From: Elusimicrobiales bacterium
GTDB taxonomy: Bacteria > Elusimicrobiota > Elusimicrobia > Elusimicrobiales > UBA9959
Reading direction: 5' to 3'
Assembly: GCA_028688015.1 (NCBI GenBank)
Contig: JAQTZB010000001.1
Coordinates: 661,663 to 725,662 of the forward strand
Length of the DNA: 64,000 bases
Shown here: positions 1 through 64,000 of the stretch, one piece after another
How the letters are laid out: each line of letters starts with the position of its first letter
Position numbering within the stretch: the stretch's first letter is position 1
Made by a program: the position numbers and the translations under genes
The notes under the pieces: generated by a model
What the model saw: only the letters and a program-made list of their open reading frames with translations
The model's database searches: none
What the model was told of the DNA's origin: nothing

Positions 1-1048
1 TAAGCCCCGCCTGCCGGACCGCGGCCAGCAGTTTGTTCATGACCGCCGGGTGTTTAGCGATGACTTCCTTCATGTTGCGGTACTGCTCTTTGAAAGAAAG
101 TTCAATTTTGGCCAGCGGATACTTCAGGCGCGCCGCCGCGACTAAGGCCTCCAACTGCCTCTCCATGGCCTTCAGCTTCTTCAGGTCGTGGTCACGAACG
201 ATGCCGGAGACTTCCGCTTTCTCTGTCTCCCCTGAGATGTCGGTGAACATTATGAAACCTTCCCGGTGCTCGGTGGTTTCCGGCAGCAGGTTCTCCGGCC
301 ACGAGGAGATGATATCCGCGGCGATGCGCGCCGCGTTGGCCATGGCGTTCTTGGCCGTGCCGGGGTGGACGCTTTTGCCTGCGATCTTTATGGTCACGCC
401 GTCGGCGTTAAAGGTCTCGTCCTCCACTTCGCCGGCCACCGCGCCGTCGAAGGTATAGGCGTAGTCCGCGCCGAAGGCCGTCACGTTAAAATACTTTACG
501 CCCTGCCCCACCTCCTCGTCCGGTGTGAAACCTATCTTCAGTGTTCCGTGCTCTATCTCGCGGTGCGCCAGCAGGTATTCGGCCGCGGCCATGATGACGG
601 CGATGCCGGCCTTGTCGTCGGCGCCCAGCAGGGTGCCGCCCGAGGCGGTGACGATGTCCTCGCCCCTGCAGGCGGCCAGCTCGGGGCAGTTGCGCTCGTT
701 GAGGATCACGCCGAGCTTTCTGCTGATGACGATATCCCCGCCCTTCCAGCCCTTGTGGACCTGGGGCCTCACGCCGGCCCCTGAGGCGGCCGGAGAAGTG
801 TCCATGTGGGCGAGCAGGCCTATCACGGGGAACTTCCCCTTCGCCGTGGCGGGGATCTCGGCGGTGACGTAGCCGTACTTGTCCAGCTTCACTTTCTTCG
901 CGCCGATCGCGCGCAGCTCGCCAGCCAGCAGTTTCGCCAGCGCCAGCTGCTTCCTGGTGGAAGGAAAGGTCCCGGATCTCTCGTCGCTCTGGGTATCTAT
1001 TTTAACGTATCGTTCAAAACGGGTATAGATGGCTTTCTTCAGGTCCAT
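1..1048 (-). CDS. pepT: Peptidase T (tripeptide aminopeptidase), 3' end cut by window edge
   Basis: A long reading frame on the minus strand runs off the left edge, giving 349 codons of an M20-family peptidase of about 410 residues. PepT removes the N-terminal residue from tripeptides in the cytoplasm using two metal ions. Visible metal-site residues are H81 and D83 in LLAHMDTSP, D144 in LLGADDKAG, the catalytic glutamate pair E178/E179 in TPDEEVGQG, and D201 in FDGAV; the last His ligand would lie beyond the edge. The dimerisation insert is present (GKSVHPGTAKNAM). The start at 1048 is preceded by GGGAGG on the minus strand. The gene is divergent from the phosphate transport pair. The call is secure to the M20B/PepT family. 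Confidence 0.93.
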   Translation of the reverse strand, partial: MDLKKAIYTRFERYVKIDTQSDERSGTFPSTRKQLALAKLLAGELRAIGAKKVKLDKYGYVTAEIPATAKGKFPVIGLLAHMDTSPAASGAGVRPQVHKGWKGGDIVISRKLGVILNERNCPELAACRGEDIVTASGGTLLGADDKAGIAVIMAAAEYLLAHREIEHGTLKIGFTPDEEVGQGVKYFNVTAFGADYAYTFDGAVAGEVEDETFNADGVTIKIAGKSVHPGTAKNAMANAARIAADIISSWPENLLPETTEHREGFIMFTDISGETEKAEVSGIVRDHDLKKLKAMERQLEALVAAARLKYPLAKIELSFKEQYRNMKEVIAKHPAVMNKLLAAVRQAGL

Positions 1049-1087
1049 GCGGCCTCCCGGCGTTAGCGTTGTCTCCGGCAAAAAGGA

Positions 1088-1093
1088 TATAAT
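1088..1093 (+). promoter_or_regulatory. Putative -10 box for the DUF47-pit pair
   Basis: A TATAAT hexamer lies about 30 nt upstream of the DUF47 start, with AAGGAG (1112-1117) as the ribosome binding site 7 nt before the ATG. No convincing -35 box is visible at 16-18 nt spacing. It is the only strong AT-rich box between the divergent pepT and DUF47 genes. Confidence 0.4.
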
Positions 1094-1124
1094 TAATATA
1101 TACAGCGGTTCAAGGAGCCAGCCC

Positions 1125-1751
1125 ATGTCCATCAGCTTCATGCCCAAAGAAGTCAAATTTTTCGACTATCTCAACCTGCAGGCCGAGAATATCGTTAAGG
1201 CCGCCGCCTGCTTCAAGGAGACGGTCAAGAAGGGCTCTTTCGACGAAGAGACCGTCAAGAAGATCAAGAATTTCGAGCACGAGGGCGACACCCTCTCCCA
1301 CGAGATAGTGGACATGCTCAACCGCACCTTCATCACCCCGATAGACCGCGAGGACATCTACGCGCTGGCCAACACGCTCGACGACATCCTGGACATGATC
1401 AACTCGATGGCCAACCGCATCAAGCTCTACAAGCTCGACACCAACGACGAGCACATGAACCTGTTCGCCGACACGATAGACCAGTCCACGCAGGCGCTGG
1501 CCAATGCCGTCAAGCACATGCACGACACCAAGCGCGCCCGCCGCGTGCTGGACCACTGCATAGAGGTAAACCGCCTGGAGAACATGGGCGACCAGATCCG
1601 CGAGAAGGCCATCAGCCGCCTGTTCGAGACCGAGAAGGACCCGATCATGGTCATCAAGTGGAAGGAGATCTACGAAGTGGCCGAAGGCACCCTGGACACC
1701 TGCGAGCACGTAGCCAAGGTCATTGAGGCCATCCTCGTAAAGCATGGATAG
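1125..1751 (+). CDS. DUF47 (PhoU-like) phosphate transport accessory protein
   Basis: This 208-residue, mostly helical, charged protein belongs to the DUF47/PhoU-like family that is routinely encoded beside Pit phosphate transporters (also called Pit accessory protein). Conserved features are FEHEGDTLSHEIVDMLNRTF near residues 53-73, the IDREDIYALANTLDDILD stretch around 75-95, and ENMGDQIREKAI near 155. PhoU-like proteins bind metals through E/D-rich helices and are thought to restrain transport. The ATG at 1125 is preferred over upstream in-frame codons because AAGGAG lies 7 nt before it. It overlaps the transporter gene by 8 nt, so the two are probably translationally coupled. Confidence 0.9.
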   Translation: MSISFMPKEVKFFDYLNLQAENIVKAAACFKETVKKGSFDEETVKKIKNFEHEGDTLSHEIVDMLNRTFITPIDREDIYALANTLDDILDMINSMANRIKLYKLDTNDEHMNLFADTIDQSTQALANAVKHMHDTKRARRVLDHCIEVNRLENMGDQIREKAISRLFETEKDPIMVIKWKEIYEVAEGTLDTCEHVAKVIEAILVKHG

Positions 1752-2745
1752 CAACCTCCTGGCGGTAGTCGCCCTGATAGGGCTGGCGCTGGTTTTCGAC
1801 TTCCTCAACGGCTTCCACGACGCGGCCAACTCCATTGCCACGGCCGTCTCCACCCGCCTCTTCTCCCCGCGCCAGGCCGTAGTCTGGGCGGCTTTTTTCA
1901 ACGTCCTCGCTTTTTTCCTCTTTAATCACGAAGTTGCCAAGACCATGGGCAAAGGCATAGTGGACATCGCCGTGGTGGACAACTTCGTGATCTTCGGCGC
2001 ACTGGGCGGGGCCTGCGCCTGGAACATCATTACTTGGTATTTCGGCCTGCCGTCCAGTTCCTCTCACGCCCTGATGGGAGGCCTGGCCGGGGCCGCGCTG
2101 GTCAAGGCCGGGCCGGCCTCGCTGGTCATGAAGGGCATAATGATGACCGTGGCCTTCATAGTCATCTCTCCCCTGCTCGGCATGCTGCTCGGCATCGTTT
2201 TCGCCACGCTGTTCTACCGTATCTCGGCGCGCACCACCCCCACCCAGGTGAACGGCCGCTTCAAGCGGCTGCAGTTGCTGTCCTCGGCCGCCTACTGCAT
2301 CGGCCACGGCGGCAACGACGCCCAGAAGACGATGGGGCTGATAACCGGCCTGCTGTTCAGCGCCGGGTACATGAAGGGCGAGTTCATGGTGCCGGTCTGG
2401 GTAGCCGTTATCTGTTACTCCGCCATGGGGCTGGGCACGCTGTTCGGCGGCTGGCGCATCGTAAAGACGATGGGCAGCAAGATCTCCAAGCTCAAGACCA
2501 TCGACGGCTTCTCCGCCGAGGCGGCGGGCGCGGTCAGTCTCTACACCGCGTCGGCCCTCGGCGTGCCCGTCAGCACCACTCACACCATCACCGGGGCCAT
2601 CATGGGCGTCGGCACGATCAAGCGCTTCAGCGCCGTGAAATGGGGGGTCGCCGGCCAGATAGTCTGGGGCTGGGTACTGACCATACCCGGCGCCGCCCTC
2701 ATCTCGGCCGCGCTGTATATGGTCTCCGCGGCGCTGCTCAAGTAG
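1744..2745 (+). CDS. pit: Inorganic phosphate transporter, PiT family
   Basis: A 333-residue polytopic membrane protein that should import inorganic phosphate (as a metal-phosphate complex) using a cation gradient. The two inverted-repeat signature motifs of PiT proteins are visible: GFHDAANS at residues 23-30 and GHGGNDAQKTMG around residue 190. About ten hydrophobic segments are predicted by eye, with short loops and no large cytoplasmic insert, matching the shorter bacterial/archaeal Pit form. It follows the DUF47 partner with an 8 nt overlap and ends just before a strong bidirectional hairpin. Substrate (phosphate rather than sulfate) is inferred from the DUF47 neighbour. Confidence 0.93.
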   Translation: MDSNLLAVVALIGLALVFDFLNGFHDAANSIATAVSTRLFSPRQAVVWAAFFNVLAFFLFNHEVAKTMGKGIVDIAVVDNFVIFGALGGACAWNIITWYFGLPSSSSHALMGGLAGAALVKAGPASLVMKGIMMTVAFIVISPLLGMLLGIVFATLFYRISARTTPTQVNGRFKRLQLLSSAAYCIGHGGNDAQKTMGLITGLLFSAGYMKGEFMVPVWVAVICYSAMGLGTLFGGWRIVKTMGSKISKLKTIDGFSAEAAGAVSLYTASALGVPVSTTHTITGAIMGVGTIKRFSAVKWGVAGQIVWGWVLTIPGAALISAALYMVSAALLK

Positions 2746-2757
2746 CCGGCCCGCACC

Positions 2758-2796
2758 AAAACAGAAGAGCCGCGCACCGCGCGGCTCTTCTGTTTT
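2758..2796. terminator. Bidirectional intrinsic terminator
   Basis: An 18-bp perfect inverted repeat (2758-2775 and 2779-2796) with a 3-nt loop has A4 at the left end and T4 at the right end, so it reads as a hairpin plus U-tract on both strands. It lies between the convergent pit and YhiN-like genes and should end both transcripts. Confidence 0.9.
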
Positions 2797-2808
2797 GCGG
2801 AAAACCCT

Positions 2809-4065
2809 CTATTTTTTCGCGGCGGCGCGGCCGGCCAGGATGCCCGAGGTCCAGGCCAGGTGCAGGTTGTAGCCGCCGGAATCCCCGTCGAGGTCCAGCA
2901 GTTCCCCGGTCACGTAAAGACCGGGGACTTTCCCCGAGGCGAAGGTCTCCGGGGCGATCTCGGCCAGCGAGCAGCCGCCCGCTGTCACCATGGCGTCCTC
3001 GAAGCCGCGGGAGCCGGTGATGCCGACGGAGAAACCTTTCAGCAGGCCGGCGAACTCCCGCAGGCCCGGCCCGGCCGGGGCCGCCCAGGCGATGCCGCAC
3101 CGGGCGGCAGCGGCTTTGAGCAGTTTCTCGTTGAGCAGGCCGCAGGCGAAATGGCCGAAGGGGCGCGCGGCGAAGCGCTCCGCCCGGCTCTCCAGCAGGC
3201 GCCGCAGGGCGTCCGGAGTGAGCGAGGGAAAGAAATCCGCCTCTACAAAAACGGGCGTCTTTTTGAGGGCGGCCAGGGCGGCCCGGCTGAGGTCCAGCGC
3301 CGCCGGGCCGGAAATACCGTAGGAAGTAAAAAGCAGTTCTCCTGCGGCCGTCGAGACCGTCTTCCCCCCGGCCTTCAGCTTCAGGGCGGCCTCGGCCCGC
3401 ACCCCGTCGAGTTCCTTCAGGCAGGCGTCGCCCGAGGTCAGCGGCACGATGGCGGGCGACAGGGGCGAGACTGCGTGCCCGAGCGTCCGCAGCAGCGCGT
3501 AGCCGCCGCCCGTGCCTCCGATCTGGGGATAGGCGGCGCCGCCGGCCGCCAGGATCACCCGGCCGGCGGAAAACGCCAGCCGCTCGCCCCGGGCGCTCTT
3601 CTTGTCCCACTGGGGCGCCACGCGGAAGGCTTCTATCGCAAAACCTTCCCTGCCGGGCAGCACCGCGGATACTTCGGTAAGGGTACGGAGTTCCACCCCG
3701 CGCGAGCCGAGCTCGTTGAGCAGCACCCCGCTGACGTCTTGTGCCTTGAAGGAGTTGGGGAAGAGGCGGCCGCGCTCATCTTCCGTCCAGAGCAGGCCCA
3801 GGTCTCCGAAGAAAGAGAGAACCTCGCGCGGCGGCAGCGCGGAGAAGGTTTTCTTCAGGAAGGAGGCCGCCGGCGGGTGATAGGCGCCCGGCGTAACCGC
3901 CGAGTTGGAGAAGTTGCACTTGCCCGAGCCGGTAGAAAGTATCTTGCGGCCGGGCACGTGGTTCTTCTCCAGGACCAGCACCGTCGCGCCGGCCGTGGAA
4001 GCCGCCACGGCCGCCGCCAGTCCGGAGGCGCCGGCCCCTACGATCGCGATATCGAATTTTTGCAT
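2809..4065 (-). CDS. HI0933/YhiN-family FAD-dependent oxidoreductase
   Basis: This 418-residue protein starts with a Rossmann dinucleotide-binding motif (GAGASGLAAA, residues 10-19) and carries the family hallmarks GRKILSTGSGKCNFSN near residue 40 and the C-terminal GLYVTGELLDLDGDSGGYN segment that closes over FAD. The family (BaiN/YhiN/HI0933) is widespread and of mostly unsettled function; some members reduce bile-acid intermediates, others are unassigned. Length matches the family. The start codon lies directly after the U-tract of the upstream aldolase terminator with only AGG before it, so translation initiation looks weak or leader-dependent. Physiological substrate is not inferable here. 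Confidence 0.88.
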   Translation of the reverse strand: MQKFDIAIVGAGASGLAAAVAASTAGATVLVLEKNHVPGRKILSTGSGKCNFSNSAVTPGAYHPPAASFLKKTFSALPPREVLSFFGDLGLLWTEDERGRLFPNSFKAQDVSGVLLNELGSRGVELRTLTEVSAVLPGREGFAIEAFRVAPQWDKKSARGERLAFSAGRVILAAGGAAYPQIGGTGGGYALLRTLGHAVSPLSPAIVPLTSGDACLKELDGVRAEAALKLKAGGKTVSTAAGELLFTSYGISGPAALDLSRAALAALKKTPVFVEADFFPSLTPDALRRLLESRAERFAARPFGHFACGLLNEKLLKAAAARCGIAWAAPAGPGLREFAGLLKGFSVGITGSRGFEDAMVTAGGCSLAEIAPETFASGKVPGLYVTGELLDLDGDSGGYNLHLAWTSGILAGRAAAKK

Positions 4066-4095
4066 CCTAAAAAGAACGCCCGGAGAACCGGGCGT
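4066..4095 (-). terminator. Intrinsic terminator of the aldolase gene
   Basis: On the minus strand an 8-bp GC-rich stem (4076-4083 with 4088-4095, loop AGAA in plus orientation) is followed by a T-rich run (TTCTTTTT). It lies directly after the aldolase stop codon and right before the next gene's ATG. Confidence 0.8.
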
Positions 4096-4116
4096 CCTCG
4101 TCCTCTGGTACTCGGA

Positions 4117-5094
4117 CTACACCCTGCCGGCGGAGCCGAGCACGGTGGCGTTCTTATCCATGTACATCTTTATCAGCTCTTCGCGGGCCGGGCCCAGGTA
4201 CTTCCGCGGGTCGAATTCGCCGGGCTTCTCGGCAAAGACCTTGCGGATCACCGCGGTCATCACCAGGCGGCCGTCGGAGTCGATGTTGATCTTGCACACG
4301 GCGCTCTTGGCGGCGCGGCGCAGCTGGTCGGCGGACACGCCCACGGCGTTCTCCATCTTGCCGCCGTATTTATTGATCATGTCGATATACTCGTTGAGCA
4401 CCGAGGAGGCGCCGTGCAGCACGATCGGGAAGCCGGGGATGCGCTTCTCGCACTGCTCGAGGATGTCGAAGCGCAGCGGCGGGGCGCTCTCGCCCGGCTT
4501 GACCTTGAACTTGAAGGCGCCATGGCTGGTGCCGATGGAAATGGCCAGCGAGTCCACGCCGGTCTTCTTCACGAAATCCTCCACCTGCGCGGGGTCGGTG
4601 TAGTTGGAGTGCTCGTGGGAGACCTCGTCCTCGATGCCGGCCAGCACGCCCAGTTCGCCCTCGACGGTCACGTCGAACTTGTGGGCGTATTCCACCACTT
4701 GCTTGGTGATCTCTACGTTCTTCTCGTAGGGGTGGTGGGAGGCGTCGATCATCACGGAGGAGAAGCCGTTGTCGATGCAGGATTTGCACAGCTCGAAGGT
4801 GTCGCCGTGGTCGAGGTGCAGGGCCACCGGCACCGGGCCTTCCTTGAACTCCTTGATCATCTCCATCGCGCCGCGGCCCATCCAGCGCAGCAGCGTGGCG
4901 TTGGCGTAGTCGCGCGCGCCCTTGGAGAGCTGCAGGATCACCGGGGAGCGGGAGCGGCAGCAGGCGGTGAGTATCGCCTGGAGCTGCTCCATGTTGTTGA
5001 AATTGTAAGCGGGCACGGCGTAGCCGCCTTCCATGGCCTTCCTGAACATCTCGCGGGTGTTGACGAAACCGAGCTCTTTATAGGATACGGGCAT
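4117..5094 (-). CDS. fba: Class II fructose-bisphosphate aldolase
   Basis: A 325-residue zinc-dependent aldolase that should cleave fructose 1,6-bisphosphate to dihydroxyacetone phosphate and glyceraldehyde 3-phosphate in glycolysis and act in reverse in gluconeogenesis. The TIM-barrel motifs are present: HLDHGD near residue 91 (catalytic Asp and zinc His), DASHHPYEKN, VEGELG near 146, ISIGTSHGAFK near 190 and LHGASS near 227. Length is typical of the class IIB group. It has its own promoter and terminator and stands as a single-gene unit. Close relatives include tagatose- and sulfo-sugar aldolases, so substrate is inferred from family. Confidence 0.93.
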   Translation of the reverse strand: MPVSYKELGFVNTREMFRKAMEGGYAVPAYNFNNMEQLQAILTACCRSRSPVILQLSKGARDYANATLLRWMGRGAMEMIKEFKEGPVPVALHLDHGDTFELCKSCIDNGFSSVMIDASHHPYEKNVEITKQVVEYAHKFDVTVEGELGVLAGIEDEVSHEHSNYTDPAQVEDFVKKTGVDSLAISIGTSHGAFKFKVKPGESAPPLRFDILEQCEKRIPGFPIVLHGASSVLNEYIDMINKYGGKMENAVGVSADQLRRAAKSAVCKINIDSDGRLVMTAVIRKVFAEKPGEFDPRKYLGPAREELIKMYMDKNATVLGSAGRV

Positions 5095-5126
5095 ATTGTC
5101 CTCCGGTCTGAATTCCCTGCAAAGTT

Positions 5127-5154
5127 ATTATATGAATTACTAAGCCCCCGTCAA
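5127..5154 (-). promoter_or_regulatory. Sigma-70-type promoter of fba
   Basis: On the minus strand a TTGACG -35 box (5149-5154) is separated by 16 nt from a TATAAT -10 box (5127-5132). A GGAGG ribosome binding site (5100-5104) precedes the ATG at 5094. Confidence 0.75.
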
Positions 5155-5179
5155 AGACCGCCTTTCCCCCTCGTAAATT

Positions 5180-5188
5180 TGGTAAAAT
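5180..5188 (+). promoter_or_regulatory. Extended -10 promoter for the PPC-domain gene
   Basis: TGG-TAAAAT is an extended -10 element (TGn plus hexamer) with no clear -35 box. It lies 35 nt before the ATG at 5224, and a strong GGAGGG ribosome binding site is found at 5214-5219. Confidence 0.55.
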
Positions 5189-5223
5189 ATACTTAAGGCA
5201 ACTCGGGGACAACGGAGGGTACA

Positions 5224-5673
5224 ATGCAACAGCAGGAAAAACCTTATCTTACCGGCAGGGCTTTCTTATTCAGCATCCACAAGGGCGAAGACCTTCTGGA
5301 AGCCATCCAATATTTCTGCCACCACCACCAGGTGCGCTGCGGCCTGATCAGCGCGATCGGCGCCGTGGAACGCGCCACCTTCAGCATCTACGACCAGAAG
5401 GCCAAGAAGTACAACAAGGTCACCATAGAGAAAGAGCTGGAGATCCTCTCCCTGACCGGCAATATCAGCCTCTTCGACGACAAGCCGATGGTCCACTCGC
5501 ACGCGATGTTCTCCGATTCCGAGGGCAAGGCCTTCGGCGGCCACCTCGTGATGGGCACCAGGGTGTTCAGCGCCGAGGTCTTCATCCAGGAGCTGACCGG
5601 CGACGTGAAGGTCCGCAAGCTGGAGAAGGCGACGCAGCTGCCGCTCTGGGGAAACCCGGTCTGCCTTAAGTAA
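5224..5673 (+). CDS. PPC/DUF296 domain protein
   Basis: A 149-residue single-domain protein of the PPC (plants and prokaryotes conserved) or DUF296 family. The metal-site-like pattern of the family is visible: H91 and H93 in VHSHAMFSD and H107 in GGHL. In plants this fold sits next to AT-hooks in DNA-binding proteins; in bacteria it occurs alone as a trimer of uncertain function. No AT-hook or other DNA-binding segment is visible here. The stop codon overlaps the era start by one base (TAATG), so the two are co-transcribed. Function beyond fold cannot be assigned. Confidence 0.85.
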   Translation: MQQQEKPYLTGRAFLFSIHKGEDLLEAIQYFCHHHQVRCGLISAIGAVERATFSIYDQKAKKYNKVTIEKELEILSLTGNISLFDDKPMVHSHAMFSDSEGKAFGGHLVMGTRVFSAEVFIQELTGDVKVRKLEKATQLPLWGNPVCLK

Positions 5674-6620
5674 TGGCGGACGCACAGGACCAGGACAAGG
5701 ATGGAGGCGCTCAGACGCCTCCATCTTCTTTCCGGTCGGGCTTCGTGCCCATCACCGGCCTGCCCAACGCCGGCAAGTCCACTCTGATGAACGCGCTGTG
5801 CGGCACGCGCCTCTCGATCATCTCGGACAAGCCGCAGACCACCCGCAACAACATCCTCGGCATACTCAACGGCCTCAACTACCAGGCCGTCTTCGTGGAC
5901 ACGCCCGGCCTCCTGAAGGCCCGCAACCTTTTCGAGCGCAGCATGGAAGGCGCCATAAAGCGCGCGGCCAGGGACGAGGGCGACCTCTGCATCCTCATCG
6001 CCGAGCCCGGCCTGCCCCCCGCCGACAAGATCCCGCTGTTCGACGCGCTGAAGACGGTGCGCTGCCCTCTCTACCTGGTGATCAACAAGCTGGACAAGGA
6101 AACTACGCCCGACAGGGCCAAGGCCGCGTCCGATTTTTATTCCAAGCTGCTGCCCGTCACCCAGGTCTTCCTGGTCTCGGCCCTGACCGGAGGCGGGCTG
6201 AAGGAGCTGCGCGCTGCGCTGAAGGCCGCGCTGCCCGAACACCCCCCCTACTACCCGCAGGACCAGCTGACCGACCGCTGGGAGAAATTTTACGCCGCCG
6301 AGATCATCCGCGAGCAGATCTTCAAGCAGTACAGCCAGGAAATACCTTACGCCTGCGCGGTGGAGATAGAGGTGTTCAGGGAAGCGCCCGGAGAGGATGA
6401 CCAGATCCTCGCGGCGGTGCACGTGGCGCGAGCCACGCAGAAGCCCATCCTCATCGGCAAGGGCGGCGCGGCCATAGCGCGCCTGCGCGAAGCTTCCGCC
6501 AAAGCGCTCGGCGCCTTCCTCCACCGCCGCGTGGAACTGCACCTGACCGTCAAGGTCACCCCGGGCTGGCAGGACAACCCCGTTTTCCTCAAAGAGATCG
6601 GTTTTTATGAGAAGAAGTGA
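5673..6620 (+). CDS. era: GTPase Era
   Basis: A 315-residue ribosome-assembly GTPase that binds the 3' end of 16S rRNA during 30S maturation. The G1 loop GLPNAGKS is at residues 29-36, G3 DTPG near 76, and G4 NKLD near 139. The C-terminal KH domain (about residues 215-305) contains the ILIGKGGAAI motif. A charged 22-residue N-terminal extension (MADAQDQDKDGG...) precedes the G domain and is longer than in most Era proteins. The start overlaps the preceding stop codon, and the end overlaps the next gene by 14 nt. Confidence 0.95.
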   Translation: MADAQDQDKDGGAQTPPSSFRSGFVPITGLPNAGKSTLMNALCGTRLSIISDKPQTTRNNILGILNGLNYQAVFVDTPGLLKARNLFERSMEGAIKRAARDEGDLCILIAEPGLPPADKIPLFDALKTVRCPLYLVINKLDKETTPDRAKAASDFYSKLLPVTQVFLVSALTGGGLKELRAALKAALPEHPPYYPQDQLTDRWEKFYAAEIIREQIFKQYSQEIPYACAVEIEVFREAPGEDDQILAAVHVARATQKPILIGKGGAAIARLREASAKALGAFLHRRVELHLTVKVTPGWQDNPVFLKEIGFYEKK

Positions 6621-7077
6621 CGAGGCGGCGCTGGTCTACTCCATGGCTGCCTACTTCGGAGCCTCGCTGCTGGCCACGGCGCTGCTACTGCTGACTTCGC
6701 TGGCGGCCATGAAGGGCGCCTTCGCCTTCGCCCGCCTGCTCCTGGGACCGAAGCAAGTCTACTGGCTCAAACCCCTTATCTTCGATTCCACCGGCTTCGC
6801 GCTCTCCGCTGCGGGCACGGCGCTGGTCCAATATTACCTGGCGAGCCTCCTGCGCCTTACCGGGGAGGAGCGGCCCTTCCTGGGCGTCCTGGTGGCCTTC
6901 TGCGCCCTGTTCTGCGGCCTGCTCTTCTGGCGCGGCGCGCTGCAGTCCAGCCTCGGGGCCTACGGCTTTTCAGGTCTCTGCGTAACCCTCTCGGCGCTGC
7001 TCGGCGGACTGACGGCGCTCTGGCAGCCCCCGTCTGAAAACCCGTGGCCCGTCTCCGTCTCCCGCTATTTCAGATAA
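6607..7077 (+). CDS. Small four-helix membrane protein, unknown
   Basis: A 156-residue hydrophobic protein with about four predicted membrane-spanning segments (roughly residues 12-36, 55-78, 86-108 and 116-138) and a short charged N-terminus. I do not recognise a family. It overlaps the end of era by 14 nt, so it is very likely expressed with it. Its stop codon abuts the stop of the convergent amrS gene, leaving a single base between them. Confidence 0.7.
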   Translation: MRRSDEAALVYSMAAYFGASLLATALLLLTSLAAMKGAFAFARLLLGPKQVYWLKPLIFDSTGFALSAAGTALVQYYLASLLRLTGEERPFLGVLVAFCALFCGLLFWRGALQSSLGAYGFSGLCVTLSALLGGLTALWQPPSENPWPVSVSRYFR

Positions 7078-7078
7078 A

Positions 7079-8104
7079 CTAATCCCAGAGGCCCGGGATC
7101 TTCTGTCCGCAAGGGCAGGAGCCCCCGGGACCAAGCAGATTCTCCAAGACGGCAAAACCTTCCCTCTTTATAACGGTCCGCCCGCAGGCCGGGCACGCAG
7201 TGGCTTGCCCCGAAGCTCCTGGCACATTGCCGCAGTAGACGTAGCGCAGGCCCCGGGCCAGGGCCAGCTCTCGGGCGCGGTAGAGCGCGGAGGGCGGCGT
7301 AGCTGCGCGGTCGGTCATCTTATGGGCGGGATGGAAAGCCGTGAGATGCCAGGGGATATCCGGGGAAAGGCCTGCCAGGAAGGCGGCCATTTCCCCCACC
7401 TCTCCGTCAGAGTCGTTGAAGCCCGGGATAAGCAGCGTCACCACCTCCAGCCAGAAGCCGGCCTCTTTTATCAGCCGTATCCCTTCTAGCGCCCGGTCCA
7501 GGCGCGCCCCGCAGACCGCGGCGTATTTAGCGGAATCGAAACCCTTAAGATCCACCTTCCAGAGGTCCAGGACCGGCCGCAGCAGCGCGACCGACTCCGG
7601 CGTGGCGTAGCCGTTGGACACGAAGGCGGCGCGCAGGCCCCGGCGCTTGCCCGCAGCGAAAACGGCCGCGGCCCATTCCGCAGTAATGAGCGGCTCGTTA
7701 TACGTGGAGACCAGGACCCTGGCCCCGGCAGACTTCGCCGCCGCGGCCAGGTCTTCGGCGCTGACGGTTTCCGGGGCCGGCCGCCCAGCGGCGTTCACGC
7801 TGGAGATGTGCCAGTTCTGGCAGAAGGAGCAGCGGAAATTGCAGCCGTACATCCCGAAAGAAAGAGTGCGGGCGCCGGGCAGCGCGTGGAAGAAGGGTTT
7901 TTTCTCAATAGGATCGGGCGAGGCCCCGGAGACATAGCCCCACGGGGCCCGGAGCTGCCCGCCCTTGTTAAAGCGGACGCCGCAGATCCCCGCCGCGCCT
8001 TGAGACAGGGAGCAGCGGTGGGCGCAGGCGGAGCAGCGGACGCGCCCGTCGGCAAGGTTTTCGGACAGGGCCGCCTCGCGGGTAAGTTCCGGCAGGAAAG
8101 ACAT
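7079..8104 (-). CDS. amrS: AmmeMemoRadiSam-system radical SAM enzyme
   Basis: A 341-residue radical SAM protein of the AmrS group (formerly annotated as pyruvate formate-lyase activating-like). The cluster-binding CxxxCxxC is C88-C92-C95 in GCNFRCSFCQNW. An N-terminal Cys set (C24, C27, C31, C41) and a C-terminal zinc-ribbon-like CPACG...CPCG tail match this group. AmrS often co-occurs with a MEMO1-like dioxygenase and an AMMECR1 protein, neither of which is in the window. In some bacteria the protein is encoded alone. The chemical reaction of the family is not settled. The gene follows the lipid kinase with a 4 nt gap. Confidence 0.9.
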   Translation of the reverse strand: MSFLPELTREAALSENLADGRVRCSACAHRCSLSQGAAGICGVRFNKGGQLRAPWGYVSGASPDPIEKKPFFHALPGARTLSFGMYGCNFRCSFCQNWHISSVNAAGRPAPETVSAEDLAAAAKSAGARVLVSTYNEPLITAEWAAAVFAAGKRRGLRAAFVSNGYATPESVALLRPVLDLWKVDLKGFDSAKYAAVCGARLDRALEGIRLIKEAGFWLEVVTLLIPGFNDSDGEVGEMAAFLAGLSPDIPWHLTAFHPAHKMTDRAATPPSALYRARELALARGLRYVYCGNVPGASGQATACPACGRTVIKREGFAVLENLLGPGGSCPCGQKIPGLWD

Positions 8105-8108
8105 TCGG

Positions 8109-9002
8109 TTACCGGGGCAAGCTGGGTTTTGGAGCGAATACTTTCAGGGCCGACGGCAGGACCGTGAATTTGACCTTGCCGTCCTCCGAATAGAAGTCCT
8201 CCCCGTCGAGGTGGTACCAGGAGCCGGCCCCGCAGTCCAGGTCTATGGACCGTCCCTGCACTGAAGAATAAATGGCGGGGTGCTCGTTCAGTGTGCCGCG
8301 GAAGAGCGCCGGCACGGCCGCCAGCAAACGCGGCAGCGAAGCTTTCTTAACCGAGACCAGGTCCAGCAGGCCGTCGTCGATATAGGCGCCCGGGGCCATG
8401 CGGGCGCCGCCTCCGTACTGCACGCCGTTGAGGACGGCGTTGACCAGCGACAGCAGCTCCAGGCGGCGGCCGTCCACGACCGCTGTAGCCGGAGAGGGCT
8501 TATACGCCAGCACGCGGCGCGCGGCGTGCCAGACATAAGGCAGGATGCCGCGACGGGAGCTTAGGGAATTGAAATCGTGCGCGACTTCGGCGTCCAGGCC
8601 CACGCCTGCCGCGCAGAAGAAGGGGCGGCCGTTGGCCAGGCCGGCGTCCACCAGCCGCGGCTCCCAGTTGAGCAGCCCGGCCAGCGCGGCGTCGAAATCC
8701 AGCGGGATATAGAGGTTGCGGGCGAGGCCGTTGCCGGAGCCGCAGGGTAGGATGCCGAGGGCGGTCGGCTTGCCCAGCAGCGGGATAGCGGTCTCCCGGA
8801 TGGTGCCGTCGCCGCCCACGGCCACCACGCGCGAGAAACCGGCCAGGACGGCCCTGGCGGAGAGTTCGGACGCGTGCTCGCGCGCCAGCGTAAATTCGAT
8901 CTCGAAGCGCAGGTTGCGGCCGGAAAAGAAGCGCTCGATGCGCTCGCGGACGTCGCCGTACTTGCGGCCGGCGTTCGGGTTGACGATAAAATAGTAGGAC
9001 AT
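8109..9002 (-). CDS. Diacylglycerol kinase-family lipid kinase
   Basis: A 297-residue protein of the DagK/YegS/sphingosine-kinase family, which phosphorylates a lipid hydroxyl using ATP at the inner membrane. Motifs are NPNAGRK at the N-terminus, the nucleotide-binding VAVGGDGTIRE near residue 60, and GILPCGSGNGLARN near 85. The ATG at 9002 was chosen because it overlaps the upstream stop codon (TAATG), a coupling pattern used repeatedly in this genome, and the protein then starts right at its first beta strand. Lipid substrate (diacylglycerol, undecaprenol or other) cannot be told from sequence. Confidence 0.9.
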   Translation of the reverse strand: MSYYFIVNPNAGRKYGDVRERIERFFSGRNLRFEIEFTLAREHASELSARAVLAGFSRVVAVGGDGTIRETAIPLLGKPTALGILPCGSGNGLARNLYIPLDFDAALAGLLNWEPRLVDAGLANGRPFFCAAGVGLDAEVAHDFNSLSSRRGILPYVWHAARRVLAYKPSPATAVVDGRRLELLSLVNAVLNGVQYGGGARMAPGAYIDDGLLDLVSVKKASLPRLLAAVPALFRGTLNEHPAIYSSVQGRSIDLDCGAGSWYHLDGEDFYSEDGKVKFTVLPSALKVFAPKPSLPR

Positions 9003-9655
9003 TACTCTACGGCGCTCAGGCCGGTGGCCCACTCAGCCTTGGCGCCGGTGGGAGAGATGGCGGCCAGCGTGTTGCCGGAATCGGCCCGTCCCTTGCCGCA
9101 GTAGAAACGCACCTTATAGACGAAGCCGATGCGCAGGTCCGGCTTATCGCCCAGCAGTTCCGCGTCGTCTACGTAGAGATAGTCTATCTTCTTGGCAGGG
9201 CCGGTATAGACCAGGTTCAGGCGCCACCCGGGGCGGGCCTTCCGGGCCGTTATCATCTGCAGGTCCATCTCCAGGTCGCGCCCCTCGAAGCGCTCCGGGG
9301 CCGCGAAGAAGGCGGCCTCCCCCCCCTTCAGGACGGCCTGCCGGCCGGCCGGCTTCTCCTCGGCCGCCTCTATGACGGCCGGCTCCGGCTGGGGGTCTTC
9401 CTGGGCCTGGGGCGGTTCATCCTTGGCCCGGCGGGGGCGGTCCTCCTCCGGGGCCAGGTAGGGCTCGTCGGTGAGGTCCTCTTCCTGGCCGGTCGGCGCG
9501 GCAGCAGGGGCGGGGGCGGGATAAGACTGGGAGTAGGCGGGCTTGGAAGCCGGCGGGGCGGCCGGGTAGAATTTTTCCTTAAGGATGAAGCCCAGCACGA
9601 TCCCGATAAGGAAAAGCAGGAGCGTGTTGAGTATCCTCAGGCGGAAAAAATTCAT
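9002..9655 (-). CDS. Membrane-anchored Pro-rich protein, unknown
   Basis: A 217-residue protein with one N-terminal transmembrane segment (about residues 9-26), a linker rich in Pro, Ala and Glu (about 30-105) and a compact C-terminal domain of about 100 residues. The layout suggests an inner-membrane anchor holding a periplasmic domain away from the membrane. The C-terminal part contains a VYTGPAKKIDYLYVDD segment; I do not recognise a family. A TATAAA box lies 8 nt before the ATG on the minus strand, so the transcript may be nearly leaderless. It is co-transcribed with the lipid kinase. Confidence 0.7.
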   Translation of the reverse strand: MNFFRLRILNTLLLFLIGIVLGFILKEKFYPAAPPASKPAYSQSYPAPAPAAAPTGQEEDLTDEPYLAPEEDRPRRAKDEPPQAQEDPQPEPAVIEAAEEKPAGRQAVLKGGEAAFFAAPERFEGRDLEMDLQMITARKARPGWRLNLVYTGPAKKIDYLYVDDAELLGDKPDLRIGFVYKVRFYCGKGRADSGNTLAAISPTGAKAEWATGLSAVE

Positions 9656-9715
9656 ATCACGATTTTATAATATTTGCCGCGGATTGTGCAGGCGGCGCCG
9701 CGTGGCGCAGACCGA

Positions 9716-9747
9716 AAATAAAAAAGGCCGGGACCGCCCGGCCTTTC
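9716..9747 (-). terminator. Intrinsic terminator of the lipoprotein pair
   Basis: A 10-bp stem (9723-9732 with 9737-9746, 4-nt loop) is followed on the minus strand by a T-rich tail (TTTTTTATTTT includes the stem end). It lies 16 nt after the stop codon of the FlgT-like lipoprotein gene. Confidence 0.88.
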
Positions 9748-9762
9748 TTCAGCGCCTCCAGG

Positions 9763-10818
9763 TTACTGCAGTTCGGCGTCCAGGTCGTAGGAGGAGGTGC
9801 GGTTGACCTTGACGGGCCGCTTGGCATTCTTCATGAGCAGCTGGGACAGGTCTGAAGCGCCGCCCCTGTGCATGGCCACGTCCAGCACGGCCGTGCCGCC
9901 GCTGTAGGAGCGCACCCAGGAGGCGCGCACGGCGGGAATATTGCGCAGCAGCTTCGTGAATTCGCTGAGGTCGTTCATTGTCTTCACGTTGGCCAGATTG
10001 AGCCGCACTATAGAGCGCTCCCGCAGGGCCTTGAGGATCTTCTCTTTCAGCGGGTCGGCCGCCTTCTTGGCGGCGTTGATGAGCGAGGCGCGGGCCGCCG
10101 CGGTCTCGTTGAGGTCTATCCCCCCCGCCGACTCCTGGATGGAGGCCAGCGTCTCCTGGGAGCCGGTCTTGGCGGCGGAGACGGAAATGCCGGCGCGATA
10201 GGAGACGAAGCCGCCCAGGCCTTCTTTAGTATTGAAGGAGGCCTGAGCCTCGCCGCTGACGATGATGTCGGCCTTGTCCTTCTCGCCGGTGAGGAACCCG
10301 GCCTCTATGAAGCGGTTCTTGATCTCGAGCGCGGCGTAGTCCGTCTGCTGCGCTTTGGAGTCCACCGCCTCCCTGATGTCGAAGCCGATCACGGGATTGC
10401 CGAGCTTCTGCGGCTCGTTCTCCAGCGCGCGCAGCTTGGCGGAAAGGTCTTCCTTGCGCACGTGGGCGCGGATGCGGGTCTTGTAGAAGTCCCCGTCCCG
10501 CCACTCTTTGAGCGTCTCGTACTTCTCGATGTAGCCCTCGCTGCGGGAGGTGATGCTGTCGTCTATCAGCACTGCCTTGGACACCAGCGCGTCCTGGGAG
10601 ACGTAGACGCCGACCACCAGGGCCAGCGCGTTCTTCATCGCCTCGGCGAGCGCGGTCTTGCGCGCGCCGTCCAGGTCGCCGACCACGGGGGCCATACCCT
10701 CGGCCTCCACCACTTCGGTCTCGAAGGCGGGGTTGAGAGAGCTCTTGCGGGTGCCGCCGCAGCCGGCCGCGGCGAACAGCGCGGCGGCCAGCAGCAGGCG
10801 GGGCAGGCGGGAGGTCAT
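9763..10818 (-). CDS. FlgT/LPP20-like lipoprotein
   Basis: A 351-residue predicted lipoprotein with a signal peptide and lipobox Cys at residue 20 (AAAGCGG). Residues about 35-130 resemble the FlgT N-terminal/LPP20 domain: a stretch of regularly spaced Ala-rich helix (ARKTALAEAMKNALALVVG) followed by SEGYIEKYETLKEW and a beta hairpin. The rest is an alpha/beta region with a further domain near 150-340. No flagellar genes are seen nearby, so a flagellar role is not supported. It follows a second LPP20-like lipoprotein gene by 5 nt and ends at a strong terminator. The specific function is unknown. Confidence 0.75.
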   Translation of the reverse strand: MTSRLPRLLLAAALFAAAGCGGTRKSSLNPAFETEVVEAEGMAPVVGDLDGARKTALAEAMKNALALVVGVYVSQDALVSKAVLIDDSITSRSEGYIEKYETLKEWRDGDFYKTRIRAHVRKEDLSAKLRALENEPQKLGNPVIGFDIREAVDSKAQQTDYAALEIKNRFIEAGFLTGEKDKADIIVSGEAQASFNTKEGLGGFVSYRAGISVSAAKTGSQETLASIQESAGGIDLNETAAARASLINAAKKAADPLKEKILKALRERSIVRLNLANVKTMNDLSEFTKLLRNIPAVRASWVRSYSGGTAVLDVAMHRGGASDLSQLLMKNAKRPVKVNRTSSYDLDAELQ

Positions 10819-10823
10819 CGGGC

Positions 10824-11273
10824 TTATTCCGCTATCTTCAAGCCGGCTTCTTTAAGGGCCTTCTTCGGCAGGCGCAGGACTATCACGCAGCCGTCGTCGG
10901 CCGTCCACTCGCTGCGCACCACCTGGGCGCCCTTGATCACGGCGTCGATCTTGGTGGCGAGCACGGAATCTGTCTCTATGGCCTTCTCCACGGTCACGCC
11001 GCCTTCCAGCTGCACGCCTTTGACGAAGGAAAGCATGTTGTACTGGCCGTTGACTATGGAGGCGTTGCGGGAGGTGGCCATGCGCTGGGTCTTGTTCTCC
11101 AGGGTCTGGTCGGCGGCGCCGATGCCGCGCGCGAACACGTAATTCTTGGTCACGCCTTCCTCAACCCACTCGCGCTCGATTTCGCCGGTCTTGGAGACCG
11201 TGCCCTTCTCGGGAGACGAAGCGCAGCCGGCCGCGAGCAGCCCGGCTGCCACGGCTAAAAATATCTTTTTCAT
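10824..11273 (-). CDS. LPP20-family lipoprotein
   Basis: A 149-residue lipoprotein with a signal peptide and lipobox Cys at residue 17 (LAAGCAS). The mature part resembles LPP20-like domains: FARGIGAADQTLENKTQRMA followed by a helical stretch and a short beta region ending in VIVLRLPKKAL. A good AAGGAGG ribosome binding site precedes the ATG, and a TATAGAAT -10-like box lies about 35 nt upstream on the minus strand. It forms a two-gene operon with the FlgT-like lipoprotein. Role unknown; probably outer-membrane associated. Confidence 0.75.
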   Translation of the reverse strand: MKKIFLAVAAGLLAAGCASSPEKGTVSKTGEIEREWVEEGVTKNYVFARGIGAADQTLENKTQRMATSRNASIVNGQYNMLSFVKGVQLEGGVTVEKAIETDSVLATKIDAVIKGAQVVRSEWTADDGCVIVLRLPKKALKEAGLKIAE

Positions 11274-11344
11274 TATAATGCCCTCCTTGTACTGTCGGCT
11301 TAATTCTATAAACTAAACCCGGCAGTGTCAATTACGGGAGGCGG

Positions 11345-11995
11345 TCAGAAACGGTAGCCCAGCAGGATGGTGATGACGCTGTTCTTGATGTCAGGAGTGT
11401 CGCCCCCGCTGCTTTCCGAGATCGTGGCGAGGCTGCGGGTGTAGCGGGCCTCCAGCGAAATAGCGCCCTTGCCGGCCGGGATATCAACCGCGCCGCCCAC
11501 CATGACGCCGGGGTCGAAGGCTTTAATATTCTCGGCGTTGCTCGTGGCCGAATAGCCGATGGAGTGCGACTCTGATTTGGCGCTGATCTTGATGCCGAAG
11601 GCGGGCCCGATCAGGAAAGCCGGCTTCGCGCCGCTGCGGCTCTCGATGTCGAACCGCGCCAGCACCGGGATCTCCAGGTAGGTGAGCTTGACGCGGCTCT
11701 CGTAGTGTGAGCCCAGGACGTCGCCCTTATAGGTGGCGCCCTTAACCGTGATCATGCACTCGGTCTGGACCTTGAACCTGGCCTGGCGCAGCGGGAAGAC
11801 CAAATAGCCGCCAATGGCCAGCCCGGCCCCGGACGCCTTGGTGCCGGAGCCGGCCGAAGCGTCGCTGCCGACGAAGTCGCTGACGTTGAGGCCGGTCTTC
11901 AGGCCGCCCGACACTTCGGCGCCCGCCGCGGGAGCGGCGGGCAGCGCGAGCGCCGCCGCCAGGAGGACCGGTAATAGATCGGTTTTCAGGTTCAT
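11345..11995 (-). CDS. Outer-membrane beta-barrel protein (PorT/OmpX-like)
   Basis: A 216-residue secreted protein with a signal peptide (about residues 1-26, ending ...APAAGA) and alternating hydrophobic beta strands typical of an eight-stranded barrel; it ends with the C-terminal ITILLGYRF, the Phe-terminated strand of outer-membrane proteins. ATG at 11995 is chosen over an in-frame TTG at 12004 because it sits directly at the signal peptide. It is the last gene of a run with the PorV-like protein and the large peptidase. PorT-like barrels are linked to type IX secretion in Bacteroidota; here that is only a hint from position and fold. Confidence 0.75.
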   Translation of the reverse strand: MNLKTDLLPVLLAAALALPAAPAAGAEVSGGLKTGLNVSDFVGSDASAGSGTKASGAGLAIGGYLVFPLRQARFKVQTECMITVKGATYKGDVLGSHYESRVKLTYLEIPVLARFDIESRSGAKPAFLIGPAFGIKISAKSESHSIGYSATSNAENIKAFDPGVMVGGAVDIPAGKGAISLEARYTRSLATISESSGGDTPDIKNSVITILLGYRF

Positions 11996-12000
11996 ATCGC

Positions 12001-13167
12001 TCAATAGATCCAGAAGAAGTCGGAATCTTTCTTCGGCTTGGCGGCAGGCTTGCCCGGCGCCTTCTGCCCCGCCTTGGGCTTGGACTTGGCGGCAGGCTCC
12101 TCGGCCTGCGGGCCGCGGTACTGGGGCTTCTTGCGCAGGTATTCGCCGGTGCGCCAGCCGGAGAACTTGTAGGCGAAGGAGACCTGCGAGGTATTGAACA
12201 CCTCGCCGCCCATCGTCATGCCGAAATCGAGGGAGAAATTCTCGTAATGCACGCCCAGGCCTATGGTGGGTCCCTTGTTGTCTTCCGCCGCCCGGTAGCC
12301 CAGCCGGAAGTTGAAATACTCCTGGAAGTTATATTCCAGCCCGCCTCTCAGGCTCTTGAGCTTTTCCTGCAGGTAAAAGTCGGCCTCGGCGGCCAGCAGC
12401 AGCGACTGCGACATAACGGTGGGGCGCTGGTAAGAGGCGCCCAGGCGCAGGATCGTGGGCAGCGGGGTGGTTTCCTGGTAGTACTTCACCCCCCCTCCGA
12501 AATTGGAGATGGAGGCGCCCAGGCTGAGGCCCAGGTTATTCTCGCGCAGCAGCCACCCGCCGTCGAACGCCAGCGCGGAGGCCGAATAGGTCTCCAGCAG
12601 CTCCGAGCCGATGTACTTGACCGAGAGGCCCATGTACTGGTCTATCTTGGCGCTGTAGCCCTCCAGGTCCACGTCGCCGGAAAAGATCTTCTCTCCGTAG
12701 CTCAGCGCTATAACGCGCGTGCTCTCGGCGTCCATGGACACGGAGTTGACGCCGCCGTTGGCGTCGATGGGGTTGTAGACGAAGCGCCCGCTGTCCGAGA
12801 ACATGGCGGAGATGCCCAGGCCGGGCTTGTCGAAGCCGGCGAAGCCCTGTATCGGCAGCGGCAGCCCGAAGGAGAGGTTCTGCAGGGTGGCGTCGTCGAA
12901 GCCGGATTGGTACATGGCGGACGCTTCCGGCAGGTAGAGCTGGCCGAGGCCGGCCGGGTTGTAGTTGGCGGCGTAAACGTCGTCGGCCACGGCCACGAAG
13001 GCCCCGCCCATGCCGAGGGCACGGGGGCTCATGTCGGTCTTCAGGACCTGCACGCCCGCCGAGCCAGGGCCGCCTGCGAAGGCGGGCGGCGGGACGCAGC
13101 AGAGCAGCGCCAGCGCGGCGCCCAGCGCCGCCGACGTAATCCTGTTCTGGTTGTTCCGGTAGTTCAT
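12001..13167 (-). CDS. PorV/PorQ-family outer-membrane protein
   Basis: A 388-residue outer-membrane protein with a signal peptide (about 1-31) followed by the PorV/PorQ (UPF0164-like) hallmark DMSPRALGMGGAFVAVAD and ANYNPAGLGQL near residues 45-77, then a long run of beta strands. In Bacteroidota PorV is a shuttle that carries T9SS substrates to the attachment complex; related proteins are found in several other diderm phyla. The C-terminus has a Lys/Pro/Ala-rich tail (about 355-380) before a short FFWIY end, which is unusual for a barrel. The gene follows the large peptidase by 12 nt and nearly touches the next barrel gene. Confidence 0.85.
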   Translation of the reverse strand: MNYRNNQNRITSAALGAALALLCCVPPPAFAGGPGSAGVQVLKTDMSPRALGMGGAFVAVADDVYAANYNPAGLGQLYLPEASAMYQSGFDDATLQNLSFGLPLPIQGFAGFDKPGLGISAMFSDSGRFVYNPIDANGGVNSVSMDAESTRVIALSYGEKIFSGDVDLEGYSAKIDQYMGLSVKYIGSELLETYSASALAFDGGWLLRENNLGLSLGASISNFGGGVKYYQETTPLPTILRLGASYQRPTVMSQSLLLAAEADFYLQEKLKSLRGGLEYNFQEYFNFRLGYRAAEDNKGPTIGLGVHYENFSLDFGMTMGGEVFNTSQVSFAYKFSGWRTGEYLRKKPQYRGPQAEEPAAKSKPKAGQKAPGKPAAKPKKDSDFFWIY

Positions 13168-13179
13168 AATAGCCGCCGC

Positions 13180-16100
13180 TTACCTGACCACCGCTATCTT
13201 GACTATCTTGTTCACGCCCGGCCCTTTCGTCTTGACGAAGTAAATGCCGCTTGCGGCCTTGCCGCCGTTGGAATTGGTGCCGTTCCACTCCAGCGTTCCC
13301 TTGCCGGCGGATACCTGCCCTTCGTAAACAGTGCGGACCAGCGTGCCGGACTGGGTATAGACCTTGACTGAGAGCGTGCCGGAGGACTGGACTTCGTATT
13401 TGATTATGGCGGAGCCGCCGGCCCCGATGATATTGTTGTAAGCCGTCACCTCGGAGCGGTTGGCGGTGAGGTTGATGGCGTTGGAGACGCCGAGCGACAG
13501 GACATGCCCCAGGTGGTTGCGGCCGAAGACCTCCAGGTAGACCGTGCCTATGCCGGGGTAGCGGGCGGCGAAGCCGGGCTGCAGCTTGACGCGGCTGGAG
13601 ACCACGCGGCGCCCGAAAGAATCCACGTTGCCGGGGGCGGCGTTCAGGGCCGCCGAGACGTGCGTCATGTAGGTGCCCGCCGCGTTGGTGCGCGTCAGCG
13701 GGATGGGGTCGTAGTTATGGTCGCGCAGCTGTGCGTATTCGAACACCAGTTCTGCGCCGGTCACGGGGGTGCCCGCCGGCAGCGTCGTAGAGGAGACGGA
13801 GCCCAGCATAGGGAAGTACGGGTACGGCACGGAGAAAGCGAGCTCGTCGTTATCGAACACGGAGGAATAGATGCTGGCCGAAGCGCTGCCCTGGGGCGAG
13901 CGGGAGAGCGTCAGAGAATAAGGCAGCGACGAGTTGGCCTCCGAGTTGCCGTAATACTGGTTGGGCGCGGCGGAGACCACCAGGTAGTAGCGCCCGCCGC
14001 CGGCCGGGATGTCGTAGCTGAGGCTGACCGCCTTGTTGAGCGTGTAGCACTGCCCGGTGTCGTAGCAGGCGTCGGAGCCGGTGCCGTAGATCACGGGGGC
14101 GGCCTCGGTCACGTACTCCCGGTTGGAGTCGAACAGGAACATGGAGTAGGCGTAATAGACGCCTTCGTCGGCGGTCATGGGCAGGGCCAGCTCCGCAGTG
14201 AACCGCCCGGGTGACAGCGGCATAGAATAGTAGTCCACGTCGCCCAAGGGGTAGACGGTGGCAGACAGCGAAGGGAGGCTGCTGATGTCGGCGGCGCACT
14301 CCGGGCCGTTGTTGTTGCGGCACAGGCCTGAGGAGCCGCTGGTCTCGAAACCGTCTCCGCCTATTCCGGCCGTGCCGATGCCGTGCGCCGCGAAGGCGGT
14401 GTCGATCTTGGCCTGGGCGGCTGCGTTGCACTGGCCCGCCCACCTGAGCTCGAACTGGGTGCAGGCGTCTTTCATGGCGTCGTAGAAGTTTGTGAAATTG
14501 TCCGGAAAATAGAACAGGGCGGCGAAAGCCAGCACGTCGGCGCGGGACTGGCCGCTGAAGCCGCCGGAGGTAAAGACGCCGAGGTCGGTCACGGTGGTGG
14601 GCGTGCTGTTGCGCAGGCTGTAAAGCGCCTGGGACAGGATCAGGCCGTCCTCGTGCACCTCGCCGTACCAGTCGTCGGGCATGTTGCGCACGTCGGTGGG
14701 CTGGCCGGAGCCGGAGAGGTCGCGCGTCGCGGCCTCGCCCACGCCCACGAAATTGCCGAGGGTCACCTGGTTGCCGAGGCCAGGCTCGCGCCAGAAGGAG
14801 GCCAGGGCGAAATAGTCGGAGAGGCCTTCGCTGATGGCGCCGAATTCGCCGAAGTTGATGATCGGGTAGATCTTATCCATCACCAGGTGGATATACTCGT
14901 GGCGCACGATGGTGCCGTCGAGGGCGAACGAACGGTACTTATTATAGTTGTCCATCCTGCCGTCGCCCATGATGATGTGGCCTTTTTCCAGGTCGTAGTA
15001 GGCGTTCAGCATGCCCTGGCAGCCGGTGGTGCAGTTGGTGAGGGCGTCGGGGTCCCCGGCGGCGTGCACCATGACGGGCACCTGCGCGGACAGGTCTATG
15101 GCCAGGCCGCCGGCGGTGTTGACGTTCAGCGGGTCGAAGTAGCGGCGGATAGCGTTGAGATGGTAGAAGGCGTTCACCTCGGACAGGGCGTTGGTGGTGC
15201 CCAGGCTGCTGTCCCAATATATGCCCGCCGTGGCGGTAGACCAGACGGGCGAGCCGGGGTTGGAGGAGGCGCCCGGGGCGTTGGTCAGCACCAGGTAGCT
15301 GGAGATGTCGATTACGAAGCCGTTGGCGGTGCCGGAGCCGTCGGTTTCCAGCTCTACAGTATAGGACGGGTTCTCCACGGCCGCGCCGTAAAACGGCGCG
15401 GTCCGGCTGCCGATGTAGGTGCCGAGGACGGAGTTGCCGCTCTTGACGGAGATCTGGTCGGCGTCGTTCACAGAGCCGTACAGGTCCAGGCTGCCGGCAC
15501 TGAAAGAAGTGAAGCGCGGCATGGCTTTGGCGAAGGCATAGCCGCTGCCGGTCCAGGTGTCGGGGATGGTGACGGTATAGGTGTAGGTCTGCGAATCGGA
15601 GTAAGGGTGCGGCGACTGTACCGAGTTCGCCACCGGGATCCACTGCCCGCCGCCGTTGTCGTAGTGGGCGCTGGCGCCGCGGAAATTGGTGACGGCGAAA
15701 TAAGGCCCCTTCAGCGAGGAGAAGACCTTGCCGTTGCCGGTAACGCAGTAGTCTCCGGCGGAATTGGTGACCGTCATGCTGGAGTAAGAGCCGACCCAGA
15801 AATACTGGTCGCGCAGCGGTACTGTGACGGGCGCGGCCCAGAGGTCCTCCGTGACGTTGAGGCTGCCCCCGGCGTTATAGCCGGGAATGGGCGAGACGGC
15901 GTACACCTTGCCGGTGGAGGTGCCGTAGGTGTTCCAGACGCCGGCGCAGGCGTAGCGCAGGTCGTCGTATTTGTAGAGTACCGAGCCGTCGGCGGCGTCG
16001 ATGTAGTAGACCCAGAGGCCGCCTGAGCGGCCGCGGATCTTCCAGGCGAGCTTAAGCGCGCCGGCGGCCTCGTCGGGATAGACCACCAGTTCGGCGCGGG

Positions 16101-16668
16101 ACACGGCGAGCTGCCGGCCCAGGTCCAGCCTGGCGGCCATGACCGCGGCCTGCTCTGAGATCGAAGGCGTGGTGTTGAACTCCAGTTCCGGCTCGAAGCG
16201 GCCCTGGTAGCCGGAGACCTCACCGTTTTCGGAGACGTGCACCCGGGCGTAGGAGAACTCCACCGGCAGGCCGTCCTTGTACTGCTGGTACTGCAGGTGG
16301 GTGACCCCCAGGAACTCTTTCTTGTGAGCCAGCCGCAGCGAGGCGGGCTGCACCTTAAGGAGTTCTTTATTGTCTTCAAAGAAAGCGATGGCGGCCTGCT
16401 CCGGGGTGCCGGGATAGCGCGCGGTGCGGCCTCCGGTTATGGCTTCCGGCAGCGCGGTGCGGGGATTGTAGCGGACCTTCCAGCCCTTGCCCTGTTTTTT
16501 CACGAAGTTCCGGAAAGCCTCGCGCGTGGCCGCGGAAGGGGTGCGGCGCACCTGGCGCAGCGAAGAGGCCAGCGGGGAAGGCTTGCGCTCCCGGGGCGCG
16601 GCGGCCAGTTCCCCCGCCGCTGAGAGCAGCAGGAGGGTGACGGGCAGGAGGAATTTAAGAGTCTTCAT
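13180..16668 (-). CDS. Large secreted metallopeptidase (M4/M36-like) with C-terminal sorting domain
   Basis: An 1162-residue secreted protein. After a signal peptide (about 1-23) comes an FTP/PepSY propeptide-like region (about 75-215: AAIAFFEDNKELLKVQP, LPVEFSYARVHV). The gluzincin zinc site is HEYIH near residue 588 with a third ligand in ISEGLSDYFA about 20 residues on, as in thermolysin/fungalysin enzymes. Residues about 780-920 contain a PPC-like beta domain, and the last ~80 residues form a FlgD/T9SS-type sorting domain (SVKVYTQSGTLVRTVYEG ... GIYFVK) ending KIVKIAVVR. It is encoded directly upstream of the PorV-like gene. Most likely a surface or extracellular protease; the export route by a T9SS-like machine is inference. 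Confidence 0.87.
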   Translation of the reverse strand: MKTLKFLLPVTLLLLSAAGELAAAPRERKPSPLASSLRQVRRTPSAATREAFRNFVKKQGKGWKVRYNPRTALPEAITGGRTARYPGTPEQAAIAFFEDNKELLKVQPASLRLAHKKEFLGVTHLQYQQYKDGLPVEFSYARVHVSENGEVSGYQGRFEPELEFNTTPSISEQAAVMAARLDLGRQLAVSRAELVVYPDEAAGALKLAWKIRGRSGGLWVYYIDAADGSVLYKYDDLRYACAGVWNTYGTSTGKVYAVSPIPGYNAGGSLNVTEDLWAAPVTVPLRDQYFWVGSYSSMTVTNSAGDYCVTGNGKVFSSLKGPYFAVTNFRGASAHYDNGGGQWIPVANSVQSPHPYSDSQTYTYTVTIPDTWTGSGYAFAKAMPRFTSFSAGSLDLYGSVNDADQISVKSGNSVLGTYIGSRTAPFYGAAVENPSYTVELETDGSGTANGFVIDISSYLVLTNAPGASSNPGSPVWSTATAGIYWDSSLGTTNALSEVNAFYHLNAIRRYFDPLNVNTAGGLAIDLSAQVPVMVHAAGDPDALTNCTTGCQGMLNAYYDLEKGHIIMGDGRMDNYNKYRSFALDGTIVRHEYIHLVMDKIYPIINFGEFGAISEGLSDYFALASFWREPGLGNQVTLGNFVGVGEAATRDLSGSGQPTDVRNMPDDWYGEVHEDGLILSQALYSLRNSTPTTVTDLGVFTSGGFSGQSRADVLAFAALFYFPDNFTNFYDAMKDACTQFELRWAGQCNAAAQAKIDTAFAAHGIGTAGIGGDGFETSGSSGLCRNNNGPECAADISSLPSLSATVYPLGDVDYYSMPLSPGRFTAELALPMTADEGVYYAYSMFLFDSNREYVTEAAPVIYGTGSDACYDTGQCYTLNKAVSLSYDIPAGGGRYYLVVSAAPNQYYGNSEANSSLPYSLTLSRSPQGSASASIYSSVFDNDELAFSVPYPYFPMLGSVSSTTLPAGTPVTGAELVFEYAQLRDHNYDPIPLTRTNAAGTYMTHVSAALNAAPGNVDSFGRRVVSSRVKLQPGFAARYPGIGTVYLEVFGRNHLGHVLSLGVSNAINLTANRSEVTAYNNIIGAGGSAIIKYEVQSSGTLSVKVYTQSGTLVRTVYEGQVSAGKGTLEWNGTNSNGGKAASGIYFVKTKGPGVNKIVKIAVVR

Positions 16669-16669
16669 A

Positions 16670-17761
16670 TTACTTCCGCGAGGCCCGCTTCAGCGCCTGC
16701 AGCGCGGCGGCCAGCTTGACTTTAGTATCGGTATCGGACAGGGCCTGGTCGACAAGGGGCAGAGCGTCCTCGTCGCTGAAAGAGGAGATCACGTCGAGGG
16801 CCTCCAGCTTTATATCCGCGCTGGCGGCGCTCATGGCGTCACGGGCGGTGTTCAGGTCCGGCGCGGCGCCGGCCAGCATCAGCCCCTTCTGCGCCGTTAT
16901 CTTCAGGCGGATATCGCGGGTGGCGGCGGCCACCGCCGCCAGCTTCTCCTTGACCCGCGCATCCTTGATGCCGCCCAGGGCGCCCACGGCCTTGAATTTG
17001 ATGGTGGGATTTTCGTCGTCGGCCAGCTTCAGCAGTTCGTCGGCAGCCTCTTTTTTAGCGGGGGCGCATTTCAGCGCGTCCAGCGCGGCCATGCGCGCGC
17101 GCACGGACTTTTCCGCCGCCAGCATTTTAGCCAGCGGGCCGGCGGCGTAGGAGGTGCAGATGCGGCCCAGCACGCCCGCCGCCTCGAAGCGGATCGGTTC
17201 CTCTTCGGCTGACAGGGCTTCGGTGAACTGCGCCAGTTCCTCGTCCCGCCCGAGGCGCGCCAGCTCGCGGGCCGCGGCGTCCCGGATGGTGCCGTAGTTG
17301 TCGTTCTTGAGCTGGTAGAGGAGTTCCGAGGACTTCTCCCCCTTCATCCAGGCGTAGGTCTCGATGGCCTTCTCGCGGATCTTGTTCTGGGAAATTATCT
17401 TAAGTTCCACCAGCGGGGTATTGGTGACCGCGATAGGCCCCTGGGCGGGCACGTCGCCGATTATACCGAGGACTGTCTTCATCCCGGCCGGGCTGCCGAG
17501 CTGCCAGAGGGATTTAGCCGCAGCGAGGCGCACGTACTTGTCGCGGTCGCCCAGCATATTGCGCAGCATGCCCGCCGCGGCCTTGTTGCCGGCTTCGCCG
17601 AGGATGCCGGCCGCCAGGGCGCGCACTTCGGAGTCATCGCTCTTGAGGTGTTCGACTACGGACTGCAGCGCGCGGCGGCCCAGCTCTTTCTTGGACAATG
17701 ACTGTGCCTGCCCGGGTAGGGCGGGCAGGGTCAGCAAAACGGCCACCAGTAAGGCGAACAT
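16670..17761 (-). CDS. HEAT-repeat periplasmic protein
   Basis: A 363-residue protein with a signal peptide (about residues 1-20, cleavage near GQAQS) and roughly eight HEAT repeats, for example SDDSEVRALAAGILGEAG, DRDKYVRLAAAKSLWQLG and DENPTIKFKAVGALGGI. HEAT arrays act as protein-binding scaffolds; no catalytic residues are visible. It is the first gene of a run with the large peptidase only 1 nt downstream, so it may assist secretion or assembly of that protein. On the minus strand a TAGAAT box is only 6 nt before the ATG, suggesting a leaderless mRNA. Confidence 0.8.
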   Translation of the reverse strand: MFALLVAVLLTLPALPGQAQSLSKKELGRRALQSVVEHLKSDDSEVRALAAGILGEAGNKAAAGMLRNMLGDRDKYVRLAAAKSLWQLGSPAGMKTVLGIIGDVPAQGPIAVTNTPLVELKIISQNKIREKAIETYAWMKGEKSSELLYQLKNDNYGTIRDAAARELARLGRDEELAQFTEALSAEEEPIRFEAAGVLGRICTSYAAGPLAKMLAAEKSVRARMAALDALKCAPAKKEAADELLKLADDENPTIKFKAVGALGGIKDARVKEKLAAVAAATRDIRLKITAQKGLMLAGAAPDLNTARDAMSAASADIKLEALDVISSFSDEDALPLVDQALSDTDTKVKLAAALQALKRASRK

Positions 17762-17850
17762 GTATAAATTCTAATCTTTCCTGTTTGCGATATGGTTAAC
17801 TTTTGATTACAAATAAGTTACAGGGAACCAAACCATAAAAATCCAACCCG

Positions 17851-17924
17851 TGCCCCCTGCAGGACTCGAACCTGCAACCTGCCGCTTCGAAGGCGGACGC
17901 TCTATCCAGTTGAGCTAAGGGGAC
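17851..17924 (-). tRNA. tRNA-Arg(TCG)
   Basis: A 74-nt cloverleaf reads on the minus strand with acceptor GTCCCCT/AGGGGGC (one G-U pair), D stem GCTC/GAGC, anticodon loop CTTCGAA giving anticodon TCG (codon CGA, and CGN by wobble), variable loop of 5, and T arm GCAGG-TTCGAGT-CCTGC. The discriminator is A and no CCA is encoded. The first anticodon-stem pair (27-43) is a T/C mismatch. Confidence 0.95.
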
Positions 17925-17949
17925 TGCGGGTTGTGAAACTAGTCATATT

Positions 17950-17955
17950 ATTATA
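17950..17955 (-). promoter_or_regulatory. Putative -10 box of tRNA-Arg
   Basis: TATAAT on the minus strand, 25 nt before the first tRNA base, leaves room for a short 5' leader. No clear -35 box is visible. Confidence 0.45.
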
Positions 17956-18024
17956 GAATTTATTTCGTCGCAGGCATAATCGCGGCAAATTTAACCCTAA
18001 ATCCCCTTAGCCAAGGAGTTCACC

Positions 18025-18780
18025 ATGGGCGGACATTCTCACTGGGCCGGTATTAAGCACAAGAAAGCCATCACTGACGCGAAGAGAGGCAAGGTCTGGA
18101 CCAAGATCATCAAGGAAATAGCCATCGCGGCCAAAGCCGGCGGCGGCAAGCCCGAGGACAATCCGCGCCTGCGCAAATCCATAGAGGACGCGAAGGCCGC
18201 CAACATGCCCCTGGAAAACGTGAAGCGCGCCATCAGGCGCGGCACGGGCCAGGAACCCGGCGTCACCTACGAAGAGATCGTTTACGAAGGCTACGGCCCC
18301 GGCGGCATAGCCATCATTATCAACGTCACCACCGACAGCAAGAACCGCGCCGCCAGCGAGATCCGCAAGATCCTGGACCAGCACGGGGGCAACATGGGCT
18401 CGGCCGGCTGCGTAGGCTGGATGTTCGAGCAGAAGGGCTATATCTCCATAAGCAAAGAGGCGGCCAAGGAAGAAGAGCTGATGAACCTGGTGCTCGAGCT
18501 CGGCGCCGAAGATTTCCGCTCCCCCGAAGGTTCCGAAGAATACGAAGTCATCACCGCCCCGCAGGATTTCGACTCCGTGAAGGCCAAGCTGGAGGAGAAG
18601 AAGATCCCCGTCGGCACCGCGGAGGTCACGATGCTCCCCAAGAACGAGGTCAACATCGGGGAGGATAACGCCCAGCGCGTGCTCGACCTGATGGAATCCC
18701 TGGAAGACCACGACGACGTGCAGAAGGTCTACTCCAACTTCAACATCCCCGACGCGATCATAGCCAAGCTGGAGAAGTAA
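18025..18780 (+). CDS. yebC: YebC/PmpR family protein
   Basis: A 251-residue protein of the YebC/TACO1 family, with the highly conserved N-terminus MGGHSHWAGIKHKKAITDAKRG (split here as MGGHSHW and IKHKK) and the NMPLENVKRAIRRGTG segment near residue 55. Family members act as transcription regulators or, as shown for several bacterial and mitochondrial members, relieve ribosome stalling at proline-rich stretches. AAGGAG lies 6 nt before the ATG. It heads the yebC-ruvC-ruvA-ruvB block, an arrangement common in bacteria. Length and conservation are typical. Confidence 0.95.
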   Translation: MGGHSHWAGIKHKKAITDAKRGKVWTKIIKEIAIAAKAGGGKPEDNPRLRKSIEDAKAANMPLENVKRAIRRGTGQEPGVTYEEIVYEGYGPGGIAIIINVTTDSKNRAASEIRKILDQHGGNMGSAGCVGWMFEQKGYISISKEAAKEEELMNLVLELGAEDFRSPEGSEEYEVITAPQDFDSVKAKLEEKKIPVGTAEVTMLPKNEVNIGEDNAQRVLDLMESLEDHDDVQKVYSNFNIPDAIIAKLEK

Positions 18781-18786
18781 CCCTCC

Positions 18787-19302
18787 GTGAGGATACTTGG
18801 CATAGACCCGGGGCTGGACAGGACCGGCTGGGCCGTGCTTGAAAAAGACGGTGCCGCCCCCCCGCGGCTCCGCGCCTCCGGCCTGATCCATACCCCCGCC
18901 AATACCCGCCTGGAAAAGCGCCTCTCGTCCGTTTATGACGAACTTTGCGCGGTCGTTCGCGAGCACGACCCGGCCGAGGCCGCGATAGAGGAGGTTTTTT
19001 TCTCCAAGCGGGCGGATACGCAGGCCAACACCACCCACGCCCGCGGCGTTATCCTGCTGGCCTGCGACAAGGCGGGAGTGCCGATAAGTTCCTACAATCC
19101 CAAGACCATCAAGAAGACCATCTCCGGCAGCGGCTCCGCCGAGAAGCGGCAGATGCAGCGGGTGGTGCAGCTGACGCTGAACCTGCCCGCGCCGCTGGAG
19201 CCCGACGACGTGGCGGACGCGGCCGCGGCGGCCCTCTGCCACCTGCGGCTGGCCCCCTTCGCGAAGGCGCTGGCGGCGGCGAAGGAGCGGGCCAAATGCT
19301 AG
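18787..19302 (+). CDS. ruvC: Holliday junction resolvase RuvC
   Basis: A 171-residue endonuclease that cuts Holliday junctions symmetrically as part of RuvABC. Acidic catalytic residues are visible in RILGIDPGLDRTGW (D7), the EEVFF segment near residue 67, and the C-terminal PDDVADAAAAALCH. The start codon is GTG at 18787, 6 nt after the yebC stop; starting here places the first beta strand at residue 2 as in other RuvC proteins. It overlaps ruvA by 7 nt. Confidence 0.95.
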   Translation: MRILGIDPGLDRTGWAVLEKDGAAPPRLRASGLIHTPANTRLEKRLSSVYDELCAVVREHDPAEAAIEEVFFSKRADTQANTTHARGVILLACDKAGVPISSYNPKTIKKTISGSGSAEKRQMQRVVQLTLNLPAPLEPDDVADAAAAALCHLRLAPFAKALAAAKERAKC

Positions 19303-19904
19303 CCTACCTGCGCGGCCGCATAGTGCACAAGGACGCCGAGAGCGCCGTGATCGAAACCAACGGCCTTGGCTACGAGGTTTTTTTCTGCGAGCCTTCGCTG
19401 GAGGCGCTGGGCGCGGAGGGCTCCACCGCGGAGGTTTTCCTGGCGGAATCCATAAGCATGTACGGCGGTACCGCGCTCTACGGCTTCCGCTCCAAAGAGG
19501 AGAAGCAGCTTTTCGACCTGCTGCGCGACGCCGTGCCCAACACCGGCGCAAAGAAGGCCCTGGATTACCTCGGGAAGGCCGTAAAGTCCATGCCCGATTT
19601 CACCGCGGCCGTAGCGGCCAAGGACTCCAAGCGCCTCACGGCCATCTTCGGCTTCACTGCCAAGACGGCGGACAAACTGGTCGCCGCCCTCAAGGATAAA
19701 CTGCCGCAGTCCGGCTCCTATGCCGCCGGCGCCTTCCCCGCCGCTTCGGGGGCCTACGCCCAGGCCATGAGCGCCCTGACCACCCTGGGCTTCAGGGCCG
19801 GGGAGGCCAGGGCGGCCCTCGAAGACGCCTCGACCGAGGCCGGCGGCGCCGCCTCCGCCGAAACCATCATAAGGCTGGCGCTCAAGCGCCTCTCTCCCAA
19901 ATAA
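19296..19904 (+). CDS. ruvA: Holliday junction branch migration protein RuvA
   Basis: A 202-residue protein starting [13 protein letters not shown]. It has the N-terminal OB fold (about 1-63), a helix-hairpin-helix region (about 70-140; the [14 protein letters not shown] hairpin is the equivalent of the canonical VxGVGxKxA) and a C-terminal RuvB-binding three-helix domain (about 150-202). RuvA tetramers hold the four-way junction and load RuvB. The ATG at 19296 overlaps the end of ruvC; further in-frame sequence upstream is ruvC coding DNA in another frame. The HhH motif is somewhat divergent (NTG for GVG). Confidence 0.92.
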
Positions 19905-20929
19905 TGCCCAAGAACGACGACCTGCTCGCCGCCCGCCCCGCCTCGCCCGAGGCCGCGCGGCTTGAATCAGCCCTGCGCCCGGCCTCTCTCGACGAGTTCG
20001 TGGGCCAGGCCAAGCTGAAGGACAACCTGAAGGTCTTCATCCAGGCCGCCCGCGGCCGCAAAGAGCCGCTGGACCACTGCCTTTTCTATTCGCCCCCGGG
20101 CCTCGGCAAGACCACCCTCTCCCACATCCTGGCGCGAGAAATGGGCGTCAACATGAAAGTTACCTCAGGCCCCGTGCTCTCCAAGCCGGGCGACCTGGCC
20201 GCCATGCTCACCACCGAGCTGGCCGAGGGCGATATCCTCTTTATCGACGAGATCCACCGCCTCAACGCCGCGGTGGAGGAAGCCCTCTACCCCGTAATGG
20301 AGGATTTCCTGTTCTTCATCAACACCGGCCAGGGACCCGGCGCCACCACGCTCAAGCTGGCCGTGCCGCGCTTCACGCTGGTGGGCGCCACCACCCGCAG
20401 CGGCCTGCTGACCGGCCCTCTGCGCGACAGGTTCGGCATAGTTTTCAACCTCGGGTTCTACGGCGAGGAGGAGATCACGCAGATCCTGGTCCGCTCGGCC
20501 GGCATCCTGGGCAGCAAGGCGGAGAAGGCCGCGCTCAGCCTCATCGCCCGCCGCTCCCGCGGCACCCCGCGCATCGCTAACCGCCTGCTCAAGCGCGTGC
20601 GCGACTTCGCCGACGTTAAAGCCGCCGGCGTCATCACCCGCGACGTGACCGAGGCCGCCATGGCCTCGCTGGAGATAGACCCCGAGGGGCTCGACAACCT
20701 GGACCGCCGCATCCTGCTGGCCATAGCCGAAAAGTTCGGCGGCGGGCCGGTGGGCATCGAGACGCTGGCCGTAGCCGTCTCCGAGGAGCCGGACACCCTC
20801 ACCGACGTGATAGAGCCGTTCCTGATGCAGGCCGGCTTCCTCAAGCGCACCACCCGCGGCCGCGTGCTGACCGCCAAGGCGGCGGCGCACCTGGGCCTCA
20901 AGCTGTCCTCCCAGGCGGAACTCCTTTAA
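19904..20929 (+). CDS. ruvB: Holliday junction helicase RuvB
   Basis: A 341-residue AAA+ motor that drives branch migration with RuvA. Walker A is [12 protein letters not shown] near residue 65, Walker [10 protein letters not shown] near 113, sensor 1 [10 protein letters not shown] near 163, and the arginine finger is in LRDRFGIV near 175. A C-terminal winged-helix domain (about 260-335) contains [11 protein letters not shown]. It starts within the ruvA stop codon (TAATG). Complete and typical. Confidence 0.96.
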
Positions 20930-20935
20930 CCACGG

Positions 20936-22069
20936 ATGAAACTGCTTCCCGCGCTGCTCCTTCTGCTTTGCTCCCCTGCGCCCGCCGCGGCGGCCGACGG
21001 CTTGGCCGGAGAGCCGCAGATCAGGGTGGCCATCTTCCGAAACTCGCCCGCGCTCAAGCTCAAGACCTCCGCCAAGCTTTACGTGCAGGAGGTCAAGAGC
21101 GGACAGAAATACATGCTTCTCGACAACGCCTCCTACGAGGTGAAGTCCGAAGGACGCGGCATCACGGTGGCGGGGCAGGAGCTCTCTTCCCCCATCAAGC
21201 TGCTGGCCGCCGACGGGCAGGAGCGCATCCGCCTGGGCGGCAACCTTTACAAGGGCGACATCCTGCTGCGCGCCACGCCAGAAGGCAAGCTGGACATCAT
21301 AGAGTACCTGCCGCTGGAGGACTACCTCTACGGCGTGCTGCCCTCTGAGATGAGCCCGGACTGGCCGCTGGAGGCCCTGAAGGCGCAGGCCGTGGCTTCC
21401 CGCACCTACGCGCTGCGCTATATCAACCCCGCCAGGGATTACGACGTCACCGACGGCGTCGAGATGCAGGTTTATAAAGGCACCGCGAAGATCAGCCCCA
21501 GGATCATCGAGGCGGTAAACTCCACGCGCGGTGAAGTGCTGAAGTATAAGGGAAAGCTGGTCTCCGCTTTTTTCCACGCCTGCTGCGGCGGGCACACGGC
21601 CAGCGTGCGCTCGGCCTGGGGCGAGGATATCATCAAGCCGCTTTACGGCGCGCCCGACCCCTTCTGCTCCCCCTCGCGCCACTACCGCTGGGAGTATTAC
21701 CTGGCCTCCTCGGAACTGCTGAAATACATCCAGGCGGCCGGTTCTACGGCGCTGAAAGTAAAAAGCCTCAGGATCCACAAGAAGGACCGCTCCGGACGGG
21801 CCGTCTCCTTCCTGGTGGGGACCGACAAAGGTTCAAAGACCGTGCAGGCTACGGAGATGAGAAAGCGCTTCGGCACCTTCGAGTTCCGCAGCACCTATGT
21901 CACTTCCATAACGCCCGTTAAAGGCGGTTTCGAGATCTCGGGACGGGGCTGGGGGCACGGCGTAGGCATGTGCCAGGAAGGCGCCAAGTACATGGCGCTG
22001 AAGGGAAGGCCGTACAAGAAGATCCTCCGCCACTATTATCCCGGCGCCGCTATATTAGATTATGAGTGA
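20936..22069 (+). CDS. SpoIID/LytB domain protein
   Basis: A 377-residue secreted protein with a signal peptide (about 1-20, ending APAAAA) and a SpoIID/LytB domain: LEDYLYGVLPSEMSPDWPLE near residue 125, KAQAVASRTYAL near 147, and the C-terminal GRGWGHGVGMCQEGAK near 335. SpoIID domains are lytic transglycosylases acting on denuded peptidoglycan; in a diderm it probably works on the periplasmic sacculus during growth or division. The catalytic Glu equivalent is likely in PSEMSP. It lies 6 nt after ruvB and overlaps queA by 8 nt, so it is expressed with the DNA repair and queuosine genes. Confidence 0.88.
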   Translation: MKLLPALLLLLCSPAPAAAADGLAGEPQIRVAIFRNSPALKLKTSAKLYVQEVKSGQKYMLLDNASYEVKSEGRGITVAGQELSSPIKLLAADGQERIRLGGNLYKGDILLRATPEGKLDIIEYLPLEDYLYGVLPSEMSPDWPLEALKAQAVASRTYALRYINPARDYDVTDGVEMQVYKGTAKISPRIIEAVNSTRGEVLKYKGKLVSAFFHACCGGHTASVRSAWGEDIIKPLYGAPDPFCSPSRHYRWEYYLASSELLKYIQAAGSTALKVKSLRIHKKDRSGRAVSFLVGTDKGSKTVQATEMRKRFGTFEFRSTYVTSITPVKGGFEISGRGWGHGVGMCQEGAKYMALKGRPYKKILRHYYPGAAILDYE

Positions 22070-23108
22070 CGAAGCCCTTAAAGAGTTCGCCGCGCTCGAC
22101 ATAGAGCCGCTGATCGCCGACCGCCCCGCCGAGCCGCGCGACTCCTCGCGCCTGCTGGCCGTTGACCGCTCCGGCGGGAAACTTTCCCACCACCGCTTCA
22201 GCGGCCTGGCAGGGCTGCTGGGGCCGCGCGACCTGCTGGTGCTGAACCGCAGCAAGGTCTGGAAGGCGCGCCTGGCGGCCGCCAAGCCCACCGGAGGGAA
22301 GTCGGAAATACTGCTGATGGCCCCCGCCGCCCCCGACTACAAGGTCTGGACCGGCCTGTGCCGCAAGATCCAGCCGGGGCAGACTCTGAACTGCGCCGGA
22401 GGTGCTGCGGCCGAATGCCTGGGCCGAAACCCCGACGGCAGCTACTCCTTCCGCTTTTCAGTCCCGGTGGACGAGGCCTACCTGGCCGCCAACGGGGCCG
22501 TGCCGCTGCCGCAGTATATCCTCAACGCGCGGCGGCGCCGGGGCGCCGAAGCCCCAGCGGACGAGGAAAAGTACCAGACCGTCTACGCGGCCGAGGCGGG
22601 CTCAATAGCGGCCCACACGGCCGGCTTTCACTTCACCCCCGACCTGTTCAACCGCCTCGACGCTGCCGGCGTCAAGCGGGCTTTTGTTACGCTGCACATC
22701 GGGTGGGGCACCTTCAAGCCGGTGCGGTCCGAAGACCCTGCCGCCCACGTGATGATGGAGGAAGCCTGCGAGGTGCCGCCGGACACCGCCGAGGCGATAA
22801 ACGCCCACCGCTCCGCCGGCGGCCGCGTGATCGCCGTGGGAACCTCCTCCATGCGCACGCTGGAGACTTTCTCCGACGACAACGGCACAGTGCTGGCCGG
22901 CTCGGGCAGGGCGGGCCTCTTCATCAAGCCGGGCCATAAGTTCAAGGTCGCGGGCGCCTTCATAACCAACCTGCACGTGCCCGATTCCGCCCCCCTCTAC
23001 ATGACCGCCGCCTTCGCCGGCCGCGAACTGCTCTTTAAAGCCTACTCCGAAGCGGTCAAAGAAAAGTACCGCTTCTACTCCTACGGCGACTCCATGTTTA
23101 TATGTTAA
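22062..23108 (+). CDS. queA: S-adenosylmethionine:tRNA ribosyltransferase-isomerase
   Basis: A 348-residue enzyme that transfers and isomerises the ribosyl group of SAM onto preQ1-modified tRNA to give epoxyqueuosine. Conserved stretches are LLVLNRSKVWKARL near residue 55, DEEKYQTVYA, SIAAHTAGFHFT near 180, FVTLHIGWGTFKPV near 210, AVGTSSMRTLE near 265 and AGAFITNLHVPDS near 305. In many QueA proteins the fourth stretch reads GLGTF, here GWGTF. It starts inside the spoIID-like gene and is separated from tgt, the enzyme acting earlier in the same pathway, by a structured non-coding element. Confidence 0.93.
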   Translation: MSDEALKEFAALDIEPLIADRPAEPRDSSRLLAVDRSGGKLSHHRFSGLAGLLGPRDLLVLNRSKVWKARLAAAKPTGGKSEILLMAPAAPDYKVWTGLCRKIQPGQTLNCAGGAAAECLGRNPDGSYSFRFSVPVDEAYLAANGAVPLPQYILNARRRRGAEAPADEEKYQTVYAAEAGSIAAHTAGFHFTPDLFNRLDAAGVKRAFVTLHIGWGTFKPVRSEDPAAHVMMEEACEVPPDTAEAINAHRSAGGRVIAVGTSSMRTLETFSDDNGTVLAGSGRAGLFIKPGHKFKVAGAFITNLHVPDSAPLYMTAAFAGRELLFKAYSEAVKEKYRFYSYGDSMFIC

Positions 23109-23146
23109 GCATAACAGAGGGAGCCGCGAGAAGCCCAGTCGGGGAT

Positions 23147-24639
<1,493 letters not shown>

Positions 24640-24644
24640 TCGCA

Positions 24645-24835
24645 GCGCGCCCGGGCTTGCCGCGAGCGATTTTAGGCCGCAGGGCCAAGGTCCGGAGCGG
24701 ACCGCCTATCATTAGGGCGGCGGCGGAGATTGTTTGAGCGAGGCACTGTGTGCCGAGCGAGTTCTCCGCCGGCGGAGGACCGCAGGCCCTCTTCGGCCGC
24801 GGCCGCTTATGAGCGAGCGGCGAGCCCGGGCGCGC
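24645..24835 (+). repeat. Multi-hairpin non-coding element C (between tgt and yajC)
   Basis: The 277-nt gap after tgt folds into a closed multi-branch structure. The outer stem is 19 bp with one G-T wobble (24645-24663 with 24817-24835). Inside are GGTCCG-GAG-CGGACC (24689-24703), an imperfect GCCTA/TAGGGC hairpin (24704-24718), and a CGGCGGAGA/TCTCCGCCG stem (24721-24729 with 24763-24771) capped by GGCAC-TGT-GTGCC (24742-24754). The last hairpin has the same CAC-n3-GTG shape as those in copies A and B, so relationship is possible but not shown. It may be a structured RNA, or simply a strong terminator-like structure without a U-tract. Confidence 0.6.
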
Positions 24836-24879
24836 GCCCATACCGCCATGGTTATCAATTATCATTAATACTTTAAATT

Positions 24880-24888
24880 TGTTAGAAT
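24880..24888 (+). promoter_or_regulatory. Extended -10 promoter for yajC-secDF
   Basis: TGT-TAGAAT is an extended -10 box in an AT-rich stretch 28 nt before the yajC ATG; GGAGGA (24908-24913) is the ribosome binding site. No clear -35 box is seen. Confidence 0.55.
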
Positions 24889-24916
24889 ATTTACCGCAAC
24901 AACCGACGGAGGAACA

Positions 24917-25192
24917 ATGAACCAGAACGCCGCTTTCATGCAGTTAGTCCCCTTTATAGCAGTAGCCATCATCTTCTATTTCCTGCTTATCCGCCCCCAG
25001 CAGAAGCAGCTGAAAGAGACCAAGCAGATGCTTGAGGCCCTCAAATCCGGAGACAAGGTAGTCACCCGCGGCGGAATGATAGGCGTCATCACGGCCGTGA
25101 AAGGCGAAGAAGTGGAAGTCAGGATCGCCGAGGGCGTAAAAGCCCTCTTCACGCGCACCGCTATCGGCGCGGTTCTGAATCAGGCAAAGTAA
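24917..25192 (+). CDS. yajC: Preprotein translocase subunit YajC
   Basis: A 91-residue single-pass inner-membrane protein, with a hydrophobic segment at about residues 8-25 followed by the conserved LLIRPQQKQLKE motif and GDKVVTRGGMIGVI. YajC binds the SecDF complex of the Sec translocon. It directly precedes secD by 18 nt, the usual tgt-yajC-secD-secF order. Confidence 0.95.
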   Translation: MNQNAAFMQLVPFIAVAIIFYFLLIRPQQKQLKETKQMLEALKSGDKVVTRGGMIGVITAVKGEEVEVRIAEGVKALFTRTAIGAVLNQAK

Positions 25193-25210
25193 CTCAAGGA
25201 GCAATAGGAA

Positions 25211-26644
25211 ATGAACAAATTACACTGGAAAATAGGCACGGTCCTTGGCCTGCTTATCCTGGCCTTCTGGCTGCTGTACCCCAGCGTCGAGTGGTATACC
25301 AAGACCGCCGACGAGCGCGCCAAGACCGAGGCGATGCGCCTGCGCCCCAAGCGCATCCTGAACCTCGGCCTCGACCTGCGCGGCGGCACCCACCTGCTGC
25401 TCGAGCTGGACGTTGAGAAGCTCGAGAAGAAAGAGAAGCTTAACGACGCCATGACCCGCGCCATCGAGATCATCCGCAACCGCGTCGACCAGTATGGCGT
25501 CGGCGAAACCCCGATCTCCCGCCAGGGCGAGCGCTGGATTTCCGTGGACCTCCCCGGCATCTCCAACACCGAGGAAGCCGAGAACCTCATCGGCAAGACC
25601 GCCCTGCTCGAGTTCCGCCTGGTGGACACCTCCAACGAGGCCCAGGCCGTGCTGTCCAAAGTGGACGGCCTGACCGAGCCCCCCTTCGACAAGAAGGGCG
25701 TGCTGGTGCCCGAGATCGCGAAGATGATGCCCAAGAACACCATCCTCCGCAAGGCCGCCCCCGGCCCCGAGGGCGACAAGGCCCGCTACTACGTGCTCTT
25801 CAACGAAGTGCCCGTGACCGGCGCCTACCTTGAGAGCGCCCGGGTCGAAACCGACCAGCAGTTCGGCACCCCGAGCATCGGCTTCACCTTCAACAAGGAA
25901 GGCGGCAAGCTGTTCGAGAACTTCACCGGCGCCAACGTCAACAAGTTCCTGGCCATCGTGCTCGACGACGTAGTGCACTCCGCGCCCGTCATCAAGAGCC
26001 GCATCGGCGGCGGCTCGGGCGTGATCGAAGGCTCCTTCACCATGGAGGAGGCCCGCAACCTGGCCATCATCCTGCGCGCCGGCGCGCTGCCCGCCCCGGT
26101 CAACATCATCGAGAAGCGCGTGGTCGGCCCCGGCCTCGGCGAAGACTCCATCAAGAAGGGCCTCACGGCCGCCGGCATCGGCTTCATCTTCGTCATCGCC
26201 TTCATGCTGGTCTACTACCGCGCGGGCGGCTTCGTGGCCGACATAGCGCTGGCGCTGAACTTCGTGTTCCTCGCCGCCGCGATGTCCTACTTCGGCGCCA
26301 CGCTGACGCTGCCCGGCATCGCCGGCATCATCCTGTCGCTGGCCATGGCCATCGACGCGAACGTGCTCATACTCGAGCGCATGCGCGAGGAGCTGGCCCT
26401 GTCCAAGCCCGTGGCGATGATCATCCCCACCTCCTACGACAAGGCCTGGAGCGCCATCCTGGACTCCAACGTGACCACCTGGATCGCGGCTATCTTCCTG
26501 TTCCAGTTCGGTTCCGGCCCGGTCAAGGGCTTCGCCGTGACGCTGACCATCGGTCTGCTGGTCGGTATGTTCACTTCCGTCTTCGTGACCAGGGCCATCT
26601 ATGAATTCTGGCTCACGTCCAACCCCAAGGAGCTCAGCATATGA
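25211..26644 (+). CDS. secD: Protein translocase subunit SecD
   Basis: A 477-residue RND-superfamily membrane protein that uses the proton gradient to assist late steps of protein export. One N-terminal TM (about 10-27), then the conserved LDLRGGTHLLLELD near residue 55, a periplasmic P1 region (about 65-290), and five TM helices from about 300 onward with GIILSLAMAIDANVLI near 375 containing the conserved Asp/Asn of the proton path. Shorter than the E. coli form but typical of many phyla. It overlaps secF by 4 nt (ATGA). Confidence 0.95.
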   Translation: MNKLHWKIGTVLGLLILAFWLLYPSVEWYTKTADERAKTEAMRLRPKRILNLGLDLRGGTHLLLELDVEKLEKKEKLNDAMTRAIEIIRNRVDQYGVGETPISRQGERWISVDLPGISNTEEAENLIGKTALLEFRLVDTSNEAQAVLSKVDGLTEPPFDKKGVLVPEIAKMMPKNTILRKAAPGPEGDKARYYVLFNEVPVTGAYLESARVETDQQFGTPSIGFTFNKEGGKLFENFTGANVNKFLAIVLDDVVHSAPVIKSRIGGGSGVIEGSFTMEEARNLAIILRAGALPAPVNIIEKRVVGPGLGEDSIKKGLTAAGIGFIFVIAFMLVYYRAGGFVADIALALNFVFLAAAMSYFGATLTLPGIAGIILSLAMAIDANVLILERMREELALSKPVAMIIPTSYDKAWSAILDSNVTTWIAAIFLFQFGSGPVKGFAVTLTIGLLVGMFTSVFVTRAIYEFWLTSNPKELSI

Positions 26645-27531
26645 TGGTACTTATAAAAAAGACCAACTTCGACTTCATCAGCAAGCGGTTCATGTTCTTC
26701 GGCTTCTCGGCCCTGCTGATAGCCGCCAGCGCGGTTTCGATGGCCGTGAAAGGCCTTAACCTCGGCCTCGACTTCACCGGCGGCACGCTGCTGCAGGTGC
26801 AGTTCGCGCAGCCTGTCACCACCGCGCAGGTGCGCGAGGCCATGAGCAAGGCCGGCCTCGAGACCACGATCCAGAGCTTCACCGGCCGCAACGCCTACCA
26901 GCTCAAGGTCAAGGGCACCCAGGAGAACGTCAACGAGATCGCCGACAAGATGCTGGCGGGCTTCACGGCCAGCTTCCCGGGCAACGCCTACACCGAGGAG
27001 AAGCGCGACTACGTGGGTCCCGTGGTGGGCCGCGACCTGGCCAAGAAGGCCCTGTTCGCCTTCGTCCTGTCGCTGTTCGGCATCATCGTCTACGTGGCTT
27101 TCCGGTTCTCCAACCCCGTCTGGGGCGCGGCCGGCGTAGTGGCGCTGCTGCACGACGTGTTCGTGGCCGCCGGCGCGATGTCCATCACCAACCGCGAGAT
27201 AGACCTGGTGATAGTGGCCGCGCTGCTGACCATCGCCGGCTACTCCATCAACGACACCATCGTCATCTTCGACCGCATGCGCGAGAACATCCGCATGTTC
27301 CCCAAGATGCCGCTGGGCAAACTGGTCAACACCAGCATCAACGAGACCCTGTCGCGCACGCTGCTGACCAACCTCACCGTGCTGACCGTGGTGGCGGTGC
27401 TGTTCTTCGCCGGCGGCGAGGTCATCAACAACTTCGCCTTCTGCATGCTGGTGGGTTCCATCTTCGGCACCTATTCCACCATAGCGATAGCCACCCCGCT
27501 GGTCTACCAGTGGGAGAACAAGGGCAAGTAA
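26641..27531 (+). CDS. secF: Protein translocase subunit SecF
   Basis: A 296-residue partner of SecD. The N-terminal TM (about 18-38) is followed by LNLGLDFTGGTLLQVQF, a short periplasmic domain, and five C-terminal TM helices with AGYSINDTIVIFDRMREN near residue 205, the SecF signature. Two adjacent ATG codons (26641 and 26644) could start translation; the first overlaps the secD stop. Complete. Confidence 0.95.
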   Translation: MMVLIKKTNFDFISKRFMFFGFSALLIAASAVSMAVKGLNLGLDFTGGTLLQVQFAQPVTTAQVREAMSKAGLETTIQSFTGRNAYQLKVKGTQENVNEIADKMLAGFTASFPGNAYTEEKRDYVGPVVGRDLAKKALFAFVLSLFGIIVYVAFRFSNPVWGAAGVVALLHDVFVAAGAMSITNREIDLVIVAALLTIAGYSINDTIVIFDRMRENIRMFPKMPLGKLVNTSINETLSRTLLTNLTVLTVVAVLFFAGGEVINNFAFCMLVGSIFGTYSTIAIATPLVYQWENKGK

Positions 27532-27552
27532 TCACTTAAGCTGAAAGGCGGC

Positions 27553-28179
27553 ATGAGGAAGATTAAGAAGTTCAAGATCCCGGTCTACTCCTACGAGGTG
27601 CTGCGCAAGGCGCGCAAGCACAAGCTCGACCTCGCCGCCATAGGGCTGCCCGACGAGGCGGCAGTGCGCGAGCACGCCGCCTCGCTGGCCGCCGCGCTGG
27701 AGCCAGCCGTGGTCTTCGAATACCTCCCCGCGGAGGACGAGACAGCGGCGCGCATCAGCGGCGACTCCAGGCACCCGGTCACCATCGGCATCCTGACGCT
27801 GGGCAAGTCCTTCGAAGACAAGCTGGCCAACCCGCCCGACGGTACTCACGAATTCCTCGCGCGCATAGCCGCGCAGGTCTTCCTGCAGACCGCCGTCAGC
27901 GTTACGGCCGACCTGGCCATGCGCGAGGCGGAACCGGAAGGTTTCGAGTTCGGCCCCGCCGTCTACATCGCCTCCTGTCCGGAACCTGAACTGCCGGCCC
28001 AGGAGTCCACCGCCGTGCCGCTCTTCGAGGGAGAGCTCATCAAGGGCCTGTGCGAACGCCTGGAAGCCGCCAAGATAGGCGTCTCCTTCGACACAGGGGC
28101 CTTCACCCCCAAGTATTCCGCCGTTTTCGCCCTGCCCTGGCTTTCCAAGAAAAAAAAGAAAGCCGCCGCCAAGAAATAA
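27553..28179 (+). CDS. Hypothetical protein between secF and waaA
   Basis: A 208-residue, apparently cytoplasmic alpha/beta protein I cannot assign. The N-terminus is basic (MRKIKKFKIPVYSYEVLRK), the middle contains TIGILTLGKSFEDKL and a Glu-rich stretch, and the C-terminus is Lys-rich (KKKKKAAAKK). No signal peptide or TM segment is seen. It sits 21 nt after secF and 7 nt before waaA, so it is probably co-transcribed with both. The LTLG segment followed by an Ala-rich helix recalls cobalamin-dependent methionine synthase activation-like domains, but the similarity is too weak to use. Confidence 0.7.
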   Translation: MRKIKKFKIPVYSYEVLRKARKHKLDLAAIGLPDEAAVREHAASLAAALEPAVVFEYLPAEDETAARISGDSRHPVTIGILTLGKSFEDKLANPPDGTHEFLARIAAQVFLQTAVSVTADLAMREAEPEGFEFGPAVYIASCPEPELPAQESTAVPLFEGELIKGLCERLEAAKIGVSFDTGAFTPKYSAVFALPWLSKKKKKAAAKK

Positions 28180-28186
28180 CTCCCCG

Positions 28187-29446
28187 ATGGGTCATCTGCT
28201 GCTTCTCTTCTACAGCCTGCTCGCGCCGGTCATTGCGGTACTGTACGCGCTGTTCTTTCTGCTTTCCCCCCGCCGCTCCCTGATGAAGGCCCTCGCCGGG
28301 GAACTTAAAGAGCGCCTCGCCCTCGCCCCCCCATTTTTCACAGAGCGCCCGGTCTGGCTGCACGCGGCCTCCATGGGCGAGGTCAAGGCCGTGGCCCGCC
28401 TGGCTCCCGAGCTGGCGGCCCTCTTCAAAGCGCCGTTGTTGATGACATCTTCCACCGCCGCCGGGCGCGCCGAGGCGGTCAGGCTTGGCGCCGAGGCCCG
28501 CCTCGCCCCCCTGGATTTCTACCCGCTGGCCGCCTCCTTCATGGCGGCCGCCCGCCCCCGCCTGCTGGCCCTCGTAGAGACGGAGATCTGGCCCGCCACC
28601 CTTTATGCGGCGGCCGTGGCCGGCGTGCCCGTCTACATGGTCAACGCCCGCATCTCCGGCAGCACCGCCGCCCTCTACCGGGCGCTGGCGCCCCTGTCCC
28701 GATTGGCCTTTGCCGGCGTGAAAAAGGTCCTCGCGCAGAGCGAACTGGACGCGGCGCTGTTCCGCGGCCTGCCGGGGCTGGAGGGCAAGGTGGAGGTTAC
28801 CGGCAACCTGAAGCACGATCTATTGGGGATATCTACCGCGGGGACCGACAAGGTTAAGGAATTCTTTGCCGCTGCCGGCTGGCGGGACGCCCCGGTCTTT
28901 ACGGCCGGCAGCACGCATCCGCAGGAAGAGCCGGTACTGGTCGAAGCCTGGCTGGAAGCCAGAAAGGCTGTGCCGGGCCTCAAACTGGTCCTGGCCCCCC
29001 GCCATCCAGAACGCCTGGCCGAGACCGAGGCTCTGCTTGAAGCCCGCGGGGTAAAGTATTCTCTCTGGTCTGAAGGAGCCGCGGCGGCCGACTGCCTGGT
29101 AGTGGACACCCTGGGCCTGCTGCAGGCCCTCTACTCGGAATCCGCCGTCTGCTTCGTGGGCGGCACCCTCGACGCTACCGGCGGCCACAATCTGCTGGAA
29201 CCGGCTCTCTTCGGCAAGCCGGCGCTGTTCGGCCCTAATTACCGCAACGCCCGCCACGCCGGAGATACCCTCATAAAGCTGAAGGGCGGCTTCCTCACGG
29301 AAACCGCCCCTCAACTGGCCGCGAAGCTTTCAGAACTCCTCACAGACCCCGCCGCCCTGCAGGCGGCCCGGGACAACTCCTCGAAAACGCTGGCCGCCCT
29401 CAAGGGCGCCACCGCCAGGACCCTGGCGGAAATCACGACCGCCTGA
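28187..29446 (+). CDS. waaA: 3-deoxy-D-manno-octulosonic acid (Kdo) transferase
   Basis: A 419-residue inner-membrane-associated GT30 enzyme that transfers Kdo from CMP-Kdo to lipid IVA. There is an N-terminal anchor (about residues 3-26), the ASMGEVKAVARLAPEL segment near 62 containing the catalytic Glu, the ALVETEIWP motif near 128, and NLKHDL near 205. In the C-terminal domain GGTLDATGGHNLLEPALFGKP (given in two parts: GGTLDATGG and HNLLEP) is the nucleotide-binding loop. The gene is separated from the main LPS cluster by 5 kb. It ends 1 nt from the convergent surface-protein gene. Confidence 0.94.
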   Translation: MGHLLLLFYSLLAPVIAVLYALFFLLSPRRSLMKALAGELKERLALAPPFFTERPVWLHAASMGEVKAVARLAPELAALFKAPLLMTSSTAAGRAEAVRLGAEARLAPLDFYPLAASFMAAARPRLLALVETEIWPATLYAAAVAGVPVYMVNARISGSTAALYRALAPLSRLAFAGVKKVLAQSELDAALFRGLPGLEGKVEVTGNLKHDLLGISTAGTDKVKEFFAAAGWRDAPVFTAGSTHPQEEPVLVEAWLEARKAVPGLKLVLAPRHPERLAETEALLEARGVKYSLWSEGAAAADCLVVDTLGLLQALYSESAVCFVGGTLDATGGHNLLEPALFGKPALFGPNYRNARHAGDTLIKLKGGFLTETAPQLAAKLSELLTDPAALQAARDNSSKTLAALKGATARTLAEITTA

Positions 29447-29447
29447 A

Positions 29448-32400
29448 CTACGGACAGGTGCCTGCGTTCACCGCCGTCAGGACCCCGTTGGTAAAAACCA
29501 TATCGGAACAGGTGTACGGGAAGGTATCTACGACCACCGTGTAAGTGGCGCTGAGCCCGTTCACCAGGCTCACGGCCCCTGTGCCGTTGCCTACCAGCAC
29601 GCGCCCGGCGGTAAGGCTGGTCTGGCCGGTGCCGCCTTGGCCCACCGAAAGCGCCGTGCTCAGGGCGGAGAGGCTGGTGATATCGCTGTTAGCCCCGCTC
29701 TTGGCCGCCGTCAGGTTGCCGCGCGCGGTGGCCGCGTCGGTGGCCCCGGTGCCGCCGTTGGCCACGGCCACGGTGCCGGTCACGTTGAGCGCCGTGCCTG
29801 AGACGTTGGTGGGCTGAGAGCAGGTCAGGTTGCCGTTGGCGGCTATGGCGGTGGCCACATTGGGCAGCGTACAGTCGGTCGGGTTGGCCGCCAGCGCCGA
29901 GGCAAAGCCGACAGTAACGTTGGAAGGGGCGACATACCGCATATAATTATCGCTGCTCCATTCGCCTACCAGATACTGCGGCGTGGTGGTCTCGACGTTG
30001 GGAGTAGTGATGAAGTACTGGGCGGACACATTCCCGGGGAAGGCGGTGTTGCCGCTGCCGTCGAGCAGCGTCGCGGTCCTGGCGGGCGCGCCGGTGAACG
30101 CGTTGGCATACTGGCGCACGTAGATCGGCTCGGTGCCGTCGTCGGCGGTGGCTATCTCCAGGTAGCCGGCGTTGGCGGCCGTGCCCGAGCCCATGATGCG
30201 GTAAATATCGTTGGACGCCATCGTGGTGGACAGCACGCCGCTCATGGTGCTGGCGAAGACCTGCGCGGCCGTCCAAGTATTGGCGTTATTCAGATTGAGT
30301 TCCAGTTCATAGGGCGTACCGATCGTCCCGAACCCGCTGCGGGTGAGCGTGCCGTTGGCGGCGTTGGTGATTTCGTTGCCCACCCAGCCGTCGCCGAAAC
30401 TGCCGCTGGAGGGGTCGCTCCAACCGGCGTTACCGCTGGCGTCCGAGGTGAGCACGTAGTTATTGACCGCGCCGTTCGTCATCTGGAACGTGGTAGTGCG
30501 GGTCTTGCCCGTGACGTCGAGGGTGGTAGTCGGCGCGGCGTTCCCGATGCCGATTCGGCTGTTGCTCGTGTCCACGTTCAGGACATTGGCGCCGCCCGAA
30601 GTGCGCAGCTGGAAAGCCGCCACGCCGTCTGCGGAAGGCCTTGCGAAAGCACCTATAACCCCGGCGAACTGCGGGGTGGCGCCGGTGTGGATGTCCTGGG
30701 GCCCTGAAAGGGTAATGGTGCCCGCCCCGTTGGTGACGGTGACCCGGTTGTTGGTGCCGGTCAGCGTGGCCTCCGCAGGGGCGCCGGCGCCGTCGCCTAT
30801 CAGCAGTTCACCGTTGGCCAGCACGCCCGACCCGGTGATCGCCCCTCCGGCGTTGCCGTAGAGGATGCCGCCGGCGGGCAGGGTGGTCGCCCCGGTGCCG
30901 CCGTTGGCCACGGTCAGCTGGTTGGTAAGGTTGAGGGCGCTAAAGGTAGGGCTGGCCCCGGAATGGAGGTCCTGCGGCCCCGAGAGCGTTATGGTGCCCG
31001 CGCCGTTGGTGACGGTGACCCTGTTAGTGGTGCCGGTGAGCGTGGCTTCGACAGGGGCGCCCGCGCCGTCTCCTATCAGGAGCTCTCCGTTGCCCAAGAC
31101 GCCGGAGGCGGTGACAGCGCCCGCGCCGTTGCCGTAAAGGATGCCGCCTGCGGCGAGCGTAGTCGCGCCGGTGCCGCCGCGGTTTACAGCTATAGTAGCG
31201 CCGTCCCAGGTGGCGTTGGCGTTGGCGTTGCCTACGGTGCCGGTGTTGGAGATACGGGCAGTGCCGCCGGTGCGCAGGGAGGCGCTGGTATTGATGTCTC
31301 CAGTCACGTCCAGGGTATAGCCGGGGGCCACGTTGCCTATGCCGGTCCTGCTGCCCGCAGTGGTGGAGAGATACACGTCGTTGGCCACCACCAGCTTGGA
31401 GAGATAGACGGGCAGGGCCGAGCGCTGCACCATCTCGCCGTCAAAAGCTATGTTGCCGGCCACCACCAGGTCCTCGCTGGAGTCGGCGCTGTAGGGGTTG
31501 TACGGCGTGCCGACCACCAGGTCGCCGCCGCGGACGTTCAGCTTGGAGACCGGGAACATGGTGCCGATGCCTACGTTGCCGCCGGTGTTGAGAATCAGGC
31601 CGTCCAGCGCGCCCGCGCGCAGCACCACGTCGCCGCCGCCGCTCAGGTCGGCGTTGGACTGCACCACCGCGTCGCCGTTGGACGACAGGTTAGTGGCGGA
31701 GCCGAGGGCGCTGGCGGTGTTGAGGCTGGTGCCGTCGGCGAAGATCAGCGCGTTGGAAAGCGCGCCGGAGAGGCGGATGTTGCCGTCCACGGTGAGCTTC
31801 CAGTTAGGGTCCATGACCGAGGTGCCCATTCCGACGTTGCCCATGTAGGAACTGACGAAGATGGCCGGGGTGGAACGGTAACCGGTGGAGATCCAGACCA
31901 CGCTGTTCTGGATGTGGTGGTAGACCGGGTCGGTAAAGACCTTGGTCTGTCCGTTGATCACCTGGGCCAGGCCGGTGCCGTAGGCCGTGGACTGGGTTTC
32001 AATGCGGCCCAGCTCGGCCGCGCCGCGGTAGAAGTTAAGCTTGGCTTCGGCGTTGGCGCCGCCTACCAGGTAGGCCATCGCGTTGTCGTTGGCGAAGGAG
32101 GGCTTATTGTCGCCCACCTGCAGGTATTTGGTTCCCGCGAAATCGAAATCGCTCACTCCCGCCCCGATGCGGCTGAGCGTAATGATGTCGCTGGAAACCA
32201 CTACCTGGTTCTGGAAGCTGCTGAGGCCGGTAAAAGTCTGCGTGGAGGCCAGGTAGGCCGGGATGCCCGCCAGCGAACCGATGCCCCCGGTCACTATCAG
32301 GTCGCCGTAGACGGTCGTGGTGGACAGATAGACCCTGTTGCCCTGGCCGGAGTTGGCGGTAAAAGTGCCGTTCACCCGCACGTCGCCGCTGAACGCCGCC

Positions 32401-33734
32401 GTGGCGGCCATGACGCCGTAATCGGAGCGCACGCTGCCGCGCACGTGCAGTTTCTCTTTAGGCGCGTCCGTACCGATGCCGACGTTGTAGGAGTTGGTCT
32501 GCTGCAGCAGCAGGTGCCGGGCGGTCTGGGCGCGCACCTCGTTATCCGAACCGGTCCAGTCCCCGGCGTAGGCGCCTACGGAAACCGCGCCGCCGCGCAC
32601 GCCGGCGTTAGAGCGCACGTCGCCGAGCACGTGCAGCATGGCCGTCGGCGCCGCGAGGCCTATGCCGACGAAGCTGTTAGCGTTATGGATGCGCATCTTC
32701 TCCGAGGCGCCCACGTTGAAAGTGATCAGGCCAGGCGTTTCACCGAGGGAGATATTGGCCAGCGTAGCGGGCGTGGAGCCGTAGCCGCTTATCTTGCCGC
32801 CCTCCACCACCAGGTCCTCCTTTACGTTGACCTCGGAGTCGTCGCGGTCGTAGATGCCCTCGTTTCCGACGTAAAGCTGCCCGTCCACGTCCAGCAGGGG
32901 CGCCACGCCGCCGGCGCCGCCCGGAGGGGTAAGGCCGGCGTCGTCGGTAAAGCCGGAGCCCACGCCCACCTTACCGGAGTTATTTGCCCGCATAAAGACG
33001 AGCGTAGGTTTACGCAGCAGGATGTCGCCGCCGGCGGGCAGGGCGGAATCGGTCAGGATATCCACGTCGTCGGGGTTGGAAATGCTGCCGGCGGAACCTA
33101 TGCTGGACACGTTCATGGAGGAATTGTCAGGGAAAATTATGCCGCCGGAGTTGAGCTTTATCCAGCCGTCTACGGTAAGCTTCGCGCCGGGGTCCGGGGT
33201 GTTGGTGCCGACCGTGGCCTGGGCGGCTGGCGCCGTGGCCAGGTAAACGTTGTTTAGGGCCGTGAGGGTGGTCACCGAAATGCCGGCGCCGTCCTCCAGC
33301 TTCTTGGCCAGCAGGGCGTAGGCCACGCTGTTAAGCGGCTCGCGGGGCAGCAGCACGTCGCTTTCCACCTGCACTTCCAGATACAACTTGATACCGCGGG
33401 CCAGAATTGACTCGATAGGGACCGGGACCGCGTCGCCGCTCATGTGCATGTCGGCGCTGAAGATGCCCTGCGCCGCCTGCACGGTGATCTCGGGGCTCTG
33501 CCAGAGGCAGGGCTGGGAGACGCCGCCGCAAAGGCCGCCGCCGGTGTTGTTGGCCGTGGCGTGGTTATAGACGCGGAAGTAGAGGTGGATGGGCCCGGTT
33601 ATGGGGGCGTTGTCGCGCTCGAGCCGGCCCTGGTAGTTGAGGGTGCCGGGCACGCTGCCCATGGCCACTTCCCCCGCCCAAGCGGAGAGCGGCAGCAGCA
33701 GCGCCGCGCACGCGGTTAAAATCATTTTTTTCAT
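29448..33734 (-). CDS. Large repetitive surface protein (tail-fibre/adhesin-like)
   Basis: A 1428-residue secreted protein with a signal peptide (about 1-20). An N-terminal domain of about 130 residues (TLNYQGRLERDNAPITGP ... LNSVAYALLAKK) is of a type found at the start of bacterial fibre-like proteins. The body is low-complexity beta structure rich in Gly, Thr, Asn and Val with recurring NVGIGT and GIGNAAP segments, like the tail-fibre/S74-type proteins that carry a collar of short repeats. Two tandem 92-residue repeats start with GGTGATTL. No S74 intramolecular chaperone or sorting domain is seen; it ends in a short Cys-containing tail (CSDMVF ... NAGTCP). Probably a cell-surface fibre; partner unknown. 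Confidence 0.75.
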   Translation of the reverse strand: MKKMILTACAALLLPLSAWAGEVAMGSVPGTLNYQGRLERDNAPITGPIHLYFRVYNHATANNTGGGLCGGVSQPCLWQSPEITVQAAQGIFSADMHMSGDAVPVPIESILARGIKLYLEVQVESDVLLPREPLNSVAYALLAKKLEDGAGISVTTLTALNNVYLATAPAAQATVGTNTPDPGAKLTVDGWIKLNSGGIIFPDNSSMNVSSIGSAGSISNPDDVDILTDSALPAGGDILLRKPTLVFMRANNSGKVGVGSGFTDDAGLTPPGGAGGVAPLLDVDGQLYVGNEGIYDRDDSEVNVKEDLVVEGGKISGYGSTPATLANISLGETPGLITFNVGASEKMRIHNANSFVGIGLAAPTAMLHVLGDVRSNAGVRGGAVSVGAYAGDWTGSDNEVRAQTARHLLLQQTNSYNVGIGTDAPKEKLHVRGSVRSDYGVMAATAAFSGDVRVNGTFTANSGQGNRVYLSTTTVYGDLIVTGGIGSLAGIPAYLASTQTFTGLSSFQNQVVVSSDIITLSRIGAGVSDFDFAGTKYLQVGDNKPSFANDNAMAYLVGGANAEAKLNFYRGAAELGRIETQSTAYGTGLAQVINGQTKVFTDPVYHHIQNSVVWISTGYRSTPAIFVSSYMGNVGMGTSVMDPNWKLTVDGNIRLSGALSNALIFADGTSLNTASALGSATNLSSNGDAVVQSNADLSGGGDVVLRAGALDGLILNTGGNVGIGTMFPVSKLNVRGGDLVVGTPYNPYSADSSEDLVVAGNIAFDGEMVQRSALPVYLSKLVVANDVYLSTTAGSRTGIGNVAPGYTLDVTGDINTSASLRTGGTARISNTGTVGNANANATWDGATIAVNRGGTGATTLAAGGILYGNGAGAVTASGVLGNGELLIGDGAGAPVEATLTGTTNRVTVTNGAGTITLSGPQDLHSGASPTFSALNLTNQLTVANGGTGATTLPAGGILYGNAGGAITGSGVLANGELLIGDGAGAPAEATLTGTNNRVTVTNGAGTITLSGPQDIHTGATPQFAGVIGAFARPSADGVAAFQLRTSGGANVLNVDTSNSRIGIGNAAPTTTLDVTGKTRTTTFQMTNGAVNNYVLTSDASGNAGWSDPSSGSFGDGWVGNEITNAANGTLTRSGFGTIGTPYELELNLNNANTWTAAQVFASTMSGVLSTTMASNDIYRIMGSGTAANAGYLEIATADDGTEPIYVRQYANAFTGAPARTATLLDGSGNTAFPGNVSAQYFITTPNVETTTPQYLVGEWSSDNYMRYVAPSNVTVGFASALAANPTDCTLPNVATAIAANGNLTCSQPTNVSGTALNVTGTVAVANGGTGATDAATARGNLTAAKSGANSDITSLSALSTALSVGQGGTGQTSLTAGRVLVGNGTGAVSLVNGLSATYTVVVDTFPYTCSDMVFTNGVLTAVNAGTCP
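30640..31182 (-). repeat. Two tandem 276-bp (92-residue) coding repeats
   Basis: Within the large surface protein two near-identical units follow each other with a period of 276 bp, seen for example as GGTGCCGGT at 30753 and 31029. Each encodes GGTGATTL, ILYGN, NGELLIGDGAGAP, NRVTVTNGAGTITLSGPQD and an H-x-GA stretch. Third-position differences are few, indicating recent duplication or gene conversion. Edges are approximate. A weaker relative (GGTGQTSLTAGRVLVGNGTG) lies near the C-terminus. Confidence 0.75.
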
Positions 33735-33743
33735 AATAGCACC

Positions 33744-34277
33744 TTACCTGACCACCACTATTTTTCCCTTCTTGGTCGAGCCCTCGCCCTTTATGACGTA
33801 GAGGTAGAGGCCGCTGGCCACCTTGGCGCCGGCCTCGTTGCGCAGGTCCCAGCCCACGCTGTCGATATTGTTGTTCTTGTCCACGGTCTTGACCTTCTCG
33901 CCCGAAACGGTGAAAACGTGGATCGTGGCGCGCAGCGTGAGGCGGGTGAAGGTGACGCCGGTGCAGCCGTTGGAGACCTTGCAGGGGTTCGGGTAGACGT
34001 GGGCGGTCGAGAGGTCGGCCTGCGGCGGGCGCCAGGAATTGACTATGCCCCAGGTCACGGTGTAGCGGCCGCCCGCCAGCGAGCCGAAGCCCAACTGCCC
34101 GGTGCTGCCGAAAAGGGAATAGGCGCCGCCCGTCTTGGGCGCGCTGTTGCCTATGGTGGTCTGCTCGCTGATCAGCATGCGGTAGCCGGCGGAGCTCATC
34201 AGCGCCGAAGTATAACGATAGAGCCCCCCCGCCGCAAGGAAGGCCAGCAAGACCGCGACCGCTCTCTTTATCCGCAT
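33744..34277 (-). CDS. Secreted protein with C-terminal T9SS/FlgD-like sorting domain
   Basis: A 177-residue protein with an N-terminal hydrophobic segment (about 6-20) and a C-terminal domain of about 85 residues with the marks of type IX sorting/FlgD-like domains: HVYPNPCK near residue 95, IHVFTVSGEKVKTVD and ASGLYLYVIKG, ending KKGKIVVVR. The ending resembles that of the large peptidase (KIVKIAVVR). The N-terminal region is short, so the protein could be a fibre subunit or a fragmentary module. It lies 9 nt upstream of the 1428-residue surface protein and is most likely co-expressed with it. The -35/-10 pair upstream predicts a near-leaderless mRNA. Confidence 0.78.
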   Translation of the reverse strand: MRIKRAVAVLLAFLAAGGLYRYTSALMSSAGYRMLISEQTTIGNSAPKTGGAYSLFGSTGQLGFGSLAGGRYTVTWGIVNSWRPPQADLSTAHVYPNPCKVSNGCTGVTFTRLTLRATIHVFTVSGEKVKTVDKNNNIDSVGWDLRNEAGAKVASGLYLYVIKGEGSTKKGKIVVVR

Positions 34278-34283
34278 ATTATA

Positions 34284-34312
34284 TAGATATATGAAAAACT
34301 GATACGTGTCAA
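34284..34312 (-). promoter_or_regulatory. Promoter of the surface-protein operon
   Basis: On the minus strand TTGACA (34307-34312) is followed after 17 nt by TATCTA (34284-34289), with the ATG at 34277 only 6 nt beyond, so transcription should start at or next to the start codon. An additional TATAAT directly abuts the ATG. Confidence 0.65.
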
Positions 34313-34366
34313 TGATATTTATGTTAACTCTTTGTTACAGACCGGGCCGGCCGCTAATTTTATAAA

Positions 34367-34375
34367 TGATATAAT
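34367..34375 (+). promoter_or_regulatory. Extended -10 promoter of the LPS supercluster
   Basis: TGA-TATAAT is a perfect extended -10 element ending 9 nt before the ATG at 34385, which leaves no room for a Shine-Dalgarno site. It is divergent from the surface-protein promoter. Confidence 0.65.
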
Positions 34376-34384
34376 TTTTCGTAG

Positions 34385-35902
34385 ATGGTTGACATTAATA
34401 AGCCGGACCCGAAGATACTGGTGATCAGGATGTCCTCGCTGGGCGACATCATCCTGACCGCCCCGGTTTTCCGCAACCTGAAGGCCAAGTGGCCTGGCGC
34501 CAGACTGGAGATCCTGGTCAAGCCGCAGTTCCTGGGCGCAGTCTCCAAAAGCGCCTTCATCGACCGGGCCATCCCTTTCACGGGCCTCCCCTCCGCCCTG
34601 CGCGAGGTGAACGCCGCTCGCTATGACGTCATCATAGACCTCCACGACACGCCGCGCAGCCGGCTGATCTCCCTGCTCGCGGCCGCGCCGGTAAAGCTGC
34701 GCTACCGCAAGGCTTCGCTGGCCCGCCGCCTTTTCGTCGGGCTGCGCATCCCCAGCCCGGCCCTGGAAAAGCACACCCTCGACCGCTACCTCGAGCCGCT
34801 CGCGGCGCTAGGCGTCCCGGTAGTACACCCAGGCCCCGAACTGGGCGACTGGGCCCCAGGCGGCGCCCGGGCGGAGCTGAAGAGGGGCCCGCTCAAGATC
34901 TGCCTGCTGCAGACCGCCTTCCTCGGAGACTGCGTGCTCACACTGCCCCTCCTTAAGAAGCTGCGAGAGGCCTTCCCGGACGCGGCGGTCACGGTGGTGA
35001 CGCGCCCAGAAACCGCGGGCATCTTCGCGGCTGCCGGCCTCGCCGCCGAGATCATCGAGGACAGGAAGAAGACGGCGGCCTCCGGCTTCGCCGAATTCAG
35101 CCGGCTGACCGGCGAGCTTCGCGAGCGCAAGTTCGACGCCGCCATCATCCCCCACCGCTCGCTGCGCAGCGCGCTGCTGGCCTGGCGCGCGGGCATCCCG
35201 GTGCGCGTGGGCTTCTCCTCCAGCGCAGGCCGGGCGCTGCTGACGCACCGCGTCCCCTTCTCCTGGCTGCTTCACGACGTCGAGCGCAACCTCGCCCTGC
35301 TCTCGCCTCTGGCCGAGAACCTTAAGTCCCCTTTTCCCGGCCTGCGCCGCGACGCAGGCGCGCCCTACGGCCCGCAGGACGGCGTGATAGCGGGCATAAA
35401 CGCCGGCTCCGCCTGGCCCACCAAGCGCTGGCCCGCCGAGAACTGGGCCCGCCTGATAAGGCGACTCACCGCCGAGCGCCCCGGCAAGGTGCTGCTGGTG
35501 GGCGGCCCCGGAGAGAAAGACTGGAACGCGGAGATAGAGCGGCTGGCCGGGCCCGAGCGCTGCCTGAACCTGACCGGCAAGACCACCATGCCGGAACTGA
35601 TGGAGGCTATCCGCCCGCTCAAGGTCTTCATCTCCAACGATTCCGGCCCCATGCATATCGCCGCCGCCCTCGGCGTGCCGGCGGTGGGCGTGTTCGGGCC
35701 CACCACCCGCGAGCTCGGCTTTTTCCCCTACGGACCCGGCAACAGGGTCGTCGAGACCCCGCTGGCCTGCAGGCCCTGCGCCCTGCACGGCTCCAGGAAA
35801 TGCCCGCGCGGGCATTTCCTCTGCATGCGCCTGCTGACCGTGGACGAGGTTTTCAGTGCCGCGCAGGCTTGCCGCGCCAAAACAGGAGGAACAGCCAAAT
35901 GA
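34385..35902 (+). CDS. GT9-family (ADP-heptose:LPS heptosyltransferase-like) protein with duplicated N-terminal domain
   Basis: A 505-residue GT9 protein, longer than the usual 340-360. Residues about 10-155 form one N-terminal Rossmann half (ILVIRMSSLGDIILTAP ... YDVIIDLHDT). At about 163 a second N-terminal half begins (KICLLQTAFLGDCVLTLP), continuing into a full C-terminal donor-binding half with INAGSAWPTKRWP near 338, KVLLVGGPGEKDW and FISNDSGPMHIAAALG near 420. The second unit is therefore a complete heptosyltransferase-like enzyme, probably adding heptose to LPS core, preceded by an orphan half-domain. The first gene of a long LPS cluster; probably a leaderless start. Confidence 0.85.
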   Translation: MVDINKPDPKILVIRMSSLGDIILTAPVFRNLKAKWPGARLEILVKPQFLGAVSKSAFIDRAIPFTGLPSALREVNAARYDVIIDLHDTPRSRLISLLAAAPVKLRYRKASLARRLFVGLRIPSPALEKHTLDRYLEPLAALGVPVVHPGPELGDWAPGGARAELKRGPLKICLLQTAFLGDCVLTLPLLKKLREAFPDAAVTVVTRPETAGIFAAAGLAAEIIEDRKKTAASGFAEFSRLTGELRERKFDAAIIPHRSLRSALLAWRAGIPVRVGFSSSAGRALLTHRVPFSWLLHDVERNLALLSPLAENLKSPFPGLRRDAGAPYGPQDGVIAGINAGSAWPTKRWPAENWARLIRRLTAERPGKVLLVGGPGEKDWNAEIERLAGPERCLNLTGKTTMPELMEAIRPLKVFISNDSGPMHIAAALGVPAVGVFGPTTRELGFFPYGPGNRVVETPLACRPCALHGSRKCPRGHFLCMRLLTVDEVFSAAQACRAKTGGTAK

Positions 35903-36711
35903 TCATAGCAACCGCGGTAATAATTCTGCTGGGCCTGCTCGCCTTCAGCGCCCGCTGGACCTGGTGGCGCTCCCCGGCGCCGGGCCTGAAGGTGCTGTGC
36001 TACCATAAAGTAGGCGTACCGCCGCCGGGGTCCAGGCTCAAGGAACTCTGGGTCAGCGCCGGGAAGTTCCGCGCGCAGGTAAAATACCTGCTCGACAACG
36101 GCTACACTACCCTCTTCTTCTCAGACCTCAAGAAGCTGCATGACACTGGCGCGCCCCTGCCGGAGAAGTCTGTGCTGATCACCTTCGACGACGGCTATGA
36201 GAACAACTACTCCGTGGCCTGGCCCATCCTCAAAGAACTCGGCGCCAAGGGCAACATCTTCGTGGTCTACAATACCATGGGCAAGACCAACCTGTGGCAC
36301 AACCCCGCCTCCGAGGCCTGGGTCAACATGGCCACGCTGGCCCAGCTCAAGGAGATGCAGGACAGCGGCGTGATGGAGTACGGCTCCCACACGATGAACC
36401 ATCCCCACCTCTCGGCGCTGAAGCTCGAGGACGCCGCCTGGGAGATGGCCGAATCCAAGCGCCAGCTGGAGGCGGCCTTCGGCCGCGAGATGTGCGCGTT
36501 CGCCTATCCCTACGGAGACGGGGCCTACGCCCCGGCCATCAGGGAGAAGGCCCTCGAAGCGGGCTACACTTTCGACTTCAGCTTCAGACAGGGCAAAACC
36601 CCCTGGCCCTGGGACCGCGCCGGCGCAACCATCGACCGCCTCTTCATCCGCGGCGGCGACAATAACTGGGACCTGGCCCTGCAGCTCAAGTGCGGCGCTT
36701 CAAGGCTGTAA
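35899..36711 (+). CDS. Polysaccharide deacetylase (NodB/CE4) family protein
   Basis: A 270-residue membrane-anchored CE4-type deacetylase. After one N-terminal TM segment (about 3-18) come KVLCYHKVG near residue 30, the catalytic motif 1 [10 protein letters not shown] near 92, motif 2 [11 protein letters not shown] near 165 (metal His pair) and motif 3 [10 protein letters not shown] near 200. Such enzymes remove N- or O-acetyl groups from glycans in the periplasm or cell wall. ATG at 35899 overlaps the preceding stop codon and follows AGGAGGA by about 8 nt. Inside the LPS cluster it may modify the LPS core or O-chain, but peptidoglycan is an alternative substrate. Confidence 0.88.
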
Positions 36712-36722
36712 GGTCTTCTTTG

Positions 36723-36728
36723 TATAAT
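36723..36728 (+). promoter_or_regulatory. Putative internal -10 box before the DUF4254 pair
   Basis: TATAAT in the 38-nt gap after the deacetylase gene, with GAGGTG (36739-36744) as a ribosome binding site ahead of the ATG at 36750. It would allow separate expression of the downstream LPS genes. Confidence 0.5.
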
Positions 36729-36749
36729 AATAGACGCGAGGTGACCATA

Positions 36750-36953
36750 ATGAAAGATTTACAGCATATCGGCAAACTGGTGAGCGAACTGGCCATGACC
36801 AACACCGAGCTCTGGCACGAGGAAGACAAGGCCCGCGTGGGCGACGTGCCGGCGATCGCGGCCGCCAAGAAGAACATAGACAAGCTCAACCAGAAGCGCA
36901 ACGACCTGATAGAGCGCATCGACGAGAAGGTGCTGGAGGCCGTCAATGGCTGA
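36750..36953 (+). CDS. DUF4254-like N-terminal half (separate gene)
   Basis: A 67-residue helical protein matching the first half of DUF4254 proteins: [13 protein letters not shown] followed by [21 protein letters not shown]. In Bacteroidota, DUF4254 is one protein of roughly 200 residues, usually encoded next to LPS glycosyltransferases, and its function is unknown. Here the reading frame ends at 36953 and the second half begins in a different frame with an 8-nt overlap. The ATG at 36750 has a GAGGTG ribosome binding site. An upstream in-frame extension exists but is not needed. Confidence 0.72.
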
Positions 36954-37227
36954 GACCGTAGGCAGCCTGGCCGACAAGATCAGCATCATCCAGCTCAAGA
37001 TCTTCCACATGCGCGAGCAGCTGCAGCGCAAGGACGCCCCCGACGAGCATAAAACGGCCTGCGCCGCGAAGCTGGACGTGATGGCGGTACAGCTCAGGGA
37101 CCTCGAGGACGAGATGACGCAGCTCGTCTCCGACGTGATAGCGGGCAAGGTGAAGCTCAAGATCTACCGCCAGTTCAAGATGTACAACGACCCCCGCTAC
37201 CGCGCGAAGCCGGCACCGCAGCAATAA
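36946..37227 (+). CDS. DUF4254-like C-terminal half (separate gene)
   Basis: A 93-residue helical protein matching the second half of DUF4254: [17 protein letters not shown], then an [13 protein letters not shown] helix, and the family-typical end [12 protein letters not shown]. It starts at an ATG lying inside the last codons of the preceding gene (36946), in the +1 frame relative to it. The overlap and intact start codon favour a true split with translational coupling; a frameshift in an originally fused gene, or in the assembly, would look similar. The two products could pair as a helical complex. Function unknown. Confidence 0.75.
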
Positions 37228-37278
37228 ACGGCGAGCCCGCCCCCGCCGAAGCTGACAGTAACCTCCGAGTTTAACAAC

Positions 37279-38226
37279 ATGGGACCTGGAATATTGATTA
37301 TCGTATACAAAGGCATCGGCGACGTGCTGCTGACGACGCCGCTGCTGCGCGCCCTGAAAACCGCCATCCCGGATTCCCGCTTATATTTCCTCACGCGCCG
37401 CCCCTCCCTCAAGGTGCTGCGCGGCAACCCCCGCCTCGACGGGGTCTTCTGCCGCGAAGACAGCCCCCTAGGGGCCATCCGCGCCGCCGGCATAGACATC
37501 ACCTTCGACTACATGCGCTCCACCTCCTCCGGCTTCTACGCCCTTTTCTCCGGCGCCGGCAAGCGTCTCGCTTTCAAGTTCGGCGCCGGCCGCCTCTGGC
37601 ACAACATCCTGCCCGAGAAGAAGCCCGGGGCCGGCTACACCGTCTACGACCGCCTGCAGCTGCTGGAGCCGCTGGGCATCCCCCCCGCGGGCCATGAACT
37701 GGAACTTAACTTCGCCCCGGAAAATGCGGCCAGGGCCGACGCCTTCCTGGCCGCCTCCGGAGTGCGCCCCGGAGACTTCACCGTCACCCTGGACATCACC
37801 AGCCCGCGCGACCACCGCCGCTGGGCCCCGGAAAATTTCGCCCGCCTCGCCGACGGTTTGACCAGGGACTTTGGCGCGCGCGTGGTCTTCCTCTGGGGCC
37901 CCGGCGAACTGGAGTACGTGAAAGCGGCCATGGCCTCGGCTTCCATGCCGCACCTGCTCTGCCCGGACTTCGACCTGCTTGACCTGGCCGCCCTGCAGAA
38001 ACGCGCCGCACTGCACTGCGGCACCAGCTCGGGCCCCATGCACCTGGCCGTCAGCCAGGGCGCGCCGACCTTCACCATCTACGCCCCGCAGAATTCCCCG
38101 CAGAGCTGGAGCCCCCCCGGCCCCAGGCACGCCTGGGTGCAGGGCGAGCTGGCCGCGCTGCCTTTCGAGACCGCCTGGGACCGGCTCCGCGCCCACGTGG
38201 AAACGCTGAAGAAGGTGCAGTCATGA
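37279..38226 (+). CDS. GT9-family glycosyltransferase (heptosyltransferase-like)
   Basis: A 315-residue protein of the LPS heptosyltransferase family, with N-terminal LIIVYKGIGDVLLTTPLLRAL near residue 5-25 (the GDVL loop contacts the acceptor) and C-terminal ALHCGTSSGPMHLAVSQGAPT near 250, where the canonical DSGP motif is changed to SSGP. The acceptor and donor are not determined; a core heptose or another sugar is plausible. It overlaps lpxK by 4 nt (ATGA). The Asp-to-Ser change in the donor-site motif is a point to note, because that Asp helps bind the ADP-heptose in characterised enzymes. Confidence 0.85.
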   Translation: MGPGILIIVYKGIGDVLLTTPLLRALKTAIPDSRLYFLTRRPSLKVLRGNPRLDGVFCREDSPLGAIRAAGIDITFDYMRSTSSGFYALFSGAGKRLAFKFGAGRLWHNILPEKKPGAGYTVYDRLQLLEPLGIPPAGHELELNFAPENAARADAFLAASGVRPGDFTVTLDITSPRDHRRWAPENFARLADGLTRDFGARVVFLWGPGELEYVKAAMASASMPHLLCPDFDLLDLAALQKRAALHCGTSSGPMHLAVSQGAPTFTIYAPQNSPQSWSPPGPRHAWVQGELAALPFETAWDRLRAHVETLKKVQS

Positions 38227-39326
38227 CCGCTTTCTCCCCGGAAAAGACCCGCGATGCGCTGCGCCGGGGCGCCCCGGGCCGCCTGCTGCTGGGGCTCATG
38301 TCGTTCGCGTATTCCGGAGGCATCGCCGCGCGCCGGCTCCTCTACGCCAAGGGCGTGCTGCGCAGCCGCCGCCTGCCCGCGCCCGTGATCTGCTTCGGCA
38401 ACATTTCCTCCGGCGGCACAGGCAAAACCTCCACCGTGGTCACCGCCGCCATGGAGCTAGCGCGCTCCGGCCGCAGGCCGGCCGTGCTCCTGCGCGGCTA
38501 CAAGCGCCGCGTCCCCGCTGCCACAGTGACCATCCTCGCCAAGGGCCGCCCGGCCACACTCGACGAGGCCGGAGACGAGGCGTTGATGCTTTACCGCCTG
38601 CTGGAACCCGCCGGGGTACCCGTAGTGGTCTCGTCGGACCGTTTCGCCTCAGGCACCGCCGCCGTCTCGGAATTGGGCGCGGACATCCTGCTGATGGACG
38701 ACGGCTTCCAGCACTTCGCCGTGCAACGCGACGCGGACATCGCCCTGGTCAACGCCACCGCCCCCTTCTCCTCCGACAGGGTATTGCCCGCCGGCAACCT
38801 GCGCGAGCCGGCCGCCGGCCTGGCCCGGGCAAAGGCCGTGATCATCACCCACTGCGAGCAGGTCCCGCAGGACGCCGTGGATGCGCTGCGCGCCGATATA
38901 AAGCGCTGCGCCCCGGCGGCTGAGATCATCGAGAGCATGCACGCCCCTGAAACTTTCATAGACCCGGCCACCGCCTCCCAGGTGGACCTGGGCGCCCTGA
39001 AGGGACGCGAGGCGGTGGCCCTCTCCGGCATCGGCGACCCTGATTCCTTCGAAGGTGTGCTGAAGAAGATGAAGATAAACCTGAAGCAGATCTGGCGCTA
39101 CCCCGACCACTACGCCTATACCGAGCAGGACCTGGCCGCCGCGAACCAGGCCCGGTGCGGCCTGCCGCTGATCACCACCTACAAGGATTTCGCCCGCTTC
39201 CCCCCGGGCTGGCAGGACCTGCTGGGCGGCGGGGTGCTGATCCTCTCGGTCAAGATAGTATTCCTCTGCGACGGATGGATAAAACTGATGCGCATAGTCG
39301 ACAGCGCCGGCAGGGAGAACGCCTGA
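38223..39326 (+). CDS. lpxK: Tetraacyldisaccharide 4'-kinase
   Basis: A 367-residue inner-membrane-associated kinase that phosphorylates the 4' position of the lipid A disaccharide. An N-terminal hydrophobic helix region (about 18-38) precedes the P-loop GNISSGGTGKTSTV near residue 59, LLRGYKRR near 90, GDEALML near 118 and the LMDDGFQHF motif near 158 with the catalytic Asp. Length is slightly above the usual 330. The following gene starts inside its stop codon. Together with waaA it shows that full lipid A-Kdo is made. Confidence 0.94.
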   Translation: MTAFSPEKTRDALRRGAPGRLLLGLMSFAYSGGIAARRLLYAKGVLRSRRLPAPVICFGNISSGGTGKTSTVVTAAMELARSGRRPAVLLRGYKRRVPAATVTILAKGRPATLDEAGDEALMLYRLLEPAGVPVVVSSDRFASGTAAVSELGADILLMDDGFQHFAVQRDADIALVNATAPFSSDRVLPAGNLREPAAGLARAKAVIITHCEQVPQDAVDALRADIKRCAPAAEIIESMHAPETFIDPATASQVDLGALKGREAVALSGIGDPDSFEGVLKKMKINLKQIWRYPDHYAYTEQDLAAANQARCGLPLITTYKDFARFPPGWQDLLGGGVLILSVKIVFLCDGWIKLMRIVDSAGRENA

Positions 39327-39922
39327 TGCGCGCCTGGCCCCCGAAAGTAACAAAGGGCCCGCCGGTCCCCACGGCCTACCTCGACCGCGACGGCACCATT
39401 AACCGGGACAAAGCGGGCTCCTATGTCCTCAAACTTTCGCAGCTCAGGATCTACGCCAAGGCCCCCGCGGCCGTGAAACTTCTCAACGCCAAGGGCTACC
39501 GCGTGGTGGTGCTCACCAACCAGTCCGCCGTCGGGCGCGGCTATATGACAATGGCCGCCTCCCGCGCGATAAACCTGAAGATGGTGCGCGAGCTGCGCCG
39601 CGCCGGCGCCGTTGTGGATGCCGTCTATTTCTGCCCCCACGCCCCGGAAGCAGGGTGCGCCTGCCGCAAGCCGAAGCCGGGACTGATAAAGGAGGCGGCC
39701 AAGGATCGCCGGGCCGACCTGGCGCGCTCGTTCATGGCCGGCGACAAGAAGTGCGACCTGGACCTGGCGCGCAACGCCGGGATAGCGGGCCGCCTGGTCC
39801 TGACCGGACAATGGCGCGCCTCGCTGGGCCCCGCGGCCGCGAAAAAAGGTTTGAAAGATCTGCTTACCCTCGCCCGCGCGCTGCCCGACGTCAGCGGCGG
39901 CCCAAAAAGGAAATTACGGTGA
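39326..39922 (+). CDS. gmhB: D,D-heptose 1,7-bisphosphate phosphatase-like HAD protein
   Basis: A 198-residue HAD-superfamily phosphatase of the GmhB/HisB-N type, which removes the C7 phosphate of heptose 1,7-bisphosphate in ADP-heptose synthesis. D20 and D22 of AYLDRDGTIN are the nucleophile and acid; LTNQSAVGRGYMT near residue 70 and MAGDKKCDLDLARNAG near 138 complete the active site. The GmhB zinc loop CPHAPEAGCACRKPKPG (around 105-121) is present with its Cys and His ligands. The start at 39326 lies in the lpxK stop codon. HldA, acting upstream in the same pathway, is encoded 2 kb downstream. Confidence 0.9.
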   Translation: MRAWPPKVTKGPPVPTAYLDRDGTINRDKAGSYVLKLSQLRIYAKAPAAVKLLNAKGYRVVVLTNQSAVGRGYMTMAASRAINLKMVRELRRAGAVVDAVYFCPHAPEAGCACRKPKPGLIKEAAKDRRADLARSFMAGDKKCDLDLARNAGIAGRLVLTGQWRASLGPAAAKKGLKDLLTLARALPDVSGGPKRKLR

Positions 39923-40470
39923 AAAAACGCATACTCGTCTCGCAGATAGTCACGCTGCTGCTGCTGGTCATAACGCGCCCCGAGAGCTGGCCCCTGTTCT
40001 GGGCCGGCCTCGCCGTGATGGCGCTGGGCCAGGCTGTGCGCCTCGCCGCCAGCGCGGCCATCGTAAAATCCAAGACGCTCACGACCACGGGGCCCTACGC
40101 CGCCGTGCGCAACCCGCTCTACCTCGGCACCATGATCATGACCGCCGGACTGCTGATCATGCTCTCTGCCCCCTCGAAGCCGCTGCTGACGGCCGGCGCC
40201 TGGGCTTTCGCCGCCGCCGCCTTCGGGTGGATCTACTACGTCACCATAAAGGCCGAAGAGGCCTTCCTGCTCTCCGTCTACGGCGCCGAGTTCGAGAAGT
40301 ACAAGCTGGCCGCCCCGGCCATCCTGCCCTGCCTGAGCGGCGTCACCGGCTTCTTCGACAGCGGCGCCTACTCCGCCGAGGTTTTCCGCAAGAACAAGGA
40401 ATGGCGCGGCCTGACCGCTTCGGTAGCGCTGACCCTCCTGGTAGCCGCCCGCATCAAGTATGGTTTTTAA
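39919..40470 (+). CDS. Isoprenylcysteine carboxyl methyltransferase (ICMT)-like membrane protein
   Basis: A 183-residue membrane protein, with TM segments near residues 5-22, 25-42, 70-90 and 92-110, of the ICMT/phospholipid methyltransferase superfamily. The diagnostic GPYAAVRNPLYLG motif is near residue 58, and the EEAFLLSVYGAEFEKY segment, part of the SAM-binding C-terminus, is near 112. The start is GTG at 39919, overlapping the GmhB stop by 4 nt. The substrate is unknown. Being embedded in an LPS cluster suggests a lipid or glycolipid target, but superfamily members have very different acceptors. Confidence 0.82.
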   Translation: MKKRILVSQIVTLLLLVITRPESWPLFWAGLAVMALGQAVRLAASAAIVKSKTLTTTGPYAAVRNPLYLGTMIMTAGLLIMLSAPSKPLLTAGAWAFAAAAFGWIYYVTIKAEEAFLLSVYGAEFEKYKLAAPAILPCLSGVTGFFDSGAYSAEVFRKNKEWRGLTASVALTLLVAARIKYGF

Positions 40471-41263
40471 GCTGCTCTTCCTGCTGGCGCTGGCCCGCCC
40501 GGCGGCGGCTGAAGAGAAGCTGCTGGAGCATCCTTACTGGAGCCTGCCCGCCTCCTCCGCCCCGGCCGCGGCCGGCGCCCTGGTCAGCGGGGAATTCCTC
40601 GAGTACGACATTTACTGGGGCCTTATCTACGTCGGGCGCTCCTATCTTAAGATAGAACGTACCGTAGATATTTCCTCCCGGCCGGCCTGGCACATAATTT
40701 CGGAGGCCAAGTCCGGCTCCTTCATCAACAATTTCTACAAGGTGGCGGACCGCAACGACGCCTGGATGGACGCCCAGGACCTCTCCTCTTACGGCTATTA
40801 CAAGAAGATCCAGGAGGGCGGCCATTTCTTCAACGAGTGGGTCATTTTCGACGGGCCTGGCAAGCGCTATTACGGCCGCAAGATGAACAAGAAGCGCCAG
40901 CCCGCCGACTTCGAGGGCGTCCTGGACGGCCCGGTCAACGACGTGCTCTCGGCGCTGTACCGCATCCGCACCATGCAGATCGGGCCACGCCAGACAGTGG
41001 AACTGGCCGTGAACACCAAGCGCAACTGGCGCATCTCCATCAAGTCCGGGAAGAGCGAGAAGATCTCCACCCCCTACGGCAAGAAGAAGTGCATGCTGTT
41101 CGAGCCGATGGCGGGCGAGGAAGGCATCTTCGTGGCGAAGGCCGGCAAGCGCATGCTGGTCTGGATCACCGAGGACGAACTGCGCCTCCCGATGCTGCTG
41201 AAAGCCGAGATCTTCATAGGGTCCGTCACCGCCAAACTGGTGCGCCGCACTGTAGTTCCCTGA
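40460..41263 (+). CDS. DUF3108 domain protein
   Basis: A 267-residue secreted protein with a signal peptide (about 1-18, ending PAAAEE) and a DUF3108 domain: GEFLEYDIYWGLIYVG near residue 45, KSGSFINNFYKVADR near 85 and YKKIQEGG near 115, DVLSALYRIRTM near 160. DUF3108 proteins are beta-rich periplasmic proteins of unknown function often encoded near LPS or lipoprotein genes. It overlaps the methyltransferase gene by 11 nt and is the last gene before the hldA promoter, so it ends the first sub-operon. Confidence 0.85.
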   Translation: MVFKLLFLLALARPAAAEEKLLEHPYWSLPASSAPAAAGALVSGEFLEYDIYWGLIYVGRSYLKIERTVDISSRPAWHIISEAKSGSFINNFYKVADRNDAWMDAQDLSSYGYYKKIQEGGHFFNEWVIFDGPGKRYYGRKMNKKRQPADFEGVLDGPVNDVLSALYRIRTMQIGPRQTVELAVNTKRNWRISIKSGKSEKISTPYGKKKCMLFEPMAGEEGIFVAKAGKRMLVWITEDELRLPMLLKAEIFIGSVTAKLVRRTVVP

Positions 41264-41305
41264 ACCCGCCCCCTCCGCGGCCTTCCGCCGCTTTGCATTG
41301 CTTTG

Positions 41306-41311
41306 TATAAT
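41306..41311 (+). promoter_or_regulatory. -10 box directly before hldA
   Basis: TATAAT ends 9 nt before the hldA ATG (41321). No Shine-Dalgarno sequence fits in the gap (TATCTATATT), so the transcript would be leaderless or nearly so. An in-frame TTG at 41303 overlaps this box and is rejected as the start. Confidence 0.6.
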
Positions 41312-41320
41312 ATCTATATT

Positions 41321-42334
41321 ATGACAAAGGCTGGTTTTAAGCGGCTTTCATCCATCGTGTCCAATTTCAAAGGCCTCAGGATCGCCGTGTTCGGCGACCT
41401 GATGCTCGACCGCTACGTCAAAGGCTCCGTCAAGCGCATCTCGCCCGAGGCCCCGGTTCCGGTGGTGCGCGTCACCTCCGAATCCTCCGTCTGCGGCGGC
41501 GCCGCCAACGTGGCCGTGAACCTGGCCGCCCTGGGCGCCGAGCCCGTCCTGGTCTCGGTCGCCGGTCGCGACCAGGCCGCCGAAGAGCTGTCCTCGCTGC
41601 TGGCCGCCGCCGGCGTCCCCGCCGGGGCGCTGGTGCGCGACGGCGCCTTCCGCACCATCGAGAAGACCCGCGTCATTGCCGAGCATCAGCAGGTAGTGCG
41701 CTTCGACCGCGAGTTCCCTGCCCTGCTCGGGCCCGCCGCCAAGCGCGCGGCGCTCGCCTCGCTGGCCGATGTCCTCAAGGACGGGTGCGGCGCCCTGATA
41801 CTTTCCGACTACGGCAAGGGCCTGCTGGAGCCCGCCACCATCAAGGCCGCCATAGCCCTGGCCGCCAAGCGCGGCGTCCCGGTCTTCGTCGACCCCAAAG
41901 TGGAGCACTTCCAGCTCTACCGCGGCGTGGCCTGTATCACCCCCAACACCGCCGAGGCCTATGGCGGCATGCGCCTCACCCAGAAGGACGGCCAGCCGGC
42001 CGCCGAGGACCTGGGCCGGGCCATCATGAAAAAGCTCTCGCTCCGTACGCTGCTGATCACCCAGGGCGAGCACGGCATGACCCTTTTCGTCCGCAAGGGC
42101 GCCGCGATAGCGCCCGTCCACATCCCCACCCGCGCGCGCGAGGTCTTCGACGTGACCGGCGCCGGGGACACTGTGATCTCGACGCTCGCCCTCACCTGGG
42201 CCGCCGGCGCGGCCCCCGAAGAGGCCGCCCTGGCGGCCAACTTCGCGGCCGGCATCGTGGTGGCCAAGCTCGGCACCGCCTCGGCGAGCGTGGAAGAGCT
42301 GCTCGACAGCGCAAAATCATGGCTGACTGCTTAA
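41321..42334 (+). CDS. hldA: D-glycero-beta-D-manno-heptose-7-phosphate kinase
   Basis: A 337-residue PfkB-family sugar kinase equivalent to the first domain of bifunctional HldE (RfaE1). It should phosphorylate heptose 7-phosphate at C1 using ATP. Markers are IAVFGDLMLDRYVKGSVKRISPEAP (the GDLMLDRY part), CGGAANVAVNLAALG near residue 55, a DYGKGLL segment near 165 and the C-terminal DVTGAGDTV near 280 with the catalytic Asp. The adenylyltransferase domain of HldE is not fused here and is not found in the window, nor are GmhA or HldD. It overlaps kdsB by 16 nt. Confidence 0.92.
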   Translation: MTKAGFKRLSSIVSNFKGLRIAVFGDLMLDRYVKGSVKRISPEAPVPVVRVTSESSVCGGAANVAVNLAALGAEPVLVSVAGRDQAAEELSSLLAAAGVPAGALVRDGAFRTIEKTRVIAEHQQVVRFDREFPALLGPAAKRAALASLADVLKDGCGALILSDYGKGLLEPATIKAAIALAAKRGVPVFVDPKVEHFQLYRGVACITPNTAEAYGGMRLTQKDGQPAAEDLGRAIMKKLSLRTLLITQGEHGMTLFVRKGAAIAPVHIPTRAREVFDVTGAGDTVISTLALTWAAGAAPEEAALAANFAAGIVVAKLGTASASVEELLDSAKSWLTA

Positions 42335-43059
42335 TAGTGATCCCGGCCCGCTACGGGTCGCAGCGCTACCCCGGCAAGGTGCTGGCACCCCTCGCCGGCA
42401 AGCCCGTCATCCAGTGGTGCTGGGAGGCCGCAGTAAAGGCCGGCCTGGGCGAGGTCATTGTGGCAACCGAGCACGCGAAAGTGCTGGAGACCTGTAAAGC
42501 TTTTGGCGCCAGGGCCGTGCTCACCAGCCCGCGCTGCCAGTCCGGCACGGACCGGGTCCGCGAAGCGGCCCGGGGCTCTAAGGCCGGCTTCGTCATCAAC
42601 ATCCAGGGCGACGAGCCCTTCATGAAAGCCGCCGTCCTGAAGAAAACTTTTCTCAAGCTGAAGAGTTCCCCCGACTGCCAGGTCGGCACCGCCTGCACCC
42701 GCATCACGGACAAGGCCGACATAGAGAATCCCAACTGCGTTAAGGTGGCGATGAGCGCCGCCGGCCGTGCCCTCTACTTCTCGCGCTGCCCGGTGCCGTT
42801 CCACCACCCGCTTTCAGACCTGAAGGGTTATCCTTACTACCGGCATTACGGCCTCTACATCTATCGCCGTGAAGCGCTGGAAAAATTCGTAAAGTTGAAG
42901 CCGAGCCCGCTGGAGCGGCTGGAGCGGCTGGAGCAGCTGCGCGCGCTGGAGAACGGCCTGCGCATCGCGGTGGCGGAAGTGCCGGCGCTGGGGCCGGCCA
43001 TCGACGTGCCGGCGGACCTCGGGGCCGCCGAGAACTATATAAAGAAAGCCGGGCGTTAG
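42319..43059 (+). CDS. kdsB: 3-deoxy-manno-octulosonate cytidylyltransferase (CMP-Kdo synthetase)
   Basis: A 246-residue enzyme that activates Kdo with CTP. The nucleotide loop is IPARYGSQRYPGK (residues 8-20; most members have SSRLPGK), VNIQGDEPF near 95 supplies magnesium ligands, and YYRHYGLYIYRREALEKF near 172 and LERLEQLRALENG near 205 are family-typical. ATG at 42319 is used because it gives the usual MxxxIVIPARY start; longer in-frame upstream sequence is hldA in another frame. The immediate neighbours pyrG and kdsA provide its two substrates. Confidence 0.94.
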   Translation: MADCLIVIPARYGSQRYPGKVLAPLAGKPVIQWCWEAAVKAGLGEVIVATEHAKVLETCKAFGARAVLTSPRCQSGTDRVREAARGSKAGFVINIQGDEPFMKAAVLKKTFLKLKSSPDCQVGTACTRITDKADIENPNCVKVAMSAAGRALYFSRCPVPFHHPLSDLKGYPYYRHYGLYIYRREALEKFVKLKPSPLERLERLEQLRALENGLRIAVAEVPALGPAIDVPADLGAAENYIKKAGR

Positions 43060-43132
43060 GAGGAAGCCGGGCCGGGCCGCCCCGCGGGGAGCGGCTCTTT
43101 CAGCGGTTTTTGCGCGCGAGCGCGGGGACAAC

Positions 43133-44728
43133 ATGACCAGATATATATTCGTGACCGGCGGCGTAGTCAGCTCTCTCGGCAAAGGCATCACCGCGGCCTC
43201 CATCGGCCGCCTGCTCAAGGCCCACGGGCTTTCCGTCACTATTATGAAGTGCGACCCGTACATCAACGTGGACGCCGGCACCATGGCGCCGTTCCAGCAC
43301 GGCGAGGTCTTCGTCACCGACGACGGGGCCGAGACAGACCTGGACCTGGGCTACTACGAGCGCTTCCTGGGCATCGACACCGGCCGCGTCAACATCATGA
43401 CCGCCGGGCAGATCTACCAGACCGTCATCGCCAAGGAACGCGAGGGCGGCTACCTGGGCCAGACCGTGCAGGTCATCCCGCATATTACGGACGAGATCAA
43501 GCGCCGCTTCGTGAAGGCCGGCGAGGGCTTCGACATCGCCATCATAGAGATAGGCGGCACAGTGGGCGACATTGAGAGCCTCCCCTTCCTGGAGGCCGCG
43601 CGCCAGATGCGCCCCGACCGCATGCGCAACGACGTCCTTTACCTGCACGTCACGCTGGTTCCCTACCTGCACGCCTCCGACGAACTCAAGACCAAGCCCA
43701 CGCAGCACTCGGTCAACAAGCTGCGCGAGATCGGCATCGACCCGGATATCATAGTCTGCCGCGCCGACAAGCCGCTGGCCAAGGACATCAAGAACAAGAT
43801 CGCCCTGTTCACCAGCGTGCCGAAGGAAGCCGTCATCGACGCGCCCGACGCCGCCTCCATCTACGACGTGCCGCTCGTGCTCAAGAAGCAGGGCCTCGAC
43901 GAGCAGATCATGATGCTGCTGCGCCTGCGCAGCGGCCGCTGGGATTTCGAGGAGTGGACCGACTTCACCACCCGCCTCAGGAACGCCTGCTCGGCCGCGC
44001 CGGTGCGCGTCGCCATAGCCGGCAAGTACACCAAGCTCAAGGACTCCTATAAGTCGCTCACCGAGGCCGTGTTCCACGGCGCCATAGCCAACGGCGTCAA
44101 GGCGGAATTCGATTACGTGGACGTGGAGTCAGCGGATTTCAAGGAGCGCCTCGCCAAGGCCGACGGCCTGATAGTGCCCGGCGGTTTCGGCGACCGCGGC
44201 ATAGAGGGCAAGATAGAGGCGGTGCGCTACGCGCGCGAGAACCGGCTGCCGTTCCTCGGCATCTGCCTCGGCATGCAGTGCGCCACCATAGAGTTCGCCC
44301 GCAACGCGCTGGGTCTGAAGCGCGCCCACTCGGCCGAGTTCGACCCCAAAACCCCCCATCCCGTAGTGGACCTGATGGCGGAGCAGAAAGGCGTGAAGGA
44401 CAAGGGCGGCACCATGCGCCTGGGCGCCTGGCCCTGCGAACTGAAGGCCGGGACGCTGGCCCGCAAGATCTACGGCGCGTCGGCCATCTCGGAGCGCCAC
44501 CGCCACCGCTACGAGTTCAACAACAGGTACGCGGCGCAATACGCGAAGAAAGGCATGCTGATCAGCGGCTGCAACAAGAAGACCGGCCTGCCTGAGATAG
44601 TGGAGGTCAAGGGGCACCCGTGGTTCGTCGGCGTGCAGTTCCATCCGGAATTCAAATCCAAGCCGCTGCTGCCGCACCCTCTCTTCTTCAGCTTCGTGGC
44701 GGCCGCGGTCAAGAACAAGAAAAAGTAA
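43133..44728 (+). CDS. pyrG: CTP synthase
   Basis: A 531-residue enzyme that aminates UTP to CTP using glutamine. The N-terminal synthase domain starts YIFVTGGVVSSLGKGI, followed by MKCDPYINVDAGTM and GEVFVTDDGAETDLDLG. The glutaminase domain has the nucleophile Cys in FLGICLGMQCA near residue 380 and the His/Glu pair in QFHPEFKSKP near 510. Full-length. Its position between kdsB and kdsA, the usual location in many LPS-bearing bacteria, suggests that CTP for CMP-Kdo and lipid synthesis is made in the same transcript. Confidence 0.97.
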   Translation: MTRYIFVTGGVVSSLGKGITAASIGRLLKAHGLSVTIMKCDPYINVDAGTMAPFQHGEVFVTDDGAETDLDLGYYERFLGIDTGRVNIMTAGQIYQTVIAKEREGGYLGQTVQVIPHITDEIKRRFVKAGEGFDIAIIEIGGTVGDIESLPFLEAARQMRPDRMRNDVLYLHVTLVPYLHASDELKTKPTQHSVNKLREIGIDPDIIVCRADKPLAKDIKNKIALFTSVPKEAVIDAPDAASIYDVPLVLKKQGLDEQIMMLLRLRSGRWDFEEWTDFTTRLRNACSAAPVRVAIAGKYTKLKDSYKSLTEAVFHGAIANGVKAEFDYVDVESADFKERLAKADGLIVPGGFGDRGIEGKIEAVRYARENRLPFLGICLGMQCATIEFARNALGLKRAHSAEFDPKTPHPVVDLMAEQKGVKDKGGTMRLGAWPCELKAGTLARKIYGASAISERHRHRYEFNNRYAAQYAKKGMLISGCNKKTGLPEIVEVKGHPWFVGVQFHPEFKSKPLLPHPLFFSFVAAAVKNKKK

Positions 44729-44738
44729 GGAGCCCAAC

Positions 44739-45587
44739 GTGGCCAAACAGAAACAAGTCAAAGCGGGCAGTGTGGTCTTCGCCAACGACAGGCCCCTGGC
44801 CTACATAGCCGGCCCCTGCGTGATAGAGACACCGAAAGCCTACGCCGCGGAAGCCGTGAAGCTCAAGGCCGTCTTCGGAGCGCTGAAGACCCCGTTAGTG
44901 CTTAAGGCCTCTTTCGACAAGGCCAACCGCACCTCGCACAAGTCCTTCCGCGGCGTGGGCATGGAGGCGGCCCTGGACTTCCTGAAGGACCTCAAGAACC
45001 GCCTGGGCCTGCCGCTGCTGGTCGACGTGCACGAGCCGGCCCAGGCCTCGCGCGTGGCCGAAGCTGCAGACATCCTGCAGGTGCCGGCCTTCATGTGCCG
45101 CCAGACGGACCTGCTCTTCGCCTGCGCGGACACCGGCCGCGCGGTCAACGTTAAGAAGGGCCAGTTTCTCTCGCCTTGGGAAGCCGAAAACATAGTAAAG
45201 AAACTAGAGAGCCGCGGCGCCGCGGGCATCATGTTGACCGAGCGCGGCTCGTCTTTCGGCTACGGCAATCTGGTGGTGGACATGCGCGCGCTGGAGATCA
45301 TGAAGGACTTCGGCTACCCGGTCATCTTCGACTGCACCCACTCGGTACAGCGGCCGGGCGGACTGGGCTCGGCCACCGGCGGCGACAGGCGCTTCATAGT
45401 GCCGCTGGCCAAGGCGGCGGCCTCGCTCAAGATCGCCGGCCTGTTCTTCGAGGCGCACCCTAACCCGGAGAAGGCGCTCTCCGACGGGCCTAATTCGCTG
45501 AAGCTCTCTTCGGTAAAGCACCTGGTCTCGGCGCTTAACCGCGTGGACCGGCTGGCCGGGGAGCTTTCGGCCCTCAGCTCAAACTAG
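44739..45587 (+). CDS. kdsA: 3-deoxy-8-phosphooctulonate (Kdo-8-P) synthase
   Basis: A 282-residue TIM-barrel enzyme that condenses phosphoenolpyruvate with arabinose 5-phosphate. Visible motifs are YIAGPCVIE near residue 22, KASFDKANRTSHKSFRG near 53, VDVHE near 90, DILQVPAFMCRQTDLL near 107, and FDCTHSVQRPGG near 200. The GPCVIE Cys suggests the metal-dependent class, in which a Cys replaces Asn of the metal-free E. coli enzyme. The start codon is GTG at 44739, 10 nt after pyrG. KdsD, encoded just downstream, supplies arabinose 5-phosphate. Confidence 0.95.
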   Translation: MAKQKQVKAGSVVFANDRPLAYIAGPCVIETPKAYAAEAVKLKAVFGALKTPLVLKASFDKANRTSHKSFRGVGMEAALDFLKDLKNRLGLPLLVDVHEPAQASRVAEAADILQVPAFMCRQTDLLFACADTGRAVNVKKGQFLSPWEAENIVKKLESRGAAGIMLTERGSSFGYGNLVVDMRALEIMKDFGYPVIFDCTHSVQRPGGLGSATGGDRRFIVPLAKAAASLKIAGLFFEAHPNPEKALSDGPNSLKLSSVKHLVSALNRVDRLAGELSALSSN

Positions 45588-45603
45588 CAGCAAGGAAAAG
45601 CCT

Positions 45604-45867
45604 ATGAAATGCATCAACTGCGGCCAGGATAACCGCTCTACGCTCAAGTTCTGCAAGAAGTGCGGCGGGGACCTCACCCTCCCGCCGGCCTGGTTCCCCG
45701 GGTGGAAGTGGCACATAAAGACGCTGGCGTGGATCTACCTGACGCTGATCGTCGGTTTCTTCGCCGTCAGCTACCTGCTGCGCAAGCTGCCGCCCCCCTA
45801 CGACCAGCGCCAGCTCCCGCCTGAGATGACGCCCTGGCTGAACCCGCACAAGGTGCCGGCTAAATAA
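45604..45867 (+). CDS. Small zinc-ribbon membrane protein
   Basis: An 87-residue protein with a zinc-ribbon at the N-terminus (C3, C6, C17, C20: CINCGQ and CKKCGG) followed by one TM segment (about residues 42-60) and a short Pro-rich tail. Topology would place the zinc ribbon in the cytoplasm. No family beyond zinc-ribbon is recognised. It lies 17 nt after kdsA and 2 nt before kdsD, so it is expressed with the Kdo genes; a role in that pathway is not supported by any motif. Confidence 0.8.
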   Translation: MKCINCGQDNRSTLKFCKKCGGDLTLPPAWFPGWKWHIKTLAWIYLTLIVGFFAVSYLLRKLPPPYDQRQLPPEMTPWLNPHKVPAK

Positions 45868-45868
45868 C

Positions 45869-46849
45869 ATGGCCCACAAAGACGCGCTCATACTCAGGAC
45901 CGCCCGCGCGGTAATCCGCTCGGAGAGCCTGGCGGTGGCCGGGCTTTCCAAGGCGCTGGACAAATCTTTCATCCGGGCGGCGCGCCTGCTGGAAGGCTGC
46001 TCCGGCAAGGCCGTGCTGATAGGCGTGGGAAAATCCGGCCTGATCGCCCGCAAGATCGCCGCCACGCTGGCCTCCACCGGCACCCGGGCCGTCTACCTGC
46101 ACCCGGTGGAATCCCTGCACGGCGACCTGGGCATGATAGCGGCCGACGACGTGGCCGTGGCCCTCTCCTACTCCGGAGAAACCGAGGAGACCGCCAAGCT
46201 GCTCCCTATCCTCAAGCGCCAGGGCCTGCCCGTGATCTCCATCACCAACAACCCCGACTCGCGCCTGGCGCGCTCCTCCGACGTGGTGCTGCGCCTGCAC
46301 GTCAAGTCCGAGGCCTGCCCAATGGACATAGTCCCCACCTCCTCAACCACCGCCATGCTGGCGCTGGGCGACGCGCTGGCCGTGACGCTGATGACTCTGA
46401 AAGGTTTCGACCGCAGTCGTTTCGCGCGGCTCCATCCCGGTGGAAACCTTGGCAAACTGCTTAACCTGCGGGTGGGCGACCTGATGCACAAGGGCCGCGA
46501 AAACCCGGTAGTCAGGGAGACGGCCTCCGTGGCCGCGGCGCTGCGCGTCATGACCGCCACCAGGGCCGGGGCGGTGTCAGTCACCGGCGCCGGGGGCCGC
46601 CTGACCGGCTACTTCACGGACGGCGACCTCCGCCGCCGGCTGCAGGACGGCTTCGCCGATCTTTCCGCCCCGGTCAAAACGGTGATGACCCGCGGGCCGC
46701 TTACGGTGCACCCCGAGACCATGGCCATGGAGGCCGCACGCATAATTTCCGAGAGGAAGATAGACAACCTGCCGGTTACCGACAAGAAGACCGGCCGACC
46801 GGTCGGCATCATGGACGAGCGCGACCTGTTGAAGGAAGGCCTGGGTTGA
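45869..46849 (+). CDS. kdsD: Arabinose-5-phosphate isomerase (KpsF/GutQ family)
   Basis: A 326-residue isomerase that makes arabinose 5-phosphate from ribulose 5-phosphate for Kdo synthesis. The SIS domain (about 40-180) contains LIGVGKSGLIARKIAATLAS near residue 52, HPVESLHGDLGMI near 80 and ALSYSGETEET near 98. Two CBS domains follow (about 205-260 and 270-325). Motif MDIVPTSSTTAMLALGDALA near 152 is characteristic of the KpsF/KdsD branch. It overlaps lptC by 4 nt. Confidence 0.95.
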   Translation: MAHKDALILRTARAVIRSESLAVAGLSKALDKSFIRAARLLEGCSGKAVLIGVGKSGLIARKIAATLASTGTRAVYLHPVESLHGDLGMIAADDVAVALSYSGETEETAKLLPILKRQGLPVISITNNPDSRLARSSDVVLRLHVKSEACPMDIVPTSSTTAMLALGDALAVTLMTLKGFDRSRFARLHPGGNLGKLLNLRVGDLMHKGRENPVVRETASVAAALRVMTATRAGAVSVTGAGGRLTGYFTDGDLRRRLQDGFADLSAPVKTVMTRGPLTVHPETMAMEAARIISERKIDNLPVTDKKTGRPVGIMDERDLLKEGLG

Positions 46850-47346
46850 AAAGGCTCCCCCTCCTCCTGCTGCCGCTGCTGGCCGCCTGCGGTGCCAACG
46901 ACGCCCGAGAGGCGCTGCCCGGCGTGAGCCTGCTGGAGAACTTTTCCATGTCCGAGGCCGACCGCCTGGGCTCCCGGTGGCGCCTGGACGCCGACAAGGG
47001 CCGCCTGGACGAGAAGAAAGGCGTGATCACATTCACCTCCCCCCGCATCCGCTTCTACGACTCCGGCAAGGTCTCCTCCGAGGTCACGTCGCGGGCCGGC
47101 TCGCTGAAGATGACCGAGAAGTCGGCCGTGCTCAGCGACGAGGTGGTGGTCACCGCGGTCAGGGACGGCATGAGGCTCGCCACTTCGAAACTCTACTACA
47201 GTTCGGCCCGCGCCAAGATCTGGACGGAAGAGCCCGTCACTATCTACAAGGGGCGCACCGTCATCAGGGGGCGGGGCTTCACCGCCAACCCGGACCTGTC
47301 GGAGATCGAGATCCAGCGCCAGGAGACGAGGCTGGCCGGCGAATGA
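46846..47346 (+). CDS. lptC: LptC-family LPS export protein (lipoprotein form)
   Basis: A 166-residue protein starting at TTG (46846), overlapping the kdsD stop by 4 nt. It has a signal peptide with a lipobox Cys at residue 15 (LLAACGAN) rather than the TM anchor of E. coli LptC. The rest forms repeated beta strands of the LptC/OstA type (KLYYSSARAKIWTEEPVTIY is representative, with KGRTVIRGRGFTANPDLS after it). LptC links the inner-membrane LptBFG complex to LptA. Assignment rests on fold pattern, size and position before lptA and lptB. LptF and LptG are not in the window. Confidence 0.83.
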   Translation: MKRLPLLLLPLLAACGANDAREALPGVSLLENFSMSEADRLGSRWRLDADKGRLDEKKGVITFTSPRIRFYDSGKVSSEVTSRAGSLKMTEKSAVLSDEVVVTAVRDGMRLATSKLYYSSARAKIWTEEPVTIYKGRTVIRGRGFTANPDLSEIEIQRQETRLAGE

Positions 47347-48023
47347 AGAAACTCCCGCTTTTCCTGTTGCTGTTCCTCTCCGCGCTGCCCCTGCCGGCGG
47401 CAGAGGACCTGCTGATGGGTTCCGTGGTCAAGAGCGACCGGTGGAAGATGGACCGCGCCAACGACCGCGAGGTCTTCGACGGCAACGTCTCTTTCCGCAA
47501 CCCCCGCTACACCCTCAAGGCGGACAGCGCCCTTTATCTGCGCCCGGCGCAGACCTGGAACATGAACGGCTCCGTCTACATGCTGCGCCGCTTCGACAGC
47601 GGCGGGCAGGTGGAGGTGAACTGCGACCGGGCCGTCTACCTGGAAACCCTGGAAGAAGCCACGCTGGAGCGCGGCGACCAGCAGGTGCGCCTGAAGTACA
47701 CCGGCGCCGACGGGCGCCTGCTCCGGGGCCGGACGAACCGCTCGCTCGCGGAATACAAGAAAGGCCTGATGACTTTCACAGGCTCTTTCGCCCTGTCCAC
47801 GGAGAACCTGGACCTCTATTCGGAAAAAGGCCTCTATGACAACTCCGAGGCTACTTTCCTGATGTACGACTCCACGCCGGCGGCCGTGGGCGCCCGGCAG
47901 GGCTACGACTTTGCCATCGGCGCGGAGCGGATAAAGTTCTTCAAGGATAGCCGCGACATAAAGTTCTATAATAGGGTTTCCGGCTGGGTCAAGGACGCCG
48001 CCGGCGCCAACGGAAAAAACTGA
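47343..48023 (+). CDS. lptA: LptA/OstA-family periplasmic LPS transport protein
   Basis: A 226-residue periplasmic protein with a signal peptide (about 1-19) and an OstA-like beta-jellyroll: VFDGNVSFRNPRYTLKADSA near residue 45, and the repeated strand pattern DRAVYLETLEEATLERGDQ. LptA bridges the inner membrane to LptD. It is longer than E. coli LptA (about 165 mature residues). ATG at 47343 overlaps the lptC stop and starts a good signal peptide. It is followed at once by lptB. Confidence 0.85.
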   Translation: MKKLPLFLLLFLSALPLPAAEDLLMGSVVKSDRWKMDRANDREVFDGNVSFRNPRYTLKADSALYLRPAQTWNMNGSVYMLRRFDSGGQVEVNCDRAVYLETLEEATLERGDQQVRLKYTGADGRLLRGRTNRSLAEYKKGLMTFTGSFALSTENLDLYSEKGLYDNSEATFLMYDSTPAAVGARQGYDFAIGAERIKFFKDSRDIKFYNRVSGWVKDAAGANGKN

Positions 48024-48742
48024 TGAAGCTGGAATGCTCCCTCCTCGAGAAGAACTTCAGCCGCCGCCAGGTGGTCAACGGCATTTCCCTGCATATAAAT
48101 TCAGGCGAGGTCTGCGGCCTGCTGGGCCCCAACGGCGCCGGCAAGACCACCACCTTCCACATGCTGGTGGGCTTCCTGGAGCCGGACGGCGGCAAGGTCT
48201 TCATGGACGGCCGCGACGCGACAAAGGACCCGATGTACGCCCGCGCGCGCGGCGGCATAGGTTACCTGGCGCAGGAGCCCACGGTTTTCCGCGGCCTGAC
48301 AGTGGCGCAGAACCTGGAGGCCATCCTGGAGCGCACCACGCCCGACCGCAAGGCCATGAAGGCCCGGGTGGAGTCCCTTTTGGGCGAGTTCGGCCTGCTG
48401 CGCCTGAAGGACCAGAAGGCTTGGACGCTGTCGGGCGGCGAGAAGCGCCGGCTGGAAGTGGCGCGGGTGATGGTCAACGATCCCAAGATCATCCTGCTCG
48501 ACGAGCCCTTCGTCGGCATCGACCCCATCACCATCAGCGACCTCAAGAAGATCATCCTGCACCTCAAAGAAAAGGGCATCGGCGTCCTCATCACCGACCA
48601 CAACGTACGCGAGACCCTCTCCATAACAGACCGCTCGTACCTCATCTACAACGGCCAGATCCTCATCGACGGCGACGCCAACACCCTCCTCAACGACCCC
48701 AAAGCCCGCGAGCTCTACCTCGGCTGGGACTTCAAACTGTAA
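48023..48742 (+). CDS. lptB: LPS export ABC transporter ATP-binding protein LptB
   Basis: A 239-residue ATPase that powers LPS extraction with LptFG. Walker A GPNGAGKTTTFHM is near residue 35, Q-loop LAQEPTVFRGL near 85, signature LSGGEKRRLEVARVM near 137, Walker B IILLDEPFVGID near 157, and the H-loop ITDHNVRETL near 192; the DHNVRETL motif is diagnostic for LptB. It starts in the lptA stop codon and closes the LPS supercluster. After it lies a structured repeat and a convergent gene. Confidence 0.96.
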   Translation: MKLECSLLEKNFSRRQVVNGISLHINSGEVCGLLGPNGAGKTTTFHMLVGFLEPDGGKVFMDGRDATKDPMYARARGGIGYLAQEPTVFRGLTVAQNLEAILERTTPDRKAMKARVESLLGEFGLLRLKDQKAWTLSGGEKRRLEVARVMVNDPKIILLDEPFVGIDPITISDLKKIILHLKEKGIGVLITDHNVRETLSITDRSYLIYNGQILIDGDANTLLNDPKARELYLGWDFKL

Positions 48743-48781
48743 TCAGCGAACCAAAGATCCGCAAGATGTAAAGTCGGGTGC

Positions 48782-49010
48782 CGGGCGGGGAGGGGCCCCC
48801 TTTCCCCAAAGTCGCCAGGAACCCCTCCCCGCCCGTCCCCCTCCGTATATTTGTCAGTCCTACCCAAAGCAAGCCACCAGCGGAGACCGCAGGGGTAGGA
48901 CAAGCAAAACCGTCGCGAGCCCGACGCTTGCGTAAGCGCGGAGGGCGAGTGCCGAGTGAGCGCACGGTGTGCGCGAACGCGTTTTGCGGTCCTATCCCTG
49001 CGGTAGGCCG
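48782..49010 (+). repeat. Structured non-coding repeat, copy B (after lptB)
   Basis: The 329-nt gap between lptB and the convergent TPR gene holds no believable gene. It has the same 13-bp G-rich/C-rich stem as copy A (48783-48795 with 48822-48834, extended by one pair), and a 16-bp stem with one G-T wobble (48886-48901 with 48989-49004), continued by GCAAAAC/GTTTTGC (48904-48910 with 48981-48987) and containing a GCGCAC-GGT-GTGCGC hairpin (48960-48974). Compared with copy A, two pairs of the hairpin and one pair of the long stem are changed on both sides. It lacks the 69-base insert of copy A. Confidence 0.8.
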
Positions 49011-49071
49011 CCAACCACTAGCGCCCCGCGGCAGGCCGCCGGATATCAGCGGCCATTCCGCGGGTTTATGT

Positions 49072-50121
49072 TTAAGTGAACGTTTCCAGGTGGGTGTGGA
49101 GGTTGTGTTTGCGGATATGCTTCATGGCGGCGGCGTGCTGGCGCTCGGCGCGGGCGGTGTCGCCGGTGAGGTAGTAAAGGTTGGCTAAAGAGAGAAGAGT
49201 CAGGGCTTCGCCGCGGGGCTCGGAGCGGCCTTTGAAGAGGGCGGCGGCTCTGCTGTAATTCTTGAGCGCGTCGGAGAAATGGCCGTTCTTCTTGTTGATC
49301 TCACCCATCCCCCATTCCACGAAGCCCAGGTCAGCCCAGTCTGAAAGAGCGGAGTAGAGCTTGTGCGCGCGCTCGTAGCCGGCGTAGGCCTCGTCCAGGC
49401 GGCCCAACTGACGCAGCACGTTGGCAGTGCCGCATTCGGCGTAGGCTTTGGCGAAAGCGTCGTCCGTCCCGGAGAAAAGCTTACGGGCCCGCACATAGCA
49501 GTCAAGCGACCGGCCCATAAAGCCGGCCACGCGCAGAATGCCGCCCAGCCCGAACAGCGCGTACCCCGCGGCTGCCTCGTCCTTGCCGCGGTTCGCAGCC
49601 TTTAAGGAGTCCTCAAAAGCATTTATCCCGTCGGCGTAGCGCCCCTGCAAACGGTAAAGCCCGCCCAGCGCCCACAGCACGAACGCGGCGCCCGGGTGGT
49701 CGCCCGCTTTGCGGTAGCCTTTCAGCAGGCCCTCCAGGCTCTTCGCCGCCTCGGGCAGGCGCCCGACCAGCCGCAGCGCCAGCGCCCATTCCAGTTCGGC
49801 CTCTTCGGCGAAGCTGTCCAGCTTTTTGGAAAGCGAAAGCGCGGCTTTGGCCGACGCGAGGGCGCATTTTTCGTCACCCAGCGCCCGGGAACAGCGGGCC
49901 TCGCTCAGGAGAGTTTCCAGCAGCAAGTCCTCGTCGGAAAGCGCGGCTTTGCGCGCCGCGGCGTATTCTTTGAGCGCCGCCGCGAAAAGGCCCAGGCCGC
50001 GCAGAGCCTCGCCTTTCAGGAACAGCCAGCGGGCGCGCCCGCTCCCGGGGCTGACTTTCTTAAGCGCTGCCAGGGCCTTCGAGAATTCACCGGCATCCAG
50101 GAGTTTTTCTATTTTTTCCAT
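49072..50121 (-). CDS. Tetratricopeptide-repeat protein
   Basis: A 349-residue, all-helical cytoplasmic protein of about eight TPR units, for example GEFSKALAALKKVSPG, GLFAAALKEYAAARKA, GRLDEAYAGYERAHKLY and GHFSDALKNYSRAAALF. TPR arrays bind partner proteins; no catalytic domain or DNA-binding segment is seen. The operon downstream encodes a DNA glycosylase-like protein and a response regulator (upstream on the minus strand), with only 3 nt between the glycosylase stop and this start. The function is not predictable. Confidence 0.85.
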   Translation of the reverse strand: MEKIEKLLDAGEFSKALAALKKVSPGSGRARWLFLKGEALRGLGLFAAALKEYAAARKAALSDEDLLLETLLSEARCSRALGDEKCALASAKAALSLSKKLDSFAEEAELEWALALRLVGRLPEAAKSLEGLLKGYRKAGDHPGAAFVLWALGGLYRLQGRYADGINAFEDSLKAANRGKDEAAAGYALFGLGGILRVAGFMGRSLDCYVRARKLFSGTDDAFAKAYAECGTANVLRQLGRLDEAYAGYERAHKLYSALSDWADLGFVEWGMGEINKKNGHFSDALKNYSRAAALFKGRSEPRGEALTLLSLANLYYLTGDTARAERQHAAAMKHIRKHNLHTHLETFT

Positions 50122-50124
50122 AGG

Positions 50125-50907
50125 TCAGACAAGTTTCCGGCACACCTTGCCAAGCGGGCAGGGGCCGCAGAGAGGTTTGGTTTTCTTACAAAAATCCTTA
50201 CCCAGCTTCACCAGCAGGGCGTGATATTCATTATACACTTTTACGTCGGGCGTCAGCGCGCCTTCGAAGAGCGCCTTCCAGCCGTCGTAGCCCAGCCCCC
50301 GCGCCAGCCCGGCGCGCTCGCCCAGCCGTCTGGTATAGGCGTCTATCACGAAGGAGGCCTTGCCAGCGGCGTAGAGGACCATTGAATCGGCGGTTTCCGG
50401 CCCCACGCCCTTATAGGACAGCAGTTCAGCCCGCAGGCTGGCGGAGCCGCCGGCGGCGAACCACCTCCTGAAGCCTTCCGGGTGCTCGCGCCGCGCCCGG
50501 CGGCAGAAGTCTTTCAGCCGGCGCGCTTTCTGGCGGAAATAGCCGCTGCTCTTTATCGCGCGCTCCAGGCGCGGCAGCGGGCAGACCGCGATTCTGCCGG
50601 CGTCCAGAAGCCCGGCTGAGTTCAGGGCCGCCAGGGCCTTCTCCACATTGGTCCAGGCCGTGTTCTGCGTCAGGATGGCGCCTGCGCAGATCTCAAACTG
50701 TTCCCTGCCTGCCCGCGGAGCGTAAGAACCGGGCAGATAGACCGGCAGCTTCCCGCCGGAAGGCGTGACGGGCCACCAGCCCTGCGGGCCGAAAGCCTTG
50801 TAGAGCAGGGAATAGAATTCCCCTATTCTTTCGGAAGCAGCCGCTTTATCTCGCGCAGCAGGTCGTCGAGATTGTAGGGCTTTTTCATGAAGTTGCGGGC
50901 GCCGCAT
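50125..50907 (-). CDS. Endonuclease III-like DNA glycosylase (MagIII-type)
   Basis: The homologous part (from EFYSLLYKAFGPQGWWP) is about 230 residues of the HhH-GPD superfamily, with the FeS ligand pattern C-x6-C-x2-C-x5-C at the C-terminus (CKKTKPLCGPCPLGKVC). The HhH region reads YKGVGPETADSMVLYAAG, in which the catalytic Lys of endonuclease III is replaced, while the Asp (FVIDAYTRR) is kept. This matches the group of 3-methyladenine glycosylases such as MagIII. No ATG, GTG or TTG precedes the conserved start in frame near 50830; the first one is ATG at 50907, inside the response regulator gene, giving 260 residues with a non-conserved head of about 27. Confidence 0.75.
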   Translation of the reverse strand: MRRPQLHEKALQSRRPAARDKAAASERIGEFYSLLYKAFGPQGWWPVTPSGGKLPVYLPGSYAPRAGREQFEICAGAILTQNTAWTNVEKALAALNSAGLLDAGRIAVCPLPRLERAIKSSGYFRQKARRLKDFCRRARREHPEGFRRWFAAGGSASLRAELLSYKGVGPETADSMVLYAAGKASFVIDAYTRRLGERAGLARGLGYDGWKALFEGALTPDVKVYNEYHALLVKLGKDFCKKTKPLCGPCPLGKVCRKLV

Positions 50908-51197
50908 TGCTTGGCCTTGTCTATGCTTTCCGGGGTGTCGAGCGTGGAAATTATCAGCACCGGCGTATGGCGCATTATGTTGTCGCGCATCAGCGCGTTG
51001 CACACGTCGTAGCCGTTGAGCTTGGGGAGCAGCAGGTCCAGGAGTATCAGGTCGGGCCTTTCGCGACGGGCGAGGGCCAGGCCGCTCACCCCGTCCGCGG
51101 CGTGCAGCACCGTGTATCCCTCGGCCGCCAGCACGTCCTTGAGCACGCCGGAGGCGGCTTTGCTGTCCTCTATCATCACTATCTTTCTCGGGGTCAC
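50823..51197 (-). CDS. Single-domain response regulator (CheY-like)
   Basis: A 124-residue receiver domain with no output domain. The acidic pair is E10/D11 in VMIEDSKAA, the phosphorylated Asp is D54 in LILLDLLLPK, and the conserved Lys is in FMKKPYN near 105. Translation starts at GTG (51197), overlapping the carbonic anhydrase stop codon. Such stand-alone receivers relay phosphate or bind partners directly; no histidine kinase is nearby. It overlaps the glycosylase gene start region by 85 nt if that ATG is used. Confidence 0.9.
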   Translation of the reverse strand: MTPRKIVMIEDSKAASGVLKDVLAAEGYTVLHAADGVSGLALARRERPDLILLDLLLPKLNGYDVCNALMRDNIMRHTPVLIISTLDTPESIDKAKQCGARNFMKKPYNLDDLLREIKRLLPKE

Positions 51198-51706
51198 CTG
51201 GCGCCGCCTTTGGCATAATAGCCGGCCAGCAGGATATAATCTTTCTCCGACCTTTCCAAGCCGGCGCATTCCTCCGGCGTCAACTCGCGCTTGACCTTGC
51301 CGGGCGCGCCCATCACCATGCTGCGCGCAGGTATTTTGGAGCCGGGCGTGACCACCGCGCCCGCCGCGATGACACAATACTCGCCGATCTCGCAATCCAT
51401 GACCACGGCGCCCATGCCTACCAGCGTGTGCGCCCCCACGACCGAGCCGTGGATGATGGCGGAATGACCGACGGTAACGCCCTCTCCTATCAGCACGGGC
51501 TTGTCCTTGTTGGGATGCAGCACGGCCAGGTCCTGGATATTGGTGCCTCGGCCTATCTCTATGCGGTCCACATCGCCGCGGATCACTGCCCCCGGCCATA
51601 CCGAAACCTTGTCGGCGAGCCTGACCTTGCCTATCAGGCAGGCGGAGGGATGGGCCCAGGCTCCGGCGTGCACTTCGGGTACTGCACCCATGAATTCCTC
51701 TGTCAT
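51194..51706 (-). CDS. Gamma-class carbonic anhydrase family protein
   Basis: A 170-residue left-handed beta-helix protein of the gamma carbonic anhydrase (YrdA/PaaY) family, recognisable by the hexapeptide pattern (VSVWPGAVIRGDVDRIEIGRG, shown in two parts VWPGAVIRG and DVDRIEIG) and metal His residues in LHPNKDKP, VTVGHSAIIHG. Many members have carbonic anhydrase activity, others are acyltransferase-like, and activity cannot be told from sequence alone. It lies in a run of overlapping genes between the flippase-like protein and the response regulator. Confidence 0.9.
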   Translation of the reverse strand: MTEEFMGAVPEVHAGAWAHPSACLIGKVRLADKVSVWPGAVIRGDVDRIEIGRGTNIQDLAVLHPNKDKPVLIGEGVTVGHSAIIHGSVVGAHTLVGMGAVVMDCEIGEYCVIAAGAVVTPGSKIPARSMVMGAPGKVKRELTPEECAGLERSEKDYILLAGYYAKGGAR

Positions 51707-52758
51707 TTCACTCCCCTCCCGTGGCGGTAATGCTCGGTGGCCTTGGGTTCGGTGGCGTGCAGCCCCCAGTAAATAAAGACGCTGGCGAAGGCCGGCAGCA
51801 GGTAATAGAAGAGCCGGAACAGCAGGCTGGCCGTCAGTGCCTGCGCCACCGGGACGCCCATACCGGAGAACGCGGCCGTCATCGCGGCCTCCATGGCCCC
51901 CAAACCGCCCGGCAGGATGGGAATAATGGTCATGAGCATGCCGAAGGCGAAGCCGGCTATCAGCGTGGTGGCCCCGAGGGACACGCCCACGGCCTTAAAA
52001 GCGAAGTAGAGTATGAGGATATTGCTGACCCAGTCGCAGAAAACGTAGCCGATCACCTTGGGCAGCTCGAACTTGCGCCCGTGGATGGTGCGGATCCCCT
52101 CGTCGAGCTGGCGCTCGAACTTCTGGAAGTTCTCGTGGGGGATCTCCTTCTTGGAGAAGAAATAGATAACGTGGTTCACCGCCACGAACATGCGTCGCGC
52201 CCAGGCCTCGCGCAGTTCGTGGTGGAAGAACAGCAGCGTCAGGCCAAAGGCGAAGCCCAGCACGGCGGCCACGCCTATCAGCGCCTCGATCATGCTCTTG
52301 TTGAACTCAGGGGTCTGCAGGAACTGCAGCACCGCCCCCTCCACCACTATAAGAGCCAGCGCCAGGTAGATCAGCACGGTGATCACCACGGAAGAGGTGA
52401 CGCTGGCGCCGTACGGCACCTTGCGCTTGCCCAGCAGGTGGGCGCGGGTGGCGAAGCCGCTGATGCCGCCGGAGGAAACGAAATAGTTCACCGTGGTGGA
52501 AACGAAAGCTATCCCGGCCGTCTCCAGGAAGGGCATCCGGATGCCGAGGATGCGCAGTACCTCCCACAGCGTAAGGCCCATGAAGGTATAACTCGAGACC
52601 GCGAAACCGACCGACAGGAGCAGCCACCGCGGGTTGGAGTTGCGGAGGGTATCGGCCATTGCGCCCAGGTTGGGGTAGATGAGCCAGAGCAGGATGGCAA
52701 GGGACAGCCCGACGGGGGCGTACAGTGCCAGTTTTTTGCGGGCGGAGACCTGTTTCAT
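51703..52758 (-). CDS. Lysylphosphatidylglycerol synthase TM-domain/flippase-like protein
   Basis: A 351-residue polytopic membrane protein of the UPF0104/LPG_synthase_TM family, which includes the N-terminal flippase domain of MprF and AglD-like proteins. The typical VSTTVNYFVSSGGISGFATR stretch is near residue 86 and the IPILPGGLGAMEAAMTAAFS motif near 288. About eight TM segments are visible. No catalytic domain is attached, so it is most likely a lipid or isoprenoid-glycolipid translocase. The ATG at 52758 is 68 nt from the divergent nadB. Confidence 0.85.
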   Translation of the reverse strand: MKQVSARKKLALYAPVGLSLAILLWLIYPNLGAMADTLRNSNPRWLLLSVGFAVSSYTFMGLTLWEVLRILGIRMPFLETAGIAFVSTTVNYFVSSGGISGFATRAHLLGKRKVPYGASVTSSVVITVLIYLALALIVVEGAVLQFLQTPEFNKSMIEALIGVAAVLGFAFGLTLLFFHHELREAWARRMFVAVNHVIYFFSKKEIPHENFQKFERQLDEGIRTIHGRKFELPKVIGYVFCDWVSNILILYFAFKAVGVSLGATTLIAGFAFGMLMTIIPILPGGLGAMEAAMTAAFSGMGVPVAQALTASLLFRLFYYLLPAFASVFIYWGLHATEPKATEHYRHGRGVK

Positions 52759-52762
52759 AATT

Positions 52763-52771
52763 TGATAAAAT
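52763..52771 (+). promoter_or_regulatory. Extended -10 promoter for nadB
   Basis: TGA-TAAAAT in the divergent gap before nadB, about 56 nt from the ATG at 52827. No -35 box is apparent. The long GC-rich 5' leader contains no obvious riboswitch. Placement is tentative because the gap also serves the opposite gene. Confidence 0.4.
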
Positions 52772-52826
52772 TAGTTTATATTATTCTGCGCGGCTAGGCA
52801 AAGGCCGCCCGCGCCAGCCTGACAAT

Positions 52827-54422
52827 ATGCCCATATACCGGTTCGATTTCCTGGTGGTCGGCAGCGGCGCCGCCGGCCTGCTGGCCGCGCACAAGCTGGC
52901 CCGCTCCGGTCGGGTGGCCGTGCTGACCAAGCGCGACCCCGAGATCTCCAACACCAACCTCGCGCAGGGCGGCCTCGCGGCCGTCACGGCGCCCAACGAC
53001 AGCTTCGACCTGCACATCGCGGATACCCTGCGCACCGGCGCCGGGCTCTCGGACCAGCGCATAGTGCGCCTTGCCGTCAGCGAGGGCCCCGCCCGCGTGC
53101 AGGAGCTGCTGGAGCTCGGCACCAGCTTCAGCGCCAGGAACGGCGCCTTCGAACTGGGGCTCGAGGGCGGCCATTCCCGGCGGCGCGTGCTGCACGCCGC
53201 CGACTCCACCGGGCGCGAGATAGAGCGCGCGCTGCTGGCGGCCTGCCGGGCCGACAGGAACATCACTTTCTTCCCCCGCTTTTCAGCCGTGGACCTGATC
53301 CTGGCCAGCCGCCCCGCGCGCGTGAAGCCGAAGGGCAACCGCTGCCTGGGCGTCTACGCGCTCGAGGAGGCCACCGGCAAGGTGCGCAGCTTCCTGGCCC
53401 CCGTCACCGTGCTGGCCTCGGGCGGCGCAGGCAAGGTCTACCGCTACACCTCCAACCCGGACGTCACCACCGGCGACGGGATGGCCATGGCCTATCGCGC
53501 CGGCCTCGAGCTGGTCAACATGGAGTTCGTGCAGTTCCACCCGACGTGCCTCTACCACCCGCAGGCCAAGTCCTTCCTGATCTCGGAGGCCCTGCGCGGA
53601 GAAGGCGGCATCCTGCGCGACGCCGCGGGCCGCGCCTTCATGAAGGATTACTCCCGCTACCAGGAGCTGGCCCCCCGCGACATCGTGGCCCGCGCGATAG
53701 ACTCCGAGCTCAAGCGCACCGGCGCCGACCACGCCTTCCTGGACATGACGCACCTGAAACCGGCTTTCCTGCGCAAGCGCTTCCCCATGATCCACGCCAA
53801 GTGCCTCTCGCTCGGCATCGACATGACAAAGACCCCTATCCCCGTGGTGCCGGCCGCACATTTCTTCTGCGGCGGCGTGCGCTCCGACGACCGCGGCCGC
53901 ACCGCGCTGCCGGGCCTCTTCGCCGTCGGCGAGGTGGCGCATACCGGCCTGCACGGCGCCAACCGCCTGGCCTCCAACTCCCTGCTCGAGGCCTGCGTTT
54001 TCGCGCACCGGGCCGCCGGGGCCGCCCTGGAAGCGCGGGCGGTCCGCTCCTCCGCCGTCAGGCCCGCTCCGTGGACCACCGGCAACGCCCGGCCGTCAGA
54101 CGAGGCCGTCATCATCAAGCACAACTGGGACGAGATCCGCACGCTGATGTGGAACTACGTGGGCATCGTGCGCAGCGACAAGCGCCTGGCGCGCGCCAGC
54201 GGCCGCATGAAACTGATCTCGGCCGAGATCGTAAAGTATTACTGGGATTTCCTGCTCACCCGCGACCTGCTGGAACTGCGCAACATCGCCTGTCTGGCCG
54301 ACGTGATCATCCGCTCGGCCCGGTCCCGCAAGGAGAGCCGCGGCCTGCACTACACCGTGGATTATCCCAAACCGTCGGATAAGTTCCTGAAGCCCACCGT
54401 AACGGACCGTTACGGAAAGTAG
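52827..54422 (+). CDS. nadB: L-aspartate oxidase
   Basis: A 531-residue FAD enzyme that oxidises L-aspartate to iminoaspartate, the first step of NAD synthesis. The FAD loop is VVGSGAAGLLAAHKLA at the N-terminus, SNTNLAQGGLAAV near residue 48, and the succinate dehydrogenase-like active-site Arg in HTGLHGANRLASNSLLEA near 380. LVNMEFVQFHPTCLYHP near 230 is family-typical. Length and motifs fit NadB better than SdhA or fumarate reductase. NadA and NadC are not in the window. It precedes uvrA by 5 nt. Confidence 0.93.
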   Translation: MPIYRFDFLVVGSGAAGLLAAHKLARSGRVAVLTKRDPEISNTNLAQGGLAAVTAPNDSFDLHIADTLRTGAGLSDQRIVRLAVSEGPARVQELLELGTSFSARNGAFELGLEGGHSRRRVLHAADSTGREIERALLAACRADRNITFFPRFSAVDLILASRPARVKPKGNRCLGVYALEEATGKVRSFLAPVTVLASGGAGKVYRYTSNPDVTTGDGMAMAYRAGLELVNMEFVQFHPTCLYHPQAKSFLISEALRGEGGILRDAAGRAFMKDYSRYQELAPRDIVARAIDSELKRTGADHAFLDMTHLKPAFLRKRFPMIHAKCLSLGIDMTKTPIPVVPAAHFFCGGVRSDDRGRTALPGLFAVGEVAHTGLHGANRLASNSLLEACVFAHRAAGAALEARAVRSSAVRPAPWTTGNARPSDEAVIIKHNWDEIRTLMWNYVGIVRSDKRLARASGRMKLISAEIVKYYWDFLLTRDLLELRNIACLADVIIRSARSRKESRGLHYTVDYPKPSDKFLKPTVTDRYGK

Positions 54423-54427
54423 CCACC

Positions 54428-57244
54428 ATGGATAAGATCAAGATCAGCGGCGCCCGCTCGCATAACCTCAAGAACCTCAGCCTGGAGATCCCCAAGAACC
54501 GGCTGGTGGTCATCACGGGCCTGTCCGGCTCCGGCAAATCCACGCTGGCGTTCGACACGGTCTACGCCGAGGGGCAGCGCCGCTACGTGGAGTCCCTCTC
54601 GGCTTACGCCCGCCAGTTCCTGGAGCAGATGGACAAGCCCGACGTGGACTCCATCGAGGGCCTCTCCCCGGCCATCGCCATCCAGCAGCACCATCCGTCC
54701 AAGAACCCGCGCTCCACGGTAGGCACCGTCACCGAGATCTACGACTATCTGCGACTCCTCTTCGCCAAGGCCGGACGGCCGCACTGCCCGTCCTGCCGCA
54801 AGCCCATAAAGGCCTGGTCCGCCCAGGGCATCACCGCAGAGGTGCTGGCCAGGTCCGCCGGCAGGAAAGTCCGCATCCTGGCGCCGCTGGTGCGCGGCCA
54901 CAGCGGCACCTACGAGGAGCTCTTCTCCCGCCTGAAGAAAGCGGGCTTCACCAGGGCCAAGGTGGACGGCAAGTTCTGCCAGCTCGAAGCGCCGCCTCCC
55001 CTCAAGCGCTACGTGAAACACGACATCGACCTCTTCGTGGACGAGTTCACCGTTTCCCCCTCGGACCGCGAGCGGCTGGCCGAGGCCGTGGAGCTGGCGC
55101 TGGCCCAGTCCAAGGGCCTGCTGGCCGTGGAGGACCCGGCCGGCAAGTCGTCGGTGCTCTACAGCGAGAAGAACGCCTGCCCGACCTGCGGCACCAGCTT
55201 TCCGGAGCTCGAGCCGCGCCTGTTCTCGTTCAACTCCCCCCACGGGGCCTGCCAGGAATGCGACGGCCTCGGCATAAAGATAGAGATCGATCCCGACCTC
55301 GTGGTGCCAGACAAAGCCAAGTCGGTCAACGACGGGGCGCTGGAAGCCTGGGCCAACCCGGTCACCACCCGCACGCACCGCTGGAAGGGCTCCTGGTCCG
55401 GCTACTACGCCGATATGCTCAAGACAGCGGCGGAGGCTAACGGCATAGATCTGGACGCCCCTTGGAAGGACCTGCCCAAGGCCCACCGCGAGATGCTGCT
55501 GAACGGCGTGGGTGACTTCGAGGGCGTGGTGACCAACCTCAAGCGCCGCCACACCGAGAGCGAATCCGATTTCGTCAAGGAAGAGATCTATACTAAGTTC
55601 ATGCAGGAGACGGTCTGCCCTTCCTGCAAAGGGCTGCGGCTCAAGCCGGAAGCCCTGAGCGTGATCGTGGACGGCCGGAACATAGCGCAGATGGCGGCGC
55701 TGCCCATAGCGGCCGCGCTGAAGGCCATGGCCGCCCCGGAGCTGACCGAGACCGAAAGGACTATCGCCCGCCTTATCCTCAAGGAGATAAATTCCCGTCT
55801 GAACTTCCTCAACGACGTGGGCCTCGGCTACATCTCCATGGACCGCCGCTCGGAAACTCTCTCGGGCGGCGAGGCGCAGCGCATCCAGCTGGCCACGCAA
55901 ATCGGCTCCGGCCTGACCGGCGTGCTCTACGTGCTCGACGAACCGACGATAGGCCTGCACCAGCGCGACAACGCCAAGCTGATCAACACCCTCAAGTCGC
56001 TGCGCGACATCGGCAACACGCTGCTGGTCGTGGAGCACGATGAGGCGGTCATCCGCGGCGCCGACCATGTCATAGACCTCGGCCCGGGGGCGGGCCTGGC
56101 CGGCGGGTATATCGTGGCGCAGGGCACCCCGGCCGAGATCGTTAAGAATAAGAAGTCGGTCACCGGCCCCTTCCTCAGCGGCGAGCGTTCCACCACCGTG
56201 GCCCGCGAACAGCGCCGCCACACCGGCAAATTCCTGGAATTCACGGGCGCTAAGCAGTTCAACCTGAAGGATATCGACGTGAAGATCCCTCTGGGACTGT
56301 TCGTCAGCATCTGCGGCGTCTCCGGCTCCGGCAAGTCAACGCTGCTCTACGAGATCGTCTACAAGGCCCTGGCGCGCGAACTCTACAAGTCCAAGGAAGC
56401 CCCGGGCGCCTTCCGCTCCATGAAGGGCGCTGCCCAGATAGACAAGGTCATCATCGTGGACCAGTCCCCGATCGGCCGCACCCCGCGCTCCAACCCGTCC
56501 ACCTACAGCGGCGTCTTCAACCACATCCGCGACCTCTTCGCGCAGCTGCCCGAGGCCAAGCGCCGCGGCTACGAGCCCGGCCGCTTCTCGTTCAACGTCA
56601 AAGGCGGCCGCTGCGAGGCCTGTCAGGGCGACGGCACGATCAAGATCCAGATGCAGTTCCTGCCCGACGTCTACGTCAAGTGCGACGAATGCGGCGGCAA
56701 GCGCTTCAACGACGATACCCTGGCGGTCAAGTTCAAGGGAAAGAGCATCTCCGACGTACTGGAACTCTCGGTGGAGGAGGCGCGGGGCGTTTTTTCCGAA
56801 ATCCCGCGCATCTCTAAGATCCTCGCCACCATGAGCGAGGTCGGGTTGGACTACCTGAAGCTGGGCCAGAGCGCCACCACGCTGTCCGGCGGCGAGGCGC
56901 AGCGCCTGAAACTGGCTGAGCAGCTGGCCCGCCGCGCCACAGGCCGCACGCTCTACATTCTCGACGAGCCCACCACCGGTCTGCACTTCGCGGACGTCGA
57001 GAAGCTGCTCCAGGTCCTCCACCGCCTCTCCGAGGCCGGCAACACCGTGCTGGTGATAGAACACAATCTGGACGTCATCGCCGCTTCGGACTGGCTGATA
57101 GAGCTGGGTCCCGAGGGCGGCGACGCCGGCGGCCGGCTCGTTTTCTCCGGCCCCGTCTGCGACGTGCTCAAAGCCCGCGGCTCCCACACCGGCGCCTACC
57201 TCAAGGAGCACCTGGACCTGAAGCGGTCCGGCACCTGCGCATGA
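54428..57244 (+). CDS. uvrA: Excinuclease ABC subunit A
   Basis: A 938-residue damage-recognition ATPase of nucleotide excision repair. Walker A of the first ATPase is GLSGSGKSTL (31-40), the second is CGVSGSGKSTLL near 622. Zinc modules are CPTCGTSFPELEPRLFSFN and CEACQGDG ... CDECGGKRFND. The two ABC signatures are SGGEAQRIQLATQIG near 480 and LSGGEAQRLKLAEQL near 820. Full-length and typical. Its end overlaps the glycosyltransferase gene by 4 nt (ATGA), so repair and glycan genes are read together. Confidence 0.97.
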   Translation: MDKIKISGARSHNLKNLSLEIPKNRLVVITGLSGSGKSTLAFDTVYAEGQRRYVESLSAYARQFLEQMDKPDVDSIEGLSPAIAIQQHHPSKNPRSTVGTVTEIYDYLRLLFAKAGRPHCPSCRKPIKAWSAQGITAEVLARSAGRKVRILAPLVRGHSGTYEELFSRLKKAGFTRAKVDGKFCQLEAPPPLKRYVKHDIDLFVDEFTVSPSDRERLAEAVELALAQSKGLLAVEDPAGKSSVLYSEKNACPTCGTSFPELEPRLFSFNSPHGACQECDGLGIKIEIDPDLVVPDKAKSVNDGALEAWANPVTTRTHRWKGSWSGYYADMLKTAAEANGIDLDAPWKDLPKAHREMLLNGVGDFEGVVTNLKRRHTESESDFVKEEIYTKFMQETVCPSCKGLRLKPEALSVIVDGRNIAQMAALPIAAALKAMAAPELTETERTIARLILKEINSRLNFLNDVGLGYISMDRRSETLSGGEAQRIQLATQIGSGLTGVLYVLDEPTIGLHQRDNAKLINTLKSLRDIGNTLLVVEHDEAVIRGADHVIDLGPGAGLAGGYIVAQGTPAEIVKNKKSVTGPFLSGERSTTVAREQRRHTGKFLEFTGAKQFNLKDIDVKIPLGLFVSICGVSGSGKSTLLYEIVYKALARELYKSKEAPGAFRSMKGAAQIDKVIIVDQSPIGRTPRSNPSTYSGVFNHIRDLFAQLPEAKRRGYEPGRFSFNVKGGRCEACQGDGTIKIQMQFLPDVYVKCDECGGKRFNDDTLAVKFKGKSISDVLELSVEEARGVFSEIPRISKILATMSEVGLDYLKLGQSATTLSGGEAQRLKLAEQLARRATGRTLYILDEPTTGLHFADVEKLLQVLHRLSEAGNTVLVIEHNLDVIAASDWLIELGPEGGDAGGRLVFSGPVCDVLKARGSHTGAYLKEHLDLKRSGTCA

Positions 57245-58428
57245 GCCGGGTTCTGCTGGTGGCGCCGCGCTTTCCCTACCCCTCGCTCTCCGGCGGGGAG
57301 AAATGGGCCGCCTCGCTGGCCGCCGGCCTATCGGCGCGGCACGAGGTCTCGCTCTTCTCCTTCGCCGCGCCAGGCGCCGAAGCGCATCAGACGGCGCTGG
57401 CCATGACGCTGGAGGGCAGGCAGTTAAAAAAGATCTACCTGCTGCCAAGGCCCAGCGGCGCCGAGGCCCGCGGACTGCCGGCGCTGCCGGCCCTGTACTG
57501 GTCGGCCGCGGCAGCTGCCCGGCTGGGAGAAGCAGTCCGGGAAACGCGGGCCGAAGTGGTCCACATCCTTTTTTCAGAAATGGCCGGCTACGCCGGGGCG
57601 CTCCCGGCTGACCTTCCCGCCGTCTACACGGAAATAGACTCCAGCTACCTCTTCCCCTGGAAATATTACCTGCGCGAAACCGCCGGGCTTAAAGGCTTCT
57701 TCAAGCCGGGAGAGTTCTTCAAGGCCCGCGCCTATGCCCGCCGTTATTATCCCCGCTTCGACGCAGCCACCTCCATCACGGCCAGCGACGGGCGGGACAT
57801 AGAACCCTATCTTTCCGCCCCGCTGGCGGCCGTAACGCCCAACGCCGTGGCTGCGGCCGACTTCGTGCAGGGCCGGCCCGTTCAAAGGCGCGAGGGAGAG
57901 ATCCTTTTCCTCGGCCATTACCCGCATTACCCCAACGAAGACGCCGGCCTGCGGCTGGCCCGCCGCATTTTCCCGCTGGTCAAGGCGGAGCGCCCCGGCG
58001 CCTCCCTCACCCTGGCCGGCTCCTGTCCGACGGAAGTGGTGAAAGCCCTGGCCGGCGCCGACATAGCAGTTCCCGGCACAGCGGCGGACATCAGGCCCTT
58101 CCTCTGGCGGGCACAGGTCTTTGCCGCACCGGTGCGCTACGGCCTGGGGACCAAGGGCAAGATCCTCGAAGCTTTCGCCGCCGGCCTGCCGGTCGTGGCT
58201 TCGCGCGAGGCCGCGGCCAGCGTGGAAGCCGCGGAGCCGGGGCGGCACCTGCTCTCCGCCGCCTCCGACCGCGACTTCGCGCAGAAAACGGCGCTGCTGC
58301 TGGGCGACGCCGCCCTGCGCGCCCGCCTGGCGGACGCGGCGCTGGAACTCGTAAAGAAAAGCTACGCTTTTGACTCGGTAGTGGCGGCCGTGTCGGGGGT
58401 TTACGGGAAGGTGCTGCATGGCCGCTGA
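57241..58428 (+). CDS. GT4-family glycosyltransferase
   Basis: A 395-residue GT-B glycosyltransferase with an N-terminal Gly-rich acceptor loop (PYPSLSGGEKWAASLAAGL) and the donor-site segment YGLGTKGKILEAFAAGLPVVAS near residue 300 containing the conserved Glu (…KILEAFAAG). A GHYPHYPNEDAG segment near 222 is usual in this branch (often found with sugar-transferring proteins of surface-polymer clusters). The sugar is unknown. It overlaps the radical SAM gene by 11 nt. Confidence 0.87.
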   Translation: MSRVLLVAPRFPYPSLSGGEKWAASLAAGLSARHEVSLFSFAAPGAEAHQTALAMTLEGRQLKKIYLLPRPSGAEARGLPALPALYWSAAAAARLGEAVRETRAEVVHILFSEMAGYAGALPADLPAVYTEIDSSYLFPWKYYLRETAGLKGFFKPGEFFKARAYARRYYPRFDAATSITASDGRDIEPYLSAPLAAVTPNAVAAADFVQGRPVQRREGEILFLGHYPHYPNEDAGLRLARRIFPLVKAERPGASLTLAGSCPTEVVKALAGADIAVPGTAADIRPFLWRAQVFAAPVRYGLGTKGKILEAFAAGLPVVASREAAASVEAAEPGRHLLSAASDRDFAQKTALLLGDAALRARLADAALELVKKSYAFDSVVAAVSGVYGKVLHGR

Positions 58429-59281
58429 AGCCCTGCACCTGGAGTTGCTCCATGCCTGCCCGAGCGCCTGCCTGGCCTGCGACCACAGGAGCGCCGGCCA
58501 GGCCCGCCTGTCCGCGGACGCGCTCGGCCCGCTTTTCTGCTCCCCGCGCTTCAAAGACCTGCGCCTGGTTTCTTTCTCCGGCGGCGAGCCGTTGCTGCAC
58601 CCTGAGTTGGGCGCGATAATTGAAAAGGCGGGCGCTGCTTTCCCCGCCGCGGCGCTGGTTCTCCTCTCCAGCCTTTACGACGGAGGGAAAGCCCTTGCGC
58701 TGCTGCGCTCGCTCCCGCCCCGCACGCTGACGCGCCTGCACCTGGGCTCTTCGCTGGACGGCCCCGCGCCCCTGCACGACAAAGCGCGCGGCCGCCCCGG
58801 TGCTTTCGCCGCCCTGGCGGGGGCCCACGCCGCGATAAAGAAAGAATTCCCGCGCCTTTCCACCGGCTTCACCTTTACCGCCACGCGCCTGAACGCCGGC
58901 AGCTTTTACGAGACCTGGCTGGAGGCAAAAAAGCTGGGCGCGCCGCTCGGCCTGCAGTTCCTGGTGCCGAACGCCAATACCACCGGGCTGGAGCTCCGGG
59001 CCGCCGATAAGAAGGCGCTGACCGCCGGGCTCAAGGCCGTCCTCGCAAAGGCCCCCTCCGCCAACCTCGCCGCGGCGCTGGATTTCCTGGCCGGCAAACC
59101 GGCGCCCGGCCCTTGCGGCGCGGGGACGACTTTCTACCTGCTCGCCCCGGAAGGCCTGTTCTACCTCTGTCCTTTCCACAAGGACATAATCGCCCCGCCC
59201 GGCGGCGAACAGACCCTGCGCCGCCGCCTCCCCCCCGCCTCCCCGTCGTGCGGGGCCTGTTTCCTGCGCTGCGCGCGCTAA
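58418..59281 (+). CDS. Radical SAM protein
   Basis: A 287-residue radical SAM protein with C14-C18-C21 in ACPSACLACD near the N-terminus and FSGGEPLLHPEL near residue 50 for SAM binding. The C-terminus has the Cys cluster CGAG ... LCPFHKD ... CGACFLRC, resembling a short SPASM/twitch region that would hold an auxiliary FeS cluster. Such enzymes modify peptides or carry out sugar and other chemistry. The neighbours (GT4, ABC exporter) make a role in surface-polymer or peptide-natural-product modification plausible. No precursor peptide is seen. Confidence 0.82.
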   Translation: MAAEALHLELLHACPSACLACDHRSAGQARLSADALGPLFCSPRFKDLRLVSFSGGEPLLHPELGAIIEKAGAAFPAAALVLLSSLYDGGKALALLRSLPPRTLTRLHLGSSLDGPAPLHDKARGRPGAFAALAGAHAAIKKEFPRLSTGFTFTATRLNAGSFYETWLEAKKLGAPLGLQFLVPNANTTGLELRAADKKALTAGLKAVLAKAPSANLAAALDFLAGKPAPGPCGAGTTFYLLAPEGLFYLCPFHKDIIAPPGGEQTLRRRLPPASPSCGACFLRCAR

Positions 59282-59292
59282 CGCCGGGGCTT

Positions 59293-59301
59293 TGATATAA
59301 T
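59293..59301 (+). promoter_or_regulatory. Extended -10 promoter of the ABC exporter operon
   Basis: TGA-TATAAT, a perfect extended -10 element, ends 7 nt before the ATG at 59309, leaving no room for a ribosome binding site. The mRNA should be leaderless. Confidence 0.6.
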
Positions 59302-59308
59302 CTTAACT

Positions 59309-60064
59309 ATGAAGCGCGGGGATCTAGGCAAACTTTTTGCGTTGGCGCGGGCCGAGTGGCGGCTGCGGCAGCAGAGCACTTTTCTCGGCTTCCTGTGGAC
59401 GCTGCTCAACCCGGCCCTGATGTTCGCCGTGCTCTACGGGCTGTTCGTTAAATGGCTTGGCCGCGCGCAGGGAGACTACGCGGTCTTCCTGCTGATAGGC
59501 CTCGTCGAGTGGAACTTCTTCGCTTCGGCCACCTCCTACGCGCTCTCGAGCCTGCTGCGCCGCGGGCCGCTGCTCAAAAGCTACCCGCTGCCGCTCGAAG
59601 TCCCCGTGCTTGCCTCCGTGCTGAGCGTCTATTTCTCCCACCTGCTCGAGCTCGCCGCCCTGGGCGCTATCCTCGCCGCCTTCCAGTCTCCGCCTTCCTT
59701 TCCCTGGCTCTGGGTCCTTGTCCTCGACCTGGCCTACCTCGCCCTGGCCGCGGGCGCGGGCCTCTTCCTCGCCGGGCTCTTCGTTTTCTTCTCCGACCTG
59801 GAGCGCATCTGGACCCTCGCCCTTACCGCCGGCTTTTTCCTGACCCCGGTCTTCTACCCGCTTTCAGTGCTGGCGCCGGATAAAGGCGCGCTGCTCGGCT
59901 ACAGCCCGCTCACCGCCGTCATAGAAAGCGCGCGCCTGGCCTTCTCCGGCTCGGCCCCCAGGCCGGAAGCCCTTGGTCTCACGGCGCTCTGGGCCGCCGC
60001 CGCTTTGACCGCGGGCTTCGCGCTGCTGCGCTTCAAGCGGCGGGCCATAGGGGACGCGCTATGA
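59309..60064 (+). CDS. ABC-2 type polysaccharide exporter permease (Wzm-like)
   Basis: A 251-residue membrane protein with six hydrophobic segments and an amphipathic N-terminal part (FALARAEWRLRQQSTFLGFLW, shown as RAEWRLRQQ and FLGFLWTLLNP) as in the permeases of O-antigen, capsule and teichoic acid export (ABC2_membrane). It overlaps the ATPase gene by 4 nt (ATGA), so the two make one transporter. The cargo is unknown; GT4 and radical SAM genes lie just upstream. Confidence 0.88.
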   Translation: MKRGDLGKLFALARAEWRLRQQSTFLGFLWTLLNPALMFAVLYGLFVKWLGRAQGDYAVFLLIGLVEWNFFASATSYALSSLLRRGPLLKSYPLPLEVPVLASVLSVYFSHLLELAALGAILAAFQSPPSFPWLWVLVLDLAYLALAAGAGLFLAGLFVFFSDLERIWTLALTAGFFLTPVFYPLSVLAPDKGALLGYSPLTAVIESARLAFSGSAPRPEALGLTALWAAAALTAGFALLRFKRRAIGDAL

Positions 60065-61650
60065 CCGGCCTCTCCGTAAAGAACATTTCAAAGGCCTACC
60101 GGGTCGAGCTGCCCCGCGAGGACGCCCTCTCGGTACTGATGCGCTTTTTCAGCGGCCGTTCACCCTCGCGCCCTTTCAGCGCGCTCGACGGTATTTCCTT
60201 CGAGCTGAAGCCCGGCACGGCGCTGGCGCTTTGCGGCCGCAACGGCTCCGGCAAGACCACTCTGCTCAAGATCCTCGCCGGCATCACCGAACCGTCCGGC
60301 GGCAGCTGCAGCTATCCGGGCAAGACCGCCTGCCTGCTGGGCTTCGCTTCCATCCTCCAGGACCGGCTGAGCGTCAAGGAGAATGCCCGGCTCTGCGCCG
60401 TCTTCTTCGGCCTGCCAGGCGCTCCCGCCGAGAACGCCGAGCGGGTGATGGCCGCGGCCGGCCTGGCCCACCTGCGCAACGCCCGCGCCGGCGAACTGTC
60501 GGCCGGCATGAAACTGCGCCTGCCGTTCATGGCCGCCCTGGCCTCAGGCGCCGGGCTGTTCCTGATCGACGAGACCCTGGCCGTGGGCGACGCCGGCTTC
60601 AGGGAGCTCTGCCTCTCCAGGCTGAAAGAGCTGCAGCGGGCCGGCGCGATCCTGGTCTTCGCCACCCACGACCACGCGCTCGCGCGCGGCTTCGCCGACC
60701 TGGCGCTCGTGCTCGAAAACGGCCGGCAGGCCTATCTGGGACCCGCCGCCGGGCTGCCGAGCCCCGGCGCAGCGGAGCCGCCCGGCGCGGCTTTCCGCCG
60801 CGGCCTGGAACGGTACTCTTTACTATACGGGAAGCTTAAGGCCGCTGGCTTCAGGCTGGGGGAGGCGCTGCCCGCCTCCGACGAGCAGCTGTTGCTGGTC
60901 CATACACCCGGCTGGCTGGCGCGCCTGAAAGCTGCCGATCTCACCCCCGCGGAAGAAGAGGCGCTGGCGCTGCCTTACTCGAAGCAGATCTTTCCCCTGG
61001 CCTGGCGCATGGCCGGCGGCACCCTGACCGCGGCCCGCGCCGCCCTGGCTTCCGGCCTCGGAGTTTTCGCCCCGGGCGGAGGCCACCACGCCTTCCCCGA
61101 CCGCGGCGAAGGCTTTTGCCCGGTTAACGACATCGCCATCGCGGCCAAGGTCCTGCTGAAAGAGGGCCTGGTCGGAAGTCCGGCCGTTATCGACCTCGAC
61201 GCCCACCAGGGCAACGGCACCGCCTTCATATTCTCCGGCGGGGAGGCAAAAACCTTCTCCGCCCACCGGGCCGGCGGTTACCCCCCGCAGCGGGTGCGCT
61301 CCGCGATGGACCTGGACCTGCCCGACGGGGCGGATGACGCCGTCTACCTGGCGGCGGTGAAGAAGGGGCTGAAAGATTTCCTGGAGCTGGCCAAGCCGGA
61401 CTTCGTGTTCGCGCTCTGCACGGCCGACGCCTGGGAGCAGGACCCGCTGGGCGGGCTCCGCGTTTCGGCCGCCGGGCTTAAAGAGAGGGACGCCTTCCTC
61501 TTCGCCCTGCTGGCGCAAAAGAAGATCCCCGCCTGCTTGCTGCTGGGCGGGGCTTACGGCGAGCCGGTCGGGGCGGCCCAGATCAATTTCAATACCATCG
61601 AGGCCGCGGCCGCGGCCTTTCCGTCATTCGACAAGATCGTAAGCGTATAG
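60061..61650 (+). CDS. ABC ATPase (Wzt-like) fused to histone-deacetylase-superfamily domain
   Basis: A 529-residue two-domain protein. The ATPase (1-240) has Walker A G59-T66 (GRNGSGKT), Q100, signature LSAGM 146-150, Walker B ending D170-E171 in LIDETLAVGD and H203, all typical of Wzt-like O-antigen/capsule ATPases. Residues about 248-529 form an arginase/deacetylase-superfamily domain (AcuC/HDAC type): LLVHTPGWLARLKA, GGGHHAFPDRGEGFC with dyad H342/H343, DLDAHQGNG with zinc ligands D380/H382, third ligand D456 (TADAWEQDPLGGL) and the catalytic Tyr499 (GGAYG). The first strand of the usual HDAC fold seems missing. Normal Wzt proteins carry a sugar-binding domain at this place. It probably deacylates a cytoplasmic glycan or carrier; this is inference. 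Confidence 0.88.
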   Translation: MTGLSVKNISKAYRVELPREDALSVLMRFFSGRSPSRPFSALDGISFELKPGTALALCGRNGSGKTTLLKILAGITEPSGGSCSYPGKTACLLGFASILQDRLSVKENARLCAVFFGLPGAPAENAERVMAAAGLAHLRNARAGELSAGMKLRLPFMAALASGAGLFLIDETLAVGDAGFRELCLSRLKELQRAGAILVFATHDHALARGFADLALVLENGRQAYLGPAAGLPSPGAAEPPGAAFRRGLERYSLLYGKLKAAGFRLGEALPASDEQLLLVHTPGWLARLKAADLTPAEEEALALPYSKQIFPLAWRMAGGTLTAARAALASGLGVFAPGGGHHAFPDRGEGFCPVNDIAIAAKVLLKEGLVGSPAVIDLDAHQGNGTAFIFSGGEAKTFSAHRAGGYPPQRVRSAMDLDLPDGADDAVYLAAVKKGLKDFLELAKPDFVFALCTADAWEQDPLGGLRVSAAGLKERDAFLFALLAQKKIPACLLLGGAYGEPVGAAQINFNTIEAAAAAFPSFDKIVSV

Positions 61651-62457
61651 CCTGTAGACCAGCGCCCGGGAGGCGAAGGCCGGGGCCATAAAGGCCTCCG
61701 TGCCCGAGCCGCTCTTGAGCGCCAGGCGGCCGGCCCAATAAGCCGCCGTCGGGGCGGTCAAGTCCGCCTTTGCGGCCAGGCGCCAGCCCGTACCCGCGCA
61801 GGCGCGCAGGTATTCGGCCTCCGGATGGATAGCCGTAACGTAGGCTTTGTCAGCGAGGACCGCATAACGGCGCCCGGCGGCGTGGTCAGCGTTGCGGACC
61901 CAGGCGATGATCACCAGCCTGGCGCCGGGCTTGGCCGCGCGCGCCGTCTCTGAGAAGAAAACTTTCATGGCCGGCACGTGCTCGGTGGACTCGCAGGCCC
62001 AGACAAGGTCGAAGGTCTTGGGGCGGAAGGGCAGCGCCAGCATGGAAGCCCTGCGAAAAACAACCCGCCCACCCACGCCGGCCGCCCTGGCCGCGGCCCG
62101 CGCCGCGGCGGCCTGGTAGGCGGACAGCGTCACGCCCCGTATCGCCAGGGCCGGGTATTTTTTTGCCAGCAGCAGGCTTGAGCCGCCGCGACCGCACCCG
62201 GCATCCAGCAGGCGGGCGCCCGCGCGGGGGCGGCCCAGGTATTTAAAACCGAATTTAGAGAGCGCCGTCTCCGAGGCGTGGACGGCCAGGTCCGCAGCGG
62301 CGCCGCCCTTCTTTATGCGGCGCAGGTAGGCGGCCCGGTCGAAGACCAGCCCGTTATGGTGGTGGATGACCCCGTCGGCGGCGAGGCGCCAGTTGAAATC
62401 CCTGCGCTTGGAGTCATAAAGCGCGGCCACGCGGCCCAGCCAGGCGGAGGTCTTCAC
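61624..62457 (-). CDS. Class I SAM-dependent methyltransferase
   Basis: A 277-residue methyltransferase with motif I LLDAGCGRGGSS (residues 83-94), motif II-like RRASMLALPF and post-motif AKPGARLVIIAWVRN near 180. Its closest pattern is the UbiE/sterol-tocopherol methyltransferase group (CESTEHVPAMKVFFSETAR near 158). The start is GTG at 62457, overlapping the preceding stop (GTGA). It overlaps the convergent ABC-deacetylase gene by 27 nt at their ends. As the last gene in a run with polyprenyl and furan synthases, it may methylate their product. Confidence 0.87.
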   Translation of the reverse strand: MKTSAWLGRVAALYDSKRRDFNWRLAADGVIHHHNGLVFDRAAYLRRIKKGGAAADLAVHASETALSKFGFKYLGRPRAGARLLDAGCGRGGSSLLLAKKYPALAIRGVTLSAYQAAAARAAARAAGVGGRVVFRRASMLALPFRPKTFDLVWACESTEHVPAMKVFFSETARAAKPGARLVIIAWVRNADHAAGRRYAVLADKAYVTAIHPEAEYLRACAGTGWRLAAKADLTAPTAAYWAGRLALKSGSGTEAFMAPAFASRALVYRLYAYDLVE

Positions 62458-62981
62458 GGTGTCCCCCCGAAAGCAGCGGCAAAGGCCGCGGCCAGGCGGC
62501 CGGCTGAAGCGGCTGGAGAATGCGCGGCGGCGCCCGCCGCCGAAAGGCGCCGCAGCGCCATGGCCGCTGGCAGCCGCGTCATTTCCCCGGCGAAAGCCGC
62601 GTGCCGGCGCAGGGCGTGAGCCGCGGGCAGCCCCTTCCCGGAGAAAAGCATGAACCTGGAATAGTTTCCCAGCGCCATGGCGAAATTGAGAGTCATCGGC
62701 AGGTCCATTCCCGGCAGCGTGGCGCCGCGCCGCGCCCAGGCGAGGGTAATTTCCTGCGAAGCCTGCCAAAGCCGCAGCGAGCAAACCAGCTTTTTGCGCA
62801 GGGCGGCCGGCAGACACGCGGGCAGCGCTCTTTCCGCGGGCACGGGGCGGCGGCAAAGCGCGGCGGCCGGCCTGAAGAAAGCCGGGGAGGAGGCGGGCGC
62901 GTCGCATGAGAAAGGGGCCTGGCCGAGGACGGCCCGGTGCCAGGCCTTCACGTCAGCGGGAGCGGGAAAAAGCGTCTTCAT
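62454..62981 (-). CDS. Unknown Ala-rich protein in the MfnB operon
   Basis: A 175-residue helical protein with many Ala, Arg and Leu residues and no signal peptide, and no family I recognise. Segments LFPAPADVKAWHRAVLGQ and MDLPMTLNFAMALGNYSRFMLFSG stand out as possibly conserved. It overlaps the furan synthase gene by 4 nt and the methyltransferase by 4 nt, so translational coupling points to a shared pathway. The high-GC composition and low complexity of the last third make assignment unsafe. Confidence 0.7.
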   Translation of the reverse strand: MKTLFPAPADVKAWHRAVLGQAPFSCDAPASSPAFFRPAAALCRRPVPAERALPACLPAALRKKLVCSLRLWQASQEITLAWARRGATLPGMDLPMTLNFAMALGNYSRFMLFSGKGLPAAHALRRHAAFAGEMTRLPAAMALRRLSAAGAAAHSPAASAGRLAAAFAAAFGGTP

Positions 62982-63706
62982 TTCCCGCAGGCCTCGCGCA
63001 GGGCGGCCATGCGTTTGGGACAGACCGGGCGGGACCTGTCGCCGCCCAGGCAGACAGCGCCGCGCAGGCCGATGATGTCCGGCCCCAGCGCGCGCAGCCT
63101 TGCCAGGTGCTCCGGTTTTACCGAGCCGGCCAGGGCCGTGCGCAGGCCGGCCCCCCGGGCCAGCCGCATGAAGCGGGCGAGCTCCGCCTGGGTCATGTTC
63201 TCGAAAAGAGTGCGCCCGTCCTTGAGCGCCGTATCCAGCATCACCACGGCGGCGCCGGCCTTCTTAGCCGCGCGCACCAGCGGCCACGGGGCCAGCCCGC
63301 CGAAGCGGCGCCAGTCTGCGTAGCCGGAGATCACGGGCAGCGCGCGAGGCGCGGCCGCCAGCACGCCCTTAACGACGGCCGAGGCCAGGTCGAAGGCCTG
63401 CCGCTCGCCCTTGACGCCGTGCAGGCCGGCCTTGACGTAATCGGCGCCGATGGCCGCGGCGGCGTAGGCGGCCAGTGCCGCCGTGCCCGGTTTATACTCC
63501 AGGTCGCCTATGGCCGCGCTGAACTTGAGTCCGGGGCGGCGGAACCGGGCGATGATGCCGGCGAGCACCCAGGGAAAATTTGCGCCGAGCGAGCCTTCCT
63601 TCACGTTTTTAAGGTCCAGGATATCCGCCCCCGCGCGCGCGACTACCGCCGCCTCGCGGAGATTGACCGGGCTGATCAGCAGTTGAATTTTATTTCGGCC
63701 TGTCAT
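62978..63706 (-). CDS. mfnB: MfnB-type (5-formylfuran-3-yl)methyl phosphate synthase
   Basis: A 242-residue TIM-barrel enzyme of the MfnB/DUF556 family. In methanogens and methylotrophs MfnB condenses two glyceraldehyde 3-phosphate molecules into a furan phosphate for methanofuran. Family hallmarks are LLISPVNLREA at the N-terminus, GADILDLKNVKEGSLGANFPW with the Schiff-base Lys K33, DYVKAG near residue 105 and LDTALKDGRTLFENM near 160 with the second catalytic Lys. The start at 63706 is preferred to a longer in-frame extension since it begins right at the first strand. It overlaps the polyprenyl synthase gene by 17 nt. Whether it serves methanofuran or another furan compound is not known. 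Confidence 0.9.
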   Translation of the reverse strand: MTGRNKIQLLISPVNLREAAVVARAGADILDLKNVKEGSLGANFPWVLAGIIARFRRPGLKFSAAIGDLEYKPGTAALAAYAAAAIGADYVKAGLHGVKGERQAFDLASAVVKGVLAAAPRALPVISGYADWRRFGGLAPWPLVRAAKKAGAAVVMLDTALKDGRTLFENMTQAELARFMRLARGAGLRTALAGSVKPEHLARLRALGPDIIGLRGAVCLGGDRSRPVCPKRMAALREACGK

Positions 63707-64000
63707 ATGCCATGTAGCGGGCCAGTCCCGACAGCACCCGCTTTTGCTTCCCGGGCAGCTGCAGCCGCGAGAGCGCGGCCGCCGCCCGGCGGTAAAAAAC
63801 ACCTATCTTCCGCCTGTTCTCCTCAACCGCGCCGCTGGCGCGGACTATATCTATAACATTTTTCAGACGGGCCGGGGAAATGCGGGGATTCCCCAGCGCG
63901 GCGCCCAGCTCGCGGCGCGCGGCCGGCGCGGCGCGGCGCAGCGCGGCGAGGTAGAGGTAAGTGTAGCGGCCGGCCGTGATGTCGTCGGCCAGCGGTTTCC
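63690..64000 (-). CDS. Polyprenyl diphosphate synthase, C-terminal part (cut by window edge)
   Basis: On the minus strand an open frame runs in from the right edge and ends at 63690, giving the last 102 residues of a trans-isoprenyl diphosphate synthase-like protein. The segment KPLADDITAGRYTYLYLAAL matches the conserved GKxxGDDIxxGKxTxP-type loop after the second Asp-rich motif, and is followed by a helical C-terminus. The two Asp-rich motifs would lie outside the window. It overlaps mfnB by 17 nt, so it is the upstream gene of the same operon. Chain length of the product cannot be judged from this part. Confidence 0.78.
   Translation of the reverse strand, partial: KPLADDITAGRYTYLYLAALRRAAPAARRELGAALGNPRISPARLKNVIDIVRASGAVEENRRKIGVFYRRAAAALSRLQLPGKQKRVLSGLARYMAYDRPK

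Follow-up and report, generated by a model that had tools for sequence, protein, structure and literature searches.

What does a zinc-dependent deacylase do on the ATPase of an ABC exporter? This question is raised by a single open reading frame (ORF) in the window, which is the whole stretch of 64,000 nucleotides from an Elusimicrobiales bacterium that was analyzed here. A preliminary description of this DNA had proposed that the ORF joins a complete ATPase to a deacylase, and that deacylation of the transported polymer may act as a license for its export.

The fusion ORF and its domains

The ORF at positions 60061..61650 (+) is a single open frame of 529 amino acids (aa), with an ATG at 60061 and the stop at 61650, in which a Wzt-like ABC ATPase is joined to a predicted class IV zinc deacylase. 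The ATPase half comprises residues 1 to 222 (60061..60726, +) and is followed by a variable linker of residues 223 to 242 (60727..60786, +), as delimited by the fusion alignment and the comparison of orthologs, and by the deacylase half, residues 243 to 529 (60787..61647, +). Pfam ABC_tran matched residues 42 to 173 with 71.8 bits (cut-off 25) and Hist_deacetyl residues 251 to 501 with 143.4 bits (curated cut-off 27.9). The same scan gave no match to PF14524 (Wzt_C) in the fusion ORF up to an E value of 0.001, which agrees with the earlier proposal of a Wzt-type ATPase devoid of the Wzt C-terminal domain. Judged from these matches, the Wzt carbohydrate-binding domain is replaced by the deacylase in the fusion. 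A predicted structure with a pTM of 0.60 left the orientation of the domains to each other undefined.

In the ATPase half, the residues G64, K65, S147, G149, D170, E171, and H203 were kept in 35/35 fusion proteins; K65 belongs to the Walker A motif, S147 and G149 to the C-loop, D170 and E171 to Walker B, and H203 to the H-loop. In the deacylase half, the alignment assigned the gatekeeper position to G341, directly adjacent to the catalytic H342 and H343 (61081..61089, +), the zinc site to D378, D380, and H382 of a DLDAH motif (61192..61206, +), a zinc ligand position to D456 (61426..61428, +), and the position of the catalytic Tyr to Y499 (61555..61557, +). The seven catalytic residues listed in the preliminary description were all found at the positions named there, and the catalytic set is intact. 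Separate translation of the deacylase from a start within the linker was considered and rejected: Met or Leu is present there, but an ATG only in 8 of 15 orthologs, and no consistent ribosome site was seen.

Occurrence and conservation of the fusion

Two protein searches yielded at least 35 fusion proteins, that of the window included (P0001 to P0031, P0033, P0034, P0038, and P0121). The first search, evaluated for the best 120 of 1237 relatives, contained full-length relatives with 36 to 89% identity; the second one, seeded with four deep fusion relatives, added one more fusion, P0121. Left out of this count were P0037 and P0046, which were chimeric by eye, and P0032, a 296-aa protein from a short contig with a deacylase part of the fusion type.

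The full fusion was present without an internal stop in 16 of 340 Elusimicrobiota genomes, all 16 of them from the family of the window, with 13 of 32 genomes in its own genus, 2 of 4 in genus g13, and the single genome of genus g2. The contigs bearing the fusion span 5.2 kb to 808 kb, the contig of the window having 808,387 bases, and the fusion in G133 was recognized by two profile matches inside one ORF. The uninterrupted frame of 529 aa reported at the outset is consequently conserved, and the architecture is not confined to a single assembly. Among the matches listed for the 340 genomes, no full-length one fitted P0031, P0033, P0034, or P0038, and P0121 was outside the profile. The record names of P0007 and P0016 give Elusimicrobia, and a wider contig scan contained at least one fusion (L005, whose contig is as long as that of G146) among the 80 loci kept.

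Concerning the active site, H342, H343, D378, and H382 were found in 35/35 fusions and D380, D456, and Y499 in 34/35. The one deviating protein was P0034, which has lost all three of the latter residues while its ATPase half is intact. The ratio dN/dS (NG86) was 0.06 to 0.29 for the ATPase half and 0.14 to 0.25 for the deacylase half, as determined for 9 pairs among 15 ORFs with G157 left out, and by this measure purifying selection acts on both halves of the fusion.

Gene neighborhood and linkage

The fusion is preceded by a GT4 glycosyltransferase gene (57241..58428, +; nearest NCBIfam model TIGR03087 with 154.8 bits, below the cut-off of 316.65), a gene for a 287-aa radical SAM protein with five further conserved Cys residues near its C terminus (58418..59281, +), and a gene for an ABC-2 type permease of 251 aa (59309..60064, +), which overlaps the fusion by 4 nt. 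Further upstream, uvrA overlaps the GT4 gene by 4 nt and the latter the radical SAM gene by 11 nt, and a gap of 27 nt separates the radical SAM and permease genes, so that these neighbors indeed adjoin the fusion in one tight gene run. A convergent gene for a 277-aa methyltransferase (61624..62457, −) begins an isoprenoid-type gene run that continues to a UbiA gene past the window.

An extended −10-like element, TGATATAAT plus 7 nt, is located before the ATG of the permease gene (59293..59308, +), as revealed by locus comparison. In G122 and 14 of the 16 fusion loci, TATAAT was found 6 to 7 nt ahead of the permease start, mostly as TGATATAAT; it was not seen at this place in G102 or in G157, the start of the latter being placed only roughly. 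A scan for −35/−10 promoters found none. The conserved −10-like element suggests that the permease transcript may be leaderless.

The linkage of these genes was counted in 59 genomes of the family, which are related, so that the counts are not independent. The permease was present in 16/16 fusion genomes, at 60% identity or more also in G122 and G145, and weaker in G125, G147, and G151; GT4 was present in 16/16 fusion genomes plus G122 and G145, and at 35 to 36% in G125 and G147. The radical SAM gene was found in 14 of the 16, not being at the locus in G133 and G157, and again in G122 and G145. In the fragmented genome of G145, the orthologs of GT4, radical SAM, and permease are on short contigs. 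Of the neighbors proposed to form one system with the fusion, permease and GT4 were constant in these counts, but the radical SAM gene was not. A profile search (E 1e-8) identified a UbiA-type prenyltransferase in 15/16 fusion genomes and in G145 but in 0/42 other genomes of the family, G122 and G116 included; G133, the sole fusion genome without a UbiA match, has a fusion contig of only 5.2 kb. UbiA was located within 7 kb of the fusion in 15/15 cases. In three of them it overlaps the 3′ end of the fusion, and in G127 it lies ahead of the permease; in the genome of the window it is encoded on the opposite strand at a distance of 6.6 kb, outside the window itself. Ten of the 16 fusion loci possess a convergent isoprenoid-type cluster, and at some loci polyprenyl synthases, a B12-type radical SAM protein, an MfnB-like gene, and a methyltransferase are encoded near UbiA.

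In the longer sequence of the locus of the window (L003:7286-14704, from window position 61624 onward and past its end), the convergent isoprenoid-type run was composed of genes for a GPP-methyltransferase-like protein, a 175 aa protein, an MfnB-like protein, three polyprenyl synthases, a B12-type radical SAM protein, and a UbiA-like protein. Further on (L003:14758-18031), there are genes for a radical SAM protein, a PqqD-like protein, and a FabD-like acyltransferase, and one more gene whose HprK-related matches are weak; this set was found again at some of the fusion loci. A second GT4-radical SAM pair together with a permease-ATPase pair without deacylase was observed in G125, G133, and G147 (L155:1-11721, L156-L159), in G133 in addition to the fusion operon.

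Class and active-site rim of the deacylase half

In a fold comparison against the PDB, the solved structures closest to the deacylase half were class IV enzymes, with residue 239 of the predicted model aligning with residue 26 of the 9gkv chain. By these comparisons, the deacylase half is a class IV (HDAC11-like) zinc deacylase. Its place within the class was outside both supported groups of the tree, clade A (9rje, 9gkv) and clade B (9rjd), and a union with either clade was not rejected, with p-AU values of 0.28 and 0.167 that are based on three reference rows only and on partial segments.

The Glu at the rim of loop 2 (L2; Glu94 of human HDAC11) and a His of loop 1 (L1) are tied to peptide substrates in PMC13325672, in which the substrates of the peptide-inactive class IV HDACs are stated as unidentified. 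Instead of the marks of clade B, which are the rim Glu94, the HPFD motif, and a Phe/Tyr gatekeeper, the fusion possesses Ala303 (60967..60969, +), no L1 His, and Gly341, all these rim residues being assigned by alignment. In an alignment of 135 rows, the L2 Glu was present in 77 of 92 unfused relatives versus 0 of 35 fusions, which have Ala (22), Val (4), Ser (3), Leu (2), or Asp, Gln, Met, and Ile (1 each) at this place. The L1 His was present in 90/92 versus 0/35; the fusion rows start at residue 243, near the column of this His, and the uncut sequences also show no His there. The gatekeeper is Gly in 32/35 fusions, and among the unfused relatives it is Phe (52), Ser (17), Thr (9), Gly (5), Ala (5), or another residue (4). 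These 92 relatives, which had been picked for similarity to the fusions, contain the seven catalytic residues in 92/92 cases. The row of 9rje displays Ala in the rim column versus the Gly given for clade A in PMC13325672, and may be off by one or two columns. A catalytic set that was kept, together with altered rim positions, indicates that the fused clade changed the mouth of the substrate tunnel.

Split forms and evolutionary history

A tree of the deacylase was calculated from 52 of the 135 rows (17/35 fusions, 27/92 unfused relatives, 5 split or candidate forms, and 3 references) and a tree of the ATPase from 49 rows, also including 17/35 fusions. In the deacylase tree, the fusions formed one clade (96/88) with P0121 as the deepest branch and with G116/P0122 (99/92), P0035, and P0036 inside. 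The ATPase of P0121 grouped (90/90) with six paralogous ATPases, among them four with a DegT-like domain (L136, L138, L140, and L141); a single clade for all fusions, P0121 included, was not rejected against an independent origin of P0121 (p-AU 0.479).

G116, P0122, P0035, and P0036 represent deacylases lacking the ATPase half, and the catalytic residues were kept in 5/5 split-form rows, P0123 included. In G116, the gene for the free deacylase comes after uvrA and overlaps it by 4 nt, and permease, radical SAM, and GT4 had no match in this genome. G116 and P0122 retain the L1 His that is absent from the fusions. G116 as a state before the fusion was not rejected (p-AU 0.105), while the deacylase tree nests it within the fusions instead (99/92). 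The N terminus of P0036 matches part of the permease (57.7% identity over 52 aa, E 5e-14), as expected from a deletion that joined permease and deacylase. A permease remnant was also considered for the N terminus of P0035 and dropped, the match in P0036 being the only significant one. The longest contig given is 24,468 bases both for P0034, with its dead deacylase on an intact ATPase, and for P0036, with a live deacylase, so that they are probably on the same contig; they would likely be two copies dividing labor.

The opposite state was found in G122, where the locus comprises GT4, radical SAM, and permease genes and the ortholog of the ATPase half but no deacylase; the next gene after the free ATPase presumably encodes a glycyl-tRNA synthetase subunit. 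This ATPase is nested among the fusions in the ATPase tree (99/95), and the alternative was rejected with a p-AU of 0.019, which argues that G122 has lost its deacylase half. A free class IV deacylase paralog is encoded elsewhere in G122, on another contig, as well as in the genome of the window, and such paralogs are common in the phylum. In 9 of 12 short-flank loci (L103-L114), the free paralog is located directly after lnt, the gene for apolipoprotein N-acyltransferase, and the order secA-lnt-deacylase was observed in 4/4 wide loci (L004:8275-13480; L132, L133, and L134), three of these genomes being shared with the 12.

Taken together, the split states indicate that one chain is favored but not obligatory, and the dead deacylase of P0034 that at least one lineage managed without catalysis in the fused chain.

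Possible function of the fused deacylase

The reading that we prefer, tentatively and at slightly less than an even chance, is that the fusion strips an acyl group from the cargo of its own exporter at the cytoplasmic entrance. GT4, usually with radical SAM and UbiA nearby, would contribute to a glycosylated cargo; these neighbors and the lost rim residues point to one that is non-peptide and probably isoprenoid-linked. Two copies of the fusion under a permease dimer would supply two deacylase domains per exporter, situated where other Wzt proteins hold the reader of the glycan end. The cargo would lose its acyl group at the cytoplasmic face of the membrane, before or during translocation, and would then be exported. 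By analogy to the peptidase-containing ABC transporters (PCATs), hydrolysis would be coupled to export. Evidence counting against deacylation of the cargo is that G122 keeps the ABC transporter without a fused deacylase, that in G116/P0122, P0035, and P0036 the deacylase persists although the ATPase half is missing, and that the intact ATPase of P0034 is joined to a dead deacylase. Further points that weaken this reading are the relatedness of the genomes behind the linkage counts, the distance and strand of UbiA in the genome of the window, the undefined orientation of the domains, and the degenerate DegT-like domains described below. The three observations on G122, the split forms, and P0034 count against a strict coupling of deacylation and export, and the first two of them also against a strict version of the license put forward in the preliminary description.

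A deacylase that is active on another target, such as lysines of the exporter or of other proteins or a small metabolite (for example, a polyamine), with the fusion merely providing membrane placement or a dose tied to the pump, is rather improbable. In bacteria, other relatives of the HDACs act on acylated lysines and polyamines (PMC11532494), the persistence of deacylase halves without an ATPase indicates a use of their own, and the many free class IV paralogs in the phylum fit as well. The loss of rim Glu and L1 His from 35/35 fusions, however, argues against peptide substrates, as does the linkage of the fusion to GT4, permease, and UbiA genes against a target unrelated to the cargo.

It is clearly unlikely that the deacylase half is a binding module that recognizes the cargo like the Wzt C-terminal domain, with catalysis being secondary or dispensable. 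The deacylase occupies the place of the Wzt reader domain, and the fusion persists in P0034 with three catalytic residues lost, but every catalytic residue was kept in 34/35 fusions, and P0035, P0036, G116, and P0122 keep them without a pump. Paralogous ATPases also bear on this explanation. Of 13 long paralogous Wzt-like ATPase ORFs scanned in the phylum, 7 possess a C-terminal DegT/DnrJ/EryC1-like domain (L156:4308-6632, L158:6851-9169, L155:968-3031, L161:990-2867, L165:2029-4554, L166:1989-4463, and L167:2-2107). The region of the usual Schiff-base Lys was by eye not conserved in these domains, which look degenerate and may be readers rather than enzymes; this favors recognition over catalysis at the C-terminal position of the ATPase. 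Given this degenerate appearance, the thought that a DegT enzyme and the HDAC would both free an amine on the cargo was abandoned. No description of an ABC-DegT fusion was found in the literature searched.

The chance that an assembly or gene-calling artifact joined two neighboring genes into one frame is negligible: such artifacts do exist in the data, judged from the chimeric look of P0037 and P0046, but 35 fusion proteins, the stop-free recurrence in 16 of 340 separately assembled genomes on contigs of 5.2 kb to 808 kb, and a dN/dS below 0.3 in both halves reject it.

That the exporter would represent a new class, a processing exporter in which an ATPase-borne class IV HDAC deacylates an isoprenoid-linked glycan leaving the cell, is possible but doubtful. 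If true, non-peptide class IV HDACs would gain their first physiological class of substrates, and the C-terminal position of Wzt could hold a working enzyme and not only a reader. With a deacylase joined to the ATPase of an exporter, and genes for a glycosyltransferase and a prenyltransferase close by, the search for substrates narrows to exported glycoconjugates. The fusion also suggests that enzyme-derived modules are exchangeable at the C terminus of glycan-exporter ATPases, and that a single machine may both process and export. An ABC-HDAC fusion was not described in the literature searched, a body outside of which most subscription journals lie, and the term "ABC transporter" is absent from the text of PMC11532494 and PMC13325672; automatic annotation already names both domains (P0025).

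Comparison with known systems

The nearest known system for the ATPase half is the Wzm/Wzt exporter for O antigen, represented by WzmWzt of Aquifex aeolicus (6m96, 7k2t, and 8dku). Comparison with 6amx, 6m96, and 8dku gave 98.7 to 100 bits over residues of about 36 to 222, and the fold agreed with that of 6m96 at a TM-score of 0.82 by target length. As in Wzm/Wzt, a gene for an ABC-2 permease adjoins the fusion, and the ATPase displays the features of the Wzt/TagH type. In WzmWzt, the carbohydrate-binding domain recognizes the modified end of the lipid-linked O antigen (PMC9445017); unlike Wzt, the fusion is without PF14524 and has the zinc deacylase there instead.

On the side of the deacylase, the class IV HDACs used for comparison were HDAC11-1 of Chlamydomonas (9rje), HDAC11 of Leptospira (9gz5/9rjd), and HdaH of Vibrio (9gkv/9gky). 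The deacylase half differs from these enzymes in being fused to an ATPase, in its shorter N-terminal part, in the Gly gatekeeper of 32/35 fusions, and in the absence of the rim Glu.

The PCATs follow an analogous idea, a hydrolase within an exporter that processes the cargo at the cytoplasmic side, and PCAT1 couples cleavage to its transport cycle (PMC6959990). The fusion is not a member of the PCATs, as the Pfam scan gave no match to a Peptidase C39 domain in the fusion ORF. PCATs contain a peptidase domain and transport a peptide cargo, whereas in the fusion the ATPase subunit of a glycan-type exporter ends in a zinc deacylase.
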